This document shows positions 1-64,000 of a stretch of 64,000 bases of DNA, piece after piece. The notes under the pieces were generated by a model. That model was not told the DNA's origin. It was given only the letters and a program-made list of their open reading frames with translations, and did not search any database. Position numbers and translations under genes: made by a program. The stretch's first letter is position 1, and each line of letters starts with the position of its first letter. The stretch is taken from assembly GCA_002722885.1 (NCBI GenBank), contig PBNE01000015.1, forward strand, positions 30,680 through 94,679, read 5' to 3'. Source of the DNA: Rhodospirillaceae bacterium. GTDB lineage: Bacteria > Pseudomonadota > Alphaproteobacteria > SP197.

Positions 1-1188
1 GCCCGTGACGGTTACCTGGTGACGCCCGGTGTCCATGCCTATTGGGTCTCCCCGGACACGCCAGGCCGGGTCGTCGTCCGCGATCGGCTGGGCTACTCGG
101 AGGAAGGGCGGCGCATCTACTTCGATGGTATCGGTGAGGTCCGGCAGATCGGCGCGACGGTTCAGAACCCCGGCATGGGCCATGCCCTGGAGACCATCGC
201 GCGTGACGGTGCGGAGACCTTCTACACCGGTGAGATCGCGAGGCGGATCGATGCGGATATGAAGGCACGCGGCGGTCTGCTTTGTACGCAGGATCTCGCC
301 AACTACGCCACAGAAACAAACAGCCCGCTCAAAGGCAGCTACCGAGGTCTCGGCATCTCCACTAACCGCCCGCCCGGCGGCGGCATCATGCTGCTTGAGA
401 TGCTGAACATTCTCGAGAACTTCGACCTTGCATCCATGGGGCACAACGCGCCCGAGTACATCCGCACAGTGGCTGAGGCGATGAAGATCGCCACCGCCGA
501 CAAGGACAACCATGTCGGCGATCCCCGCTTTTATGACGTGCCGGCGGATCGGCTGACAGACAAGGCCTATGCCAAAGGCCAGGCTGAGGCCATTGCGCGC
601 GGCGACAAGGCCCATGTCGAGCGCCTGCCACTCTCAGAATCTCCCGGCACGACCCATCTTGTGACCTCGGATCAAAGCGGTGCCATTGTGACCATGACGC
701 ACACACTCGGCATGATGTCGGGCGTGATCACCGACGGGCTTGGCTTCATGTATAACGGCGCAATGGCGGTCTTCGACCCGCGCCCCGGCCGCGCCGGTTC
801 AATCGCGCCGGGTAAAGCGCGCTTCTCGTCGCTCTGTCCGACCATTGTGTTCGACGGCGACAGGCCTTTGTTGGCTCTGGGTGCACCGGGCGGCACTCAG
901 ATCGCCATGGGCGTCCTCCAGGTCATGCTGAACGTGATCGACTTCGGCATGACACCGCAGGAAGCCATCCACGCACCACGGTTTTCGGCCACCAGCGATG
1001 CTATCGCCGTCACCGCGCGCATTCCGCGCTATGTTTGCGCACCCCTTGAGGAAGCCGGGTACACTGTGCGCCGCAGCGCCTACAGCTACGAAATCGCGTC
1101 TGTCCATGCCATCGGCTTCGACGTTGCAGGCAACCCCTCAGGGGGTGCGGATTTCTCCTATGGTGGCGGTATGGCGCTGGCCGTCTGA
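1..1188 (+). CDS. Gamma-glutamyltransferase family protein, 5' end outside the window
   Basis: The reading frame is open from the first base, so the start lies upstream; about 395 codons are visible, roughly the C-terminal two thirds of a typical family member (about 530-580 residues). The autoprocessing motif is present as PGTTHLVTSDQSG, encoded near position 646-684; in known gamma-glutamyltransferases the threonine of this motif becomes the N-terminal nucleophile after self-cleavage. Downstream blocks typical of the small subunit follow (GLGFMYNGAM, SIAPGKARFSS, LALGAPGGTQI). The family hydrolyses or transfers gamma-glutamyl groups, classically from glutathione, usually in the periplasm, but several members act on other acyl amides. 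The next gene, an oxygenase, starts 17 bases downstream on the same strand, suggesting co-transcription. Substrate is not determinable. Confidence 0.9.
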   Translation, partial: ARDGYLVTPGVHAYWVSPDTPGRVVVRDRLGYSEEGRRIYFDGIGEVRQIGATVQNPGMGHALETIARDGAETFYTGEIARRIDADMKARGGLLCTQDLANYATETNSPLKGSYRGLGISTNRPPGGGIMLLEMLNILENFDLASMGHNAPEYIRTVAEAMKIATADKDNHVGDPRFYDVPADRLTDKAYAKGQAEAIARGDKAHVERLPLSESPGTTHLVTSDQSGAIVTMTHTLGMMSGVITDGLGFMYNGAMAVFDPRPGRAGSIAPGKARFSSLCPTIVFDGDRPLLALGAPGGTQIAMGVLQVMLNVIDFGMTPQEAIHAPRFSATSDAIAVTARIPRYVCAPLEEAGYTVRRSAYSYEIASVHAIGFDVAGNPSGGADFSYGGGMALAV

Positions 1189-1205
1189 TCAGGTATGGAA
1201 ACACC

Positions 1206-2048
1206 ATGAAGATCGAACGATTAGACACTGCACTCGGCGCCCGGATCAGCGCCGTGAATCTCTCCGTACCAGATGGCCTGGATCAGGCTGGCTTGAGATC
1301 GGCCTGGCTCGATCACGGCGTTCTGCTGTTCCACGGTCAGAACCTTTCGCCGACCGCCCTGGTGCAGTTCAGCGCTCTGTTCGGCGATCTCGAGCCGCCG
1401 CCCGCGAGTGAGACAGGCACGCGTGATGAGTTGGCGGGCCAGCCAGTCTGGTACATCTCGAATGTTGTCGAGAACGGCAAGGCGATCGGTAGCCTGGGGG
1501 CCGGCGAGGCCGAATGGCATACCGACATGTCCTATCTGCCTGAGCCGCCCACAGCGAGCATCCTGTTCGCCCAGGAGGTTCCCCATACAGGCGGAAACAC
1601 AAGCTTTGCCGACATGGAGGCCGCATGGGCTGCGATTCCCGACGATCTGTGCCAGGCCATCGCCGGACGCACTATCCATCATGACAGCAGCACGACCAGT
1701 GTCGGCGAGACCCGGCGTGGCTATGACGGCGTGAGCGACGTCCGCGAGGCGCCCGGCGCCAGCCATCCCGCGATCCGGACCCACCCGGAAACCGGGCGGC
1801 CGTCGCTTTATCTCGGCCGCCGTCGCAATGCCTGGATCGAAGGAATGGACCTTGCCGAAAGCGAAGCCCTGCTTGACCGCTTATGGGAGCACTGCCGTCG
1901 GCCGGAATTCGCGTGGACACATGTCTGGCAGGCAGGCGATGTGGTCATGTGGGACAACCGCCGCCTGATCCACCGGCGCGACCCCTTTGAAGCGTCCAGC
2001 CGCCGCATCATGTTGCGGACCCAGGTCGCCGGGGATCGGCCCTTCTAG
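1206..2048 (+). CDS. TauD/TfdA-family Fe(II)/2-oxoglutarate dioxygenase
   Basis: A 280-residue protein, the normal family length. The facial triad is visible: the HxD pair in EAEWHTDMSYLP (about residues 103-108) and a distal histidine in NRRLIHRRDPFE (about residue 258), followed by the arginines of SSRRIMLRTQV that bind the 2-oxoglutarate carboxylate in this family. Known members hydroxylate taurine, 2,4-D, carnitine precursors and other small acids, consuming oxygen and 2-oxoglutarate. The start at 1206 lies 17 bases after the gamma-glutamyltransferase-like gene, so the two probably form a small operon. The substrate cannot be inferred from sequence alone. Confidence 0.88.
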   Translation: MKIERLDTALGARISAVNLSVPDGLDQAGLRSAWLDHGVLLFHGQNLSPTALVQFSALFGDLEPPPASETGTRDELAGQPVWYISNVVENGKAIGSLGAGEAEWHTDMSYLPEPPTASILFAQEVPHTGGNTSFADMEAAWAAIPDDLCQAIAGRTIHHDSSTTSVGETRRGYDGVSDVREAPGASHPAIRTHPETGRPSLYLGRRRNAWIEGMDLAESEALLDRLWEHCRRPEFAWTHVWQAGDVVMWDNRRLIHRRDPFEASSRRIMLRTQVAGDRPF

Positions 2049-2131
2049 GGCGACATTTTTCCTCATTCCACTGTGTAGGGTTGCCTCTGAAGGGGCGTGT
2101 TATATCCGAACGCCAATCTAAGGAGACGGAC

Positions 2132-2227
2132 ATGACCCATATCTGGCTGAACGTTGCCATCCTCCTGATGCTTGTTGCGGCCATGGGCATGACCCGAACC
2201 GAACACCAGGACGAACGGATCTACTGA
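2132..2227 (+). CDS. Small single-span membrane ORF, 31 residues
   Basis: Not a recognised family. A near-consensus ribosome binding site (aaggag, 2120-2125) sits 6 bases before the ATG. The predicted peptide starts MTHIWLNVAILLML, continues as one hydrophobic stretch of about 18 residues, and ends with a charged tail (TRTEHQDERIY), so it would be a one-pass membrane peptide. It follows the TauD gene by 83 bases on the same strand. The strong ribosome binding site is the main support; the short length means a chance ORF is possible. Confidence 0.5.
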   Translation: MTHIWLNVAILLMLVAAMGMTRTEHQDERIY

Positions 2228-2535
2228 TCCGCCGCGGTCGACCGGCCGCATACCACACCACAGAGTTTCACCAGTTTCACGAACGGAGCGTTTCGCTCCA
2301 CCAGTCCGGCTGCCCGCCGTCTTACCGACAAGTGTCGATTCACGCCCCCATCCCGGCGCTTGGCGGCATCTCTACCCGTCCTGGACGTGGCGGCGGGCGG
2401 TCGGAACTCCTCTGCGATAAGGCCCTTTGTGATCCGGCCCGTCTTGATCAGGCTCAAGGCCCGCCGGCTGTCCAACACAGCTGATGCGGTGGGCCATGAA
2501 GGCGGCGCTCTGTTCCAGGACCTCTGAGCCGCTGC
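2228..2535. other. Intergenic stretch with no supported gene
   Basis: About 300 bases between the small ORF and the convergent DUF427 gene. Open frames here are short, overlap each other on both strands and lack ribosome binding sites or recognisable motifs. I see no clear hairpin terminator. Confidence 0.5.
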
Positions 2536-3378
2536 TCAGGACGATATCGGGCGACCCAGAACGCGGTCGCGAACAGACTGCTGCCACTCGCGTCCCGCTT
2601 CGTTGCGCCACCACACCACAACGCGGAACCACGGTGCACATTCGTAAGGCCATATGTTGGGATTTTTCTCCGGATGCCACTCCCGCGCCAATTCGGGATA
2701 AAGAGCACGGAAGCTGTTTCGCGCATTACAACGCCCCCTGATATCGCGGGGCTGGTCCACCGGCTCACCGTCCTCGAACCAGGCGTCCATGCGGTGCCAG
2801 TAAACCCCTACGTAGTCCCTGAGACGGGCCACTTCCTTATGCGGTTCGTCGTAGTCCCACATAACATTCTTTTCCACACGGTCGCCGACCGTGAGAGTCC
2901 AGTAGCGGGCGAAACCCTTGTACTGGCAGTAGCTGCCGTGATCGGTCCGTTTGAAGAGCGACCAGTCCACGTCGTCTCTCGGCAGGTAGTAGACAGGCCC
3001 GTGTCCCAGTTCCATCACCAGCAACGCACGCGTGGTTCGGACGATGGCTACGCCACCACAGGTCACACTGACCTCCGCAGGGACAATCTCGAGCTCGATC
3101 TCGTACTCCGGATTATGCCGCCAACCGGGGGAGCTATCGGTGTCGACGTCCTCGAAAGCCGTGATGTCCTCGGCACCAACCGGCGCCTTGCAACTCCTTG
3201 CGACCTCATCGCCGAAAGCTTCACCATGGGCGAAAAATTCAAGATCACGTGTGTCGATCTTCCAACCGTCGCTGGCCTTCACGCCCATCATCTGGCCATA
3301 GTCAAGGCGATAGACAACCTCCCGCACCTCCATCCCGAGACGGCGGGCAGCTTCATGTTCATCGATGATTTCAGCCAC
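2536..3378 (-). CDS. DUF427 domain protein with an N-terminal extension
   Basis: The chosen start is a GTG at 3378, preceded by aggaagg about 8 bases upstream; this gives 280 residues. An in-frame upstream ATG exists at 3642, but the extra 88 residues read across the previous gene's coding sequence. The middle of the protein (about residues 95-190) is a DUF427-type fold, with YYLPRDDVDW, SYCQYKGFARYW and KNVMWDYDEPHKEVARL. The N-terminal 60 residues (AEIIDEHEAARRLGM) and the C-terminal part, rich in Trp and Arg, are not recognised. DUF427 proteins have no settled biochemical role. The gene starts 13 bases after a DsbA-like pseudogene on the same strand, consistent with an operon. Confidence 0.75.
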   Translation of the reverse strand: MAEIIDEHEAARRLGMEVREVVYRLDYGQMMGVKASDGWKIDTRDLEFFAHGEAFGDEVARSCKAPVGAEDITAFEDVDTDSSPGWRHNPEYEIELEIVPAEVSVTCGGVAIVRTTRALLVMELGHGPVYYLPRDDVDWSLFKRTDHGSYCQYKGFARYWTLTVGDRVEKNVMWDYDEPHKEVARLRDYVGVYWHRMDAWFEDGEPVDQPRDIRGRCNARNSFRALYPELAREWHPEKNPNIWPYECAPWFRVVVWWRNEAGREWQQSVRDRVLGRPISS

Positions 3379-3391
3379 AGCGTGTCCTTCC

Positions 3392-4028
3392 TCAGGATTG
3401 GTCCAGACGCCAAAGCAACTGGTCGAAGCGGTCCTGACCGTAGAACGGTTCGCCGTTGTAGCCGAACATTGGCGGACCCCAGTGTCCGGTCTCCCGCATC
3501 GCAACGTCGTTCTGCTCGAACCCGTCATCGAACCGCTCTGACGCTTCTTGGGCGCGGCGATCAAGCACAGCCATGTCGAGCCCCGCACTGGCGATGGCGG
3601 GCCCGAGCTTGTCGTCGTGATGCCAGTTCTCGGTTGAGCCATCTAAAGATCAGCCGCATGACCTTATCGAGAAAAGCCCAGCCCTGATCCTGCTCGTTCG
3701 CTGCCTCGGTGAGGTGATAGAGCCGCATCACACGGCTCTGGTCAGGCCCCGCACGGTAGATCCTTTCAGGGTCCATCTCGGTCGGATAGGGCCGCGGCGA
3801 CGCATAGGGTAAATCCAGGAAGGACGCCGTCCGCACACCGTCTGTCTCAAAGTACCTCTGCTCGATCGGCTCGGCATCCTTGAAACTGCCGGCGTTGCGC
3901 AGGATGCCTGGAAGGACCAGCCGCAAACGGACATCGACATCCGCCCGCTCCCGCAGCGCCAGAATTCGGTCGAGCGCGAAGTAGCAGTACGGGCTGTTCA
4001 TCGACCAGAAGACATCGACCAACTTCAT
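3392..4028 (-). pseudogene. DsbA/2-hydroxychromene-2-carboxylate isomerase-like protein, frameshifted
   Basis: From ATG 4028 the frame reads a thioredoxin-fold, DsbA-like start (VDVFWSMNSPYCYFALDRIL, about residues 4-23) up to KVMRLIF, then runs into unrelated basic sequence and a stop. One base removed in the short run at about 3643-3648 restores a second frame that reads DGSTENWHHDDKLG and then the typical family C-terminus RETGHWGPPMFGYNGEPF and YGQDRFDQLLWRL, ending at 3392. The intact protein would be about 211 residues, the usual length. Related enzymes are glutathione-dependent isomerases or thiol oxidoreductases. The SPYCYF motif has a single cysteine rather than CxxC. A single-base sequencing insertion is the alternative to genuine inactivation. 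Confidence 0.8.
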
Positions 4029-4129
4029 CTGGCTTACTCCGAATGCGCCGGTAACATCACGCTAGACCGCGTGACTGGGGGACGACAAGCACGGGGATCG
4101 GCGACTATGGTCCAAACTGGAGGAGAGCG

Positions 4130-5305
4130 ATGATAGTGCAACGCACCGCAGGTGAACCGGACAATCACAGTGACATTCGAGAGACCGTGCGCCGCTTGTG
4201 TGAGGCGTTTCCCGGCGAGTACTGGCGTGGCAAGGATGCCGAGGGGACCTATCCCGCCGAGTTCGTGGCGGCGCTGACCGAGGCAGGACTGCTCACCGCG
4301 TTGATCCCGGAGGACTACGGAGGCAGCGGCCTGCCACTTTCAGCCGGCTGCGCGATCCTCGAGGAAATCCACCGTTCCGGCGGCAACGGCGGCGCCTGCC
4401 ATGCTCAGATGTACACCATGGGCACAGTGCTGCGGCATGGCTCCGACGAACAGAAAGACAGTTACCTGCCCGGTATCGCATCAGGCGATCTGCGTCTGCA
4501 GGCCTTTGGTGTCACCGAGCCGACCAGCGGCACCGACACCACGGCCCTGCGCACCACGGCCGTTCGCGACGGTGATCGCTACATCGTCAACGGCCAGAAG
4601 GTCTGGACGTCGCGAGCCGAACATTCCGACCTGCTGCTGCTTCTGGCCCGCACCACGCCCCTCGACAACGTCGAGAGGAAGACTCAGGGCCTCTCGGTCT
4701 TTCTGGTCGACATGCGCGAGGTGCTGGGCAACGGCCTGACGATCCGGCCGCTGCCGGCCATGCTGAACCATGCCACCACAGAGCTCTTTTTCGACGACAT
4801 GGCGATCCCCGCCTCCAGCCTGATCGGCGAGGAGGGCCAGGGCTTCCGCTACATCCTTTCAGGCATGAACGCAGAACGCATCCTGATTGCGTCCGAATGC
4901 ATCGGCGATGCCCGCTTCTTCATCGACCGTGCCACGGCCTATGCCAACGATCGTGTGGTTTTTGGCCGCCCGATCGGACAGAACCAGGGCATTCAGTTCC
5001 CGATCGCCCAGGCCTTCGCCCATATGGAAGCCGCCGCTCTCATGGTGGCCGAGGCTTGTCGCCGCTACGAAGCCGGCGAACAGCCCGGGACCCAGGCCAA
5101 CATGGCCAAGATGCTGGCAGCGGATGCATCGTGGGAGGCTGCCGAAACCTGCATGCAGACCCATGGCGGCTTCGGCTTCGCCCGCGAGTACGACATCGAA
5201 CGCAAGTGGCGCGAATCCCGGCTCTACCGGACCGCACCGATTTCGACCAACCTCATCCTATCCTTCCTGGCCGAACACGAACTGGGCCTGCCGCGCAGCT
5301 ATTGA
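4130..5305 (+). CDS. Acyl-CoA dehydrogenase family protein
   Basis: A 391-residue protein of standard length. The FAD-binding motif appears as FGVTEPTSGTDTT (about residues 125-137), the central segment as ERILIASECIGDARFF, and the C-terminal helical domain contains MQTHGGFGFAREYDIERKW, the usual FAD-contacting block, and RTAPISTNLIL. It should oxidise an acyl-CoA between C2 and C3, passing electrons to electron-transfer flavoprotein. The start has a good ribosome binding site (ggaggag) immediately upstream. It is transcribed divergently from the DsbA-like pseudogene across about 100 bases. Chain length and substrate are not inferable; the C-terminal style resembles poorly characterised catabolic members rather than classical short-chain enzymes. 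Confidence 0.9.
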   Translation: MIVQRTAGEPDNHSDIRETVRRLCEAFPGEYWRGKDAEGTYPAEFVAALTEAGLLTALIPEDYGGSGLPLSAGCAILEEIHRSGGNGGACHAQMYTMGTVLRHGSDEQKDSYLPGIASGDLRLQAFGVTEPTSGTDTTALRTTAVRDGDRYIVNGQKVWTSRAEHSDLLLLLARTTPLDNVERKTQGLSVFLVDMREVLGNGLTIRPLPAMLNHATTELFFDDMAIPASSLIGEEGQGFRYILSGMNAERILIASECIGDARFFIDRATAYANDRVVFGRPIGQNQGIQFPIAQAFAHMEAAALMVAEACRRYEAGEQPGTQANMAKMLAADASWEAAETCMQTHGGFGFAREYDIERKWRESRLYRTAPISTNLILSFLAEHELGLPRSY

Positions 5306-5314
5306 GCGCCGAGT

Positions 5315-5680
5315 TCAGGGTGTCAGGGAAACAACCAGACGCCCCGAAGCATGCGACGGCAGTGAGAACGTCAACACTTCGCCGTCTTCGGGGCAAAGCG
5401 GCTGATCGTCCAGGGCATCGTCGACGCTCGACGTGATCGTCACCGCTATCTCGGTACCACCGTGATCGAAGCTGAGTTCGATATGTTCGCTGTCGATGGT
5501 ACGCGGCCCCAGAAGGACACCGTTGTGGTGCCCGGGCGGCAGCCTCGTGAAACGGCCCAGCGCATCGGAATAGGCTGTCACGGCGACATGGGCGCCGCTG
5601 GGCAAATGGATCCGTTCAGCGGGGTGGACCGGGTCCCACGTGTTCCACGCCCGCGAGGACCGGACCGTGTCCCGCGTCAC
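5315..5680 (-). CDS. Hypothetical protein, 121 residues, coupled to isochorismatase-like gene
   Basis: Start chosen as the GTG at 5680: its first bases overlap the stop of the upstream hydrolase gene by four (GTGA), a common arrangement for translational coupling. The alternative longer frame upstream is a shadow of that hydrolase. The protein begins TRDTVRSSRAWNTWDPVHPA and contains LPPGHHNGVLLGPRTIDS; the pattern of alternating hydrophobic residues suggests a compact beta-rich fold, but I do not recognise a named family. No signal peptide or membrane segment is evident. The convergent acyl-CoA dehydrogenase ends 9 bases away. Confidence 0.6.
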   Translation of the reverse strand: MTRDTVRSSRAWNTWDPVHPAERIHLPSGAHVAVTAYSDALGRFTRLPPGHHNGVLLGPRTIDSEHIELSFDHGGTEIAVTITSSVDDALDDQPLCPEDGEVLTFSLPSHASGRLVVSLTP

Positions 5681-6279
5681 GCAACACTCCAGGCGGCGAT
5701 CACCTCGTCGGTCGTGCCTATCTCGATCTGATCCTCGAAGCGGCGATAGGTGTGGTTGAGCGTCGCTTCGTGGGAGGCCGGCGTGGACCCGTGCACGGCA
5801 TCGCTGACCACGATCACGCGGTAGCCCCGGTCCATCGCCGTCATCACGGTGCCCAGAACACAAACGTCTGTTTCCACGCCGGTGCAGATCACTGTGGAAC
5901 AGCCTATCTCGTCGACAATCTCGCAGAACTCCGGGCTTTCGAAGGCGGAATAGGTCGGCTTGTTGGCGATACGTGCGGGCGGCACGAAATCCTTAAGCTC
6001 ATCCATCACATCAATGATGGCGGGGTCCATCTGTGCCATGGTCACACTGGTCCAGCGGCGGTAGTAGACCTGCCAGTGACCCAGAGCGTCTTCCGGGTTC
6101 TCGGGCGTCGTGAACTGGGTGAACACTGTGCGGTGCGGCGCATGGCGTGTCAGCCGCTGGATGTTGGGCAGGATTTCGGGGATCGACGGCGTGTGCCAGT
6201 CGGTTTCGCCCGCAAACAGGCGCTGCATGTCGACACAGACATGAACGGCGTCCTTGCCGATCGTTTTGACCTCTTGCAT
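5677..6279 (-). CDS. Isochorismatase-family cysteine hydrolase
   Basis: A 200-residue protein of normal length. The catalytic triad of this superfamily is visible: Asp17 in CVDMQRLF, Lys107 in IANKPTYSAF and Cys140 in GVETDVCVLGTV, with the typical Val-Glu of the cis-peptide motif before the cysteine. Family members hydrolyse amides or vinyl ethers such as nicotinamide, N-carbamoylsarcosine, ureidoacrylate or isochorismate. Creatininase lies nearby on the other strand, which makes an amidase acting on a creatinine-pathway compound conceivable, but this is only inference. Its ATG shares one base with the stop codon of the upstream ABC ATPase remnant, so it probably once belonged to a transport operon. 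Confidence 0.88.
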   Translation of the reverse strand: MQEVKTIGKDAVHVCVDMQRLFAGETDWHTPSIPEILPNIQRLTRHAPHRTVFTQFTTPENPEDALGHWQVYYRRWTSVTMAQMDPAIIDVMDELKDFVPPARIANKPTYSAFESPEFCEIVDEIGCSTVICTGVETDVCVLGTVMTAMDRGYRVIVVSDAVHGSTPASHEATLNHTYRRFEDQIEIGTTDEVIAAWSVA

Positions 6280-6740
6280 TAGTCCTCCACCGCCACGTTG
6301 TACTCCGGCGACCAGACGATCGCCCGGGTCTCGCCGACGTCGGCCATCGATCCGCCGGCGCTCTATTCAAAGGTCCTGAACGGGCCCGCCGGCGTAGCCA
6401 GGATGTAGGTGACGCTTGTGCCGGAGAAAACCCGTTGCGTCACGGTACCTTCGATCCTGTTTCCGTCGTGAGACTCGTCCGGCATGGCCAAGCGCATCTT
6501 GTCGGGCCGCACGGCCAGGGTCGTGTCGCCGGAGCCAAGCGATGCAATCGTCCGGACCGGACCGAGACCGTCGACCACAACGGCATCGCCTTCGGCCCTG
6601 CCCCGCAGGAAGTTAGCATCGCCCAGGAAGCTCGCCGCAAACCGGGTCCGCGGATGTTCATAGATCTCTGCGTGGACGGTTCGGACTTCGCGGCCCAGAC
6701 TTGTTGCCGAAACGCTTGCACGCACCCCTGAACGTGTCAA
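6279..6740 (-). pseudogene. C-terminal remnant of a PotA-type ABC transporter ATPase
   Basis: Only the end of the protein survives. The segment from about 6690 down reads IYEHPRTRFAASFLGDANFL, the junction between nucleotide-binding and TOBE domains in spermidine/putrescine- or iron-type importers, followed by TOBE sequence (TLAVRPDKMRLAM, RVFSGTSVTYIL). An in-frame TAG at 6363-6365 interrupts it, after which the same frame continues as ETRAIVWSPEYNVAVED to a stop at 6279. Walker A, signature and Walker B motifs are absent. No permease genes lie beside it. The stop overlaps the start of the isochorismatase-like gene by one base, so the operon end is preserved while its front was lost. Confidence 0.82.
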
Positions 6741-6805
6741 CGTAACCCGCCTTTCCTGTGGGTCTGCAGCCGCCTAAGCTACGTCACGATAACGGGAGGT
6801 GTTCG

Positions 6806-7591
6806 ATGACGAACTGGATGGCAGAACTGAGTTGGTCCGCATTGGAAGAACGTGTTGCTGCGGGTGCCGTGGTGCTGCTCCCGGTCGGGGCCAACGAAAG
6901 CCATGGGCCGCACCTGCCTTTGGGCACGGACCGCATCTGTGCCTGCGGATTCGCCGAAGAGATCGCCGGACGCATCGACGCCGTGATCGCGCCTGAGATC
7001 CCCTGGGGCTTCCGCTCCCAGATTAAGACCGGCGGCGGCAGCCACTGGGTCGGCAACATCGGACTCGACGCCGAAGTTCTGGTCGGCCTGGTGCGCGCCA
7101 CGATCCGCGAGCTCGCGATCAAGGGCATGACGAGGATCGCCATCGTGAACGGCCACTACGAAAACGTCTGGTTCATCACCGAAGGCTGCGAGCTGGCGGT
7201 GCGCGATCTCGACGCCCAGCCCGGCGGCGATCTCATCATCCAGACCGCGTCCTGGTGGGACATAGTGGGCGATGACGATCTCGGCGCCATCTTCCCGAAT
7301 CCGCCCGAGAGCATCGAATACGAACACGGCGCCCTGGTCGAAACCTCGATCATGCTGGCCATGCGACCAGACCTGGTGGCGGCCGACAAGTTTCCCCAGC
7401 ACGGCTTCAAGGTGTTCCCGCCCTACGACGTCTTCCCGCAGGACCCGGCCCGGGGGAACGAGACCGGCTCGCTGGCCACCTCGAACGGTGCTAACGCCGA
7501 AGCTGGAGCAGCGCTGGTCAAGCTGATCGCCGATCGCATGGCCGATGGCATCCGCACGGAACTCAAGGCCGGTCCATCCCATGGCGCTTGA
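6806..7591 (+). CDS. Creatininase family protein (creatinine amidohydrolase-like)
   Basis: A 261-residue protein, matching the about 260 residues of creatininase. The metal-binding motif ANESHGPHLPLGTD gives Glu31, His33 and Asp42 in the spacing known from the Pseudomonas enzyme, and NGHYENVWF supplies the second His/Glu pair. Creatininases interconvert creatinine and creatine using two divalent metals; relatives hydrolyse other cyclic amides such as mycofactocin or riboflavin precursors. Start chosen at 6806 because gggaggt lies 7-13 bases upstream, whereas the earlier in-frame ATG at 6758 has none. The SDR gene overlaps its end by 11 bases, so the two are co-translated. Confidence 0.87.
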   Translation: MTNWMAELSWSALEERVAAGAVVLLPVGANESHGPHLPLGTDRICACGFAEEIAGRIDAVIAPEIPWGFRSQIKTGGGSHWVGNIGLDAEVLVGLVRATIRELAIKGMTRIAIVNGHYENVWFITEGCELAVRDLDAQPGGDLIIQTASWWDIVGDDDLGAIFPNPPESIEYEHGALVETSIMLAMRPDLVAADKFPQHGFKVFPPYDVFPQDPARGNETGSLATSNGANAEAGAALVKLIADRMADGIRTELKAGPSHGA

Positions 7592-8309
7592 GGGCCAGCA
7601 TGTCGTCGTCACAGGCGCGGCGCAGGGGATTGGCGAATGCACCGCCCGAAGGCTCGCAGAAAGGGGCTGCCGCCTTTATCTGACCGATATACAGGCCGAG
7701 AAGGTGGCCGGTGTTGCCACGGACCTGGGCGCGGCCCACGGCCCGGTCGACATCACCGAACCGGAGAGAGCGCGGGCAATGATCAACGATGCCATCGTAC
7801 AGCTCGGCCATATCGACAGTCTGGTGAACATTGCCGGGATCGACGGCCCTGATGACGATGCGCTGGAAGAGACCGAAGAGCACTGGCGGCGCATCATCGA
7901 CGCTGACCTCTCCGGACCCTGGTGGGTCACCCGCGCCGTTCTTCCGCACATGATCGAGCGCGGCAGAGGACGCATCGTGATCACCAGCTCGATCACCGGC
8001 GTCATGGGGTTTTCCGACTTCGCCCCCAGTTATCACGCCGCCAAGGCCGGCCTGATCGGCCTCACCAACGGCCTCTCGGCCCGCTTTGAAGCCGACGGCA
8101 TCCTGATCAACGCCATCGTACCCGGCTACATCGGCACCGGCCGGCCCATGAGCCAGACCGAGATCTACACCTACAACAGCCAGCACGCCCTGGGTATGGG
8201 CGGTCCCCAGCCCGTCGCCGATGCCGTCTGCTACCTTCTCGACGACAGCGGCAACTGGATCAGCGGCACCGTGATGAACGTAACCGGTGGGCTGTTGCGG
8301 GGTCAGTGA
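7581..8309 (+). CDS. Short-chain dehydrogenase/reductase
   Basis: A 242-residue classical SDR. The NAD(P)-binding motif TGAAQGIG is at residues 11-18, the structural VNIAG at about 82-86, the catalytic serine in ITSSITG (about 136-137), and Tyr151/Lys155 in SYHAAKAG. An aspartate after the second strand (LYLTDIQ) points to NAD rather than NADP preference in this family. It catalyses reversible alcohol/ketone oxidation on an unknown substrate. The start overlaps the end of the creatininase-like gene by 11 bases, indicating a shared transcript. It converges with the flavoprotein gene ending at 8314. Confidence 0.9.
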   Translation: MALEGQHVVVTGAAQGIGECTARRLAERGCRLYLTDIQAEKVAGVATDLGAAHGPVDITEPERARAMINDAIVQLGHIDSLVNIAGIDGPDDDALEETEEHWRRIIDADLSGPWWVTRAVLPHMIERGRGRIVITSSITGVMGFSDFAPSYHAAKAGLIGLTNGLSARFEADGILINAIVPGYIGTGRPMSQTEIYTYNSQHALGMGGPQPVADAVCYLLDDSGNWISGTVMNVTGGLLRGQ

Positions 8310-8313
8310 CCCC

Positions 8314-10365
8314 CTACATCACCCGAACCAGCCGCAGGGCATCGTAGATCGCAGCGTGGATGTTGCGGCTTTCCACGGCGTCACCCAGGCGGAAGAGCTG
8401 GAAGTGTCCGTCCGGGTTGGTCGTGAGCGTCTGGGGCTGCACCGCGATCAGCGCCTCATAGTCGACCTCGCCGCGGTTCACGGACTGCGGCTTCAGGTCG
8501 AAGTAGAGATCATCCAGCGGCAGGGTGGCGTGTTCGATCACGACCTGATCGACCAGCCGCTCGCCAACCTCGCTTTCGGTGAACTCACTGTAGAGCGTGG
8601 CGCGGAGTTTGTTGCCGTGACGCACGATGCGGCTGACCCGGGTGTTGATCGTGATCGTGACGCCCTTCTTCTGGAAGAACTCGGCATGGGGCGCATGGGT
8701 CAGGGCACCGAGCTCGGGCGCGAAGGTCCGTTCCGGTGAGATGATCTCAACCGAGGCACCGGCATCGGCCGCCAGATAGGCCGCCTGCATGCCGGGCTGG
8801 TGACCGTTGTCGTCGAACACCAGAACATCTTCGGCCGGCGTCACATCGCCTGAGAGCAGGTCCCACGAACTCACAGCGAGGTCGGCGCCCTCGTCCACGA
8901 TTTCCTTGTTCGGCAATCCGCCGGTGCAGACCAGCACGACATCGGGATCGAACGCCAACACGTCATCGGCCTCGGCATAGGTGTTGAAGCGCAGGTCGAC
9001 ACCCAGCTTCTCGAGCCGCGCGGCACGCCACTCGACAATCCCGATGATGTCCTTGCGGTTGGGTGTGCGGGCCGCCAGCCGGACCTGCCCGCCGGGCTCA
9101 TCAGCCGCCTCGAACAGCGTGACATCGTGCCCCCTCTCCCCGGCAACACGGGCGGCTTCCATGCCCGCCGGTCCGGCACCGACAATCACGATCTTCTTTG
9201 TGGGGCCATCGCCGGGCGCAACAAGCTGCGGCATGGTTGCCTCACGCCCGGTCGAAGCGTTGTGAACACACAGCGCACCGGTCCCCGCGTAGACGCTCTC
9301 CAGGCAATAGGTCGCACCGACACAGGGACGAATCTCTTCCTCCCGGCCCTCGCTGACCTTCTGCACGATGTGCGGATCGGCGATATGGGCGCGCGTCATG
9401 CCGACCATGTCGAGCTTACCCTCGGCGATGGCATGCCGGGCCGTGGCGACATCGGCGATCTTGTTGGCATGGAAGATCGGGATTTCGGTCTCGGCCTTCA
9501 CCTCACCAGCAAAATCAAGATGGGGTGACGAGCGCATCCCCGCGACCGGGATGATGTCGGTCAGCGCCCGGTCGTGGTCGATGTGGCCCTTGATGACATT
9601 CAGAAAGTCGATCTTGCCCGTGGCGATGAAGCGGCGGGCGATCTCGACGCCCTCATCCCGGCCGTAGCCCTTCTGCCAGGCCTCGTCGCAGGACATGCGG
9701 ATGCCGACGATAAAGTCCGGACCCACGTTCTCGCGCACGCTGTCGAGCACCGCCATGGCGAATCGCAGACGGTTGTCGAGACTGCCTCCGTAGTTGTCGT
9801 CGCGCTTGTTGGTCGCCGGCGACCAGAACTGATCCATCAGGTGGCCATAGGATTCGAACTCGATGCCGTCCATGCCCGCTTCCTTCATGCGGGCGGCCGC
9901 CGTGCCGTAGTCCTTCACGACACGTTCGATGTCCCAGTCTTCCATCTCCTTGGGAAAGGCCCGGTGCGCCGGTTCCCGCACCATCGACGGCGCCATCACC
10001 GGCAGCCAGTCTTCCTTATTCCAGTTCGTACGTCGGCCCAGGTGGGTGAGCTGGATCATCACCGCCGCGCCGTGTTCGTGGCAGGCGTCCGTCAGCCGTT
10101 TCAGACCGGGCACGACCTCGTCCTTCCAGGCCTGCATGTTCATGAAAGCCTGGGCGCTGTCCCGCGCCACCACGGTGGAGCCCGCAATCATCGTCATCGC
10201 GATGCCACCCCGGGCCTTTTCCGCGTGGTAGCGGATATAACGGTCGCCCGCCAAACCGTCCTCGGTGTAGCCCGGTTCATGTGCTGTCGACATGATGCGG
10301 TTCTTCAGCGTGAGGTGCTTGAGCTGGTAGGGCTGAAGCAGGGGATCGGTCGCGGGATCGTACAT
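8314..10365 (-). CDS. NADH:flavin oxidoreductase/trimethylamine dehydrogenase-like flavoprotein
   Basis: A 683-residue two-part enzyme. Residues 1-340 form the old-yellow-enzyme-type FMN barrel (LKNRIMSTAHEPGY near the N-terminus, MIQLTHLGR, RDDNYGGSLDNRLRF). Then comes an iron-sulfur region, and from about residue 390 a dinucleotide-binding domain with IVIVGAGPAGMEAARVAG. Relatives are trimethylamine, dimethylamine and histamine dehydrogenases and 2,4-dienoyl-CoA reductase. In the cluster segment the ligands read Cys348, Ala351, Cys354, Cys366, so one of the four cysteines expected by comparison with trimethylamine dehydrogenase is alanine. ATG 10365 was preferred over the in-frame ATG at 10407 because homology starts directly after it. 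Given the methylamine theme of the region, N-demethylation of a methylated amine is plausible but inferred. Confidence 0.85.
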   Translation of the reverse strand: MYDPATDPLLQPYQLKHLTLKNRIMSTAHEPGYTEDGLAGDRYIRYHAEKARGGIAMTMIAGSTVVARDSAQAFMNMQAWKDEVVPGLKRLTDACHEHGAAVMIQLTHLGRRTNWNKEDWLPVMAPSMVREPAHRAFPKEMEDWDIERVVKDYGTAAARMKEAGMDGIEFESYGHLMDQFWSPATNKRDDNYGGSLDNRLRFAMAVLDSVRENVGPDFIVGIRMSCDEAWQKGYGRDEGVEIARRFIATGKIDFLNVIKGHIDHDRALTDIIPVAGMRSSPHLDFAGEVKAETEIPIFHANKIADVATARHAIAEGKLDMVGMTRAHIADPHIVQKVSEGREEEIRPCVGATYCLESVYAGTGALCVHNASTGREATMPQLVAPGDGPTKKIVIVGAGPAGMEAARVAGERGHDVTLFEAADEPGGQVRLAARTPNRKDIIGIVEWRAARLEKLGVDLRFNTYAEADDVLAFDPDVVLVCTGGLPNKEIVDEGADLAVSSWDLLSGDVTPAEDVLVFDDNGHQPGMQAAYLAADAGASVEIISPERTFAPELGALTHAPHAEFFQKKGVTITINTRVSRIVRHGNKLRATLYSEFTESEVGERLVDQVVIEHATLPLDDLYFDLKPQSVNRGEVDYEALIAVQPQTLTTNPDGHFQLFRLGDAVESRNIHAAIYDALRLVRVM

Positions 10366-10482
10366 GGCGGTTCTTTCGTGGCCGGACGGGGAAAGCTCGC
10401 AAGTCACCGCCCCGAACGCAAGATGCAGGCGTGCCCTCGCACTGCGGATCGTGCTAGGAGAACGCCATTCAGAGATACCGCG

Positions 10483-11811
10483 ATGACCGACACCACGACC
10501 GTCAACATCCTGCCAAGGGATGACAACACCAACGGCTGGAGCCGCATCCTGCCGTCACGCACGCCCAAGCGCTCGTTGCAGGGTGACGTCAGGGCCGATT
10601 GGGTTGTTCTCGGCGCGGGCTGGGCCGGCCTCGCCGCAGCCCGGCGCCTCGCCGAAAATCGTCCCGATGATTCCATCATCCTGGTCGAGGCGGGCGAGGT
10701 CGGTGAAAACGCCTCGGGACGCAACTCCGGCTTTGCCATCGACCTGCCGCACAATGTCGGCAGCTCGCTCGAAGAACTCGAAGGCAGTTATCGCTTCATC
10801 GCGCTGGCCCGCGCGGCGATCGAGCACCTGGAGGCTTCGGTCAACAAATTCGGGGTCGACTGTAACTGGAGCCGACGGGGCAAGTACCATTCCTCGCATT
10901 CGGCGCGCGGCAAGACTGAAATCCTGGAGCCCTTCGCCCGAGAACTGGAAGCCCTGGGCGAACCCTTTCGCTGGCTCGACGTCAATAAACTCCAGGCCGA
11001 GATCGGCACGCCCTATTATCACGCTGCGGTCTACACACCGGGCTGCGTGCTGATGAACCCGGCGGCTCTGTGCCGCGGCCTTGGTGACAACCTGCCCGAG
11101 AACGTGACGCTCTATGAAAACACGCCGGTCACGCGGATGGAGAAGACCAACGGCATCACGCTCACGACACCGGACGGCAGCATCTATGCGCCGCGCATGA
11201 TACTTTCGACCAACGGCTTTGCCGAACAGTTCGGCTTTTTTGCCAACAAGCTGATCCCGATCGCGGCCCATGCCAGCCTGACACGACCGCTCACACCGGA
11301 CGAACGTCAGGCGCTCGGCGGCGAGGACGACTGGGGCCTGACACCGGCCAATGCCATCGCCGGCGTCACCATGCGTTTCACCCAGGACCATCGCCTGCTG
11401 ATCCGCCACGGCTTCCAGTACAAGCCCGGCTTCCGGATTTCCGATACCGAGAGGGCCAGGGCCCGCGAACACCACAAGGTCTGCTTCCGCGACCGCTTTC
11501 CGATGCTGCCCGATGTCACCTTCGATCATACCTGGTCCGGCTTCGTTTGCATGTCGCGCAACAGTTCACCGGGTTTCGGCAAGATGGCGCCCAATGTCTG
11601 GGCCTCGGTCTGCCAGAACGCCGTGGGTGTCACCAAGGGCACAATCGGCGGCCTGCTCGCCGCGGACATGGCTTGCGAGCGCGAAAACGAACTGATCGGA
11701 TTCATGGAAAGCCTGGGCGAACCCGACCCCCTGCCCCACAAGGCCCTGCTCAAGCTCGGCGTCCCAGCACGCATTACCTGGGACATCTTCGCCAACCGCC
11801 ACGAAAAGTGA
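10483..11811 (+). CDS. FAD-dependent oxidoreductase (DAO/glycine oxidase-like fold)
   Basis: A 442-residue protein. After about 40 N-terminal residues comes the FAD-binding motif VVLGAGWAGLAAARRLAE (about residues 42-59), then EAGEVGENASGRNSGFAID, typical of amino acid or sarcosine oxidase-like flavoproteins. The C-terminal part contains TFDHTWSGFVCMSRN and GVTKGTIGGLLAADM, the closing FAD-contact block of puuB/ordL-type oxidases. It likely oxidises the C-N bond of an amine, aldimine or amino acid. The long open frame upstream of 10483 is antisense to the neighbouring flavoprotein and was excluded; 10483 is the ATG directly before the conserved part. A zinc- or iron-cluster-type protein gene follows after 5 bases. 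Confidence 0.87.
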   Translation: MTDTTTVNILPRDDNTNGWSRILPSRTPKRSLQGDVRADWVVLGAGWAGLAAARRLAENRPDDSIILVEAGEVGENASGRNSGFAIDLPHNVGSSLEELEGSYRFIALARAAIEHLEASVNKFGVDCNWSRRGKYHSSHSARGKTEILEPFARELEALGEPFRWLDVNKLQAEIGTPYYHAAVYTPGCVLMNPAALCRGLGDNLPENVTLYENTPVTRMEKTNGITLTTPDGSIYAPRMILSTNGFAEQFGFFANKLIPIAAHASLTRPLTPDERQALGGEDDWGLTPANAIAGVTMRFTQDHRLLIRHGFQYKPGFRISDTERARAREHHKVCFRDRFPMLPDVTFDHTWSGFVCMSRNSSPGFGKMAPNVWASVCQNAVGVTKGTIGGLLAADMACERENELIGFMESLGEPDPLPHKALLKLGVPARITWDIFANRHEK

Positions 11812-11816
11812 CCCTT

Positions 11817-12182
11817 ATGGCCAAGCACTACGACTGCGACGACTGCCCTGCCTACTGCTGCTCCTATGCCCGCATTATCGTGACTGATGAGGATATCGAA
11901 CGGCTGGGACAGCACCACGGCATGTCGCCCCGCGAGGCACGCAGGACCTTCACCAGGAAGGGAGAAGACAAGGGCGAACGTATTCTTCGCCATCAGGCCG
12001 ACGAAAACTTCACGACAATCTGCCGCTTCATCGATCCCGACACGCGCGGCTGCACGATCTATGAGGCCCGTCCCGAGATCTGTCGCGAGTTCCCCGGCGA
12101 AGGCCGCTGCGGCTACTACGACTTCCTGACGTTCGAACGCAACGCCCAGGACGATCCGGACTGGGTCGCAACCACGGGCTGA
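11817..12182 (+). CDS. YkgJ-family cysteine cluster protein
   Basis: A 121-residue protein with the family signature of eight cysteines: CDDCPAYCC (Cys7, 10, 14, 15) and a second set at about 69, 79, 89 and 98 (TICRFIDP, GCTIYEARPEICREFPGEG). The family is annotated as Fe-S or zinc cluster proteins of unknown function. It begins 5 bases after the FAD oxidoreductase stop, so it is probably co-expressed and might serve as a maturation or electron-transfer partner, which is inference. It converges with ccmI, ending 10 bases from its stop. Confidence 0.85.
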   Translation: MAKHYDCDDCPAYCCSYARIIVTDEDIERLGQHHGMSPREARRTFTRKGEDKGERILRHQADENFTTICRFIDPDTRGCTIYEARPEICREFPGEGRCGYYDFLTFERNAQDDPDWVATTG

Positions 12183-12192
12183 CGCTCCCGGA

Positions 12193-13542
12193 CTATTGCA
12201 AACTGTTGATAAGCTGATCGGCCTGTCCGTATTCGCCACTGTTCTCGGGGAAGAGATTCCGCAGGGCGGTCCAGCGCTCCCGTGCCAACTCCCGATCACC
12301 TGACTGCGCTCCGGCAAGACCTGTCACATAGAGAGCCTGGGCGTTGTCGGGCTGGAGCGCCAGAACGCGCTCCATATCCTCGACGGATGCGGCCGGAACC
12401 GTCGGCGCGCTCTGCGCGATGGCAGCCACCGCATTTGCGAACCCGTCGACCAGGGCCGGATCGCCCGGTGCGATCACCAGCGCATGGTCGTAGGCGTCTC
12501 GGGAGCCCTGCCACTCACCCAGAACCGCATAGGATTGAGCGAGGCGCATCCAGCCTTCGAGATTGTCCGGTTCGTCCTCAAGACGGGCTGCCAGCCCCTC
12601 GACCATGCCGCGGATCATCTCAAGCTGTTCGTCCGCCGTCATCTCGGCCGCTGCCGCGATGTCCTCTTCGGTCGGACCCGGCAACGCTTCTGCCACGGCC
12701 ACATCGCTCTCGTCGCCCAACAACGCTTCGGCATCGGCGATGTGCCGCTGCAGCTGGGCGACCCAGGGATCATTGCCCGTGGACTCCGCCAACAGCGCCC
12801 GCCAGACAGCCAATGCGCCAGCCATATCGTCGTCCTGCGCCCGCGCGATACCTTCGTAGTAGCGGGCGACCGGCTGGCCGGGGTCCAGCGTAAGGGCCTG
12901 CACGAAGGCCTCGCGGGCCGCCGGTGTCACCGCACCATCACGAGATAGCGTGATGTATTCGCCATACCTCGCCAGACCGGTGGGATCGTTGGCATCCAAC
13001 GCCAGAACTTCAGCCATGGCCCGCGTGGCGTCACCATAGCGCTGGGCGAAGGCGTAGGTGTTGGCCAGAAGGAACCAACCTTCCCGGTCAAACGGGTTGT
13101 CGCCGACCCGTGCTTCAGCACGGGCAACAAGCGCCTGCATCTCGAGATCGCCACCTTCCGGTGTCGCGGTGTCCATGCGGGCAGACAGCGGCTGGTTCGG
13201 CAGCCCCGGCGAACCGATGCTGCCGTAGATCACCACGGCCAGGACGATCACCGCCAGCGAAAGCACCACAGTAAAGCTGAGACCCAGGCTGGCCTGCGAG
13301 ATTCCGGCGGCGCGGCTGCCCTTGTTCGCTTCGTTGAGGATGCGCCGTTCGATCTCGCGGCGGGCGGTCTCCACAGCATCAGCGTCAATGAGCCCGGCCG
13401 CCAGATCCCGCTCCAACTCCTTGAGCTGGTCGCGGTAGACCGCAAGTCCTTCCTCACCGGTGCCCTGCTGGCCACGGATCATAGGCAGCCAAAGAAGGCC
13501 CACGGTGATCACGGCCAGGATGACAAGAACCACGATCGTCAT
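12193..13542 (-). CDS. ccmI: Cytochrome c maturation protein CcmI
   Basis: A 449-residue protein with two membrane helices flanking a cytoplasmic loop (residues 1-20 and about 88-112; the loop carries YRDQLKELERDLAAGLI), the standard CcmI topology, followed by a long periplasmic tetratricopeptide-type region (NPFDREGWFLLANTYAFAQR and a later NLEGWMRLAQSYAVLGEW repeat). In known systems CcmI binds the C-terminus of apocytochrome c and delivers it to the CcmF/CcmH haem ligation complex. Its ATG overlaps the ccmH stop by four bases, so ccmF, ccmH and ccmI are translationally coupled. Confidence 0.93.
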   Translation of the reverse strand: MTIVVLVILAVITVGLLWLPMIRGQQGTGEEGLAVYRDQLKELERDLAAGLIDADAVETARREIERRILNEANKGSRAAGISQASLGLSFTVVLSLAVIVLAVVIYGSIGSPGLPNQPLSARMDTATPEGGDLEMQALVARAEARVGDNPFDREGWFLLANTYAFAQRYGDATRAMAEVLALDANDPTGLARYGEYITLSRDGAVTPAAREAFVQALTLDPGQPVARYYEGIARAQDDDMAGALAVWRALLAESTGNDPWVAQLQRHIADAEALLGDESDVAVAEALPGPTEEDIAAAAEMTADEQLEMIRGMVEGLAARLEDEPDNLEGWMRLAQSYAVLGEWQGSRDAYDHALVIAPGDPALVDGFANAVAAIAQSAPTVPAASVEDMERVLALQPDNAQALYVTGLAGAQSGDRELARERWTALRNLFPENSGEYGQADQLINSLQ

Positions 13543-14012
13543 GTCGGTTCATCCTTGAGGATCGCGGCCAAACGCCGACGCTCCTCGTCACTCAGGTCTT
13601 CTGGATCCTCGGCACCTTCGGGCGATCCGCGGCGCAGAATGCGGACCACAATGAAAACACCGATCAACAGCGTGATCAGCGGCGCAGCCCAGAGCAACAA
13701 CGTGGTCGCTTTGAACGGCGGCTTCAGCAGAACGTAATCACCGTAGCGGTCGACGATGTAGGCCATGGCCTCGTCATCGCTGTCCCCGGCCAAAAGGCGG
13801 TCCCGCAGCAGGATGCGCAGGTCACGGGCCAGCGGCGCATCGGAATCGTCAATCGACTGATTCTGACAGACGAGACAACGCAGATCGACGCTCAAGGCAC
13901 GTGCGCGGCCTTCCAGGGCGGGGTCATCAAGAATCTCGTCGGGCTGAACCGCGAAGGCAGCGGCAGAAAGCAGCACCGCCGCAACGAGCGTGAGAAGAGC
14001 CATTCGCATCAT
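13539..14012 (-). CDS. ccmH: Cytochrome c maturation thiol protein CcmH
   Basis: A 157-residue protein: an N-terminal signal/membrane segment (LLTLVAAVLLSAAAF), the hallmark LRCLVCQNQS with redox cysteines 46 and 49, the segment DLRILLRDRL, and a C-terminal membrane helix (TTLLLWAAPLITLLIGVFI). This is the short form that lacks a fused TPR domain; that part is the separate ccmI gene downstream. CcmH keeps the CxxCH cysteines of apocytochrome reduced for haem attachment. Both ends overlap neighbours by four bases. Confidence 0.95.
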   Translation of the reverse strand: MMRMALLTLVAAVLLSAAAFAVQPDEILDDPALEGRARALSVDLRCLVCQNQSIDDSDAPLARDLRILLRDRLLAGDSDDEAMAYIVDRYGDYVLLKPPFKATTLLLWAAPLITLLIGVFIVVRILRRGSPEGAEDPEDLSDEERRRLAAILKDEPT

Positions 14013-15991
14013 GCGGGCTGGGCCTGAGCGGCAGGAGCCTTGCGGCGGGCCGGGATGGCAAGACGCAATCGGCGGTCGCTCAGGCTGATCAGCCCGCCGA
14101 ACACCATCAGCAGACAGCCGCCCCAGATCCAGGGGACCAGGGGATTGTGGTAGAGCCGCACGGCCCAGCTTGACCCTTCGCCCTGATCGCCCAGCACGAC
14201 GTAGAGATCGGCCATCAGCGTCGTCCGGATTGCCGCCTCGGTGGTCTGCATCGTCTGGACGAAAAACTGGCGCTTCTCCGGCTCCATCACGGCAATCATG
14301 TCACCGTCCGAAAACACCTCAAAGCGCCCGCGATCAGCCACATAGTTGGGGCCCTGGACCGGCTCGACGCCCTCGAAGACGAAGCTGTAACCGGCCACCT
14401 CCTGGCTGTCGCCCGGCGCCATCGAGCGGATGACCTCGGTCTGCCAGGCCGACGAGGCAGTCACGCCGGCGACAAGCACGGCAAGGCCCAGATGCGAAAG
14501 GGTCATGCCATAGGCCGCGCGAGGCAGCCCCGTGGCGCGACGCCAGCTCTCGCCCGGCGGCAGGCGGAACAACTGGATACGTTCGGCATATTCCAGCAAC
14601 ACGCCCAGCCCGATCCAGGTGGCGAGCGCAATGCCGAAGGCTGGCAGCGGCGAGAGGTCGGTCGCCCACCACCAGGCCAGGGCCCACACGACAAGCGAGA
14701 CGGTCATCACCGCCTTCATGCGTGAAAGCACGCCTTTCAGGTCGGCCCGCTTCCAGGGCATCAGCGGCCCGGCCGCCAGCGCCAGCAACAGCGGCACCAT
14801 CAGCGGAATGAAGGTGAGTTCGAAATAGGGCGAGCCGACCGACACCTTGCCCCCACCGACAACATCCAGAAGCAGCGGATAGAGCGTGCCGATCAGCACG
14901 GTGAAACACGCTGTGGCCAGCAGAAGATTGTTGAGCACCAGAGCACCCTCGCGGCTGATCGGCGCAAAAAGGCCATCGGCCTTCAGGGTCGGCGCCCGCC
15001 AGGCGTAGAGCGCCAGCGACCCGCCGATTGCCACGACCAGCAACAGCAGGATGAAGACACCGCGCGTCGGGTCCGTCGCAAAGGCATGGACCGAGGTCAG
15101 CACGCCCGAGCGCACCAGGAAGGTTCCGAGCAGGCTGAGCGAGAAGGTGATGATCGCCAGTAGCACGGTCCAGCTTTTCAATGCGCCGCGCTTTTCGGTC
15201 ACGATCGCCGAATGCAGCAGGGCCGTGCCCGCGAGCCAGGGCATGAATGAGGCATTTTCGACCGGGTCCCAGAACCACCAGCCCCCCCAGCCGAGCTCGT
15301 AATAGGCCCACCAGCTTCCCATCGCGATGCCCAGGGTCAGGCTGACCCAGGCCGCCAGAGTCCAGGGCCGGACCCAGCGCGCCCAGGCCGCATCCACCCT
15401 GCCTTCCAGGAGCGCGGCCACGGCAAACGAAAAGGTCATCGAGAAGCCGACATAGCCGAGATAGAGAAACGGCGGATGGAACGCGAGGCCAGGATCCTGC
15501 AGCAGCGGATTGAGATCGCGACCATCGATCGGCGCGGGATCAAGGCGCAGGAACGGATTGGACGTGAAGAGTGAGAAGGCCAGAAAGCCGACCGCAATCA
15601 GCCCCTGCACCGCCAGAATACGCGAACGCAGGGTCATCGGCAGATTGACACCCAGGAAGGCTACGGCCAGACCGAACAGCGCCAGGATCAGCACCCAGAG
15701 CAGCAGGGAGCCTTCATGATTCCCCCAGACGCCCGACACCTTGTAGAGCATCGGCTTGAGCGAATGAGAGTTCTCGAAGATGTTCTGAACCGAGAAGTCC
15801 GAGACGACATAGGCCCAGGTGAGCGCGGCGAACGAGATGGCGATCAGCACGGCCTGGGCCAGCGCCGCACCGGGTGCCAGCGCCATCATGCCGTGATGGC
15901 CGCGCCAGGCGCCCCACAGCGGTACGGCGCCCTGCACAAGCGCGACACAAAACGCCAGAATCAGCGCAAAATGTCCCAGTTCTGTGATCAA
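14009..15991 (-). CDS. ccmF: Haem lyase CcmF
   Basis: A 660-residue polytopic membrane protein of the expected length. The tryptophan-rich WWD motif GWGGWWFWDPVENASFMPW, followed by conserved TALLHS, is the haem-handling signature of CcmF; WAYVVSDFSVQNIFENSHS and PLLQDPGLAFHPPFLYLGY are further family blocks. It transfers haem from CcmE to apocytochrome c together with CcmH and CcmI. Neither ccmE nor the thioredoxin-like ccmG is found directly upstream or between F and H, so these must lie elsewhere. Confidence 0.95.
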   Translation of the reverse strand: MITELGHFALILAFCVALVQGAVPLWGAWRGHHGMMALAPGAALAQAVLIAISFAALTWAYVVSDFSVQNIFENSHSLKPMLYKVSGVWGNHEGSLLLWVLILALFGLAVAFLGVNLPMTLRSRILAVQGLIAVGFLAFSLFTSNPFLRLDPAPIDGRDLNPLLQDPGLAFHPPFLYLGYVGFSMTFSFAVAALLEGRVDAAWARWVRPWTLAAWVSLTLGIAMGSWWAYYELGWGGWWFWDPVENASFMPWLAGTALLHSAIVTEKRGALKSWTVLLAIITFSLSLLGTFLVRSGVLTSVHAFATDPTRGVFILLLLVVAIGGSLALYAWRAPTLKADGLFAPISREGALVLNNLLLATACFTVLIGTLYPLLLDVVGGGKVSVGSPYFELTFIPLMVPLLLALAAGPLMPWKRADLKGVLSRMKAVMTVSLVVWALAWWWATDLSPLPAFGIALATWIGLGVLLEYAERIQLFRLPPGESWRRATGLPRAAYGMTLSHLGLAVLVAGVTASSAWQTEVIRSMAPGDSQEVAGYSFVFEGVEPVQGPNYVADRGRFEVFSDGDMIAVMEPEKRQFFVQTMQTTEAAIRTTLMADLYVVLGDQGEGSSWAVRLYHNPLVPWIWGGCLLMVFGGLISLSDRRLRLAIPARRKAPAAQAQPA

Positions 15992-16091
15992 CGTGAGGTC
16001 TTCCCGGTTGGGCAGACTTTACCTAGCGGTTCTCAGCGTCCGTGCCTAGAGCGTGTCAAGATTGGTTGATCTCGCGTCATCGCGCTTTGCT

Positions 16092-17750
16092 CTAAATCGA
16101 GAACTGGAGATCGCCCAAACGTTTGGTCAGTTTCCTGTTTTCCGCGTAGTCGACGGGCACCGCCACCAGCGCCGGGCCTTCCTGCTGGAAGGCCTCTTCC
16201 AGCGTCGGGATGAGCTGATCGTGCGCGGTCAGCGTGCGGCCCCAGGCTCCGAAGCTATTGGCGAGCATGTCGAAATCGGGGTTGTTGAAGGCCAGATCGC
16301 TGTGTCGGCCGTCGAACTGGTTCTGCTGCTTCCACTTGATCAGCCCATACTCTCCATCGAGCCAGATCATGACCACGACGTTGAGCTTCTTGCGCACGGC
16401 CGTCTCAAGGTCCTGCACATTCATCAGGAACGCGGCATCGCCGCAGATCGACAGCACCCGCTGGTCGGGGAAAGCATACTTCGCACCCATGCCTGCCGGG
16501 AACGCAAACCCCATGGAACAGAACCCGTTGGAGATCAGGCAGGTGTTGGCCTCGTCGCATTGGTAGTAGCGGGACACCCACATCTTGTGTGCACCGACAT
16601 CCGACAGAAGGATGTCGTCGGCATCAAGGAAGCCACGCACGTCGTTCAGGATCTTCTGCGGCTTCATCGGGAACGAGGGATCGTCCTTGTGGAAGGTCAG
16701 ATCCTCGATGATGGTCTGGCGCAGGGCCTGACGCTCCGCAATGTCGAACAGAGGCAGATCTCCACCGCAGCGTTCGTTGATGCCCTCGTTGATCTGCCAC
16801 AGGGCATCGGCCACATCAGCCACCACCTCGACATCGACGTCATAGTCCGCGTCGACCTCCGCAGGCTCGAAGTCAATGTGGATGATCGTCTTGCCGCCCC
16901 TTTGGTTCCAGTGGGACGGTGCGTATTCGACCAGGTCGTAGCCCACCGCGATCACCACATCGGCGGCGTCCAGTGCGGCGTTGGGATGGTCGCGTTGCTG
17001 CAGTCCGATTGTGAAGAGACAGTGATCATCTGCCGCGGGAATCGCGCCCTTGCCCATAAAGGTGTTGATCGCCGGAATGCCAGTCTTGCGCGCCAACCGG
17101 CGCAGCTGCTGGGCCGCGCGTTTCCGTACGGCGCCATTGCCCGAAAGGATCACCGGATTCTTTGCACCCACGATGGCATCGACAGCCGCCGCGACAGCCT
17201 TGTGATCGGCAGCCGCCCGGCGGGTCTTGTGCGGTGTGATCGGCTGATCGTTGACGTCCTGCTTGGCCACGTCCTCGGGCAGTTCCAGGACCGTGACGCC
17301 CGGCTTTTCCTGCTCTGACAGTTTGAAAGCCTTGCGCACCATCTCAGGGACCGTCTCGCCGCGATACACGCTAAAAGCCCATTTGCTGATCGGGCGCAGC
17401 ATTTCGATCGAGTCCATGTTCTGGTGGCTTTCCTTGTGCAGGCGCCGTGTGCTGCCCTGACCGATGATCGCAACGACAGGAGCCCGGTCCATGTTGGCGT
17501 CCGCCAGGCCGGTCACCAGATTGGTCACGCCCGGACCCAAAGTCGAAAGACACACGCCCGCCTTGCCGGTCAGCCGACCGTAGCCGTCGGCCATGAAGGC
17601 TGCGGCCTGTTCGTGGCGGCACAGCACGAACTCAATGTCGCTGTTTTCCAGCGACATCATGAAATCAGCGTTTTCTTCGCCGGGCACTCCAAAGATATGC
17701 TCAACGCCTTCGGCCTCGAGACAACGCACAAACATATCAGACGCCTTCAT
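16092..17750 (-). CDS. Thiamine diphosphate enzyme, acetolactate synthase-like (catabolic type)
   Basis: A 552-residue protein. The first domain has FGVPGEENADFM and RHEQAAAFMADGYGRLTG with the catalytic glutamate at about residue 47; the cofactor domain carries CGDAAFLMNVQDLETA. The layout resembles AlsS-type acetolactate synthases, which join two pyruvates; glyoxylate carboligase and sulfoacetaldehyde acetyltransferase are related possibilities. I chose ATG 17750 because gaggggt lies about 7 bases upstream; an in-frame ATG at 17774 would add eight residues. No small regulatory subunit gene is nearby, which favours a catabolic role over branched-chain amino acid biosynthesis. It is transcribed away from the homospermidine synthase fragment. 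Confidence 0.85.
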   Translation of the reverse strand: MKASDMFVRCLEAEGVEHIFGVPGEENADFMMSLENSDIEFVLCRHEQAAAFMADGYGRLTGKAGVCLSTLGPGVTNLVTGLADANMDRAPVVAIIGQGSTRRLHKESHQNMDSIEMLRPISKWAFSVYRGETVPEMVRKAFKLSEQEKPGVTVLELPEDVAKQDVNDQPITPHKTRRAAADHKAVAAAVDAIVGAKNPVILSGNGAVRKRAAQQLRRLARKTGIPAINTFMGKGAIPAADDHCLFTIGLQQRDHPNAALDAADVVIAVGYDLVEYAPSHWNQRGGKTIIHIDFEPAEVDADYDVDVEVVADVADALWQINEGINERCGGDLPLFDIAERQALRQTIIEDLTFHKDDPSFPMKPQKILNDVRGFLDADDILLSDVGAHKMWVSRYYQCDEANTCLISNGFCSMGFAFPAGMGAKYAFPDQRVLSICGDAAFLMNVQDLETAVRKKLNVVVMIWLDGEYGLIKWKQQNQFDGRHSDLAFNNPDFDMLANSFGAWGRTLTAHDQLIPTLEEAFQQEGPALVAVPVDYAENRKLTKRLGDLQFSI

Positions 17751-17912
17751 TTCCAACCCCTCAGGAATAGACACCGTCTACACTGCTAGATGATGTAGCA
17801 GGCCACGCCATCAATGGCCATGACACAGGCCTCGCGAAACTGTGTGCCCCGTCATGACACCACAGCGTCAGTTGCGCTATGGAGCGGCCCCTTTTCATCT
17901 AATTGAACCGCC

Positions 17913-18488
17913 ATGCCGAACGATTTTTCCTTTGCCGGCCGCATCGTGTTCCTGGGCTGCGGCACCGTTGCCAAATGCGCTCTGCCGATGATCCGCCAGC
18001 TCACCGGGCTGCCGGCCGATCGCTTCACGGTGATCGACAGTCTCGACCGATCCGAGCGTCTGGCGGCCGACATCAACGAAGGCCTCGTGTTCCGGCAACG
18101 GACGATGGCCCGCGACAACCTGGATTCGCTTCTGAGCGAAAGCCTCGGTAACGGCGATCTCCTGATTAACCTTTCGGTCGGGATCGACTCCCTGCCGGTG
18201 ATGGACTGGTGCCACCGCCATGGGGTGCTTTATGTCGACACTGCGCTTGAGGTCTGGGACGACCAGATCGGCAATGCCGAGGTGCCGATCGCCGAGCGAA
18301 CCGAGTATCACTCGCACCAGCAGACACGAAAACAGGCACGCGAAGGTTGGAACCCGAAAGGTCCCACGGCCATCGTGACCCACGGTGCCAATCCCGGCAT
18401 GGTCAACCACTTCGCCAAGCAGGCCCTGCTCGATCTCGCAAGCCATGTCGGCCACGAACACGGCAGGCCCGCAGGTTCCGCCGACTGG
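17913..18488 (+). pseudogene. Homospermidine synthase, N-terminal part only
   Basis: The first about 192 codons encode a convincing homospermidine synthase N-terminus: RIVFLGCGTVAKCALPMI as the NAD-binding strand-turn, VLYVDTALEVWDD, and VTHGANPGMVNHFAKQALL. Complete enzymes have about 470 residues. At about 18,480 the homology stops, and the frame simply continues through the antisense strand of a BtpA-type gene to 18803, so that tail is meaningless sequence. The enzyme would have made homospermidine from putrescine. The truncation point coincides with the truncation of the oppositely oriented BtpA gene, so a rearrangement rather than gradual decay cut both. Confidence 0.83.
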
Positions 18489-18811
18489 GCCACAGCCAGC
18501 GACGCCTCGGGGTCATTGATCAGGATTTCGACGCCGACGACACAGTTCTCTGCCGCCGCAACGACCTCTCGTGTGATCCGGGTCATGCAGGCCATGGTTT
18601 CGCGTGCCGCCAGCAGCGCATGCGGCCGGTCGTACTCGTTTTTAACCAACGCACCATGGGCCCCGCCCGCCTTCAGCGCCGCGAGATCGGACAGCGCCTT
18701 GTCGATACATGCTTCAAGCCCCGGAGAGTCAGGATACCCCAGCAACGGTGGCAGGTGGATCACGCCGATGATCACACGCACGGCAGGAAAATGGTCGTGG
18801 TAGGCGCTCAC
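18476..18811 (-). pseudogene. BtpA/SgcQ-family protein, N-terminal part only
   Basis: Starting at the GTG at 18811, which overlaps the stop of the triple-RidA gene by four bases (GTGA), about 111 codons match the BtpA barrel family: VIIGVIHLPPLLGYPDSPG, KAGGAHGALVKNEYDRPH and VGVEILINDPEASLAVA. Family members have about 260-280 residues; here homology stops at about 18,476-18,480 and the frame continues through antisense homospermidine synthase sequence to a stop at 18308. BtpA was described as affecting photosystem I in cyanobacteria; relatives may be nucleosidase-like. Coupling to the RidA gene suggests it was a functional operon partner before being cut. Confidence 0.8.
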
Positions 18812-20028
18812 ACCTGCGCCACTCCCCAGATCTCGACGGTGTTCTCGACCGAGTGCATCTGGGGTTTTGCGACCAGCGTGGTCGGGGGCAGCGCGCCGCC
18901 GACACATTGCGCCACGGTGTCAAGGAAGAGACGGGTGGTCGCCTCGCCTTCCGCACAGGTGAAGTAGCAGACCATCAACTTCAAGTCGGCAGGGCGGCGA
19001 TCGAAGCCGCGCATGATGTCTTCGATATAGGACATGGTCATGCGGGTCTGTCCGACCAGATCGCCCGGCAGCATCCGCGCGCGGGTATTCGAGAACGGCT
19101 CGCTTGGCACCTGACCGCCCAGCCAGATCATGTCGCGCAGCAGGATGCCCTGGCGGTAGGGCAGCGGGATCGACCAGTCCCACACCCGCTTGGGCCAGGA
19201 ATCGCTGCGCGGAATGTACTTGTCGAAGCCATTCCATTCCTCGCGCATGGCCATGACCTCGATCTTGGTCACCGCACCCTCGGGATTCAGGCGCTGGCAT
19301 GGGACCACGGTGGCCGGCGGGCCCGGCTCGGCAAAGTGGCTGGCGCGCGCCTGGGCGAGTGGTGCCCAGTCGTCGTGGCTGTCGCCGAAGTAGTAACCCT
19401 CCATCTTCACACTGTCCTGGGTCGTCGCACCGAGCTTGGCGAGCGTTTCCTCGTGGTAGCCCATGATCGTGTGGCTCTGGGCGACACCGTTTGCAGGATC
19501 GGCAATCCGGCCCTCGGCATCCTCGGCCGTTCGGTTGGCGACCGCGATGAACTCTCCCGCGCGCAAACCGCCGGTGACATCACGGCCACCGAACAGGCCC
19601 TGATGGGCCGGCGGCACCGGACGTGTCGCAACCCTGATGTCGCTGACCTGCCGCCAGTGGCGCTGGGCGATTGCCTGAATCTGGATGACCTGACCATCGA
19701 ACGGCTGGAGCGGTTCGGGCACCACGCTGATAGCGGGCATCGGCTCTTGCGGAAAATGCGCCGCGATCTTCCCGATGATCTCCCAATCGTCGCTGTCGGT
19801 CGTGTGAAACGCCTTGAGCCTCACCACATCATCGAGTGTGCAGCTTTCGGCCACCAGGCCTTCGGAGATGTTCGCCACCGCACCTTCGATCTGTGCATCC
19901 AAGCCGCCGGGGTTCCGGATCGCCCCGTCAGAATCGAAATCGCCGCCGCCACCGACAAAGGTCAGCGGTCCGGCCGTGCCGGAGATATGGTGGACATGAT
20001 CAATCGGCCAGCGCCACGTGTTGCTCAT
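18808..20028 (-). CDS. Triple-domain RidA/YjgF-superfamily protein
   Basis: A 406-residue protein made of three successive RidA-type domains (about residues 1-135, 140-275 and 276-406). Each ends with the typical strand: PFDGQVIQIQAIA, EGAVTKIEVMAM and VENTVEIWGVAQ. Canonical RidA proteins deaminate reactive enamines using an arginine in a PARS/PART motif; the equivalent positions here read PAIS, PPAT and PPTT, so none of the three domains keeps it. It is probably a non-canonical Rid protein with another ligand. The start at 20028 has aggggag upstream. The BtpA fragment gene is coupled to its end. Confidence 0.82.
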   Translation of the reverse strand: MSNTWRWPIDHVHHISGTAGPLTFVGGGGDFDSDGAIRNPGGLDAQIEGAVANISEGLVAESCTLDDVVRLKAFHTTDSDDWEIIGKIAAHFPQEPMPAISVVPEPLQPFDGQVIQIQAIAQRHWRQVSDIRVATRPVPPAHQGLFGGRDVTGGLRAGEFIAVANRTAEDAEGRIADPANGVAQSHTIMGYHEETLAKLGATTQDSVKMEGYYFGDSHDDWAPLAQARASHFAEPGPPATVVPCQRLNPEGAVTKIEVMAMREEWNGFDKYIPRSDSWPKRVWDWSIPLPYRQGILLRDMIWLGGQVPSEPFSNTRARMLPGDLVGQTRMTMSYIEDIMRGFDRRPADLKLMVCYFTCAEGEATTRLFLDTVAQCVGGALPPTTLVAKPQMHSVENTVEIWGVAQV

Positions 20029-20159
20029 CAATACAGCTCCCCTGAAAGACGGTTCTGAGACTAGCGAGGTTTGTCGTCCATCACCACGCTGCCGATATTG
20101 CCTCGCATTCTCGAGAATTAGACACTTGTGTGGGGCGCTTGGGGAGTGGGCAGCCTCAA

Positions 20160-20977
20160 CACGTCGGCCTCGGCGATCACCGCGGAAAGCTTGGAAGATC
20201 AATCGGTTGATGACAGTAAGCAGGCTGACACCACATCCAATCAGGACGATACGGACGACGCCGGCTGATGAGAGGACAAACGGGACACCCCGAATGCGAG
20301 GACGGTGGCACCCAGAAGACAAAAGAACGCGGCCGAACTGAAGGACACCTGAAGTGCGTGACCGAGGAAGGTCCGCATGGCGAGCAGTGCAACCGAGTCG
20401 CGCACGTGACGGGCGAGACTTGTGTCGCGCTGCTCGCAACTTGTCTCACGTAGACCATACCGACCCAGAGTAGCAGAACGACCGAAACCCCAATCAGCCC
20501 GGAGAAGGCCGCACGTCAGCCCCAAGCCGCCTCGAGCCAGCCGCCCGGCGGTGGCGCCAGCATCGTCACAAGGATCATCGCGGCTTTGAGGAAGCCGAGC
20601 CGCCCGGCCGTCTTTCCCGGGCCGTGGCAGTCGCGCAGGATCGCCCGGGCGATGGGAATTCCAGTGGCCGCACCCAAACCCTGCAGCAGACGGCCGGAAA
20701 GCAGCGTTTCCAGGTTCTGGCTGAAACACACGACCAGACTGGTAAGCACAAACACGGCAAGGCCGACAAGCAGCACCTTCCGTCGTCCATAACGGTCCGA
20801 AAGCGGACCATAGAAAAGCTGCCCCGCACCCAATCCCGCCAAGAACAGCGCCATGGCAATCACCGCCTGCCCCTGACTTGCCTCAAAGGCTGTCGCGAGG
20901 CCGAGCAAAACGGGCGTAACAAGTTGCGTGCCCAACGAACCAGCAGCAGTCAACGCAACCAAAAGCGCAAACGGCAA
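20160..20977 (-). pseudogene. Bcr/CflA-type MFS drug transporter, decayed
   Basis: From a TTG near 20977 about 150 codons encode the first membrane helices of a Bcr/CflA-like exporter, including the loop motif GPLSDRYGRRKVLL and SGRLLQGLGAATGIPIARAI. An in-frame TGA at 20516-20518 (in the position of a tryptophan in EAAWGWRAAF-type sequence) stops the frame. The same frame then continues as AAFSGLIGVSVVLLLW, after which the match moves to other frames (FLGHALQVSFSSAAFFCL, then VVRIVLIGCGVSLL), implying at least two further frameshifts. Only about 260 of 400 codons remain. The 5' boundary is uncertain. Confidence 0.8.
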
Positions 20978-20999
20978 GATTCATTGCTCAAAATCGACA

Positions 21000-21043
21000 C
21001 TCAAAATGCCATGGCCGGCCCCAGAACTCCGGGGACCGGCCAT
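21000..21043 (-). terminator. Probable intrinsic terminator after the LLM oxidoreductase gene
   Basis: Left arm 21011-21022 and right arm 21031-21043 pair over 12 bases with one bulged A and an 8-base loop. On the minus strand the stem is followed by ggcattttgag, a short T-run. It lies about 60 bases past the stop at 21103, in a position to end that operon. Confidence 0.65.
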
Positions 21044-21102
21044 GATCAACAGCATTTGTTGCGCGGCGCAATCAGAAGATTGGCGGACGGCCCGCTCGAA
21101 CA

Positions 21103-22173
21103 CTACTCCGCAGCCATCGGCACGTAGCGGGAGCCTTCAAACGCGGGCATGACCTCTTCGATGAACAGGCGCAGGGACTCGCGCTGGTGCTTCATGGCGA
21201 GGCCCGTGCAGCAGCGGTAAAGGAAGTTGTCGACGCCGAGCGCCTCATAGGCGCGGAGCTTCTTGATCACCTCGTCGGGCGTGCCGAACATCAGGTTGGC
21301 CTTCAGCATCTGAGGGTCGTACTCGTCGCTGTTGTCGAACGTCGACTCATCGGGCATCTCGGCAAAGCCGTTTTTGATCTCGCCCAGTTCCTTGAACAGG
21401 CTCTCGAACTGGCGGCCCGAGGTCTTCATGGCGTCGGTGAACGGGCGCCAGCCTTCCTCGGCGTCGGCATAGACGGCCGAGTGGCGCATGGTCAGGAAGC
21501 GGGGGCGTTCCACGCCCGGCGCACGCTCGAGAGCTTCCTCGAACTGCTGTTTGTACTTTTCGACCTCATTGAACGGACGGGTGAGCGCCCAAGACATGAT
21601 GTTGCAGCCTTCCTGCAATGCCCAGTCATAGGTTGAGGGATGACGCGCCGCGACCCAGAGCGGGGGATGTGGCTTCTGCAGCGGTTTGGGGCAGGCGGTC
21701 GAGGCCGGAAACTGCCAAAACTCACCGTCATGGGCGTAGTCACCAGCCCACAGATGCTTCAGCACCGGCAGCATCTCCTGCATGTAGGCCACACCCTTGT
21801 GCTGGTCCATGCCACCGGCCATACGGTTGAACTCGCGCTGGTAGGCACCGCGACCCAGACCTAGTTCCAGGCGTCCGCCGGACATCAGATCCAGCAGACC
21901 TGCCTCGCCGGCCACCTTGATCGGATGCCAATAAGGCGCCTGCACGACGGCCACGCCCAGGCGGATGTTGTCGGTGTTGCCGCCGAACCAGGCCAAAAGC
22001 TGGAACGGGTTCGGTGCGATGGTCATTTCGATGGCATGGTGTTCGGCAGCCCAGACTATTTCAAAACCGCCCGCATCGGCCATCTGGACGAGTTCCATCG
22101 TGTTCTTCGCGACCTCGCGAATGTCGACGGACGGATTGCCACGCGAAAGGTCGATCGAAAGGCTGAACTTCAT
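21103..22173 (-). CDS. LLM-class (luciferase-like) flavin-dependent monooxygenase
   Basis: A 356-residue protein with the bacterial luciferase-like barrel: DAGGFEIVWAAEHH at the first strand, RLGVAVVQAPYWHPIKVA, GGRLELGLGRGAYQREF, and KPHPPLWVAA. These enzymes use reduced FMN, supplied by a separate reductase, and oxygen to oxidise alkanesulfonates, nitrilotriacetate, long-chain alkanes or aldehydes. The start at 22173 is supported by gggag about 9 bases upstream; the in-frame ATG at 22239 lacks one. It is the last gene of a likely minus-strand run GAF protein, BKACE, LLM, though terminator-like hairpins follow both the BKACE gene and this one. Confidence 0.87.
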   Translation of the reverse strand: MKFSLSIDLSRGNPSVDIREVAKNTMELVQMADAGGFEIVWAAEHHAIEMTIAPNPFQLLAWFGGNTDNIRLGVAVVQAPYWHPIKVAGEAGLLDLMSGGRLELGLGRGAYQREFNRMAGGMDQHKGVAYMQEMLPVLKHLWAGDYAHDGEFWQFPASTACPKPLQKPHPPLWVAARHPSTYDWALQEGCNIMSWALTRPFNEVEKYKQQFEEALERAPGVERPRFLTMRHSAVYADAEEGWRPFTDAMKTSGRQFESLFKELGEIKNGFAEMPDESTFDNSDEYDPQMLKANLMFGTPDEVIKKLRAYEALGVDNFLYRCCTGLAMKHQRESLRLFIEEVMPAFEGSRYVPMAAE

Positions 22174-22271
22174 GGTTGTTGCTCCCACGCCTGAAGGTTC
22201 CGCATTACCACTCTGCAGCACGTCTTGGTAAAGGGGCAATCGACTCGTTTTCCCATAACCTCAGGATCACG

Positions 22272-22313
22272 CGAAAAGCAGCGGCCCCACCCGGTTTCCG
22301 GGGCAGGGCCGCC
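22272..22313 (-). terminator. Possible intrinsic terminator after the BKACE gene
   Basis: A GC-rich imperfect hairpin: gcggcc at 22281-22286 pairs with ggccgc at 22307-22312, with a second inner ccgg/ccgg pairing. On the minus strand it is followed by tgctttt. It sits about 22 bases beyond the stop at 22335. Confidence 0.5.
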
Positions 22314-22334
22314 ATCAGCGCCGAAAAACTGCGG

Positions 22335-23207
22335 TCAGTTCAGGCCAAGCGTCTCGCGGGCCTCATCGGGGCCGACCACGCGGCCGCCCATGCGTTCGAT
22401 GATCTGGGTGGCACGCTCCACCAGATCGCCGTTCGAGGACAGAACGCCACGATCGAGGTAGATGTTGTCTTCCAGACCGACGCGGACGTTGCCGCCCAGC
22501 AGCATGGCCTGGGCCACCATCGGCATCTGCATCCGGCTGATGCCGAATCCGGCCCAGTTGGCGGTCTTGGGCAGGCCGTCGGCCATCGCCATCATCGATC
22601 GGGTGTCAGCACCCGCGCCCCAGGGAATGCCCAGGCAGACCTGGAACAGCGCGGGATCGGCCAGCAGGCCTTCGTCGTACATCGCGTGAGCCAGACGAAC
22701 CTGCCCCAGATCGAACACCTCGATCTCCGGCTTCACACCCAGATCCTTGATCTCTGTGGCCATCTCGCGGCACCAGGACGCGGGGTTGATGTAGGTTTCG
22801 TTGCCGTTGCCGAAGTTGATCGAGCCGCAGTCGAGCGTGCAGATCTCAGGCATGATGCGGCGGACATGCTCAAGGCGTTCCTTGGGTCCGATCAGATCGC
22901 TGCCGGGTCCGGCCGTGCCGTCGTCGGCCGGATTGAAGTCGCCGCCCATGCCGGCGGTCAGGTTCAGGATGACGTTCACGCCGTCCTGCTTGATCAAGTT
23001 CACAGTCTCCTCGAAGAGACCGGGATCGCGCGAGCCCTTGCCCGTCTCGGGGTCGCGCACATGGATGTGGGTGACGGCCGCACCGGCATTGGCCGCCTCG
23101 ATCGCGGCATCGGCGATCTGGCGCGGCGTAACCGGCACCTTGTTCGATTTGCCGGTCGTGTCACCTGCACCGGTGACGGCGCAGGTGATGATGACATCAG
23201 TGTTCAT
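22335..23207 (-). CDS. Beta-keto acid cleavage enzyme family (BKACE, DUF849)
   Basis: A 290-residue protein matching the Kce/BKACE family: [13 protein letters not shown] at the N-terminus, [18 protein letters not shown] with the zinc-binding Hx[14 protein letters not shown], and [20 protein letters not shown] near the C-terminus. The enzymes condense a beta-keto acid with acetyl-CoA to give acetoacetate and a new acyl-CoA; characterised substrates include 3-keto-5-aminohexanoate and dehydrocarnitine. A carnitine-dehydrogenase-like gene lies 4-6 kb downstream on the same strand, so a dehydrocarnitine role is possible, but they are not adjacent. Start at 23207 is the ATG opening the conserved region. 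Confidence 0.9.
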
Positions 23208-23252
23208 GGAATCCTCCGTGGTAAGCGTATCTTGCTGTGTGCCTTGGTCTCT

Positions 23253-23786
23253 TCATGGGCAGTTAGCCGCGATATAACGCTTGGCCACAGGGAGCAGACG
23301 CTCCTGGGTCCAGCCCGTCACGGCCTTGTCGTGGTCGGTCCAGCTGCGCGGCGCAGCCATCGTACAGGGCTCCAGGATGCCGTAGAGCGTGCCGTCTTCA
23401 AGCAGCGGCGCATGGACCAGCGAATGGTGTTTGAAGTTCTCGAGTTCGTAGGGCCCGTTGACCAGCTTCTGATCGGCGGTCAGCACGTTGTCGATGTAGA
23501 GCGCTTCGGGATTGTGGAGCGCCATCGCGAACATGGGATCTTCCTCGGCTAGGCCTTCAGGCAGAGGCTCCCAGGCCTCGACCCGGCGTTCCAGCGCCCA
23601 CTCGTCACGGGCCTGCCAGGCGTGGGTGCAGCGTGACAGTCCGCGGCTCGGCTCATAGAGGAACATCAGGCAACGGTCGGCACTGACCGCCTTGCCGTAG
23701 ACTTCCATCAACGCGCCGATCAGCGCATCGGGGTCAGACGTGTCCGTGAACAGGGCTTCGAGGTCGGCGGGAATGGCGTCGCTCAT
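23253..23786 (-). CDS. GAF-domain-like protein
   Basis: A 177-residue protein with ggagg just upstream of the ATG at 23786. The core looks like a GAF sensor domain: ALMEVYGKAVSADRCLMFLY, DPMFAMALHNPEALYIDNVL and KHHSLVHAPLLEDGTLYG, ending with AVTGWTQERLLPVAKRYI. GAF domains bind small ligands, cofactors or chromophores. No output domain is present. It sits 45 bases upstream of the BKACE gene on the same strand, so it may sense an intermediate of that pathway; this is inference. Confidence 0.65.
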   Translation of the reverse strand: MSDAIPADLEALFTDTSDPDALIGALMEVYGKAVSADRCLMFLYEPSRGLSRCTHAWQARDEWALERRVEAWEPLPEGLAEEDPMFAMALHNPEALYIDNVLTADQKLVNGPYELENFKHHSLVHAPLLEDGTLYGILEPCTMAAPRSWTDHDKAVTGWTQERLLPVAKRYIAANCP

Positions 23787-23895
23787 GGTGATCCTCCGGT
23801 CGGGATCGCTTGTCGCCGGGAGTCTGCCCGACGTCAAGAGATACACGTGCCGACATGCGCGCGGCACAATGCGGTGCAACAGCTGGAGAATGACC

Positions 23896-24193
23896 ATGCC
23901 CCCTGGCCCGATCTACGCCGAGCGTGTGTTTGTGTATGACCTCGACGCCATGGGCCCGTTCTATGATGCCCTTGGCTACGAAACCGTTCATACCAGCGAT
24001 GACTTCCGCATCGACCGCACCGGCAGCGCCGACCTTATCATCGAGCAGGTTGATCCGTCTGATTCAGAGAATGCGAGTCTGGTCGGCCGATTCGTCAGCG
24101 CATCCTTCGCCGTCGGCGACATCGGACATGCTCGCCCACATCAACCACCCCGTCGGGAATATTTTCACGCTGGTCGAGGTGCCCAGCGCCTGA
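23896..24193 (+). pseudogene. Glyoxalase/VOC-superfamily protein with internal deletion and frameshift
   Basis: The start (ATG 23896, ggag 8 bases upstream) opens a VOC-type module: YAERVFVYDLDAMGPFYDAL and GSADLIIEQVDP, continuing to SFAVGDI. At about 24,120 the frame changes; another frame then gives HPVGNIFTLVEVPSA, the usual VOC C-terminal strand carrying the metal-ligand glutamate, ending at 24193. The connecting 30 or so residues expected between these parts are missing. So this is probably an inactive remnant of a 125-residue lyase/dioxygenase-type protein. Confidence 0.7.
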
Positions 24194-24195
24194 GG

Positions 24196-25245
24196 TCACA
24201 CAGTGCGTGTCAATTCCAGGCGATTGGTTTCGTCGCCGCGCGACCGCAAGGCAGACCAGACCGCCGTGGTGCCGGGCATGTAATCCGCCGCCATCGCCGG
24301 ATAAGACGCTTCGTACCAGAGTCGCCCTAGGTCCCGATGCTGATGATCTTCGAAGGCCTGGTCCTGCGACGTGTCTTCGAACTCGACGACCACGTGGTTC
24401 TCTGACATCTCAATCTCTCGCAGAGGCCATATGATCCGTTCCGGAAGGTCGTGTTCCCGCACGAACCGCTCCAGACTGATCCCGCCGCTCTTAGCTTCGT
24501 GCCGGTCGCGCAGCTTGCGGTCCCGTTCGGCGCCCCAGCTCTCCAGTGCCGCCACAACAGCCTCTCGGCCCTCATCGCCATGGCGTTCGATCATCGGAAT
24601 CGCGCAAGTGAAAAAGTGCCCCGCAAGTAAACGGTTGCTGCGCTTGAGCGCCTTCCACGCCCCTTCGATCTCACTCACCGCAACATAGTCGTCGGCCAGA
24701 CTCTCGCCCAACTCGGTCGCCTTGCCGAGATCAAGGTCGGGGGCATCGGGCGTCATCAGCCAGCGGAAATGGCAGTGGCCGTCACCCTTCATCAGGTTCC
24801 CGTGGATCGTGACGTTGCCGTCGGGGTGCTAGGTCCGAGCGGCAGCCTGATGGAACTCGTCACAATACCAGTGGCCCATGTGATGGAAGTCCACCTCTTT
24901 CCACGCCTCGGCAGTCGGGCAATGTGAGGTGTTGAACTCGACATCGCGGGGGCTGTAGCGGCCCTCGCCGATGATCGTGTCCTTGGCGACATAGACGCTG
25001 GCGTTGTCCCAGCAGCGCATCAGCGTCTCCATGTTGATGGGATGGCCGGCTGCGTAATGGGCTTCCTGCATCTCACGGCCCCGGCAAAGGCCATAGGCGC
25101 GCAAACGCAGCCTGACGCTGCGCTCGCCGTCGCGCCCGAACCGCTCGGTCGCCTCGCGCGCCAGCTGCATGTAGATCCGCGCCTGCGCCTTCAGCACCTG
25201 ATCCATCGACGCCAGGACGTCTTCGAGACGGAGGTCGTTGGGCAT
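24196..25245 (-). pseudogene. Two-domain ATC-hydrolase-like gene interrupted by an in-frame TAG
   Basis: From ATG 25245 the frame runs 138 codons to a TAG at 24829-24831. Exactly the same frame then continues for another 211 codons with the conserved sequence resuming immediately: before the stop WYCDEFHQAAART, after it HPDGNVTIHGNLMKGDGHC. The whole reads as one protein of about 349 residues. The first half resembles the L-2-amino-thiazoline-4-carboxylate hydrolase family (C-P-x-A-E-A-W, YCDE, C-x-F-x-W); the second half appears to be a diverged copy of the same domain (RHGDEGREAVVAALESWG, then EFEDTSQDQAFED). The gene starts 8 bases after the transketolase C-subunit. Either a point nonsense mutation, a sequencing error, or readthrough; no ribosome binding site supports restart at 24792. 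Confidence 0.7.
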
Positions 25246-25253
25246 GGTGAGAA

Positions 25254-26273
25254 TCAGGCTCTACCCAGCAGTTCCAGAGCCACATCCCGCACACCCGGCG
25301 CGTCGAGCCGGTAGTGGGTGTAGAGAGCCGCCGGCGGGCCGATCAGAGCATACACGTCCTCGATCCCGTGACGGCGGAACGACACACGCTCACACTCAAC
25401 CAGAACCTCGGCCACGGCACTGCCCAGACCGCCGATGATGTTGTGTTCCTCGACGGTGAGCACCGCGCCAGTCTCCGCTGCAGCAGCGCGTACCTCGGCG
25501 TCATCGAGAGGCTTGATCGTGTGCATGTCGACCACGCGCGCCTCGATACCCTGGCCCGCGAGATCATCCGCTGCAGCAAGCGCGGCATGAACCTGCGCAC
25601 CCGTCGCGATAATCGTGAGGTCGCGCCCTTCCCGCAACCGGATCGCCCTGCCGACCTCGATCTCCGGCACCTCACTGTAGACCTCGGGATCACGCCCCCG
25701 ACCCATGCGGATGTACATCGGCAGTGGATGGTCGAGCGACGCCCGCAGGACGGCGCGCAGATGGTTGGCGTCGGTGGTGCAGACCACGGTCAGGCCCGCG
25801 ATCGGCCGCATCATGCCGAGATCCTCCAGGGCATGATGGCTGGTGCCGTAAAACCCCATCGACATGCCGGAATGATGGCCCAGCACCCGCACCGGCATAC
25901 CGGTGTAGGCCATGTCGGTGCGAATCTGTTCGGCGCCGAGGATGGCGCAGAAGGCCGCGAAGGTGGCCGCGAACGGGATCTGCCCGCACGACGCCATGCC
26001 GGCGGCCGCGGTCAGCATGTTCTTTTCGGCGATCCCGAAATCGAAAAAACGGTCCGGGTGACGGGCCTGGAACTCGGTGGTTCGGTTGGCGCTGGCGAGG
26101 TCGGCGGTCAGCACCACGATGCGCGAATCGTGATCGGCCAGGTCGGCCAGCTCCTCACCCAGAACAAACGCCGGAAGACGGGATGCCGGGGTGCCCTTGA
26201 CTGACTCGCTTTCACTCAGATCGGTGACACCTGTGAAGAGGCCGGAAAGGGCCGCGCCGTCGTCGCTGCTCAT
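25254..26273 (-). CDS. Transketolase C-terminal subunit
   Basis: A 339-residue protein. It carries the pyrimidine-binding domain (SRIVVLTADLASANRTTEF, RFFDFGIAEKNMLTAAAGMA with the catalytic glutamate, PFAATFAAFCAIL) and the C-terminal transketolase domain (DLTIIATGAQVHAALAA, VEEHNIIGGLGSAVAEVL). The ATG at 26273 overlaps the stop of the N-terminal subunit gene by four bases, so the two halves are made in equal amounts and form one split enzyme. Split transketolases of this type often sit in catabolic operons and their exact acceptor is unknown. Confidence 0.92.
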   Translation of the reverse strand: MSSDDGAALSGLFTGVTDLSESESVKGTPASRLPAFVLGEELADLADHDSRIVVLTADLASANRTTEFQARHPDRFFDFGIAEKNMLTAAAGMASCGQIPFAATFAAFCAILGAEQIRTDMAYTGMPVRVLGHHSGMSMGFYGTSHHALEDLGMMRPIAGLTVVCTTDANHLRAVLRASLDHPLPMYIRMGRGRDPEVYSEVPEIEVGRAIRLREGRDLTIIATGAQVHAALAAADDLAGQGIEARVVDMHTIKPLDDAEVRAAAAETGAVLTVEEHNIIGGLGSAVAEVLVECERVSFRRHGIEDVYALIGPPAALYTHYRLDAPGVRDVALELLGRA

Positions 26274-27151
26274 GACTGCACCTCGGTCGCGCTGACGGGC
26301 TTGAGGCCGGCCTGCAGCTCCTCGATCACCGCGTCGTAGTCGCGGCCCACCAGGTTGCCGACATGCCAGTTCAACGCCAGTTCCATCATCGCCACCCCGC
26401 GCCCCTTGATGGTGTCGGCCACGATGCATTGCGGTTTGCCCTGGGCGCCCCGGGGCATCTCGTCAAAGGCCTGAAGGATGGCGTCGGTGTCATGACCATC
26501 GATCCGCTGCACATCCCAGCCGAAGGACGCAAAGCGCTCGTCGATCGGCTCGACCGACATAATATCTTCGGTGGCGCCGTCGATCTGCAGCCGGTTACGG
26601 TCGACAATCGCCACCAGATTCTGGGTGCCGAAGTGACCGGCGGCCATGGCGGCTTCCCAGACCTGGCCCTCGTTCAGTTCACCGTCTCCCAGCATGCAGT
26701 AGACCCGGTAGTCACGCTGTTCGGCCCGAGCCGCAAGTGCCATGCCCAGGCAGACCGACAGACCGTGTCCCAGCGAGCCGGAGCTGAAGTCGCAACCCGG
26801 GATCTTCTTCATATCGGGATGGTCACCGAAAGCGCTGCCCAGCCGGGTGTAGTCGTCGAGCAGCGCAGCGTCGAAGTAACCGAGATCGGCGAGAACAGGA
26901 TAGAGCCCGATCGCAATATGTCCCTTCGAGAGCACGAAGCGATCGCGGTCCGGCCAGTCGGGCTCGGCAGGATCGAGGCGCATTTGGGCATAGTAAAGCG
27001 TGGCCAGGAGTTCGGCCGCCGAGAACGTGCTGGAGTAGTGCCCGGCACCGGCGATTTTCGTCAGCCTGACGGTCTCGAGCCGGATGAATTTCGCCCGGTC
27101 TTCCAGAAACGCCTTGCTGACATTCCGGCCGTGAGTCTGCTGCTCGGTCAT
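26270..27151 (-). CDS. Transketolase N-terminal subunit
   Basis: A 293-residue thiamine diphosphate-binding domain. The cofactor motif GDGELNEGQVWEAAM begins at about residue 155, after SSGSLGHGLSVCLGMALA; GAGHYSSTFSAAELLATLYY and RFVLSKGHIAIGLYPVL are further hallmarks. The start at 27151 has caggga closely upstream; the in-frame ATG at 27181 does not. It lies 61 bases downstream of the carnitine-dehydrogenase-like gene and is coupled to the C-subunit, so the likely operon is dehydrogenase, tktN, tktC, ATC-hydrolase-like gene. Confidence 0.92.
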   Translation of the reverse strand: MTEQQTHGRNVSKAFLEDRAKFIRLETVRLTKIAGAGHYSSTFSAAELLATLYYAQMRLDPAEPDWPDRDRFVLSKGHIAIGLYPVLADLGYFDAALLDDYTRLGSAFGDHPDMKKIPGCDFSSGSLGHGLSVCLGMALAARAEQRDYRVYCMLGDGELNEGQVWEAAMAAGHFGTQNLVAIVDRNRLQIDGATEDIMSVEPIDERFASFGWDVQRIDGHDTDAILQAFDEMPRGAQGKPQCIVADTIKGRGVAMMELALNWHVGNLVGRDYDAVIEELQAGLKPVSATEVQS

Positions 27152-27212
27152 GGTCTCTCCCTGTTGCGGGCACCGTGCCACGCAGCCCGCCGTGGGGAAA
27201 GGCCGCGACCGG

Positions 27213-28163
27213 TCAGTCGAATCCGGCCTCGCGTCGAGCCTTGAGCACCTTCACCAGGCCATCGTTCATCTTGCGCGTCATGGTCAGGAAGTCTGCGCCA
27301 CCAGCTGCCTCCTCGCTGCCTTCAACCATCTTTTCGGTCAACTCGTCCGTCAGCTCTGGCGCGATCAGGCGGGTCCAGGGGAACTTCAGCGCGGGGCCGA
27401 ACTGCTCCAGGCAGTAGCGCATACCGCCCTCGCCGCCACCGACGTGATAGACCATACACGGCCCCATCAGCGCCCAGCGGGGGCCCGGGCCATTGGTCAC
27501 GGCGATGTCGATCTGTTCGACCGTGGCCTCGCCTTCGTTGACCATGTGCAGGGCCTCGCGCCAGATCGCTTCCTGCAGGCGCGTGGCGACAAACCCGGGC
27601 ACCTCGCGGTCCATCACCAGCGGCGCCTTGCCCGCCTGCTTGAAGAAGGCGCCGGTCCAGGCGACCGCATCGGCATCGGATTTCTCGCCTCCGACGATTT
27701 CGACCAGCGGCATCAGATAGGGCGGGTTGAAGGGATGGCCGGTGACGGTTCGTTCCGGGGTCGGGCACTTGGCCTGGATGTCGGTGATCGAGAGCCCGGA
27801 GGTCGACGAACAGATCACGACACCGTCCGGCACCAACGCGCCCAGTTCGGCATAGACCGACTGTTTGAGCTCAAGGCTTTCGGGCACGCTCTCCTGCACG
27901 AAATCCGCCTCGGCCACCGCTGCAGCCATGTCGGTGGTGATGGTCCAGCGGTCTCGCGACGCACCGTCAGCAAGGCCCAGCTCTGTCAGCGCCTCCCAAG
28001 CGGCATCGACCAGGCCACGCAGCTTCAGCTCTTCGGACGCATCGTGGACCCAGGACGTTACGTCGTACCCTCGCGACAGGAAGTAGGCGGCCCAGCCGCC
28101 GCCGATCGGGCCGGCGCCCAGGCAGGTGATGTTGCGGACGTCTTCAGGAGCTTTGCGGGCCAT
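27213..28163 (-). CDS. 3-hydroxyacyl-CoA dehydrogenase family, carnitine 3-dehydrogenase-like
   Basis: A 316-residue protein, the length of bacterial carnitine dehydrogenases. The NAD-binding motif CLGAGPIGGGWAAYF begins at about residue 14; GHPFNPPYLMPLVEIVGG and VPGFVATRLQEAIWREALHM are strong family blocks. It should oxidise a 3-hydroxy group to a ketone with NAD; carnitine to 3-dehydrocarnitine is the best-known reaction for this architecture without CoA binding. ATG 28163 is where homology starts; earlier in-frame ATGs lie within the promoter region shared with the divergent LysR gene, which may control it. Confidence 0.85.
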   Translation of the reverse strand: MARKAPEDVRNITCLGAGPIGGGWAAYFLSRGYDVTSWVHDASEELKLRGLVDAAWEALTELGLADGASRDRWTITTDMAAAVAEADFVQESVPESLELKQSVYAELGALVPDGVVICSSTSGLSITDIQAKCPTPERTVTGHPFNPPYLMPLVEIVGGEKSDADAVAWTGAFFKQAGKAPLVMDREVPGFVATRLQEAIWREALHMVNEGEATVEQIDIAVTNGPGPRWALMGPCMVYHVGGGEGGMRYCLEQFGPALKFPWTRLIAPELTDELTEKMVEGSEEAAGGADFLTMTRKMNDGLVKVLKARREAGFD

Positions 28164-28289
28164 CTCGGATCTCACTGGTGCTGTGTTTGAAGCGTGTCGT
28201 GTGCCGCGCTCTAGCATCACCGCGCGGCCGGGGTCATCACCCCATCGATCAACATTGCCCGCGGAGCGCTTTGGCGTAACAATTCGGTC

Positions 28290-29192
28290 ATGGCAAATCT
28301 GCGTCAGCACCTACCCCCGCTCAACAGCCTCGTCGCCTTCGAGGCCGTCGCGCGCCATGGTAGCATGACCCGCGCGGCCGAGGAACTTCTGGTGACGCGC
28401 GAGGCGGTCAGCCGCCAGGTGCACGCCCTGGAAGAACACCTCGGTACCAGCCTCTTCGTGCGCGTTCATCGGGCCGTCGAACTCACGGCGGACGGTCAGG
28501 CCTTTCAGGAGGTCGTGGCATCAGGCCTGGGATCCATCGCCAAGGCAACAGATTCGCTGCGCAACACCGGCGCCTCGTCACGGGTGACCGTCATGGCAAC
28601 CATTGCGATCGCATCGTTCTGGCTGACGCCGCGCCTGCCTGCCTTCCGCGAACGTCATCCCGACATCGAGATCCGCCTCCGCGCATCCGACCTTCCGCTC
28701 GATATGCACCGCGAGGGGATCGATCTTGGCCTGCGCTATGGCCTCGGGGACTGGTCCGGACAGGACAGCACGGAGCTCTTCGCCACGGAGACCTTCCCGG
28801 TCTGCTCCACCACGTATCTGGAAGATCGTGGCCCCCTCACAGCGCCCGACGATCTGCTGAACCACACGTTGCTCAACCTCGACGGCCCCGCTCACTCCAA
28901 TGAGGACTGGAGCTGGTGGTTGTCCGGCGCCGGCGTCACGCCAGTGCGCTCGCCCAGCATTCTGGGCTTCGATTCCTATGCCAACGTGATTCAGGCGGCA
29001 CTCGACGGCCAAGGCATCGCGCTGGGTTTCTCACGTATCGTCGACGTGCTGCTGCAGCGCGGTCAGCTGATCCAGCCGATTGGCCCAGCGCTCCGGAAGG
29101 GGCGTGCGGTGCATCTGGTCACGCCACCGGGTTCGGAGCTTTCAGAAGCCGCAGTGGCGTTTCGCAACTGGCTGGTCGAGGAAGCCCGCTAG
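28290..29192 (+). CDS. LysR-family transcriptional regulator (GcvA-like)
   Basis: A 300-residue regulator. Residues about 10-65 form the winged helix (LNSLVAFEAVARHGSMTRAA, then TREAVSRQVHALEEHLGT, LFVRVHRAVELTADG). The rest is a periplasmic-binding-like effector domain (SFWLTPRLPAFRERHPDIEI, VIQAALDGQGIALGFSRIV). It is transcribed divergently from the carnitine-dehydrogenase-like/transketolase operon with a 126-base gap, the classic arrangement for LysR control of the neighbouring operon; the inducer is unknown. Confidence 0.92.
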   Translation: MANLRQHLPPLNSLVAFEAVARHGSMTRAAEELLVTREAVSRQVHALEEHLGTSLFVRVHRAVELTADGQAFQEVVASGLGSIAKATDSLRNTGASSRVTVMATIAIASFWLTPRLPAFRERHPDIEIRLRASDLPLDMHREGIDLGLRYGLGDWSGQDSTELFATETFPVCSTTYLEDRGPLTAPDDLLNHTLLNLDGPAHSNEDWSWWLSGAGVTPVRSPSILGFDSYANVIQAALDGQGIALGFSRIVDVLLQRGQLIQPIGPALRKGRAVHLVTPPGSELSEAAVAFRNWLVEEAR

Positions 29193-29204
29193 ACGAGATC
29201 GCGC

Positions 29205-29550
29205 TAAACGAACCGAGCGGGCGTGTAGCTCGCTGAGGCTGTCGCGATCGCCTCCTTCAGGTCGACCTGACCGCCGAACAAGGCGCTGCCGACGTTGTCC
29301 GGATGCCACCGGCCACCTGAACCGGCACGGCCACGTTGTCGATGATCTCATAAATCATATCGGAGTTGTGACGCCCACCCTGCAGCGTGCCGTCGACATC
29401 AACGATATGCAGACACTCGGCGCCTGCGGCGGCAAAGGCCCTGGCAGCCTCCAGCGGGGCCATCTCGAACGCCTCGGGGGTTTCGTGCCGACCGTCGACG
29501 CGGTTCACCGCTTTGCCGCCCATGATTTCAATGGTGGGATAAATCTTCAT
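29205..29550 (-). pseudogene. HisA-like isomerase with internal deletion
   Basis: ATG 29550 has ggaggg upstream and opens a convincing HisA-type barrel start: MKIYPTIEIMGGKAVNRVDG and ECLHIVDVDGTLQGGRHNSD, then VPVQVAGGIRT. Directly after this the sequence jumps, in another frame, to ALFGGQVDLKEAIATAS, which is the C-terminal helix of HisA, ending with TAG at 29205. About 120 central residues are gone, including much of the second half-barrel. Located among catabolic genes, so it was probably a paralogue rather than the histidine biosynthesis gene. Confidence 0.75.
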
Positions 29551-29578
29551 GACGTGCCCTCCAGAGCAAACAGCCTGA

Positions 29579-29743
29579 TCAGCGGCGCGGGCACTGCTTG
29601 ACGGTCTGAAGTTCCAGCCCCAAGTCACCGGCCGCGACCTTCGTCGGCATCCTCTTCAGCCAGTCGGGCATCGCCTTCTTGGCCGGCACTGGCTTGGGCA
29701 GGATCGGCTCCAGCTCCGGCGGGCAACGAAAGATCACATCCAT
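29579..29743 (-). pseudogene. 54-residue fragment of an unrecognised protein
   Basis: An open frame from ATG 29743 to TGA 29579, beginning MDVIFRCPPELEPILPKP and containing AMPDWLKRMPTKVA and LELQTVKQCP. The style (a folded-domain beginning followed by an abrupt basic end) suggests the N-terminus of a longer protein cut short, not a complete small protein. I cannot assign a family with confidence. It lies between two other damaged genes. Confidence 0.4.
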
Positions 29744-29785
29744 CAGCGGGCCTTTTCAACGTATCTTGCGTGCCAGTATGGACGC

Positions 29786-31319
29786 TCAGGCAATCGGCGC
29801 GCCACCTTCGGCAATGCGCCGCGCAACAAAGTCATCGAGCGCCTCGGCCCGATCCCCGGGCATGGCCGGTTGTTCATACGCATCAAGTGCCTGTTTGTAG
29901 AGCCTGTGCGCCCTCTGTACCGCATCCTGCGACCCCGCTTCTTCCCAGGCGCCATGGTTCTGGGTCGAAGCCACCATCGGGTTGTAGAAGGCTCCTTCGT
30001 AGTCGGCTAGGGTGGCCTCGGTTCCGAAGAAGTGTCCGCCCGGGCCGACCTCCGCGATCTCCTCGATCGCAAGCGTCCGGTCCGACACATTGATCGGCTC
30101 AAGATAGGCTGCCATCGCCTGCAGCAGATCGACATCCAGCACGAACTTCTCGAACGACGCACAGAGACCCCCCTTCAAGCCAGCCTGCTGCGTGCATCAC
30201 GATGTTGGCGCCCGAGGTCACGGCACTCCAGAGCGTGCCCTGAGATTCGGCACCGGCCTGAAAGTCCGGCGCATTGGACGACGTGAAGTTCGATCCCCGG
30301 AACGGCAGGCCATAGCGCCGGGCAAGTTGACCGCCGACATGGATCGCCTTGTTTCCTTCCGGCGAACCGAAGGCCGGCGCACCGGTCTTCATGTCGACAT
30401 TCAGCGTCCTAGCCGCCGTCACGAACGGTGCACCTGGTCTGGCCAGTTGCGACAAGCTGAGAGCCGCCAGCATTTCTGCATTGGACATCGCGATCGCACC
30501 GGCGAGCGCGACAGGCATGGTTGCACCGGCCAACGAGAACGGCGTCAACAGAACCGGTTGGTTGTGGCGCGCCAGCTCGATGATCCCGCCGGCCATAGGG
30601 CTGTCGTACTGCAGCGGCGAGTTGGAGTTGATGATCGCATAGGTCGAGGTCTCCAGCCGTTCACGGGTCGTGCCCTTGGCGATGGCAATCATGTCGAGCA
30701 CATCGTGAATGCGTTGCCGCGGATGGCAGAAGACGTAAGGCACCTTGTCGGTCAGGCGTAGCATGGCGCGGGTCGATTCTAGGTGGCGGACCGGAACATC
30801 GATATCCATCGGCTCGACGGGCGATCCGCCCATCATGTGAATGACGTTGAAGTGGTGACCCAGGCGCACGAAGTCGCTGAAATCGTCAAGCCTACCGGGC
30901 CGTCTGCCGCGTTCGAGATCGCTGCAGTGAGGCGGCCCCAGCACGGTGGTGTTGGCCATGGCACCGTCACCGATGACCAGTTCGCGATCCGGGTTCCACG
31001 ACGCGATCCGGAACGACGACGGCGCCCTGTTCAGTGCTTGCTCGACAATCTCGCGACCCAGGCGAACGGTATGCGTCTCACCATCGATCAGCACGCCCGC
31101 GTCCCGGAAGAGCCCGAGGGCCTCTTCGTCGTGAAACGAGATGCCGATCTCGCTCAAAATTCGGAGCGAGGTTTCATGGATCGATTCTAGTTCATCGGTC
31201 GACAACGGCTCGATGAAGCAACCGCGGAGGCGCGGCTGGCCCCAGGGCCTTTGCACCATGGCCGCGCCACGGCGGCGATGCTGGCGCCGTCCCGTTGATC
31301 GTGGAGTGGCGTCGGCCAT
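29786..31319 (-). pseudogene. MttB-family corrinoid methyltransferase with a frameshift in a G6 run
   Basis: From ATG 31319 the frame encodes an MttB/trimethylamine methyltransferase-family barrel: basic N-terminus, then ESIHETSLRILSEIGISFHD, FSLAGATMPVALAGAIAMSN and SGANIVMHAAGWLEGG. In a run of six G on the minus strand (about 30170-30175) it loses frame; removing one G restores GGLCASFEKFVLDVDLLQAM, which continues to 29786 for a total near 510 residues, the normal length. No TAG occurs in the reading frame, so this belongs to the non-pyrrolysine branch, whose characterised members demethylate glycine betaine or similar quaternary amines onto a corrinoid protein. No corrinoid protein gene is adjacent. 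A homopolymer sequencing error is a serious alternative to inactivation. Confidence 0.82.
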
Positions 31320-31326
31320 GGCTGCG

Positions 31327-31716
31327 TTACTGCGGCTTGTAGGCCACGACCTCGATCTCGATCCGGACGTCCACGAGCAGCTCCGAGATCACCGCGGACC
31401 GCGCCGGCGGCTCCGACGGGAAGTACTCGGAATAGACCTCGTTGAAGCCCGGGAAGTCGGCCCGGTCGCGCAGCCAGACCATCGCCTTGACGACATCATC
31501 GAGCTCACAGCCGGCTTCGGCCAGCGTGTCGCGGATCATTTCGATTGTGACACGGGTCTGGTCTTCGATGGTGCCTTCTGTCAACGGTGCTCCGTCCTTC
31601 ATGGGCACCTGACCGGTCAGATAGACCATGTCGCCGGAACGGATCGCACGTGACAACGAGAGCGTTCGCCCGTTGATCACCAGGGGGCCTCCGATCACTT
31701 CCTTCTTGCCGCTCAT
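31327..31716 (-). CDS. RidA family protein (enamine/imine deaminase-like)
   Basis: About 129 residues from ATG 31716. It contains SGDMVYLTGQVPMKDG, KAMVWLRDRADFPGFNEVYS and the C-terminal PPARSAVISELLVDV, which keeps the arginine used by RidA to bind the carboxylate of reactive enamines. Two further in-frame ATGs exist upstream (31752 and 31737); the chosen one gives the family length and has a gagga about 10 bases upstream. It is placed between the DoeA-like hydrolase and the MttB-like gene with minimal gaps, so it probably detoxifies or processes an imine in that pathway. Confidence 0.87.
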   Translation of the reverse strand: MSGKKEVIGGPLVINGRTLSLSRAIRSGDMVYLTGQVPMKDGAPLTEGTIEDQTRVTIEMIRDTLAEAGCELDDVVKAMVWLRDRADFPGFNEVYSEYFPSEPPARSAVISELLVDVRIEIEVVAYKPQ

Positions 31717-31752
31717 TCCTAAGTCTTCCTCATTCATCAACCTTGTGGTCAC

Positions 31753-32907
31753 TTACCGCACGAACAGTTCTCGCGGCATGTTCGAAAAACTTTCGCCCTT
31801 GTCCTGACCGACCCGGATCGTCTCACTGAAGACGTAGGCATCCTCCTTCTCCCAGATGCCGATGATCAGATGCATGGTGTGGTTGGTCTCCAGCACGGTC
31901 TCGTCGTCATCCTGCAGGCTGAAGCAGAGATCCGACCAATCGACCCCGATCGAATAGCCGATGCGCGATTTCTTGCGAACGCCATGGGGCAAGAACGCGC
32001 GGGAAAATCCGCGATGGACATCTCCACACGTGACACCCGGCCGGATCGTTTCCAGCGCGGCATGGAATCCTTCCAGAACCGCGTTGTGGACATGCAACAG
32101 ACGGTCGGATGGTGGGCCCACCACCGACGTGCGCGACAAGGCACAGGCGTAGCGGTGGACAAAGGCGGCGGTCTCGAAGTCGGTCTGGTCACCCTGACGG
32201 AAGGGTGCATCGGTCCATTTCAGATGCGGCGCCTGGGCGACACCCGGTCCGGTCGGCATGGTGACGGGACGGTTGGGCCCACCGCCGCACTCAGGGGTTC
32301 CGGCAATCAGGTCATGGGTGATTCGCGCGGCGACATCGCACTGGCGCACGCCTTCCGCGATCAGGTCGATGCCGTTCTGCAAGGCCCGATCAACGATCGC
32401 GGCGGACTGCCGCATGTAGCCAAGCTCGGCGTCGGACTTTCGGGCACGGGCCTGAGTCACGACACGGCTGCCATCGACCAATTCGCGATCCCCGAGAACA
32501 CGCACCAGAGCCTGATGATCCGCATGGGAGAAATTGGAGGCGGAGAACTCGACGCCGATCCGTCCGTCACCGGCAATCTCGGCAATCCGTCGGCCGATCA
32601 CATCCCAGGGTGACCGTTCATCGGTGCCGATGTGGTCTTCGGGGTAACACTCGATCCGGTCATGATCCAGGTAGACCGTTGGATAGGCGCAGTAGAGATC
32701 CATCTCCCGCAGAATGATCCGGGCATCGGTATCGCCCGCGCGCAGGATCGTTACCTGCGGAACGTAATCGGAGTCGCCCTCATAGCCGGTCAGCCAACTC
32801 ATGTGCGACTCGAGAAGGATCACCAGGGTATCTATCCCGGCAGCCTCCATGTTGGCGCTGACCCGTTGCACACGGTCTCGGTACTCGCTGAGATCAAAGG
32901 CCGCCAT
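31753..32907 (-). CDS. M24-family hydrolase resembling ectoine hydrolase DoeA/EutD
   Basis: A 384-residue creatinase/Xaa-Pro-peptidase-fold protein. The N-terminal domain has LESHMSWLTGYEGDSDYVPQ, very like ectoine hydrolase; the catalytic half has TDFETAAFVHRYACALSRT, GYSIGVDWSDLCFSL and closes with NMPRELFVR. The usual binuclear-metal ligands of true M24 peptidases are partly absent (ETA in place of the D-x-G motif), as in DoeA-type enzymes. Start at 32907 follows a textbook ribosome binding site (agggaggag). DoeA opens the ectoine ring to acetyl-diaminobutyrate; the neighbouring DoeB-like deacetylase fits the next step, so a cyclic amidine or related compatible solute is the likely substrate class. 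Confidence 0.78.
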   Translation of the reverse strand: MAAFDLSEYRDRVQRVSANMEAAGIDTLVILLESHMSWLTGYEGDSDYVPQVTILRAGDTDARIILREMDLYCAYPTVYLDHDRIECYPEDHIGTDERSPWDVIGRRIAEIAGDGRIGVEFSASNFSHADHQALVRVLGDRELVDGSRVVTQARARKSDAELGYMRQSAAIVDRALQNGIDLIAEGVRQCDVAARITHDLIAGTPECGGGPNRPVTMPTGPGVAQAPHLKWTDAPFRQGDQTDFETAAFVHRYACALSRTSVVGPPSDRLLHVHNAVLEGFHAALETIRPGVTCGDVHRGFSRAFLPHGVRKKSRIGYSIGVDWSDLCFSLQDDDETVLETNHTMHLIIGIWEKEDAYVFSETIRVGQDKGESFSNMPRELFVR

Positions 32908-32921
32908 CGATCTTCTCCTCC

Positions 32922-33947
32922 CTAAACTTGATCCGCCAGATGGTCCCAGCGGGTTGTTTCTTCCGCCACAAGCGCCAGCTTGTCGCCCTTGGCTATCCGA
33001 CAGAAGGCGCGATGCTGATAGAGCACACCATCGACAGACGCCCGGCAAACGATGGGTTTACCGCCAGGATTGTCCGGACTCAGAATCCGACCCAGCGGTT
33101 GCTGCTTCGACACCGTTTCGTCGATCTCGACGAGTGGCTCGTAGAGACCCCCGACCGGTGCGTCGACGTAGCGCGAGAACGTCAGCGCTTCAAGCACACG
33201 CGAACGCCGTCGGTTGCGCCAGCGTGCCGTGCGCAGCCGGCCTTTCATCATGCCCAGGTGCTTGAGCACATTGGTCATGCCGGTCCAGGTCACATCGACG
33301 GACTCCGGCGTCACACGGCCGATACCACCGAGTTCACAGCAGCCGAAGATCTTGCCCATGCGCTCGACCGTGGAGTCAATCATGCCTTCACTGTCGAACT
33401 CCTTGATCAGAATCCCGACCGGCGCCCGAAAGGCTTTCATCACAGCAACGGTCCGCGCCAGACGCTCCTTGTTGCGCAGCTTGTGGATCATCACGCTCGG
33501 CACGATATCGGATGTCCGTCCACCGGCGTGCAGATCGAGGACGACATCGACAGGCGGCAACACCCTGCTGGTCACCAGATGCGCGATACGGTCGGTCACC
33601 GTGCCGCGCGGGTTGCCCGGGAAGACCCTGTTGAGGTTCTTGCCGTCGATCGGTGAAAGGCGCGTGCCGGCGTCCACCGCCGGCGGGTTGAGCATGGGCA
33701 TCAGGATCACGGTCCCGCACACGAGGTCATCGTGACCCAGTTCGCGAATCATCCGCATGATCGCAAAGGGGCCTTCGTATTCATCGCCGTGGTTCCCGCC
33801 GGTGAACAGGACACAGGGCCCCGGACCGTTGCGGATCACCGTGACGGGCAAGCACACGGCCGCACGATTCCGCCCAGCAGCAACCTCGAAGAAGAAGCTC
33901 TGCTTGCCATCGGTCGTCAGAGCTTTTTCGAACTCACTTCCGCGCAT
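32922..33947 (-). CDS. AstE/AspA-superfamily deacylase resembling DoeB/EutE
   Basis: A 341-residue zinc-dependent deacylase. The metal site appears as GGNHGDEYEGPFAIM (His and Glu ligands) with the later histidine in VVLDLHAGGRTSDI, and the segment LSPIDGKNLNRVFPGNP is typical of the DoeB subgroup. DoeB removes the acetyl group from N-acetyl-L-2,4-diaminobutyrate in ectoine breakdown. The start has ggaggt 9 bases upstream; the DoeA-like gene follows after a 14-base gap. The protein diverges enough from characterised DoeB that the exact acyl-amino substrate remains open. Confidence 0.8.
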   Translation of the reverse strand: MRGSEFEKALTTDGKQSFFFEVAAGRNRAAVCLPVTVIRNGPGPCVLFTGGNHGDEYEGPFAIMRMIRELGHDDLVCGTVILMPMLNPPAVDAGTRLSPIDGKNLNRVFPGNPRGTVTDRIAHLVTSRVLPPVDVVLDLHAGGRTSDIVPSVMIHKLRNKERLARTVAVMKAFRAPVGILIKEFDSEGMIDSTVERMGKIFGCCELGGIGRVTPESVDVTWTGMTNVLKHLGMMKGRLRTARWRNRRRSRVLEALTFSRYVDAPVGGLYEPLVEIDETVSKQQPLGRILSPDNPGGKPIVCRASVDGVLYQHRAFCRIAKGDKLALVAEETTRWDHLADQV

Positions 33948-34054
33948 CGCGACCTCCGCATCCTTTCAACCCGGCCACTGTGACCGGTTGCGTTTCCGGC
34001 GCAAGCCCCGTTGAATGCGGCCAACGAAATAAACACCTGCGGGGAGTGACAATC

Positions 34055-35539
34055 ATGGCTGACCTGACGCGTTATCAGATGCTGATCGACGGCGACTGGG
34101 TCGATGCCGAGGACGGCGCCACCTTCGAGAGCATCAATCCCAACACGGGTCAGGCCTGGGCCGAGATTCCCGCGGCCACTGCCGGCGATGTCGACCGCGC
34201 CGTGAAAGCCGCGCACCGGGCCTTCAGCGAAGGCCCCTGGGCCAACATGCTGCCGACCCAGCGTGGTAAGCTGTTGCGCAACCTGGGCGACCTGCTGGCC
34301 GACAAGTCCGAAGACCTCGGCCGGACCGAATGTGTCGACACCGGCAAGATGTTCAAGGAGACCCGCTGGCAGGCCAAGTACATTGCGGAGTTCTTCCACT
34401 TCTATGCCGGACTGGCCGACAAGGTGACCGGCGAAACCCTACCCATCGACAAGCCCGACATGATGGCGATGACCACGCGCGAGCCGCTGGGCGTGATCGC
34501 CGCCGTGGTGCCCTGGAACAGCCAGCTTTTCCTGGTCGCCGTGAAGATCGGCCCGGCTCTGGCTGCCGGCAATACGGTCGTGCTGAAGGCGAGCGAGCAC
34601 GCCTCGGCGGCCATGCTGGAGTTCGGCAGGCTGGTCGAGGAGGCCGGTTTCCCGCCCGGCGTCGTCAACATCGTCTGCGGCTTCGGCGACCCCTGCGGCA
34701 GCACACTCACGACCCATCCGCTGGTCGCGCGCATCAGCTTTACCGGCGGCCCCGGCACGGCCCGCCACATTGTGCGCAACTCGGCCGAGAACTTCGCCGA
34801 GGTCTCTCTGGAACTGGGCGGCAAGTCGCCGGTGGTGGTCTTCGAAGACGCGGATCTCGAAAGTGCGGTGAACGGTTCGATGGCGAGCATCTTCGGTGCC
34901 TCGGGCCAAAGCTGTGTCGCCGGCAGCCGGATCTATCTCCACGAAAAGATTCACGATAAGTTTCTCGCCGACCTCACCGGCCGGGCCGAGAAGATCCTGA
35001 TCGGCGACCCGCTCGCCGAGGAAACCCAGATGGGCCCGCTCTGCACCCTGGGCCAGCTCAATGCCTGTGAAACCCAGGTGGCCAAGGCCATCGAACAGGG
35101 CGGCACCGTCCATCACGGCGGCAAGCAGCCGGCCCACCTCAACGCCGGCTGGTTCTATGAACCGACCATCGTGGAATGCCCGGACCAGAAGATGGAGATT
35201 GTCGATTCCGAAATGTTTGGCCCGGTTCTGTCGGTGCTGCGTTTCAAGGACGAGGACGAGGTCATCGCCAAGGCCAACGACACGAAGTATGGCCTGGCCT
35301 CGGGCATCTTCACGCGCGACATCGGGCGTGCGCTGCGTGTTCAGAAACAAATCCGTGCCGGCATCGTCTGGATCAACACCTATCGGGTGGTTTCACCCAT
35401 CGCCGAATTCGGCGGCTTCAAGGATTCCGGCTACGGCCGTGAGTCCGGCGCCCAGGCGATCTACGACTACACCCGACCCAAAACCGTCTGGATCAACACC
35501 TCGGACGAGCCCATGGGCAACCCGTTCGTCATGAGGTAG
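34055..35539 (+). CDS. NAD(P)-dependent aldehyde dehydrogenase
   Basis: A 494-residue enzyme of standard length. The catalytic pair is visible: Glu253 in SLELGGKSP and Cys287 in ASGQSCVAGSR; VVPWNSQLFLVAVKIGPALA and SFTGGPGTARHI form the nucleotide site. The start at 34055 has ggggag 6-11 bases upstream. It is transcribed divergently from the DoeB-like gene. In Halomonas the ectoine pathway ends with an aldehyde dehydrogenase (DoeC), so a role in the same pathway is possible; betaine-aldehyde or other semialdehyde substrates cannot be excluded. Confidence 0.9.
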   Translation: MADLTRYQMLIDGDWVDAEDGATFESINPNTGQAWAEIPAATAGDVDRAVKAAHRAFSEGPWANMLPTQRGKLLRNLGDLLADKSEDLGRTECVDTGKMFKETRWQAKYIAEFFHFYAGLADKVTGETLPIDKPDMMAMTTREPLGVIAAVVPWNSQLFLVAVKIGPALAAGNTVVLKASEHASAAMLEFGRLVEEAGFPPGVVNIVCGFGDPCGSTLTTHPLVARISFTGGPGTARHIVRNSAENFAEVSLELGGKSPVVVFEDADLESAVNGSMASIFGASGQSCVAGSRIYLHEKIHDKFLADLTGRAEKILIGDPLAEETQMGPLCTLGQLNACETQVAKAIEQGGTVHHGGKQPAHLNAGWFYEPTIVECPDQKMEIVDSEMFGPVLSVLRFKDEDEVIAKANDTKYGLASGIFTRDIGRALRVQKQIRAGIVWINTYRVVSPIAEFGGFKDSGYGRESGAQAIYDYTRPKTVWINTSDEPMGNPFVMR

Positions 35540-36719
35540 ACGTTCTATCCTCCACGCGATTGCGCCACCAGTCGCGCGCCACGAAGGGGATGAACACCGC
35601 AGTGAAGAGGATGAGCGACACCGTCAGGCCTGCCGGACCGACGTGATCGTTGATCTCGCCGACAATCGGCGGACCGATCAGCGCGCCCAGGCTCCACATC
35701 AGGGTGTAGATCGTGACCGCGCCGGCCAGCGCCGGTCCCCGGAACTTCGCGCCGATGATGGTCAAGGCCACGACATAAAGCCCGCTTGAGATGCCGCCCA
35801 GAATGAAGAAGTAGGCGAAGTCGAGCCAAAGCCACTGGACGAAGGTTTCCAGAGTCGCGACAGCCATCAGGGTTGCCGTGAGCAAGGCCAGACCGGTGAG
35901 CCGGCTGTTGCCCCGGTCGACGATCCAGCCGATCGGAAGCTGCAGCACGATCGAGCCAATCGCGAAGACCGAAAGCTGCAGATAGGCGTGCTCAACGCTG
36001 TAGTTCGTGTCGACCGCATAAACCGGCAGGAAGGTCCAGATCGCGACAAACACCATCGCGTAGGAAAGGTTCAGCATCATCGGCACCGGTGCGGTGCGCA
36101 GCGGCACCATCAACAGCCGGACCGAAGGCCGGTTGCCGTCATTATGCATGGTGGGTGCCAGATGCCGCGCCCAGATCACCGGCAGAACCGACACGACCAG
36201 CAGGACAGCCGCCAGAAAGAACGGCGCGGGGCCGGAGTGTCCGGCCCAGGTCAGCAACACGGGACCGGCTGCCGTTCCAAGCCCGAACGACGAGTTGTAG
36301 ATCGCCAGCACCCGGCCGCGGGTCGCGTCTGTGGCGGCCTGGGTGATCCATACCTCGCCGGCCACCCAGCTCACACCGGCGATGAATCCCATCATCAGGC
36401 GGATGGCCGTCCAGCCCCAGAACCCCGGCACGACGATACAGGCCAGGAACAGGATGGCCTCCAGAATGCCCGACACGATCATCACCCGCGCCAGCCCGTA
36501 GCGGGCCAGGATCAGCGGGGCCAGGGGCGCCATCAGGAACGGAGCGACCGAATTGGCTGCCGCATTGATGCCTATGAGTTGGTCGGAGTAGCCCATCGCA
36601 TCCAGACGTGTGGAAAACAGCGGCGCGTTGAAGCCGGCTGTCATCGCCACAACGGTCAGCCCGCCGATCACCGCCACCAGGCTGGCGATCGGCAGTGTTT
36701 CGCTTGTGTCCTGCGTCAC
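35529..36719 (-). CDS. Major facilitator superfamily transporter
   Basis: About 396 residues with twelve hydrophobic segments (for example SLVAVIGGLTVVAMTAGF at the start and LTVSLILFTAVFIPFVA near the end) and the first-half motif AGEVWITQAATDATRGRVLA. It resembles the YcaD-like group, substrate unknown. I chose the GTG at 36719, preceded by ggag; an in-frame ATG at 36758 would add 13 residues. It converges with the aldehyde dehydrogenase, overlapping its end by 11 bases, and is transcribed divergently from the binding-protein gene. Confidence 0.82.
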   Translation of the reverse strand: MTQDTSETLPIASLVAVIGGLTVVAMTAGFNAPLFSTRLDAMGYSDQLIGINAAANSVAPFLMAPLAPLILARYGLARVMIVSGILEAILFLACIVVPGFWGWTAIRLMMGFIAGVSWVAGEVWITQAATDATRGRVLAIYNSSFGLGTAAGPVLLTWAGHSGPAPFFLAAVLLVVSVLPVIWARHLAPTMHNDGNRPSVRLLMVPLRTAPVPMMLNLSYAMVFVAIWTFLPVYAVDTNYSVEHAYLQLSVFAIGSIVLQLPIGWIVDRGNSRLTGLALLTATLMAVATLETFVQWLWLDFAYFFILGGISSGLYVVALTIIGAKFRGPALAGAVTIYTLMWSLGALIGPPIVGEINDHVGPAGLTVSLILFTAVFIPFVARDWWRNRVEDRTSTS

Positions 36720-36901
36720 GATGCTCCGCACTCCTCGAACTGACGGCAGCCTAGACATGCATGGCAGCGACCGCCAGCTCACACGTGACAAACAGATCAC
36801 GCGAAGACGACCATTTGTTCTCTTTATCGACAATGAGCGCGGCAGGTCTAATGATGTCAACGTCAAGCGTCGTACATGGCGCATCAAGGGAGGAGCGAAC
36901 T

Positions 36902-37993
36902 ATGCGTATCAGCGACATGAACAGGCGCGAACTCATGCAGGCCATGGCGGCCGTGGGCGTGAGCATCGTCAGCTATCCGATGATGAACCGTCCGGCGCGC
37001 GCCGACGGCAACATTATGGGTGCGACTTGGGCGGGCTACGATCTGCCTGAACTCATGGGCCCGTATCTGGACAAGTACGAACAGATGCCCGAGTACAACT
37101 ACATCGCCACCGATGACGAGATGTTCCTGAAGATCAACAACGGGTTCGATCTCGATTTCATCCATCCCGGCAGCTACATGCTGCACCGCTATTACAACGC
37201 TGGCCTGATCCAGCCGGTCGATCCCAGCCGCATCAGCAACTGGGAAAACCTGGCCCCGCGGATGCGCAATCTCGATGGCGCGGTACAGGACGGCGTGCAG
37301 TACTTCTGCCCGGCTGAGTACGGCAACACCTCGATCATCTACCGCACGGACATGATCGATGAGGAGTATCTCGAGGAAAACAGCTGGACGATCCTTTATG
37401 ATGACCGCTACGCCAACCGCATGGCGTGGTACGACGATTCCGGCATCACCGTCGCGATCGCCGGTCTGGTGAAAGGCTACGACAACATCTGGCAGATGGA
37501 TAGTGAACAGCTTCGGTCAGTCGAAGACCTTCTGGTTCGTCAGCGCGACCTCACCCGCTTCTACTGGACCGACGTGACCGAACTCGAGCAGGCGGTCGCC
37601 AACGGCGAGATCGTCGCCGGCTACGCCTGGAACCAGTCCTACGTGACACTCAAGAGCCAGGGCGTGCCGGTCGGCTACATGGTGCCCAAGGAAGGCAGCA
37701 TCGCCTGGGGTTCGGGCTTCATCATCCATAAGGACGCGAGCGACCTCGACAAGGTCTACGACTACATCGACGCTTGGGTCTCGCCGGAGTCCGGCGCCTG
37801 GCTGATCGACAACTACGGCTATGGCAGCGCCAACCTGAAGGCTTATGACCTGCTGTCGCAGGACCGTCTGGACGAGCTCGGCTTCAGCGATCCCGCGGCG
37901 GCCCTGGCCAACACCTACTTCAACCCGGCCATGCTTCCCGAGTACGAGCAGGCCTATGAAGCTCTCTATCAGGACGTCCGCGCCGGCCTGTGA
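36902..37993 (+). CDS. PotD-like ABC transporter substrate-binding protein (orphan)
   Basis: A 363-residue periplasmic binding protein. The N-terminus reads MNRRELMQAMAAVGVSIV, a twin-arginine-type signal, with likely cleavage after ARA at about residue 34. Downstream are DLDFIHPGSYMLHRYYNAGL, PAEYGNTSIIYRTDMI and VAGYAWNQSYVTLKSQGV, the pattern of spermidine/putrescine-type binding proteins. The ribosome binding site (gggagg) is strong. No permease or ATPase genes follow; instead a strong terminator ends the transcript. The only other transporter piece is the ATPase remnant 30 kb upstream, so partners are elsewhere or lost. Confidence 0.85.
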   Translation: MRISDMNRRELMQAMAAVGVSIVSYPMMNRPARADGNIMGATWAGYDLPELMGPYLDKYEQMPEYNYIATDDEMFLKINNGFDLDFIHPGSYMLHRYYNAGLIQPVDPSRISNWENLAPRMRNLDGAVQDGVQYFCPAEYGNTSIIYRTDMIDEEYLEENSWTILYDDRYANRMAWYDDSGITVAIAGLVKGYDNIWQMDSEQLRSVEDLLVRQRDLTRFYWTDVTELEQAVANGEIVAGYAWNQSYVTLKSQGVPVGYMVPKEGSIAWGSGFIIHKDASDLDKVYDYIDAWVSPESGAWLIDNYGYGSANLKAYDLLSQDRLDELGFSDPAAALANTYFNPAMLPEYEQAYEALYQDVRAGL

Positions 37994-38015
37994 GCGCTGG
38001 ACCAACCTGGCCTTG

Positions 38016-38049
38016 GGGCCGGTGCCATACGCACCGGCCCTTTTTCTTT
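38016..38049 (+). terminator. Rho-independent terminator after the binding-protein gene
   Basis: A perfect 10-base-pair stem (38016-38025 with 38031-38040), 5-base loop catac, followed directly by tttttcttt. It begins 23 bases after the stop of the binding protein gene and is the clearest terminator in the window. Confidence 0.93.
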
Positions 38050-38142
38050 GCCCAGTTCCGTTCACCAAACGGCTGGACAGTCCAGCTTTGTCAGCTCGCG
38101 CGAAAGCGCCGATAAGACAGCCTCGTTCCTGAGGAGCTCTCC

Positions 38143-38997
38143 GTGTCGCAGCACGCCAAAGGCCTTGTGATCACGGCTCTGGCGATGCTGGTCATCACGC
38201 CGGATGCCCTGCTGATCCGTCTGATCGATACCGATCCATGGACGCTCGCCTTCTGGCGTGGCGTGCTGTCTGCCGTCGGCCTTCTGGTCGCACTCGCCGT
38301 GATCTACCGCGGGCGCTTCTTAGCCGCGATGATCGCACCTGGCATCCCGGGCTTGTGGATCGGCACACTCTTCGGCGTCGCCGCCGTCGCCTTCGTCTGG
38401 GCGATCACCCACACAACGGCCGCCAACACACTGTTGATCCTCGCCACCGGCAGCATGTTCGGCGCCGCCTTCTCCTGGTGGCTTCTGCGCGAACCCCTGC
38501 CGATGCGCACCGCGCTCGCCATGGTTGGCTCGGCCGTGGGCGTGGTCATCATCGTCGGCGGCGATATCGGTGGCGGCTCACTCGACGGCGATCTCTCGGC
38601 CCTCGCACTGGCCGCGATCTGCGGCCTCACCTACACGCTGATCCGCAAACACGCCGTCACCGATATGGTGCCCACCGCTGCCTTCGCCGGCATCGTGACC
38701 GCCGTGATCGCTGCTCTGGTGTCCGTGCCCGTGGCGGTCCCGTCCGGCGACCTTGGCTGGCTGCTCGTGATGGGTCTGGTCATGTTGCCCCTTGGCTTCG
38801 GCCTGCAGTTCATCGGGGCACGCTACATTCCGGCGCCTGAGGTGAGCCTGCTTTTTCTGCTGGAAGCCGTGATCGGGCCACTGCTGGTCTGGGCCGTGGT
38901 CCACGAATACCCCGGCGAGACGACATTCATCGGTGGTGCGGTCATCCTGATGACCCTGGCGCTTCATGCCGCCTGGTCTCTGCGCGGCCTCAGGTGA
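38143..38997 (+). CDS. EamA/DMT-family transporter
   Basis: A 284-residue protein with ten predicted membrane helices in two five-helix EamA repeats (for example ALAMLVITPDALLIRLID, then FLARVINTHTTAANTLLI-type helix 4, and PAPEVSLLFLLEAVIGPLLV in the second half). DMT proteins export amino acids, nucleosides or other metabolites. The start is GTG 38143, with gaggag 7-12 bases upstream. Its end overlaps the end of the convergent kynureninase gene by 8 bases. Confidence 0.87.
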   Translation: MSQHAKGLVITALAMLVITPDALLIRLIDTDPWTLAFWRGVLSAVGLLVALAVIYRGRFLAAMIAPGIPGLWIGTLFGVAAVAFVWAITHTTAANTLLILATGSMFGAAFSWWLLREPLPMRTALAMVGSAVGVVIIVGGDIGGGSLDGDLSALALAAICGLTYTLIRKHAVTDMVPTAAFAGIVTAVIAALVSVPVAVPSGDLGWLLVMGLVMLPLGFGLQFIGARYIPAPEVSLLFLLEAVIGPLLVWAVVHEYPGETTFIGGAVILMTLALHAAWSLRGLR

Positions 38998-40228
38998 CCA
39001 CGGAACGGCGAGTGAAGGCCGGGTCGCGCCAGGTACCCTGATCCATGATCTCCTTGAGTTTCTCGACGGCGGCTTCGACATCACAAAAGCGGATGTAGAG
39101 CGGTGCGAAGCCGAAGCGTAGGATATCGGGCGCGCGGAAGTCACCCACCGCCCCGTGCGCAATCAGGGCTTGCATGATCGGGAAGCCATCGGGGTGGCTC
39201 AGCGACACATGACTACCGCGATCCCGTGCGTCAGCCGGTCCGACCAGTGTGAGGCCATGGCCATCGCACCGTTCGCGGATCAGGGACACGAATAGATCGG
39301 TCAGGGCTGTGCTCTTGGCCCGCACGACATCGAGCTCAACGTCTTCGTAAACATCCAATGCCGCCGACAACGCGCGCATCGAGAGAATAGGCTGGGTCCC
39401 CGTTAGCATCGCCTTGATACCGGGCGCAGCCTGGTAGTCCGGCGAAAAGGCAAAGGGATCAGCATGGCTCCACCATCCCGTCAGCGGCTGCGTCAGTCCC
39501 TCATGATGGCTGCTGGCAACATACAGGAAGCCCGGCGCGCCGGGACCGCCATTGAGATACTTGTAGGTGCAGCCCACGGCGAAGTCCGCGCCGCACCCCG
39601 CAAGGTCGATCGGCATCACCCCTGCGCTGTGGCAGAGGTCCCAGATCACCAGCGCGCCCTTGCCGTGAGCCAGCCGTGTCAGGGCATGCATGTCGCGCAG
39701 AGCGCCGGTCTTGTAGTCGACGTGATTGACCAGGACGACCGCAACATCGCCGTCGATCAGGCTCTCCAGGTCCGCTCCGCCCCGGCCTTCCAGCCGTGTC
39801 GTCAGATCGCCGTGGCTTTGGCCGACACCCGAGGCGATGTAGAGATCGGTGGGAAAGCCGGCTTCCTCGGCAACCAGCACATGGCGGTCGGGCCGCAGAG
39901 CCAGAGCAGCGTGCAGGCACTTGAAGAGATTGGCGGACACGCCGTCACAAACGAGAAGCTCTCCCGGCAGGGCCCCGACCAGCGGCGCCAACCTGTCCCC
40001 CAGACTCTGCGGCAGGGCGAACCAGCCGGCCTTGTTCCAGCTCGCGATCAGGTCCTGCGCCCATTCCTCTTCGACAACGGCCGTGATCTCTTCGCGCGTG
40101 GCCCGGGGCGCGGGGCCCAGCGAATTACCGTCGAGATAGATCACGCCTTCGGGCAACACAAATCGATCACGCAGTGCCGCGAGCGGATCGTCACGGTCCA
40201 GAATGGCGATGTCAGTCGATGTGATCAC
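38990..40228 (-). CDS. kynU: Kynureninase
   Basis: A 412-residue PLP enzyme. IYLDGNSLGPAPRATREEI at residues 30-48, ASWNKAGWFALPQSLGDRL, NHVDYKTGALRDM and WDLCHSAGVMPIDL are characteristic; the PLP lysine is Lys223 in CTYKYLNGGPGAPGF. Kynureninase cleaves L-kynurenine to anthranilate and alanine in tryptophan breakdown. No tryptophan dioxygenase or formamidase is adjacent; instead the ATG overlaps the stop of the enolase-superfamily gene by four bases, so the two are co-translated. The Rieske oxygenase upstream on the other strand could conceivably act on an aromatic product. Confidence 0.92.
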   Translation of the reverse strand: MITSTDIAILDRDDPLAALRDRFVLPEGVIYLDGNSLGPAPRATREEITAVVEEEWAQDLIASWNKAGWFALPQSLGDRLAPLVGALPGELLVCDGVSANLFKCLHAALALRPDRHVLVAEEAGFPTDLYIASGVGQSHGDLTTRLEGRGGADLESLIDGDVAVVLVNHVDYKTGALRDMHALTRLAHGKGALVIWDLCHSAGVMPIDLAGCGADFAVGCTYKYLNGGPGAPGFLYVASSHHEGLTQPLTGWWSHADPFAFSPDYQAAPGIKAMLTGTQPILSMRALSAALDVYEDVELDVVRAKSTALTDLFVSLIRERCDGHGLTLVGPADARDRGSHVSLSHPDGFPIMQALIAHGAVGDFRAPDILRFGFAPLYIRFCDVEAAVEKLKEIMDQGTWRDPAFTRRSVVT

Positions 40229-41418
40229 CCGAAATCAACAGGGTCCGGCGCCATCTCCAGATGCAACGCGGTATCCTCATAGGGATGCGCCCGCGCAACA
40301 TCCTCATCGAGCTCGACGCCCAGACCCGGCGCATCGGACGGGATGACGAAACCCTCCTCCCAGCGCATAGGGCTCTTCAGGACCTCGGCGTGGAAGCCGC
40401 CCCACTGATAGATGCTTTCAAGGATCAGGAAGTTGGGCGTGCAGGTCGCGAGCTGCGCGTTGGCCGCACCTTCAATCGGGCCACAATAGAGATGCGGTGC
40501 GATCTGCGCGTAATGCGCTTCGGCCATGCCTGCAATCTTCTTACCCTCCAACAGCCCGCCGACCCGCCCAAGGGCCATCTGCAGAATCGAAGCGGCACCG
40601 GTCTCCAGAACGCGGGCGAACTCGTACTTCGTTGCAAGACGCTCGCCCGTCGCAATGGGGATCGTCGTGGCGCGCGCCACCTTGCCCATCTCCTCGGGCC
40701 GGTCTGGCGGCGTCGGCTCCTCGAACCATAAAGGGTCATAGGGCTCCAGCCGGCGCGCCATGCGGATCGCACCGGAGGTCGTGAACTGGCCATGGGTGCC
40801 GAACAGAAGGTCCGCTTTCGTCCCCACCGCCTCGCGGATGCGCCTCACGAACAGTTCGGAAAGTTCCAGCCGCTCCTGGCTGGGCTGGCGCGGATCAAAC
40901 GCACTGTAGGGCCCCGCCGGATCAAACTTTACGGCCGTGAACCCTTCGGTGACGTAGCGGGCCGCTCGTTCTGCCGCCAGATCGGGATCGGCATAGACAT
41001 CGGTGGCGTCGCCGTCTTCCGGATAGATGTAGGTGTAGCTGCGGATCTTCTCGTGAACCTTGCCGCCAAGCAGCTCATAGGCGGGTTTGTCAACTGCCTT
41101 GCCCACGATGTCCCAGCAGGCCATCTCCAGCCCCGACATCACGGACACCAGTGACAGTTCGGGCCGCATGCTGAAGCCGCTGGCATACATGCGCCGCCAC
41201 ATCCGCTCGATATGGAACGGATCCATGCCGATGACATGACGGTGGGCGATGTCCTCGGTCATGGTCGCTACAACATGGGGCGAGAATGTCGCCGTGTAGA
41301 CCTCGCCGTAGCCGACGATGCCGGTGTCGGTCATCAGCTTCACGAACACGAAATACTGCCCACCTAAATGGGGCGGCGGATTGCCGACGACAAAGGTTTC
41401 AATGTCGGTAATCTTCAT
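40225..41418 (-). CDS. Enolase-superfamily dehydratase/racemase (mandelate racemase group)
   Basis: A 397-residue protein with the N-terminal capping domain (KITDIETFVVGNPPPH) and a barrel carrying FTAVKFDPAGPYS, LWFEEPTPP (metal-ligand glutamate 233), and IPIATGERLATKYEF (ligand glutamate 259). At the first metal-ligand position, where related sugar acid dehydratases have Asp-x-His, the sequence is FGTHGQ, that is Gly207-Thr-His209. Start ATG 41418 has ggag about 8 bases upstream. Most relatives dehydrate sugar acids such as galactonate or gluconate. Coupling to kynureninase is unusual and suggests a different acid substrate. Confidence 0.85.
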   Translation of the reverse strand: MKITDIETFVVGNPPPHLGGQYFVFVKLMTDTGIVGYGEVYTATFSPHVVATMTEDIAHRHVIGMDPFHIERMWRRMYASGFSMRPELSLVSVMSGLEMACWDIVGKAVDKPAYELLGGKVHEKIRSYTYIYPEDGDATDVYADPDLAAERAARYVTEGFTAVKFDPAGPYSAFDPRQPSQERLELSELFVRRIREAVGTKADLLFGTHGQFTTSGAIRMARRLEPYDPLWFEEPTPPDRPEEMGKVARATTIPIATGERLATKYEFARVLETGAASILQMALGRVGGLLEGKKIAGMAEAHYAQIAPHLYCGPIEGAANAQLATCTPNFLILESIYQWGGFHAEVLKSPMRWEEGFVIPSDAPGLGVELDEDVARAHPYEDTALHLEMAPDPVDFG

Positions 41419-41538
41419 GCGCTGGGCTCCGGTCAGGCGATGGCGCACTCAAGCCGAACTGCATCGGGCGCGCAAGGAGACAATTGCGTTGAGACCTCAC
41501 TTTGCGGCAGGTTGCGCCATCAGCCATCGGGTGACGCC

Positions 41539-42681
41539 ATGTCCATGCTCTCGCAACGGTTCCTCGACGACCTCTCGCAGGTGAAACCACCCTTCGACTG
41601 CTCGCCGTCCCTGCCGCCGGCAGCTTACCACGACCCCGGTGTGCTGGCCGCCGAGAATGCCGCGATTTTCTCCAAGGGCTGGGTCGGGCTGGGTCGCGCC
41701 GATCGCTGGAAAGCCCCAGGTGACTTCAGTACCAACGAGGTGGCCGGTGTTCCGGTCGCCGTGCTGCGCGACAAGCAGGGTGTGTTGCGCGCCTATGCCA
41801 ACACCTGCCGTCATCGCGGCGCAAAGCTGCTTGAAGGCTGCGGTACCGTCCAGCGTATCACCTGCCCATTCCACGCCTGGACCTATGGCCTCGACGGCGC
41901 GCTGCGGGGCGCACCGCGCATGGGTCACGCCGTCGACTTCGACACCGACGAGTTCGGTCTCAAGGCTTTCCGCGCCGAAGAACGCGACGGCTTTGCCTTC
42001 CTGTGCATGGACGACACCACGGCCGGCATCGACTCCTGGCTCGGTGACTTCAGTGCCGTTCATGCGCCATGGCCGCTGGACTCCCTGGTCACAACCCGCC
42101 GCCGCGAACTGGAAGTCGGCTGCAACTGGAAGCTCTTCCTCGAGGTCTTCAACGAGTACTATCACCTGCCCTATGTCCACGGCGGCACCTTCGGCACGAT
42201 CTACGGCGAGCCCGATCCCGCCGACGATGTCACCGGCGCCTTCACCACTCAGTTCGGTCTGACCAAGGGCACCGGCGGGCTGAAGGAAGACGAGCAGACC
42301 CACACGCTGCCGTCCATACCGCGGTTGGATGGCCGCAGCCGCGACGGCACGCGATACACCTGGGCCTTCCCCGCCATGACCTTTGCGGCAGGCACAGAGG
42401 CCATGTGGGTCTACGAAGCCCGCCCACTGGGGCCGGCCCGTTGTTATGTCACGATGTCGGTCTGCTTCCCGCAGGAAACCATCGATAGCGACGGTTTCGA
42501 CACCAAGGCGGCGTACTACTACGAACGCATGGATGACGCACTTGAGGAAGACCGGGGTGTTCTGGAAAGCCAGCAGGAAGGCATGTCCTCGGCCTATGCG
42601 CGCCAGGGCCGGTTCTCCGAACTCGAGCCCAGTGTCGCGAACTTTGCCTTCTGGTACGCAGAGCAGATGAAGACCGCATAG
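41539..42681 (+). CDS. Rieske non-haem iron oxygenase, alpha subunit
   Basis: A 380-residue oxygenase. The 2Fe-2S site is complete: Cys90 and His92 in NTCRHRGAKLLEG, Cys109 and His112 in ITCPFHAWTYGLDG. The catalytic domain has VFNEYYHLPYVHGGTF, giving the two histidines of the mononuclear iron site. Members of this group hydroxylate or demethylate aromatic or quaternary-amine substrates, receiving electrons from a separate reductase, which is not encoded here. It diverges from the enolase/kynureninase operon across 120 bases and is the only undamaged Rieske gene of three in the window. Confidence 0.9.
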   Translation: MSMLSQRFLDDLSQVKPPFDCSPSLPPAAYHDPGVLAAENAAIFSKGWVGLGRADRWKAPGDFSTNEVAGVPVAVLRDKQGVLRAYANTCRHRGAKLLEGCGTVQRITCPFHAWTYGLDGALRGAPRMGHAVDFDTDEFGLKAFRAEERDGFAFLCMDDTTAGIDSWLGDFSAVHAPWPLDSLVTTRRRELEVGCNWKLFLEVFNEYYHLPYVHGGTFGTIYGEPDPADDVTGAFTTQFGLTKGTGGLKEDEQTHTLPSIPRLDGRSRDGTRYTWAFPAMTFAAGTEAMWVYEARPLGPARCYVTMSVCFPQETIDSDGFDTKAAYYYERMDDALEEDRGVLESQQEGMSSAYARQGRFSELEPSVANFAFWYAEQMKTA

Positions 42682-42693
42682 GCCTCCGAGCGG

Positions 42694-43525
42694 CGTTTCC
42701 CATTATCGCCATCGAACTGATTGTCGTGTGCCTGGTGATCGGCGTCCTGCTTCGCCTGAGCGGGGGACTTCCGGAATCAACACCGACTGGTTGCTGGCTG
42801 CCGCCACGCCATGGCTCGTCGTGCTGCTGGCGATGGTCCTGCTGATCCCGCTGTCGCGAAGGCTCGGCTGGTCACGCCAGCGCCTAGGCGCCCAGCTTCT
42901 GGTTGCGGGTTGGGGCAACACGTCGTTCGTGGGCCTGCCCATGGTGACGGCCTATGCAGGCGCACAGTTTGCCGGGCTGGTCCTTTTCATCGACCTCTTC
43001 GACTCCTACCTGGCGCTTTCAGTGCTGGGCATCGCGATCGCCACCGACTGCAGCGACACCACGTTTCGATGGAGCACCGTGGCGCGGCGCATCGTCACAT
43101 TCCCGCCCTTCCTTGCCATCGTCATCGCGTTGGCGACCAACCATCTGGACCGTCCGGACTGGCTGGAGGGTCTGCTGCAAAGCCTCGCAGCGACGCTCAC
43201 GCCGCTGGCACTGGCGGCCGCAGGCTATGCGATCAGGCTCGACCGGCTGATGGGCCGACTGGCGCCGCTCATCACAGGGCTGGGATACCGCCTGCTTCTG
43301 GCACCGGCTGCGATGCTTCTGTTCTACGTCGCGCTGGGCTCTGCGCATGATCCCGTCGCACGCGTGACCATCTTCGAGATGGCCATGCCGCCCATGCTCG
43401 AGGCGAGCATCATCGCGATCGACCACGATCTGGAACCTGATCTCGTCGCGCTGATGATCGAGATCGGAATACCGCTCTCCCTGGTGAGCGCACCGCCGTG
43501 GTGGTGGCTCACCGGGATGATCTGA
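42694..43525 (+). pseudogene. AEC-family (auxin efflux carrier) transporter with damaged 5' end
   Basis: The bulk, from about 42775 to 43525, encodes a recognisable AEC transporter: INTDWLLAAATPWLVVLL, QLLVAGWGNTSFVGLPMV, then LTPLALAAAGYAIRLDRL and membrane helices to the end. The expected N-terminal helix is found just upstream but in another frame (IAIELIVVCLVIGVLL, RLSGGLPES), and about 40 residues that should join the two parts are absent. So a deletion with a frame change removed the start. An alternative ATG at 42728 gives 265 residues without the first helices; it has no clear ribosome binding site. Family members move malate, auxin or other anions. Confidence 0.65.
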
Positions 43526-43531
43526 GAAGGG

Positions 43532-44845
<1,314 letters not shown>

Positions 44846-44931
44846 CTAACAGGAATCCTTGCAGCACCGGCGTACGGACCCGCGGTCCGGCCGATGCACG
44901 AAATGGAGGAGGTTGTTGCGCTGTCGCGGGA

Positions 44932-45216
44932 TCAGCGGCGACGGCCACGGGCCGGGCGTCGGCCCGTTCCGCCACCGGGGCGCGGCATCGAATTTTCGTC
45001 CTTGTGACGGAAATTGATGCGCGCCTTCGTCAGATCGTAGGGCGTCATTTCCACGGTCACCCGGTCGCCGGTCAGCACGCGGATACGCGCCTTCCTCATA
45101 CGGCCGGATGTGTAGGCCATCACTTCATGGCCGTTGTCGAGTTCCACACGGAAATGGGCGTCAGGCAACACTTCGGTCACCACGCCTTCTGCCTCGATCA
45201 GGTCTTCTTTCGACAT
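44932..45216 (-). CDS. infA: Translation initiation factor IF-1, C-terminally extended
   Basis: A 94-residue protein. Residues 1-72 are a clear S1/OB-fold IF-1: [53 protein letters not shown] and KARINFRHK. Standard IF-1 ends about here; this one carries about 22 further residues ending [14 protein letters not shown], a basic tail. IF-1 blocks the ribosomal A site during initiation. The gene precedes rhlE on the same strand by 86 bases. The extension suggests a second, specialised copy rather than the housekeeping gene. Confidence 0.9.
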
Positions 45217-45585
45217 ACAGTACTCCTCAAACCAGTCGCGCGGCCGACGTCATTACAACGGGAATCAGCCAGGCCTGCACACGGGTTCGATGATGGAGAT
45301 GAATGCCGACAGCCAGCAGGCCTTGAGTCTGATCAGCATGCACAAACCGTTGCGGTTTGTGGTCAGTGTTCAGCCGGTCACCCGATGTCGACCGGGGAGG
45401 CGGAACGCTACTGGCGCACTATGTGCTCGAAAGACCGCGCAATTGCAAGGCTCAAGCACCACAGGGCAGGTATGCGGCTGTCGCATGTGACAAAAATATC
45501 GGCCCCTGCGGAAGTTGACGCCAAGCCCGCATCGTCGTCACGTACCGACCAGATCAAACCTGTTCGGTCCGTTGGGGATCACATT
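45217..45585. other. Intergenic region between infA and the amber-interrupted Rieske gene
   Basis: About 370 bases holding the divergent promoters of infA (minus strand) and the Rieske gene (plus strand). It contains one strong short hairpin (45341-45361). Small open frames here lack ribosome binding sites and motifs. A long leader for infA/rhlE would fit cold-shock-type regulation, but that is inference. Confidence 0.5.
45341..45361. repeat. Perfect 9-bp inverted repeat with 3-base loop
   Basis: cacaaaccg at 45341-45349 pairs with cggtttgtg at 45353-45361, loop ttg. No T-run follows on either strand, so it is more likely an operator-like palindrome or RNA hairpin in the infA leader than a terminator. 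Confidence 0.6.
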
Positions 45586-46707
45586 ATGAATGAGAAGGTC
45601 GCCGGAGAACTCGGCCCGTTCAGTGATAAGGCCACGCAGTCCTTCACCCTGCCCTCGCGTTACTACACCGATCCTGAGATTCAGGCGCGCGAGGTCGAGG
45701 CCATCTTCAAGAAAAGCTGGATCAACATCGGTCATTTCGCCGATGTCGCCGAGCCCGGCGCCTAGATGACAGAGACGATCGCGGATCAGCCGGTCATGGC
45801 CGTGCGTGGCCGCGACGGCGAGGTCAGGGCTTTCTACAATGTCTGCCAGCATCGTGGTCACGAACTGCTCAAGGGCCGCGGCAAACTCAAGGTCGGCATC
45901 ACCTGCCCCTATCATGCCTCGCTCTACGACTTTGAGGGCAAGCTCAAGACCGCACGCATGACCGACGACGCGCCGGACTTCCGGACATCGGACTTTCCTC
46001 TGCGGCGTCTGCCGCTCGTCATTGCCGACGGGCTTGTCTTCGTCAATCTCGATCCCGACCCGCACCCCTTCGACGATGGCTGCGGCAGCTTCGGCGGCAC
46101 AATCCGCAAGCATCTGGAAGGGATCGACGGCTACCAGCGCGTTGCTAGCCTCGAATACGACATCGCTGCGGACTGGAAGGTTGTCGTCGATAACTCCTCG
46201 GAGGGCTATCACATCCCGATCGCCCATCCGCGTCTCTCCACACTCTACGACATGTCAGGCGGCAAACCTGGCCATCACGACTCCCTCTTCAACCACTTTC
46301 AGAACAGCGGCCACGCAAGCTACGTACACATGACGCTGGGCGAAAAGGAGCCCTATCTCGGATGGACCGTGTGGCCCAAACTCTGCATGCTGAGCCTGCC
46401 CGGCAGTCGCAATCTCATTGCGCTGCGCATGGACCCCGACGGCCAGGGCCGGTGTCACGAGCGGGTTGATGTCTATTGCGAACCCGACCCGGGCCACCCC
46501 GGGAATGTCGACGAGTTGCTGAAGCTGTTTGCCAAAATCTTCAATCAGGAAGACATCGCTCTGGTCGAAAGTGTGCAGCGCGGCCTTTCGAGCGATGGTT
46601 ACGATCAGGGCCGCTACATCGCTGATCGTGCAGGCTCGTGGTTCTCGGAGTCAGGCCTGCATGTGTTTCATAAATGGGCCCTTGAGGCGCTGGGGGAGAT
46701 AGCATGA
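45586..46707 (+). pseudogene. Rieske oxygenase alpha subunit interrupted by an in-frame TAG
   Basis: ATG 45586 opens SFTLPSRYYTDPEIQAREV and reaches FADVAEPGA, then TAG at 45763-45765; the same frame continues at once with MTETIADQPVMAVRGRDGE and is open to 46707, 373 residues in all. Everything needed for catalysis is intact: Cys87/His89 in NVCQHRGHELL, Cys107/His110 in ITCPYHASLYD, and the iron-site block SSEGYHIPIAHP. The TAG stands where related enzymes carry an aromatic residue (G-D-Y in place of G-A-stop), one base from a Tyr codon. Restart at the ATG directly after the stop is conceivable but has no ribosome binding site. The family includes carnitine, choline and stachydrine oxygenases. 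Confidence 0.75.
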
Positions 46708-47336
46708 CACTCAGCCGCGACGAAGCCCTGGGGCGCGTCTATCATGCACGCACCCGCGATGATCTTCGCGAAGGCTATGACGGCTGGGCATCAGACTACG
46801 ACGCCGACATGGATCGTCGCGGCTACAAACTTCCGGGCCTTGTTACCACTCTGGTCGCTCGCCATGTCGCACTGGGTGACGGACCGATCCTGGATGCCGG
46901 GGCGGGCACCGGTCTGCTTGGCGAATGGCTGCAGCTGGCTGGCTATCGCGACCTTACAGCCATCGATCTGTCACAAGGCATGCTCGACATTGCGCGCACA
47001 CGGGAGGTCTACGACCATCTCGTCTGTGCCGCGATCGGGGATTCGCTCGACCATGCGGACGGTCATTTCCGTGTGGTCGCTTCGGCCGGTGCCTTCGGAG
47101 TTCACCACGCCCCGGCGTCAGGCCTGGAAGAGCTAGTCAGGATCACGCAGCCCGGCGGCCATCTCGTGATCACCGTGCGCGGCATCGGCATGGAAGACGG
47201 TGGCTTTCCCCAAGAAATCAAACGTCTCGAAGACACCGGCCGTTGGCGCAAGCTCGAGGAGCATGGGCCGTTCTTCGCGTTCCGCAACGAAGCCGACAGT
47301 CTCTATATGGCCTGGGTGTTCGAAAAGACCGCCTGA
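46704..47336 (+). CDS. Class I SAM-dependent methyltransferase
   Basis: A 210-residue protein of the Williams-Beuren/WBSCR27-like methyltransferase type. The N-terminus has YDGWASDYDADMDRRGYK, followed by the SAM-binding motif ILDAGAGTGLLGEWL (about residues 62-76), the acidic loop TAIDLSQGMLDIAR, and the post-motif GGHLVITVRG. Methyl acceptor unknown. Its ATG overlaps the stop of the Rieske gene by four bases, so the pair was translationally coupled; the amber in the Rieske gene would therefore also be expected to lower its expression. Confidence 0.88.
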   Translation: MTLSRDEALGRVYHARTRDDLREGYDGWASDYDADMDRRGYKLPGLVTTLVARHVALGDGPILDAGAGTGLLGEWLQLAGYRDLTAIDLSQGMLDIARTREVYDHLVCAAIGDSLDHADGHFRVVASAGAFGVHHAPASGLEELVRITQPGGHLVITVRGIGMEDGGFPQEIKRLEDTGRWRKLEEHGPFFAFRNEADSLYMAWVFEKTA

Positions 47337-47341
47337 CGGAA

Positions 47342-48474
47342 TCAGACCGCACGCATCGCGTCGTGGACCATCTTCTGAAAAAAGTGGACGTGGTGTTCGC
47401 TGAACTCCGGGTGCTCGCGATCGACGACGAAGCGGCCCTGCTCATAGCCCAGCGAGTGCAATCCTCTCTGGACGCCTTCACACAGGGCTACATCCTCTTT
47501 CACCAGCGTGGTCTTGATGTAATCCATAAAGCGTCGTTCGAGATCGGTCGGCTCTGTTGATGTGAAGTAGAAATCCCAGCGTTCGCTCGTGGTTTCAGGG
47601 CCTGTCGGCAGCACCTGGAACATGGCGAGACTTATACTACCCGGAGACATCAGGGGGATGTGGATCGGCCAGATGAACCCGAACATACTCTCCTGCTCAG
47701 CCTCTTCGGGCTTGATCGCATAGGCCTCGTTCTCAAGGCTCTTCCCTTCGACCTTGTGGCTGAACGTAATGCCGTCGTCGGACCACACGGCCTTCTCTTC
47801 ATAATTCACCAGCCCCATCAGCGTCTGATGGTTGGCGACTCCGTGTTAGCACTCGTGGTTGTTGTCGATCACCGCCTTCCAGTTGGCGTTGACGTCGACC
47901 TCCCAGCGCTCGGCACGAACCAGTTCGTCAAAGCGGGGACAGGCGTCCTTCATGTCCTTCAGAAGCACGGCCGCCTGGTCGATGAGCGGCCGGGTGTCGG
48001 GGTCCATGTTCACAAACAGGAAGCCGCAGTAATCCTCCCGGCGTGCGGGCTTGAGGTCGGCGTTGTCGGGAATCCAGTCCTTCAGGCTGTCGCGACCGCA
48101 TGCCTGGCGGAACTTGCCGTCCGAGCCGTAACACCATTGGCGATAGGGACAGGTGATGAGCTTGCGGTTCCCGGAATCCTCCAGAAGAGGGTGCGCACGG
48201 TGGCCGCAGACATTGTGGAAGGCCCGGATCACGCCATCCTGTCCACGGATGATCAGCACGCTCTGATCGGCAACCTCGCCTGTGATGTAGTCACCGGGTT
48301 TGGAAGGTCACTGATGTGCCCCTGATACCACCAGGTCTTGTAGAAGATGGCCTGGTGTTCACGACGTAAGATCTAAGGCTCGTAGTACCGGCTTGCGGGC
48401 AACGTGAAGGAGTCCTCAGCCCAGCTGGAAAAGCGGCAGGGGTCCAGAGACGAGGGAAGAGTCGGATGATTCAT
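47342..48474 (-). pseudogene. Rieske oxygenase alpha subunit with four lesions
   Basis: ATG 48474 opens a frame reading SFTLPASRYYEP followed by TAG (48373-48375) and then LRREHQAIFYKTWWYQGHIS; near 48293-48298 one base is missing, shifting to the frame that reads ADQSVLIIRGQDGVIRAF. That frame carries NVCGHRAHPLLED, then TCPYRQWCYGSDG, in which the second Rieske histidine ligand is replaced by arginine. A TAA (47846-47848) interrupts the iron-site block between NNHEC and HGVANHQTL, after which the frame runs to 47342. The combination of two nonsense codons, one frameshift and a lost ligand marks a genuine dead gene. It converges with the methyltransferase. Confidence 0.9.
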
Positions 48475-48540
48475 GGCGGAACCAAACTCCACATCGGTGA
48501 TCGTTGTACAAACGGCAGGGGCGACGAAACCGTCCGCCTC

Positions 48541-50955
48541 CTACATGTGCATACGTGTTCCCTCAGGATCGAATAAAGGTTCGGTGATCACGGTCGCTTT
48601 CCGCATGTCGCCCAAAATCTCGATCTCGAACTCCGCGCCTTCGGCGATCAACTCCGTCGGGATGAACCCGATGGCGACAGACGTTTCGGCGAAATGCGCA
48701 TATCCGCCTGACGTGACGAAGCCGATCACCTCGCCATCCCTCCAGATCGGCTCATCGGCCACCACATCGGCGTCATTGGCATCGACCACAAAAGTCACGA
48801 GCTTGCGCTTGACGCCCTCGTCCTGTTCCTTCAGGGCCGCGTCGCGCCCGATGAACTCATTCTTCTTGAACGAGATGAACCGGTCCAGGCCGGTCTCGCC
48901 GGCCGTGTAGTCGGGCTTGTATTCGCGCAGCCAGGAACCGAACGACTTTTCGAGCCTCAGGCTCATCATCGCGCGCATGCCGAAGGGGCGCATGCCAAAC
49001 TCCTGGCCGGCATCAGCCAGCGTTTCGTAGAGGGCCGCCTGTTCGTGGGGCGCCACATACATCTCGTAGCCCAGATCACCGGTGTAGGTCACACGGCAGA
49101 CCAACGCGTCGGTCAGGCCGACGTTCATCCGCTGCACGGAGCGGAAGGGCATGGCTTCGTTTGAGACGTCGGAACGCGTCACCTTCTCCAGTACCTTCCG
49201 CGCATTCGGCCCGGCAAGCTGGAACCCGATCTGGTCCCTGGAGACATTGGTGACGCTCACGCCATTCTCGGGCATCAGGTCGAGCAGCAGGCGCATGTGG
49301 TAGTCCTGTGCGGCGTAACTCGCGTTGACCCGGAAGCTCTCCGGCCCCGTCTTGGCGACGGTGAAATCGCCGACCAGACGGCCCTTCTCGTTGAGCATCG
49401 GAGCGAGTGTCAGACTGCCTTCCTTCGGCATGCGCGCGGCCATGATCCGATTGAGCCAGACCTCGGCATCAGGTCCTTCGATCCGGAACTTCGAGAAGTT
49501 GTGACACTCGTTGATTCCAACGTTGGTTCGCACATTACGGCATTCCTCGCCCACGGGTCCGAATGCATTGGAACGCCGGAAACTCGGAGCCTCCCACAAC
49601 GGCTCACCTTCGGGTGCGAAGTAGTTGACGTGCTCCATGCCAAAGGCGCTGCCGAACACGGCCCGCTGATCTTTCCAGATCGGATAGGCCGGCGTCGTGT
49701 GGAACGGGCGACCTGCGGGCAGTTCCTCGTTGGGGTAGCCGATCGCAAAGCGGCGCTGGTAGTTCTCCCGCGTCTTGGCCCGTGTCAGCGCGGGCGTCAT
49801 GTAGCTTCCGAAGCGCGCCACATCCATCGCGAAGATGTCCTGGCTGAGCTCGCCCTCGATCATCCATTCGGCGAGGGCCAGCCCGACACCACCGCCCTGG
49901 CTAAAGCCCGCCATCACGGCACAACAGGCCCAAAACCCCTTCAGGCCCGGCACACGGCCGACCAGCGGATTGCCGTCACCGGCGAAGGTGAAGGGCCCGT
50001 TGATGATGGTCTTGATCCCGGCCTCGGCCAGGATCGGATAGCGGCGGAAAGCGATGTCGAGCTTATCGGAAACCCGCTCCAGTTTGTTGGGCAAAAGCTC
50101 GTGGCCGAACTCCCACGGCGTGCCATCGACCGCCCAGTGCTCGCAGTTCTGTTCGTACATGCCGATCACGAGCCCCTTGCCTTCCTGGCGCAGGTAACTC
50201 TCACCGGTCGGGTCCATGACGTGAGGCAGCTCCTTCTCACGTTCGTAGACCTCCGGAATCTCATCGGTCACGAGATACTGATGCTCCAACGGGTGGAGTG
50301 GCAGATAAACGCCGGCCATCATGCCGACCTCCCGCGCCCAAAGCCCCGCAGCGTTGACCACGTGTTCGGCTAAGATCGTTCCCTGCTCGGTCACGATCTC
50401 CCAGTGATCATCCGGCTTCTGGTTCAGTTCCAGAACCCGGTTCCGCAGATAGATCTCCGCACCGGCCATACGCGCGGCCTTGGCATAGGCATGGGTCGTG
50501 CCCGAAGGATCGAGATGACCGTCCAGCGGGTCATAAAGCGCGCCCAACAGCCCCTCGGTGTTCGTGATCGGGCTGATGTCGCGGATCTCGTCCGGCCCCA
50601 CGATCTCGGTCGAGAGCCCCATGTGCCGGTGCTTGGCCCGCTCGGCCTTCAGGAAATCCATCCGCTCCGGCGTGTCGGCAATGGTCAGACCACCGACATG
50701 GTGCAGACCGCAGGACATGCCCGTGATCTCTTCGAGTTCGCGGTAGAGCCGGATCGTGTAGCCCTGAAGCGCCACCATGTTGGGATCGGCGTTCAGCGTG
50801 TGGAATCCACCGGCCGCATGCCAGGTCGAGCCCGAGGTCAGCTCCGAGCGCTCGATCAGGCAGACATCGGTCCAGCCACCGCGCGTAAGGTGATAGAGTA
50901 CACTGCAGCCGACAACACCGCCGCCGATCACGGCCACCTTCACATGAGACTTCAT
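48541..50955 (-). CDS. Dimethylglycine/sarcosine dehydrogenase-like flavoprotein (FAD + GcvT domains)
   Basis: An 804-residue two-domain enzyme. The N-terminal 400 residues bind FAD (VAVIGGGVVGCSVLYHLTRG at 7-26); SGSTWHAAGG provides His46, the site of covalent FAD attachment in dimethylglycine dehydrogenase. The C-terminal half is a GcvT-like folate domain (MRPFGMRAMMSLRLEKSF, GETGLDRFISFKKNEFIG). It oxidatively demethylates an N-methyl amine, passing the one-carbon unit to tetrahydrofolate. The flavoprotein gene upstream ends 14 bases before its start, so both are co-transcribed. With the Rieske oxygenases this fits stepwise demethylation of a betaine-type compound. Confidence 0.9.
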   Translation of the reverse strand: MKSHVKVAVIGGGVVGCSVLYHLTRGGWTDVCLIERSELTSGSTWHAAGGFHTLNADPNMVALQGYTIRLYRELEEITGMSCGLHHVGGLTIADTPERMDFLKAERAKHRHMGLSTEIVGPDEIRDISPITNTEGLLGALYDPLDGHLDPSGTTHAYAKAARMAGAEIYLRNRVLELNQKPDDHWEIVTEQGTILAEHVVNAAGLWAREVGMMAGVYLPLHPLEHQYLVTDEIPEVYEREKELPHVMDPTGESYLRQEGKGLVIGMYEQNCEHWAVDGTPWEFGHELLPNKLERVSDKLDIAFRRYPILAEAGIKTIINGPFTFAGDGNPLVGRVPGLKGFWACCAVMAGFSQGGGVGLALAEWMIEGELSQDIFAMDVARFGSYMTPALTRAKTRENYQRRFAIGYPNEELPAGRPFHTTPAYPIWKDQRAVFGSAFGMEHVNYFAPEGEPLWEAPSFRRSNAFGPVGEECRNVRTNVGINECHNFSKFRIEGPDAEVWLNRIMAARMPKEGSLTLAPMLNEKGRLVGDFTVAKTGPESFRVNASYAAQDYHMRLLLDLMPENGVSVTNVSRDQIGFQLAGPNARKVLEKVTRSDVSNEAMPFRSVQRMNVGLTDALVCRVTYTGDLGYEMYVAPHEQAALYETLADAGQEFGMRPFGMRAMMSLRLEKSFGSWLREYKPDYTAGETGLDRFISFKKNEFIGRDAALKEQDEGVKRKLVTFVVDANDADVVADEPIWRDGEVIGFVTSGGYAHFAETSVAIGFIPTELIAEGAEFEIEILGDMRKATVITEPLFDPEGTRMHM

Positions 50956-50969
50956 CGCTATGGCCGTGC

Positions 50970-52274
50970 TCAGCCCAGCACGGAAAAGCTGGAGTTCTCG
51001 TTGATTTCCCGGTTGCGCGAGAAGAAGCCCAAATCGACATCAAGGTCGATGTTCTTCAGACGGAAGTGCACGGGATCGGCGTCATGGTCCCGGCCATTTT
51101 CGCAGGCCTCGATCAGGTCAGCCATCATCTCGCCAGCAATCGGTGCATTCTTGAACTGGTTTCCGCTGGTTCCGATCGCGAGATAGAAGCCCTTGAGATC
51201 CGATTTGTCGTAGATCGGCCCCCAGTCTTCGGTCACGTCATAAAGATCGATCGCCCCCCGTGCGCTGTTGGGAATCTTGAGATCCGGGAAGCGCTGGGCC
51301 TGACGCATAACCAGTGTCGTCCACATATGCGTGAACTCGGTCAGATACTCGTCGGGGTCGACCCATTCTTTCTGATCACAGGCCGGATCCTCACTGCCGA
51401 TCAGAATGTGATTGCCGGTCTCTGGCCGCGTATAGGCGCCGATCTCGCTGTCCGAAAAGACGTACCCGTCTTTTTCGACGTCATACCCTTCGGGTGACGG
51501 CACATGGGCAACCTCATGGCGCAGGGCCCGGGTCGTGATCCGGGTCGTTCCGGCAATACCGGCCATCTCGTTGATCTTCGACGAATGCGGACCGGCGACA
51601 TTGACCACGACGGGCGCGTCGATTTCCTCGCTGTTGTCGAGCGTCACACCGATGACACGGTCACCATCGCGACGGATCGCCACGACCGAGGTGTTAAAGT
51701 GGAAGGTTGCGCCCTTGGCTTCAGCAGCTCGCTGAACGTTGTGACCCGCAAGCTGCGGATCGGAGATGTAGCCACCACGGGGAAACAGCACAGCACCACG
51801 CACCGACCGGCCCTGGGGCTCACCGAACTGCGGATCGTCGGTCCGGCGCGGATGATCGAAGCTGTCGGTGCAGATCGGCGGCACCCGTTCCTTGACCTGT
51901 TCCGGGGACAACTCCTCATAAGGACAGCCGATCTCATCCATGACCTTCAGGATGCCTTCGAGAAAATCGTTGTGTTCGGTCTTTATCACCAGGCAGCCGC
52001 AGTTGTTGTACGTGGCCATGCCAAGCTCGTCTGTGACTCCGCAGAAATTCTCCCAGTCGGACCAGTAGAAATGACTTTCATAGGCCACGCCGGAGCCGTG
52101 GACCGTGGAGTAGTAGGGACGGATGATCGCGCAGGAGTTCGAGGTCGAGCCGTAACTGGCCGCCGGAAGCTTGTCGATCGACAGCGTCTTGAAGCCCTTG
52201 GTGGCGAGCTCACGCGCGACACTCGCGCCGATGATACCTGCGCCGATCACGATGGCGTCCCAAGTCTGGGCCAT
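50970..52274 (-). CDS. FAD-dependent oxidoreductase, sarcosine oxidase beta-like
   Basis: A 434-residue DAO-fold protein. The FAD motif AIVIGAGIIGASVARELATK begins at about residue 7; ASYGSTSNSCAIIRPYYST follows, and the C-terminal part has YLAIGTSGNQFKNAPIAGEM, the FAD-closing block of sarcosine/dimethylglycine oxidases. It lacks the folate domain of its downstream neighbour. ATG 52274 has gaagga upstream; a longer in-frame start is unsupported. It heads a two-gene minus-strand operon with the 804-residue enzyme, suggesting successive oxidative demethylations. Confidence 0.88.
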   Translation of the reverse strand: MAQTWDAIVIGAGIIGASVARELATKGFKTLSIDKLPAASYGSTSNSCAIIRPYYSTVHGSGVAYESHFYWSDWENFCGVTDELGMATYNNCGCLVIKTEHNDFLEGILKVMDEIGCPYEELSPEQVKERVPPICTDSFDHPRRTDDPQFGEPQGRSVRGAVLFPRGGYISDPQLAGHNVQRAAEAKGATFHFNTSVVAIRRDGDRVIGVTLDNSEEIDAPVVVNVAGPHSSKINEMAGIAGTTRITTRALRHEVAHVPSPEGYDVEKDGYVFSDSEIGAYTRPETGNHILIGSEDPACDQKEWVDPDEYLTEFTHMWTTLVMRQAQRFPDLKIPNSARGAIDLYDVTEDWGPIYDKSDLKGFYLAIGTSGNQFKNAPIAGEMMADLIEACENGRDHDADPVHFRLKNIDLDVDLGFFSRNREINENSSFSVLG

Positions 52275-52340
52275 GGTCGTCCTTCTCCCCAATAAGTGCT
52301 TCGCGCATCTAAGCGCGATTCGGGGAAATGTCACGACCCC

Positions 52341-52373
52341 CAAAAATAAAAACGGCGACCCGAGGGCCGCCGT
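52341..52373 (-). terminator. Intrinsic terminator after the four-repeat secreted protein gene
   Basis: Arms 52352-52361 and 52364-52373 form a 10-pair stem with one mismatch; on the minus strand it is followed by tttttattttt-type sequence (plus-strand 52342-52350 is A-rich). It lies 35 bases after the stop at 52408. Confidence 0.85.
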
Positions 52374-52407
52374 CAAGTTGGGGAGGACAAAGGTAAGAAA
52401 AAAGGGA

Positions 52408-53664
52408 TCAGCGCATCCAGATGTCACCGGCGATCCAGGCGCGGTGACAATCAGTTGCGTCATGGTACATGTCCTGGTTCAGCAGGGGCGTTGTGGTCAT
52501 GCCCGGCCCCGCAAAGCGCGGATCGTCGCATTCATAATCGAAGGCCCACTGGCTGCGGTCATCGCCGAAATCGATGGTGGCAGTGACGATTTCATCATAG
52601 GCATCGGTGTTGCGGGCGACGCCGGTCTTGCTGCTGTCTGTACCCAGTGAGATTCCGCTCGAAGCCTGGGACGACGCCTGCGGCAGTTCCGGCGTTTCCG
52701 TCAGAATCTGCGCCTGCGTCTGGCCCTCGGCCTGCGAGGTGTTCGGCTGTCCGCCGTCGGCCAGCCAGAGGTTGCCGGCCATGTAGGCATCCAGGCAGTC
52801 ACTGGCATCATGATAGGTGTCCTGCGCCAGCAAAACTGTTTCGGTCATGCCCGGGCCGGCGAAACGCGGATCGTCGCACTCGCCATCGTTCGACCATTGG
52901 CTGGCATCGTCACCGAACTCGATCCCGTGCATAACAGCCGCCATCAGTTCAGGCTCGTCTGTCACGATCACGACGGGCTCTTCAACGACGATCTCTGTCG
53001 CATGGGCCGTCACGACGTCATCGAGCGGCGCGAGCTCGACCAGTCTGTCGAGATAGAGGCTGCTGCAATCGGCAGCATCGCGATAGAGGTCTTCACGGAC
53101 CGGGGTCGCATGCACCATGCCCGGGCCTTCGAAACGCGGATCATCACATTCGCCATCATAGGACCACAGGCTCGAGTTGTCGCCGAATTGGATGCCCCAA
53201 CGCACCAGCGGTTCACTCTGTGCCAGGGAAATCTGCTCCCCCTCAAGCAACAGGCGGCAATCGGTCGCATCGTGATAGGCGTCGACTGCCAGCAAGCCGG
53301 ACATCGCCATGCCCGCACCGACGAACCGGGGATCATCGCACTGGCCATCCAGCGCCCAGATACTCGTATCGTCACCCAAGTCGATGGCGAGATCGGCAGT
53401 CGGAGCGGCATCCTCGACGATCACCGGGTCCAGTGAGGCGATTTCCGCCTCCGCTTCTGGCTCGATGTCTGTCTTAGCTTCGATCGAGCCGGTGTCATCG
53501 GTGCGTTTGCGCACTCCGCCCCGCACACCAGATTCATCGTCCACGAGTGCCAGCGTGAAACCAGCGTCGGGTGCGCTGCGACTCTGGACGAAGTCCGCCA
53601 GGGACGGCGTGGTCAGAGCCACCGCAGCACCCAGAAATGTTCCAATGACAAGTGTCGAATTCAT
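52408..53664 (-). CDS. Secreted protein with four C-x26-C repeats (ECDDPRF repeat family)
   Basis: A 418-residue protein with a signal peptide (cleavage likely after Ala23 in TPSLADF) and aaggga upstream of ATG 53664. It holds four copies of a 50-55-residue unit at about 94-147, 157-212, 247-302 and 363-418. Each copy reads I-x-F-G-D-D-x-S-x-W-x-x-D-x-E-C-D-D-P-R-F-x-G-P-G-M and closes with Y-H/R-D-A-x-D-C. The eight cysteines (109/136, 173/200, 263/290, 379/406) are the only ones in the protein, and every pair is exactly 27 residues apart, implying one disulfide per unit. Linkers are acidic and low-complexity. I do not recognise a functional family; the Asp-rich loops could bind calcium. A two-unit lipoprotein paralogue lies immediately upstream. 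Confidence 0.85.
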   Translation of the reverse strand: MNSTLVIGTFLGAAVALTTPSLADFVQSRSAPDAGFTLALVDDESGVRGGVRKRTDDTGSIEAKTDIEPEAEAEIASLDPVIVEDAAPTADLAIDLGDDTSIWALDGQCDDPRFVGAGMAMSGLLAVDAYHDATDCRLLLEGEQISLAQSEPLVRWGIQFGDNSSLWSYDGECDDPRFEGPGMVHATPVREDLYRDAADCSSLYLDRLVELAPLDDVVTAHATEIVVEEPVVIVTDEPELMAAVMHGIEFGDDASQWSNDGECDDPRFAGPGMTETVLLAQDTYHDASDCLDAYMAGNLWLADGGQPNTSQAEGQTQAQILTETPELPQASSQASSGISLGTDSSKTGVARNTDAYDEIVTATIDFGDDRSQWAFDYECDDPRFAGPGMTTTPLLNQDMYHDATDCHRAWIAGDIWMR

Positions 53665-53683
53665 GATCGTTCTCCCTTGAAGA

Positions 53684-53700
53684 ACCGGCCTTTTGCCGGA
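53684..53700 (-). repeat. Short hairpin between the two repeat-protein genes
   Basis: ccggc (53685-53689) and gccgg (53695-53699) form a 5-pair stem with a 5-base loop in the 56-base gap between the paralogues. With little T-run after it on the minus strand, it is at best a weak terminator or processing site. Confidence 0.35.
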
Positions 53701-53720
53701 GCTCCTTCATCCGTTCAGGA

Positions 53721-54200
53721 TCAGCGCAGTGCGATGCGGCCCGCTTCGTGCTGGCGGCGGCAATCGGTGGCGTCGCGATAACGGTCTTCATCCAACAGCG
53801 GCGTCGTGGTCATGCCGGGACCGTAGAAGCGCGGATCGTCACACTCGCCATCGTAGGACCAGGCGCTGCTGTCGTCTCCGAAATTGATCGACGAGGCGTA
53901 GCTGTCGTAACCGCTGTTGTAATTCTGGCTTGAAGCGAGCCAGACCTGGCCCACGTTGAAGGCCGAACGGCAATCGGTCGCATCGCGATAGGCGTTGGCG
54001 CTGCTCAGGCCGGCCGTTGCCATGCCGGGACCACTGAAGCGTGGGTCATCGCACTCATAGTCATAGGCCCACTGACTGGAATCGTCGCCGAAGTTGATGT
54101 TGCTTTGGCCGTAACCGTTGCCGGTCGCGGCGTAACAGGCCTGAAGGCCGATGCTCAGGGCAGCCACGGCTGCAATCTTTGTGAAGGTCCTGAAGGTCAT
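53721..54200 (-). CDS. Lipoprotein with two C-x26-C repeats (ECDDPRF repeat family)
   Basis: A 159-residue paralogue of the neighbouring four-repeat protein. The N-terminus AAVAALSIGLQAC is a lipoprotein signal with Cys22 as the likely lipidation site. Two units follow (about 34-90 and 104-159): NFGDDSSQWAYDYECDDPRF and NFGDDSSAWSYDGECDDPRF, each closing with YRDATDC. Cysteine pairs 50/77 and 120/147 again have spacing 27. ATG 54200 has gggag upstream and was preferred over the in-frame ATG at 54227 because it starts the signal peptide. The gene precedes the four-repeat gene on the same strand with a 56-base gap, so both are likely co-expressed: one membrane-anchored, one released. Confidence 0.85.
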   Translation of the reverse strand: MTFRTFTKIAAVAALSIGLQACYAATGNGYGQSNINFGDDSSQWAYDYECDDPRFSGPGMATAGLSSANAYRDATDCRSAFNVGQVWLASSQNYNSGYDSYASSINFGDDSSAWSYDGECDDPRFYGPGMTTTPLLDEDRYRDATDCRRQHEAGRIALR

Positions 54201-54297
54201 GGCGCTCTCTCCCGTGTTCGCCGTCATGACCCCTTCACGCAGGTGCTGTCCGAAACCTTATGCTGATTGTGGCAAAAACCCGGCCCCGTAACCGTGA

Positions 54298-54605
54298 TCA
54301 CGCATCGCCGGACACGCTAACGGGCAGGGTCACCGTCACGGTCGTGCCGCTCCCGACCTCACTTTGGTTGCCCAATGTACCGCCAAGTTTCTCGGCAAAA
54401 CTGCGGGCCGGCGGCGAACCGTTCCAGGGCGAGCGTCAGGTTCGGGGCGATCAGGAGATGCCGCTCTTCCACCTCAGAGACCTCGCGTTCGAACGCGGTC
54501 GTCTGCACCCAGGCACCCAGGCACCCAGGCACCCAGGATGAGAACAGGTGCGCTGGCCACGGCCATGAACAGCGCCATTAAAATGGTGCGAAGACCGAGC
54601 TTCAC
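54298..54605 (-). pseudogene. Sensor histidine kinase remnant (first helix plus last ATPase strand)
   Basis: GTG 54605 (gagggg upstream) starts KLGLRTILMALFMAVASAP, a membrane helix, then LILGAW, and in the adjusted frame TTAFEREVSEVEERHLLIA, typical of the start of periplasmic-sensing kinases. After NLTLALERFAAG the sequence jumps to SFAEKLGGTLGNQSEVGSGT and TVTVTLPVSVSGDA, the C-terminal end of a HATPase domain, with stop at 54298. Histidine box, N, G1 and G2 motifs are all gone. Within the first part lies an 8-base tandem repeat (see separate entry) whose copy number puts the downstream sequence out of frame. Clearly non-functional. Confidence 0.75.
54506..54537. repeat. Tandem repeat, four copies of the 8-mer cacccagg
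   Basis: Four perfect head-to-tail copies of cacccagg (54506-54513, 54514-54521, 54522-54529, 54530-54537). Being 8 bases long, each gain or loss shifts reading frame by two or one. It lies in the part of the kinase remnant encoding the end of its first membrane helix; two or five copies would join the flanking coding segments in frame, four do not. Confidence 0.95.
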
Positions 54606-54794
54606 CAGATGTTTCCCCTCAACTGACCAGATCCCGCCCGACCTGTGTCATCACGACGCGTTGAACCGGTTGCAATCGCGCGCCCCAAACGGAAATGATA
54701 CACCGCAAGCGGCACGAAGCGGAACAGGCCTTGGTCTACACACGCTGCGTGCCAAATTACCGAAACGCCTCAGATTGTAAAAGGACACTTACAA

Positions 54795-55982
54795 ATGACT
54801 GTTCGCCATGGCCGCGAGTTCCTCAGCATTCCGGGTCCCACAAACGTCCCCGACCGTGTCCTCTCGGCCATGCACCGCCCCGCCATCGATATCTATGCAG
54901 GTGAGATGGTCGACACGACCCTGAGCTGTCTGGCCGATTTGAAGCCGGTGTTCCGTACATCCGGCGAAACCTACATCTATGCCGCCAACGGCCACGGTGC
55001 CTGGGAAGCCTCTCTCACCAACTGCCTGTCGCGCGGCGAGAAGGTGCTGGTCCTTGAATGCGGCGTCTTCGCAGTGGTCTGGGGTGAGATGGCCTCGTTC
55101 ATCGGGCTCGAACCCGAGATCATGCCGTCTCGACCGCGCCGCGCCGTGGATCCCGCGGCGCTGGAGGAACGCCTGCGTGCCGACACCGACGGTGAGATCA
55201 AGGCCGTCATGACGGTTCAAATTGATACAGCATCTGGGGTGGTCAACGACATTCCGGCCCTGCGTCGTGCAATCGACAACGCCGGCCACGACGCACTGCT
55301 CCTGGTCGACACCATCGCCTCGCTTGGCTGCATGACCTTCGAGATGGATAAATGGGGTGTCGATGTCACGGTTGCGGGCTCACAAAAGGGCCTGATGGCA
55401 CCGCCCGGCCTGAGCTTCGTCGCAGCCAACGACAAGGCGCGCGAACGGCACAAATCGGCCGATCTCGTAACGCGCTACTGGGACTGGACCCTGCGCGAAG
55501 GCCCCGAGCACTACATGAAGCACTGCGGCACCGCGCCCGAGCACATGCTGTTCGGTCTGCGGGAATCCCTCGACATGATCGCGGAGGAAGGGCTCGACAA
55601 CGCCATTCGCCGACACACGCTGCTTGCCGATGCCACCCGGGTGGCGGTCGGCGGCTGGGCGGAAGGCGGCGCAATGGAGTTCAACATCACCGAAGCCACC
55701 GAACGCTCAAACTCCGTCACCACGGTGCGCATGGAGCCCGAACCCGCCGCCGCCATTCTCGACTTCTGCCGTGAGCAATGCGGAGTTGTGGTCGGCATTG
55801 CCATTGGCGAGAACCTCGGCGGCAAGGGCTTCCGCATCGCCCATATGGGCCACACCAACGCACCGATGGTCATGGGCACGCTGGGCGCCATCGAAACAGC
55901 ACTCATCGCGCTCGACCTGCCCCATGGCTCCGGCGGCCTCCAGTCTGCTACCGCGTGTCTGGGTGCGGCGCTCAAGGTTTGA
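54795..55982 (+). CDS. Class V PLP aminotransferase (serine/alanine-glyoxylate aminotransferase-like)
   Basis: A 395-residue enzyme. SIPGPTNVPDRVLSAMHRPA near the N-terminus, ANGHGAWEASLTNCLSRG, DTIASLGCMTFEMDKWGVD and the PLP lysine Lys198 in AGSQKGLMAPPGLSFV identify the AGXT/serine-glyoxylate family. It probably transfers an amino group to glyoxylate; the donor could be serine, alanine or aspartate (as in the beta-hydroxyaspartate cycle). The ribosome binding site aaagga precedes the ATG by 9 bases. A small NTF2-like gene follows after 11 bases, suggesting an operon. Confidence 0.9.
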   Translation: MTVRHGREFLSIPGPTNVPDRVLSAMHRPAIDIYAGEMVDTTLSCLADLKPVFRTSGETYIYAANGHGAWEASLTNCLSRGEKVLVLECGVFAVVWGEMASFIGLEPEIMPSRPRRAVDPAALEERLRADTDGEIKAVMTVQIDTASGVVNDIPALRRAIDNAGHDALLLVDTIASLGCMTFEMDKWGVDVTVAGSQKGLMAPPGLSFVAANDKARERHKSADLVTRYWDWTLREGPEHYMKHCGTAPEHMLFGLRESLDMIAEEGLDNAIRRHTLLADATRVAVGGWAEGGAMEFNITEATERSNSVTTVRMEPEPAAAILDFCREQCGVVVGIAIGENLGGKGFRIAHMGHTNAPMVMGTLGAIETALIALDLPHGSGGLQSATACLGAALKV

Positions 55983-55993
55983 AGGACATCAGC

Positions 55994-56332
55994 ATGGACA
56001 ACGCCGAACGCATGGCGATTGCCAGGGCCTGCGTCGATACATCCAATGACCATGACGTCGACCGCATCGCCACCATGCTCGCACCTGATGTTGCCTATCG
56101 TTCTAGCGGTGTCGGTGCCCATGATGGCGCGGAAGCAATCCTCGCCATGAACCAGGTCTTCTTCGCCGACTATCCCGATGTTTGCTGTGACCCGGAGAAC
56201 TCGCGCTCGATCCCCGACGACGAGGTCGAGTTCGACTTCACAATCACGCTGGCAGGCGCCAGCCACCGCGGTGTCGAACGCGTCTTTGTCGGCGACAACG
56301 GCCGTATCACACGGGTCGAAGTCGAACGCTGA
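55994..56332 (+). CDS. NTF2/SnoaL-like small protein
   Basis: A 112-residue cone-fold protein. The N-terminal helix MAIARACVDTSNDHDVDRIA and the strands MLAPDVAYRSSG and HRGVERVFVGDNGRIT are typical of SnoaL/ketosteroid-isomerase-like proteins. The fold serves as isomerase, hydrolase, or a binding subunit; the catalytic residue set is not recognisable. aagga lies 9-13 bases before the ATG. It is 11 bases downstream of the aminotransferase. Confidence 0.75.
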   Translation: MDNAERMAIARACVDTSNDHDVDRIATMLAPDVAYRSSGVGAHDGAEAILAMNQVFFADYPDVCCDPENSRSIPDDEVEFDFTITLAGASHRGVERVFVGDNGRITRVEVER

Positions 56333-56440
56333 TCCAGGCTCTGGACGCGACCATCAATTCGTGACCAAGATACTCTGCCGCTGACGTGAGGCGGCTGGGG
56401 CGAACGATCCGAGACAGCGGAGCGGCCCCGCGGTGGTGGA

Positions 56441-57340
56441 GTGTCCGTCGTCGTGCTGCGCTGGTACCAGACTGACAACCGTCTGCTTTGGGTGCTGCTG
56501 GCCCTGTTGCTCGCCACAGGCTGGAGCACGACGGGCCTCGTCATCCGTTTCATCGAAGAAGCCAGCGCGCCGGAGATCACCTTCTATCGCGGCCTGTGCC
56601 TTTCGTTTGCCGTCACGCTGTTTGTCGCCAGCCGCTATCGCATCAACACCGCGCGCGCCTTTCGCGCGATCGGCTGGCCCGGCCTCATGGGCGCCGTCGG
56701 CCTGGGCCTCGCGAGTGTCACCTTCATTGCGGCGATCGAGCGGACCACCATCGCCAACATCAGCTTCCTGATCGCGGCCACGCCGTTCTTCGCCGGTGGT
56801 CTGGCCTGGCTGATCATGCGTGAGGCCATGGCACCCCGCACCATCGCCGCCACCGGGATCGCCATGATCGGCATCGTCGTCATGGTCGGTGAGGGTTTTG
56901 CCGTGGGAAGCTGGCTGGGCAATCTGCTGGCCCTGGCCTGCGCCTTCCTGTCGGCCTTCTACGTCGTGGGTGTCCGCCTTGGCAGGGGTGTGGACATGGT
57001 TCCCACCGTCGCACTCTCGGGCCTTATCGCGGCTGGGGCGGCGGCCACCATGATCGACAGCTTCTACATATCGCTGCACGACTTCATGCTCTGCGCCCTG
57101 CAAGGCATTTTCATCAGCGCGGTCTGCAACGGGCTCTTCACGCTGTGCGCCCGCCATATACCCGCGGGCGAGCTGACCGTGTTGTCCATGCTGGAGTCGG
57201 TTCTGTCGCCACTGTGGGTTTTTCTCATTCTGGTCGAGATTCCGTCCACGCTCACGATCATCGGCGGCGCCATCGTTCTGGGGGCTGTGTCCCTCCAGGC
57301 CTTCTGGCCACGCAGGTGGCGTCGCAATCAGGCTCCATGA
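56441..57340 (+). CDS. EamA/DMT-family transporter
   Basis: A 299-residue protein with ten predicted helices (for example LLWVLLALLLATGWSTTGLV, FIAAIERTTIANISFLIA, ELTVLSMLESVLSPLWVFLI), the double EamA arrangement. It begins with a GTG at 56441, preceded by ggtgg. It resembles the transporter at 38143 only in general fold. Substrate unknown. It lies between the aminotransferase pair and the dehydrogenase on the same strand, so it might import or export a compound of the same pathway. Confidence 0.85.
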   Translation: MSVVVLRWYQTDNRLLWVLLALLLATGWSTTGLVIRFIEEASAPEITFYRGLCLSFAVTLFVASRYRINTARAFRAIGWPGLMGAVGLGLASVTFIAAIERTTIANISFLIAATPFFAGGLAWLIMREAMAPRTIAATGIAMIGIVVMVGEGFAVGSWLGNLLALACAFLSAFYVVGVRLGRGVDMVPTVALSGLIAAGAAATMIDSFYISLHDFMLCALQGIFISAVCNGLFTLCARHIPAGELTVLSMLESVLSPLWVFLILVEIPSTLTIIGGAIVLGAVSLQAFWPRRWRRNQAP

Positions 57341-57422
57341 TGTCCGCTCGGAATCACACCCGACCGGCCATGACTGGTTTTCTCGAACCCGACAGTCCAC
57401 CTCCCATCACGGAATCACAGAC

Positions 57423-58382
57423 ATGAAGATCGGTTTCATCGGCCTCGGCAACGTCGGCGGCAAACTGGCGGGTTCAATCCTGCGCAACGGCTTCGACCTC
57501 ACCGTCCGAGACCTCGACAAGGCGGCCGCGCAGCGCTTCCTCGACCAGGGTGCCCACTGGGCCGAGAGCCCCAAGGAGATCGCCGAGACCTGCGACCTCA
57601 TCATCACTTGCCTGCCCTCCCCCGCCGCCAGTGCCGCGGTCATGGAGGCCGAGGACGGCGTTCTGGCCGGCCTCACCGAAGGCAAGATCTGGGCGGAGAT
57701 GAGCACCACCGACGAAAACGAGATGAAGCGCCTGGCAGAGCTGGTCAAGGCGACCGGGGCCGAGCCGATCGAGTGCCCGGTCTCCGGCGGCTGCCATCGT
57801 GCGGCCACGGGCAACATCTCGATCTTCGCAGGCTGCGAACGCACCACCTTCGACCGCATGCTGCCGGTGCTCACCACACTGGGCCGACGCGCGCTCCACA
57901 CCGGGCCTATCGGCAGCGCCTCGGCACTGAAGGTGATGACCAACTATCTCGCCACGGCCAACCTGCTCACGCTCTGCGAGGCTCTGACGACCATGAAGAT
58001 GGCCGGGATCGACCTCAACACGACCTACGAGGCGATCCGCATCAGCTCGGGCAACAGCTTTGTCCACGAAACCGAAAGCCAGGTCATCCTCAACGGCAGC
58101 CGCGACATCAGCTTCACCATGGACCTCGTGCTCAAGGACATCGGCCTCTTCCAGGAAATCGCCGAACGCAACAACGTGCCGCTCGAGATCTCGCCCCTGA
58201 TGATCGAGATCTTCAAGGACGGCCAGGACCGCTATGGACCCCGCGCCTGGTCCGATGACATTATCAGGCGATTCGAAGAGGCCTGCGACACGGAAATCCT
58301 TGCGCCAGGCTTCCCCGCCGAGATGATCGACGACGAGCCCGAAGAACCCGGCTACGAGGTCTTGCCCAAGGGCAAGGTCTGA
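57423..58382 (+). CDS. 3-hydroxyisobutyrate dehydrogenase-family beta-hydroxyacid dehydrogenase
   Basis: A 319-residue protein. The NAD(P) motif IGFIGLGNVGGKLAGSIL is at residues 3-20, the substrate-binding ECPVSGGCHRAATGNISIFA at about 117-136, and the catalytic lysine Lys170 in GSASALKVMTNYLATAN. It oxidises a beta-hydroxy acid (hydroxyisobutyrate, tartronate semialdehyde, sulfolactaldehyde or similar). The C-terminus is about 25 residues longer than classical enzymes and acidic (EPEEPGYEVL). It converges with the truncated amine oxidase. Confidence 0.88.
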   Translation: MKIGFIGLGNVGGKLAGSILRNGFDLTVRDLDKAAAQRFLDQGAHWAESPKEIAETCDLIITCLPSPAASAAVMEAEDGVLAGLTEGKIWAEMSTTDENEMKRLAELVKATGAEPIECPVSGGCHRAATGNISIFAGCERTTFDRMLPVLTTLGRRALHTGPIGSASALKVMTNYLATANLLTLCEALTTMKMAGIDLNTTYEAIRISSGNSFVHETESQVILNGSRDISFTMDLVLKDIGLFQEIAERNNVPLEISPLMIEIFKDGQDRYGPRAWSDDIIRRFEEACDTEILAPGFPAEMIDDEPEEPGYEVLPKGKV

Positions 58383-58385
58383 GGT

Positions 58386-58976
58386 TCAGCCCAGCGCCCG
58401 CATCCCCTCGCCCGCCGCGCGTTCGCCGCTCCACCAGGCGCCGCCGCAGATTGCGTAATAGGCACCGGCCGCGGCCTCTCCGGCAAAGAACAGGCGGTCG
58501 TCGAGCGGCTCGGCCAATGTCTGGCGCGCACTCTGCGCGCCAGGACTGAGCGCGGCATAGGCACCAAGCGTCAGAGGATCATTGGCCCATTGGGTCAAGG
58601 CACCCTTCACGAAGGTCTCGCGGGCGCGGCTTCCGACCATGGCTTCGACCGCGCCGAGAGCAAACTCAATCGCCACCTCAGGACCTTCGGCCGACTGAAT
58701 CCATGAGCAGCCGTGATCGAACGGCACGCCAAAGGTCTCTCCTTCAGTCCAGGCCCGACCGCTGACCCTGTCTCGTGCCTCGAGCACCACCACGGACTTG
58801 CCTTCAGCCATGAGCTTCCTGGCTGCGCCGATCCCTGCAGCACCCGCGCCGATGATCATGACATCAGGATCGGCCGGAACATCAGCACGGGCGTGTGAAG
58901 GAAAAAGTGCAGTCGACGCGCCGGAAGCAAGGAGTGTTCGCCGGGTCAGCAATGAAGGGGAGGATTGCTGGGGCAT
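58386..58976 (-). pseudogene. Flavin amine oxidase with an in-frame internal deletion
   Basis: A 196-residue open frame. Residues 1-30 are a twin-arginine signal (TRRTLLASGASTALF); VMIIGAGAAGIGAARKLM, VVLEARDRVSGRAW and FDHGCSWIQSAEG are the FAD-binding start of a monoamine-oxidase-like protein. It then passes directly to the C-terminal FAD-contact part (LSPGAQSARQTLAEPLDDRL, FFAGEAAAGAYYAICG). Complete relatives have about 430-460 residues, so roughly 240 residues containing the substrate domain are missing, yet the frame is preserved. It might still fold as a minimal FAD protein, but catalysis is unlikely. It diverges from the TetR gene. Confidence 0.78.
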
Positions 58977-59095
58977 GGAACTGTCTTATCGCAGCGTCGG
59001 CTGCACTGGGGGTCTCGAAATCACCACAACTCTACAGCGTAGAAATATCAAGTTGGATGCGCCCAAGACCCCGCTTGTGTGCTAAAATCGGACCC

Positions 59096-59782
59096 ATGTC
59101 AGGAACCGGTGTCATCTCCAAGCGTGGCACGCTCAGCCGTCAGAACATCATTCAGACCGCCGCGGCCATGGTTGATCGGGATGGCGCCGACGCCTTCAGC
59201 ATGCGCCGCCTGGGTGCGGAGATAGGCGTCGACCCCATGGCGGTCTACCACTACATCCCCAACCGCGCCGCGCTCCTGCGCGAACTGGTGCGGCTCTTCC
59301 TCGATGCGCTCGACGTTCCGGGGCCAACGCTCATCTGGCAGGACTGGGTCCGGGCGTTCAGTCAGAACTTTCGCAGCACGGCCAAACGCCACCCCGGGCT
59401 GTTCCGTGTCTTCTCACAGTCCGGTGACTGGTCTGCTGAGTACCTCGCGGTGGAGGAAGCACTCCACGCGACCCTTGCCGAGGCCGTCTTCAGCCCGCAG
59501 CAGCGTGTTCGGGCCGGCCGTCTGGTGATGGCCTATACTGAGAACTTCGTGCTTTGGGAGCTGTCGGGATCGATTGCGTCGAACGACGCCGACGAACGCG
59601 CTCAGTTTATCGGCCTTATCGAGAGCCGCGATCTGCCCCAGGTTGCCGCGCTGTCCGAACACATTCTCAATGTTGACGCCGATGACGAGTTTGCCTTCGG
59701 CCTCGATGTCACCACCAGGGGCCTGGAAGCCATGCTCTGCCCTCTTGCGACAAGGGCCGATTCACCTTCAAATCACAGCTGA
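59096..59782 (+). CDS. TetR-family transcriptional regulator
   Basis: A 228-residue regulator. The DNA-binding helix-turn-helix is at about residues 11-57 (SRQNIIQTAAAMVDRDGADA, SMRRLGAEIGVDPMAVYHYI, NRAALLRELVRLFLDAL), followed by an all-helical ligand domain of the TetR_C type. ATG 59096 directly precedes the conserved part; the upstream in-frame sequence lies in the divergent promoter. It probably represses the divergent amine oxidase gene or the serine hydrolase downstream (62 bases), effector unknown. Confidence 0.9.
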   Translation: MSGTGVISKRGTLSRQNIIQTAAAMVDRDGADAFSMRRLGAEIGVDPMAVYHYIPNRAALLRELVRLFLDALDVPGPTLIWQDWVRAFSQNFRSTAKRHPGLFRVFSQSGDWSAEYLAVEEALHATLAEAVFSPQQRVRAGRLVMAYTENFVLWELSGSIASNDADERAQFIGLIESRDLPQVAALSEHILNVDADDEFAFGLDVTTRGLEAMLCPLATRADSPSNHS

Positions 59783-59844
59783 ACGAAACCGGCTCTTCAC
59801 ATCGGAAAGCGACGCGGAGGCCGCAGAGGAGAAGGCCTGAGCCC

Positions 59845-60993
59845 ATGACCAACCGCCACGACATCGCGCCCAATCCCGATCTCATCGTCGGCCCGGACCT
59901 GCGCGAGGCCTGGAACACGGCGGAACGGCGGCGCTGGGGATTTCACAATCTGCACCGCATCACGCGTTACGGCCTGCATCTCAGAAGCCGTGACGTGCTG
60001 GGCGTCAAGCGGCGGATCGATCGTCGTATCGGCGACATGGCCGAAGTCCACCGTCTGACCGAGACCACGATGTTCTCGGCCATGGTGGTGCTGCGCGGCG
60101 ACACGCTGGTGTTCGACCGCTACGCCGCCGACTTCGGGCCTGACCGTCCCCACAGCATCATGTCGATCTCCAAGACGGCCATGAACCTATTGATCGGCCG
60201 TCTGGCCGCCGACGGTGCGCTCGACCTCTCTACGAAGGTGAAGCAGCACATCCCCGAGATCGGCAGCGGCTATGCCGAGGCGACCGTGCAGGACGTTCTG
60301 GATATGAACATCGTCAACTCCTACGACGAGGACTATTCCGACCCCTTCACCGCCGCGCTGATCCACGAGAGTGCGATGGGCTGGCGCCTGCCGCCCGACG
60401 GCCAGGCGGACGAGAGCGACCGCGACTTCCTCTGCACCATCACCAGCGACGACCTCACGAACTACTCAGACGAGCCGCAGTACAAATCCTCCAACACCGA
60501 TGTCATCGGCTGGATCGCCGAGCGTGTCTCGGGCCGGCCGCTGCGCAGCCATTTCATCGACATCGTCGAGGCCGCCGGGCTCGAAGATACCTTCTTTATG
60601 TCCTGCGACCGCGACGGGGTGCCCAATCTCAACGGCGGTATCTGCATGAGCGCACGCGACCTCGCCCGCTACGGCCTGCTGTTCACCCGGGACGGCCGCG
60701 GTATCCTGGGCCAGGAGGTCGGCTCCGGCGCCTTCATCGAGGCCACCCGCGCCCAGACCGGCCCGCGTTACGGCGCACCGGCCGAACACATCACCTACGG
60801 CAACCAGATGCGGACCAACGGCCGCTGGCTTGGGCATGGCGGCTGGGGCGGCCAGTTCATGCTGGTCGACCCTGACAGCGACACCGTGGTAGTCTTTTTC
60901 AGCGTGCTCGAGAACGAGGACGCCAGCGACTGGGAGTACCAGCTCGAGACCATCGCCATGGCCGAGGCGATCACGCTGATGGATCAGGCATAA
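59845..60993 (+). CDS. Beta-lactamase-fold serine hydrolase (class C/6-aminohexanoate hydrolase-like)
   Basis: A 382-residue protein. The nucleophile motif SxxK is HSIMSISKTAMN (Ser107/Lys110), the second catalytic block is EPQYKSSNTDVIGW (Tyr-x-Ser-like), and HGGWGGQFMLVDPD replaces the KTG motif. This arrangement is found in esterases, 6-aminohexanoate-dimer hydrolase and D-aminopeptidases rather than true beta-lactamases. No signal peptide, so it is probably cytoplasmic. It precedes the SBP56 gene by 85 bases on the same strand. Confidence 0.85.
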   Translation: MTNRHDIAPNPDLIVGPDLREAWNTAERRRWGFHNLHRITRYGLHLRSRDVLGVKRRIDRRIGDMAEVHRLTETTMFSAMVVLRGDTLVFDRYAADFGPDRPHSIMSISKTAMNLLIGRLAADGALDLSTKVKQHIPEIGSGYAEATVQDVLDMNIVNSYDEDYSDPFTAALIHESAMGWRLPPDGQADESDRDFLCTITSDDLTNYSDEPQYKSSNTDVIGWIAERVSGRPLRSHFIDIVEAAGLEDTFFMSCDRDGVPNLNGGICMSARDLARYGLLFTRDGRGILGQEVGSGAFIEATRAQTGPRYGAPAEHITYGNQMRTNGRWLGHGGWGGQFMLVDPDSDTVVVFFSVLENEDASDWEYQLETIAMAEAITLMDQA

Positions 60994-61078
60994 CGCGCTC
61001 TCCAGCCGCGATTTTTCTTGTTCTCAGGACCTTCCCGCGCAAGTCTCACGCAGCGACGATGACTGAAGGAGCCGCCCC

Positions 61079-62440
61079 TTGAGCGCCGCCGAAGCACCCT
61101 GCTGTGGTCCCGGTTACGCCTCACCCGCCGAAGCGATGCAAGCGGTCCGTGAGAAGATTCTCTACACGGTTGCGCTCTACATCGGCACCGGCATCCAGAA
61201 GCCGGACTACCTGGCCACGATCGACGCCAACCCCGAGAGCCCGACCTACAGTCAGGTGATCAGCCGGCTCGAAATGCCGGGCATCGGCGACGAACTCCAC
61301 CACATGGGTTGGAACGCATGTTCGTCCTGCCACCACGACGCCAGCAAGGAGCGTCGCTATCTGATCGTGCCGGGCGTCAGAAGCTCCAACATCCATATCG
61401 TCGATTGCGTCACCGATCCCCGCGAACCGCGTCTCCACAAGGTCATCTCCGGCGACGAAATCAAGGCCAAGACGAGCCTTTCCGCGCCCCACACCGTCCA
61501 CTGTCTGGGGTCCGACATGATCATTTCCATGCTGGGTGATGCCAAGGGCGAGGCGCCGGGTGGCTTCCTGCATCTCAACGAGGACTTCGAGATTGTCGGG
61601 CGCTGGGAGAACGACCTGGGCGGCATGAAGTTCAACTACGACTTCTGGTACCAGCCGCGCCACAACGTGATGGTCTCCAGTGAATGGGCCGCGCCCAACA
61701 CCTTCATGCCCGGCTTCGACCTGGAAGAGGTCGGCCACCTGAAGTACGGCCGCGAGCTCCACTTCTGGGACTTCGAGAACAAGCGCGTCGAGAACACCGT
61801 CTATCTCGGCGAGGACGGCCTGGTGCCGCTCGAGGTGCGCTTCCACCACGACCCCGATTCCAGCCACGGTTTCGTCGGCGCGGCGCTTTCGTCAAACGTG
61901 ATCCACTGGTTCAAGCGTGACGGCGAATGGGTCATCGAGAAGATCATCGACGTCGAGAACGAGCGCCATCCCGAATGGCCGATCCCAGTGCCGGGTCTGA
62001 TCAGCGTCATCCTGCTGTCGATGGACGACCGCTTTCTCTACTTCTCCAACTGGCTGCACGGTGACCTGCGCCAGTACGACATCTCGGACCCCAGCAATCC
62101 CAAGCTCACGGGACAAGTCTGGATGGGCGGGCTGCTGGGGAAGGCGCCCGAGGTCAACGGCCGGCACATCACCGGTGGGCCGCAGATGATCCAGCTCTCG
62201 CTCGACGGCAAGCGGCTCTATGTCACGACCTCGCTGTTCTCCACCTGGGACAACCAATTCTACCCCGATATCCGCCACAACGGCGGCTGCATGCTGATGG
62301 TAAACTGCGACACCGAAACCGGCGGCATGGAGATCGACCCCGAGTTCTTCGTCGACTTCGGCAAGGAACCAAACGGCCCGGCCCGCTGCCACGAAACGCG
62401 CTACCCCGGCGGCGACTGCACCTCCGACATCTGGGTCTGA
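61079..62440 (+). CDS. Selenium-binding protein SBP56/methanethiol oxidase
   Basis: A 453-residue seven-bladed propeller protein, the normal family length. The hallmark WNACSSCHHD (Cys81 and Cys84) is present, with HTVHCLGSDMIISMLGD, SSEWAAPNTFMPGF, SSHGFVGAALSSNVI and the C-terminal GGDCTSDIWV. Bacterial methanethiol oxidases (MtoX) and human SELENBP1 belong here; they oxidise methanethiol to formaldehyde, hydrogen peroxide and sulfide using copper. The start is a TTG at 61079 with gaaggag about 8 bases upstream. It lacks an obvious signal peptide, unlike Hyphomicrobium MtoX. A ferredoxin gene follows after 5 bases. Confidence 0.9.
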   Translation: MSAAEAPCCGPGYASPAEAMQAVREKILYTVALYIGTGIQKPDYLATIDANPESPTYSQVISRLEMPGIGDELHHMGWNACSSCHHDASKERRYLIVPGVRSSNIHIVDCVTDPREPRLHKVISGDEIKAKTSLSAPHTVHCLGSDMIISMLGDAKGEAPGGFLHLNEDFEIVGRWENDLGGMKFNYDFWYQPRHNVMVSSEWAAPNTFMPGFDLEEVGHLKYGRELHFWDFENKRVENTVYLGEDGLVPLEVRFHHDPDSSHGFVGAALSSNVIHWFKRDGEWVIEKIIDVENERHPEWPIPVPGLISVILLSMDDRFLYFSNWLHGDLRQYDISDPSNPKLTGQVWMGGLLGKAPEVNGRHITGGPQMIQLSLDGKRLYVTTSLFSTWDNQFYPDIRHNGGCMLMVNCDTETGGMEIDPEFFVDFGKEPNGPARCHETRYPGGDCTSDIWV

Positions 62441-62445
62441 TCGCC

Positions 62446-62832
62446 ATGGCGGCTGCCCGCACCTTCACCATCACGCTCGCCAACCGCGACAACCGCAAGG
62501 TCGAGGTTGCTGCCGGGCGCGTGCTGCTGAAGGCCCTGGAGGACGAGGGTTTTTCCCTGCCTTATGGCTGCCGCTACGGCGGCTGCATCTCGTGCGCGGC
62601 CAAGCTGATCGAAGGCGAGGTCGACCAGAGCCAGGGTGTCGCGCTCAATGGCCGCCAGCTTGCCGACAGCTACGTCCTGATGTGTATCGCCCGGCCGAAG
62701 AGCGACTGCACCTTCGAGATCGGTGTCGAAAGCCACGACACGCTCTACCGCAACCCCTTCCAGTCGCCGCTCCGCCCTGAGGAGCTGAAACGCGGCGTCC
62801 TGGCGGACAACGTCCCGGAGCAGAACTCATGA
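62446..62832 (+). CDS. Plant-type 2Fe-2S ferredoxin
   Basis: A 128-residue protein. The cluster ligands have the plant-type spacing: Cys42, Cys47 and Cys50 in GCRYGGCISCAAKL and Cys80 in VLMCIARPKSD. The first strand (FTITLANRDNRKVEVAAG) and VDQSQGVALNGRQLADSY are typical. A C-terminal tail of about 25 residues extends beyond normal ferredoxins. It carries electrons to or from an oxidoreductase, possibly the SBP56 enzyme or a Rieske oxygenase. Its end overlaps the CoA-binding gene by four bases. Confidence 0.92.
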   Translation: MAAARTFTITLANRDNRKVEVAAGRVLLKALEDEGFSLPYGCRYGGCISCAAKLIEGEVDQSQGVALNGRQLADSYVLMCIARPKSDCTFEIGVESHDTLYRNPFQSPLRPEELKRGVLADNVPEQNS

Positions 62833-63287
62833 CCTTCGCCGTCGATCACGACGATTATCCGCCCGAGTACCTGGCCACGATCCTCAAGGAGGTGAAGACC
62901 ATCGCCATGGTTGGCGCCAGCTCGGATGCCACCAAGTTCAGCTATGGTGTTCTGCGGGTGCTGCACGAGACCGGCTACAAAATGATCCCTGTGAATCCGA
63001 AGGAAGCGGGCAACGAGGTTCGCGGCCTGCCGTGCTGGGAGAGCCTGCAGGCAATCGACGAGCCGGTCGATATGGTCCAGGTCTTCCGCACATCCGAAGC
63101 GGCCTATGGCGTGACCGAAGATGCGATCGAGATCGGCGCCAAGGTCGTGTGGATGCAGATCGGCGTACGCAATGACGACGCCGCACACCTGGCCGAGGCC
63201 GCCGGCCTCAAGGTCGTCATGAACCGCTGCCCCAAGATCGAACTGTTCCGTCCCTTCTGGAAACCCCGGCTAAACCAGAAAATCTGA
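62829..63287 (+). CDS. CoA-binding domain protein (YccU/succinyl-CoA-ligase-like)
   Basis: A 152-residue Rossmann-type protein of the CoA_binding_2 family: TIAMVGASSDATKFSYGVLR, YKMIPVNPKEAGNEVRGLPC, VDMVQVFRTSEAAYGVTEDA, KVVWMQIGVRNDDAAHLAEA and VVMNRCPKIELFRP. The family is widespread and mostly uncharacterised, presumably binding CoA or an acyl-CoA. It is translationally coupled to the ferredoxin gene and followed after 10 bases by the GST gene, so it is a part of the SBP56 operon. Confidence 0.9.
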   Translation: MTFAVDHDDYPPEYLATILKEVKTIAMVGASSDATKFSYGVLRVLHETGYKMIPVNPKEAGNEVRGLPCWESLQAIDEPVDMVQVFRTSEAAYGVTEDAIEIGAKVVWMQIGVRNDDAAHLAEAAGLKVVMNRCPKIELFRPFWKPRLNQKI

Positions 63288-63297
63288 GGGACGGCTC

Positions 63298-63972
63298 GTG
63301 ACCTACCGCCTCTACCTCTCGACCAACACCTATGCGCTGACCGTCCAGGCGCTGATGGAGGACATGGGGCTGGACCACGAGCTGGTCTGGGTCGACATCT
63401 TCCAGGACACGCCCGACGAGGATCTGCTGAAGGTCAGCCCGCACAGCCGCGTGCCGGCACTCAATGCCGACGGCACGGTCCTGTTCGAGACCGGCGCCAT
63501 CGCGCTCTGGCTCGCCGAACAGCACGGTGATGGCGACTACCTCATCCCGCCCGGTGATCCACGCCGGGGGATCTTCCTGCAGTGGTTCCACTACCTCGCC
63601 ACCACCCTGCAGCCCGACGTGATGATGCAGTTTCATCCCGAGTCCTATGCCGCCGACGACGCCACCCAGGCCCGCCTGCGCGAGGCCGCCTTCGGCCGCC
63701 TCGACAAAGTCTTCCGCACACTCGACGACGCGCTCGCCGACGGCCCCTGGTTCTTCGGCGACACCATCACCGTGCTCGACTTCCTGCTCGGCATGCAGGC
63801 CACCTGGCCCGAGATCTACCCCGAAACCATCCACGCCTACCCGAACCTCACCCGCCACCAGCAAGCGCTTCTGGAACGCCCGAGCGTGCAACGCGTATTC
63901 GGCATCCATCGCGAGACGATGCGGGGGAACGGCGAAGAGCTCGTGCTGGCGATGGAACCGGCGGGATGGTGA
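63298..63972 (+). CDS. Glutathione S-transferase family protein
   Basis: A 224-residue protein starting with GTG 63298. The thioredoxin-like N-terminal domain has YRLYLSTNTYALTVQALMED, LKVSPHSRVPALNADGTVLF and ETGAIALWLAEQHG (the glutathione-binding E-S/T turn), followed by an all-helical C-terminal domain with DGPWFFGDTITVLDFLLGMQ. The tyrosine or serine normally at the catalytic position appears as Ser/Thr in STNTY. It ends the co-directional group of SBP56, ferredoxin, CoA-binding protein and GST, whose grouping suggests a common pathway, possibly for a methylated sulfur compound. Confidence 0.9.
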   Translation: MTYRLYLSTNTYALTVQALMEDMGLDHELVWVDIFQDTPDEDLLKVSPHSRVPALNADGTVLFETGAIALWLAEQHGDGDYLIPPGDPRRGIFLQWFHYLATTLQPDVMMQFHPESYAADDATQARLREAAFGRLDKVFRTLDDALADGPWFFGDTITVLDFLLGMQATWPEIYPETIHAYPNLTRHQQALLERPSVQRVFGIHRETMRGNGEELVLAMEPAGW

Positions 63973-64000
63973 AAAACCCGAACCCGCGCCATCAGAACTT

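Follow-up and report, generated by a model that had tools for sequence, protein, structure and literature searches.

The LDL-receptor class A repeat (LDLa, PF00057) binds Ca2+ and has six cysteines. In the Lin12-Notch repeat (LNR, PF00066), we take the aspartates of the closing D-x-x-D-C motif to be calcium ligands. The LNR modules of PAPP-A have two disulfides or one, with LNR1 paired 1-3/2-4, each is reported to bind Ca2+, and the modules contribute to the binding of substrates and inhibitors (PMC9579167). Those of Notch are described as guarding a proteolytic site (PMC3415683).

Here we compare with these modules a small two-cysteine unit found in two adjacent genes of a Rhodospirillaceae bacterium. 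We conclude that the unit represents a genuine domain family that is conserved and exported. Judged by searches of Pfam, NCBIfam, PHROGs, the PDB and the literature, the family appears to be undescribed.

Six copies of one unit in two adjacent genes

The window, by which we mean the whole 64,000-nucleotide stretch of DNA that was analysed, had been proposed from its sequence to encode six copies of the unit in two neighbouring genes, one product being lipid-anchored and the other free. Both open reading frames and their two plus four units were confirmed, and the anchoring was borne out by the lipobox LQAC of the upstream gene product (P0002) and the signal peptide of the downstream one (P0001). 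The features are as follows.

53721..54200, minus strand: lipoprotein gene P0002, 159 aa from the ATG at 54200, two units, lipobox LQAC followed by Tyr
53937..54098, minus strand: P0002 unit 1, C59/C86 (168-aa numbering)
53727..53888, minus strand: P0002 unit 2, C129/C156 (168-aa numbering)
52408..53664, minus strand: gene of the signal-peptide protein P0001, 418 aa, four units
53224..53385, minus strand: P0001 unit 1, C109/C136
53032..53193, minus strand: P0001 unit 2, C173/C200, position-specific group with support of 100/100 in the unit tree
52762..52923, minus strand: P0001 unit 3, C263/C290
52414..52575, minus strand: P0001 unit 4, C379/C406
52351..52374, minus strand: intrinsic-terminator-like hairpin, 10 pairs with a T-rich tail, just 3' of P0001

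The P0002 frame is also open to an ATG at 54227, which would give 168 aa, but the ATG at 54200 is the likelier, better-placed start, with GGGAGA read just upstream of it. A purine-rich, Shine-Dalgarno-like stretch can be read before the ATG of both genes, which share the minus strand with 56 bases between them. P0001 and P0002 are probably made together, and the hairpin is likely to mark the end of a two-gene transcript; terminator-like sites in 52200-54800 numbered 3 against 1.6 expected by shuffling, a count that is weak when taken alone. P0001 is strongly acidic, with 80 Asp or Glu against 20 Lys or Arg.

The window units are about 55 residues long, with pairwise identities of 44-67%. In all six, the two cysteines are offset by exactly 27 residues, as had been noted, and the eight cysteine positions of mature P0001 all fall within unit pairs, with no others. 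When the residues of each mature chain were shuffled 20,000 times, four 27-offset pairs were reached 0 times for P0001 and two such pairs 93 times for P0002. The exact spacing stands for the window but fails as a family rule, as offsets of 26, 27 or 29 were found in 42 units of close relatives, and 265 related units gave 26 in 164, 27 in 95, 28 in 5 and 20 in one, a four-cysteine unit of locus L055. The FGDDxS opening also proved less than universal, reading LGDD in unit 1 of P0001 and FGDN in unit 2.

In the sequence searched of the organism's own genome, units were found at P0001 and P0002 only. The unit genes are under purifying selection: P0002 has orthologues in three genomes of the same genus with dN/dS well below 1, and a simple count across eight orthologue pairs gave about 0.11-0.26, although several of these pairs are close to saturation at synonymous sites. 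A tree built from 22 units of four genomes shows a tendency to cluster by position and not by genome; its support is modest, as stars mark 3 of the 19 inner branches, and P0001 unit 1 sits on a long branch.

AlphaFold2 modelled residues 40-168 of P0002 from a 105-row alignment with a mean pLDDT of 87.4, the linker falling below 50. For residues 91-418 of P0001 (22 rows) the mean was 74.7 and the pTM 0.33; most unit blocks scored 73-95, against 36-58 for most of the two long linkers. By secondary structure, the same predicted core recurs in all six units: short pieces of strand come first, then a helical turn of three residues and a helix of nine whose start always lies within D-A-x-D-C, and a last strand closes the unit. 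An extra hairpin is predicted before this core in P0001 units 2 and 3 and is absent from units 1 and 4. As far as secondary structure shows, a lack of any common fold, which the original prediction had named as refuting, did not occur, and the models support one module repeated six times around a common predicted core.

Searches for a known family

We found no match to P0001 or P0002 up to an E-value of 10 among Pfam and NCBIfam models (hmmscan for Pfam), and PHROGs gave nothing below 0.13 for the window proteins. The inability of the original prediction to name a family was borne out in these three collections, and a match to a characterised domain, which it had named beforehand as counting against it, did not appear. 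A sequence search of the PDB with P0002 returned nothing significant (best E 0.21), and one with the unit profile, in which P0001 is represented through its units, returned nothing up to E 10. Foldseek comparison of the AlphaFold2 models of both proteins with the PDB also gave no match, which is weak evidence for units this small, and the best hit in a viral structure library had an E-value of 6.5. Literature searches for ECDDPRF and DGECDE found no papers, and further searches showed nothing on this domain among the results listed, judged by titles and the starts of abstracts. With no significant match in Pfam, NCBIfam, PHROGs or the PDB, assignment to a known domain was rejected. Among the 90 unit open reading frames (ORFs) sampled from relatives, weak matches to PF17810 (in 6), PF24158 (in 3), PF23623 (in 2), PF13550 and PF09297 (one each) are presumed to be compositional or in the wrong frame.

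Naming the family would aid annotation of secreted proteins of unidentified function.

Distribution among bacteria

Genomes were counted as positive at E <= 0.001, and the organism's own genome is part of the count wherever the set contained it. A search with P0002 was positive for 9 of 41 relatives. The two-cysteine unit profile found 8 of 16 genomes of the organism's own family, and these eight belong to its own genus, which is represented by 10 genomes. It also found 12 of the 149 genomes searched from a second family of the class and 10 of 289 in a set from the class, some of these last being four-cysteine forms (described below). A profile of the four-cysteine form was positive in 12 of 398 genomes of the phylum, all but one from the class. 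Contigs of named genomes gave 312 candidate stretches, 259 of which encode a relative, and the 79 loci studied below represent the best 80 kept of those 259, a choice that biases them toward close relatives; ORF calling in them was crude. By title, the best-80 loci are nearly all from Alphaproteobacteria (Yoonia, Loktanella, Devosia, Erythrobacter, Henriciella and others), leaving two Gammaproteobacteria bins (L082 and L086) and one locus placed only in Pseudomonadota (L069). The unit family is patchy in Alphaproteobacteria, and it is absent from most sampled genomes and therefore not essential to the group.

A phage or plasmid origin was considered and rejected. No relative turned up in two scans of viral contigs, and none in plasmid searches that used P0002 or an eight-unit relative as the query.

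Conserved columns, export and cysteine pairing

The 265 related units were taken from the 79 loci by a regular expression that demanded the cysteines, Asp at C1+1 and C1+2, Asp or Asn at C1-3, Arg, Asp, Ser or Thr at C1+4, Phe or Tyr at C1+5 and Asp at C2-4, and these required columns are partly conserved by construction. Asp occupies C1-3, C1+1, C1+2, C2-4 and C2-1 in 97-100% of the units, most of these columns being demanded by the pattern; it is present in 265 of 265 both at C2-4, where it was demanded, and at C2-1, where Ala would also have been accepted. Columns that the pattern left free and that are nearly constant all the same are Gly at C1-12 (264 of 265), at C1+7 (100% after rounding), at C1+9 (94%) and at C2+7 (96%), Glu at C1-1 (96%), Ala at C2-3 (97%) and an aromatic residue at C1-6 (Trp, Tyr and Phe in 85, 10 and 5%).

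A simple scan of 91 unit ORFs, from the two-cysteine-type loci and the window, found a signal-like hydrophobic N-terminus in 83 and none in the remaining 8, in agreement with the predicted secretion. The lipobox pattern missed the lipoboxes of L033 and L053, which are present by eye, and flagged doubtful ones in L029, L052 and L075. Counted from approximate mature starts, cysteines outside the unit pairs are absent from 63 of the 91 ORFs and number exactly two in 19, so that the idea that cysteines come in pairs held well beyond the window; there is one such cysteine in 8 ORFs, and 22 in a frame of L055 that holds a four-cysteine protein. Where an extra pair falls in the third unit, its cysteines are at C1-18 and C2+4 in 13 of 13 proteins, as if stapling both ends of one unit. 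From these patterns we infer one disulfide per unit, joining the loop cysteine to the helix cysteine.

A four-cysteine sister form

We also found an unnamed form of the unit with four cysteines, for example in L107-L109, L121, L127, L142 and the second protein of L055, a locus where the two-cysteine and four-cysteine forms stand side by side. It is likewise repeated and shares the signature W-A-x-D-G-E-C-D-[DE] ... G-T-D-x-x-D-C with the two-cysteine unit, and in L107-L109 and L142 it is fused to trypsin-like proteases. It differs in having two more cysteines, about 5-8 fewer residues between the shared cysteines and a length of about 35 residues against 57 as sampled; it lacks the F-G opening and C-terminal portion of the two-cysteine unit. 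A profile of the four-cysteine form, built on an alignment of 23 units, matches all six window units (E 4.9e-6 to 2.6e-4), and hhalign scored it at 60 (E 1.9e-14) against the two-cysteine profile, where the best of 100 column shuffles reached 17.5; judged by these profile comparisons, the two forms are clearly homologous. The extra cysteines align with C1-8 and C1+11, the latter by the hhalign alignment, and among the 265 units a cysteine at either position is found in just one, the four-cysteine unit, which has both. Because these two cysteines come and go together, a 1-3/2-4 pairing of the disulfides is suggested for the sister form.

These observations bear on whether the cysteine pair might be a redox switch and not a structural disulfide. 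The presence of exactly one pair in each two-cysteine unit would suit a switch, but the pair contains no CXXC, its members are mostly 26-27 residues apart, and the sister form adds a second pair in a manner that fits structural bonds. We consider a redox switch hardly credible.

Genome G162 has 12 matches on five contigs (L108, L116, L121, L125 and L127) to proteins of the four-cysteine form, one of which carries trypsin and another Sel1 and PG_binding_1, indicating a local expansion. In L153 (genome G436, from another class of the same phylum), four-cysteine-like units with shorter spacing end a Sel1-repeat protein; this was the sole match of the four-cysteine profile outside the class among the 398 phylum genomes, and by eye its spacing is the most LNR-like.

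Architectures and a possible docking role

Strings of units and nothing more make up most of the 90 ORFs sampled, with 1 to 16 copies per protein. Pfam identified caspase domains in 3 of them and PPC domains in 5, and L082, L086 and L090 are fusions with both. Trypsin-like domains are joined to units in L106 and L019; in L019, MORN and PG_binding_1 are also present and the units are C-terminal. Four-cysteine units occur with Sel1 in L116 and L153. Protease fusions place the units at either end. Naming the family would give these caspase-like and trypsin-like proteases an accessory domain that is invisible to architecture surveys based on Pfam.

The longest string counted, a 1099-residue open frame at L092:1735-5031, has 16 units and a two-unit gene alongside. 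Four Henriciella loci (L057, L070, L072 and L078) have three unit-like motifs each, with about 290-480 residues between the first and the second; in L072 and L057 this gap is an extremely acidic repeat rich in Ala, Glu, Asp and Val.

Export and modularity of the units are well supported. The explanation that we rank first, at a little short of an even chance, is a docking module that is locked by a disulfide, works outside the cytoplasm and probably binds Ca2+, which we favour because of the invariant aspartates, the export, the pairing and the fusions. Counting against it are LNR scores within the shuffle range, the lack of a Foldseek match, clade-specific neighbours, the patchy distribution and the extra hairpin of P0001 units 2 and 3. 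Each unit of about 55 residues would fold independently and work outside the cytoplasm, running from an I-x-F-G-D-D strand region through a W-x-x-D-G-E-C-D-D-P-R-F-x-G-x-G loop and the nine-residue helix to the closing strand. The putative loop-helix disulfide would bring together two groups of nearly invariant aspartates, which probably hold one Ca2+, as in the Lin12-Notch repeat. Strung on linkers, the units may serve as beads that dock or anchor a ligand or substrate; in the window, a lipoprotein tethered to the membrane would carry two such beads and a free protein four. Metal binding, a docking ligand and a location on the outer surface are inferred. The acidic metal site of the original prediction is plausible, and the two window proteins may be physical partners, on the outer surface or in the periplasm. 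A docking role would explain the same module on secreted caspase-like and trypsin-like proteases; most sampled members have no enzyme, so protease docking cannot be the general role.

The units may instead be plain structural spacers or beads of an envelope matrix, with a disulfide for stability and acidic residues for solubility, having no specific metal or ligand, the window pair being a tether and its filler. In favour of such spacers are the variation in copy number from 1 to 16, the long linkers predicted to be disordered and the rarity of other Pfam domains among the 90 ORFs. However, the conservation of the free columns (Gly at C1-12, C1+7, C1+9 and C2+7, the aromatic at C1-6 and Glu at C1-1), at 94-100%, seemingly goes beyond the needs of stability, position-specific unit identities tend to persist between genomes, and the same module is found on several enzyme types. 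We regard plain spacers as unlikely, while granting them a real share of the probability.

Fusion to trypsin-like and caspase-like proteases at either end is also what would be seen if the units regulated proteases, blocking or steering the fused active site while free strings act on unlinked proteases in the same compartment. The role in substrate and inhibitor binding described for PAPP-A LNRs (PMC9579167) points the same way. Against such regulation, enzyme fusions are a small minority, no protease is present among the three window neighbours scanned, and a prolyl-oligopeptidase cluster gene (one member scanned) adjoins 6 of the 79 loci, all of one clade. We judge it improbable.

Paired genes and neighbourhoods

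The survey of gene neighbourhoods that the original prediction had proposed showed two adjacent unit genes in 10 of the 79 related loci. In 7 of these 10, out of the 79 in all (by eye, L022, L053, L031, L033, L038, L067 and L081), a gene with a lipobox is accompanied by one with an ordinary-looking signal, and the pairing of a tethered with a free protein is therefore recurrent and not a one-off. L022 and L053 are from the organism's own genus, and L081 is like the window in having a two-unit lipoprotein and a four-unit protein.

A conserved partner gene was ruled out, as neighbour clusters are clade-specific across the 79 loci; ten neighbours that were scanned are mostly metabolic, transport, helicase, integrase or kinase genes. 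In the Yoonia/Loktanella group and its kin (L024, L029, L061 and 23 others), the unit gene lies between accA-like and HpcH/HpaI-type cluster genes. The accA-like cluster occurs in 30 of the 79 loci, the HpcH/HpaI-type cluster in 28 and both in 26, with the Pfam names coming from L024 only and the accA-like-cluster member of L047 being longer and possibly different. The window neighbours at 48544-52274 (minus strand) and 54795-55979 (plus strand) encode two FAD-dependent oxidoreductases, one with GCV_T, and a class-V aminotransferase, which belong to ordinary metabolism and show no evident connection with the unit pair.

Upstream of P0002 and outside the module, the window has one further feature.

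54322..54647, minus strand: sensor kinase gene remnant in three pieces and three frames, most of the middle missing

The pieces match residues 15-56, 51-87 and 582-614 of the L022 kinase, and longer kinase genes, with HAMP, HisKA and HATPase_c domains and a weak Cache match, lie upstream of the lipoprotein gene in the same-genus loci L022, L023 and L053. This order of genes in the three relatives would suit a pair that forms the extracytoplasmic arm of a two-component system and signals to the kinase. Such a role is very unlikely, however, given that the window kinase gene is wrecked while the unit pair is intact, and that the neighbours in other clades (accA-like, HpcH/HpaI, hrpB-like and integrase-family genes) are unrelated.

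Comparison with LNR and LDLa repeats

The enteropeptidase tail C-E-D-G-S-D-E-A-D-C, which we take to be LDLa, aligns with the four-cysteine profile at E 0.54-2.1, but the unit forms have two or four cysteines where LDLa has six. An LDLa assignment was rejected, there being no Pfam match and only this 13-residue tail match, which is not significant. Other weak matches of the four-cysteine profile, to an envelope protein (0.14) and Smad4 (0.3), are short chance stretches.

Membership of the LNR family was likewise rejected. An hmmscan gave no PF00066 match for P0001 and P0002 up to E 10 or for ten related proteins up to E 1, and a search of six genomes with this model left the units unmatched and returned nothing above the cut-off. 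The hhalign scores against six Notch LNRs (13.4 for the two-cysteine and 13.2 for the four-cysteine profile) were within the shuffle range, since 5 and 8 of 100 column shuffles, respectively, scored at least as high.

The likeness to LNR lies in the motifs, with D-G-x-C-D and then D-x-x-D-C in several Notch LNRs, and the closing D-x-x-D-C is common to six aligned Notch LNRs and the 265 units. With regard to disulfides, there are three in the LNRs of Notch and two or one in those of PAPP-A, compared with one cysteine pair here and two in the sister form. The two-cysteine unit differs from LNR in being longer, in its predicted nine-residue helix and in forming strings of up to 16. On a reading that we hold to be rather doubtful, the two-cysteine and four-cysteine modules would either form a bacterial branch of the calcium module of Notch and PAPP-A or have reinvented it independently, as a minimal docking bead with one disulfide and one calcium that is associated with proteases. 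Their strings would be the bacterial counterpart of LNR arrays, and extracellular calcium would control whether they are folded. If the unit is such a calcium module, it would offer a minimal system for the trade-off between disulfides and calcium in LNR-like folds.
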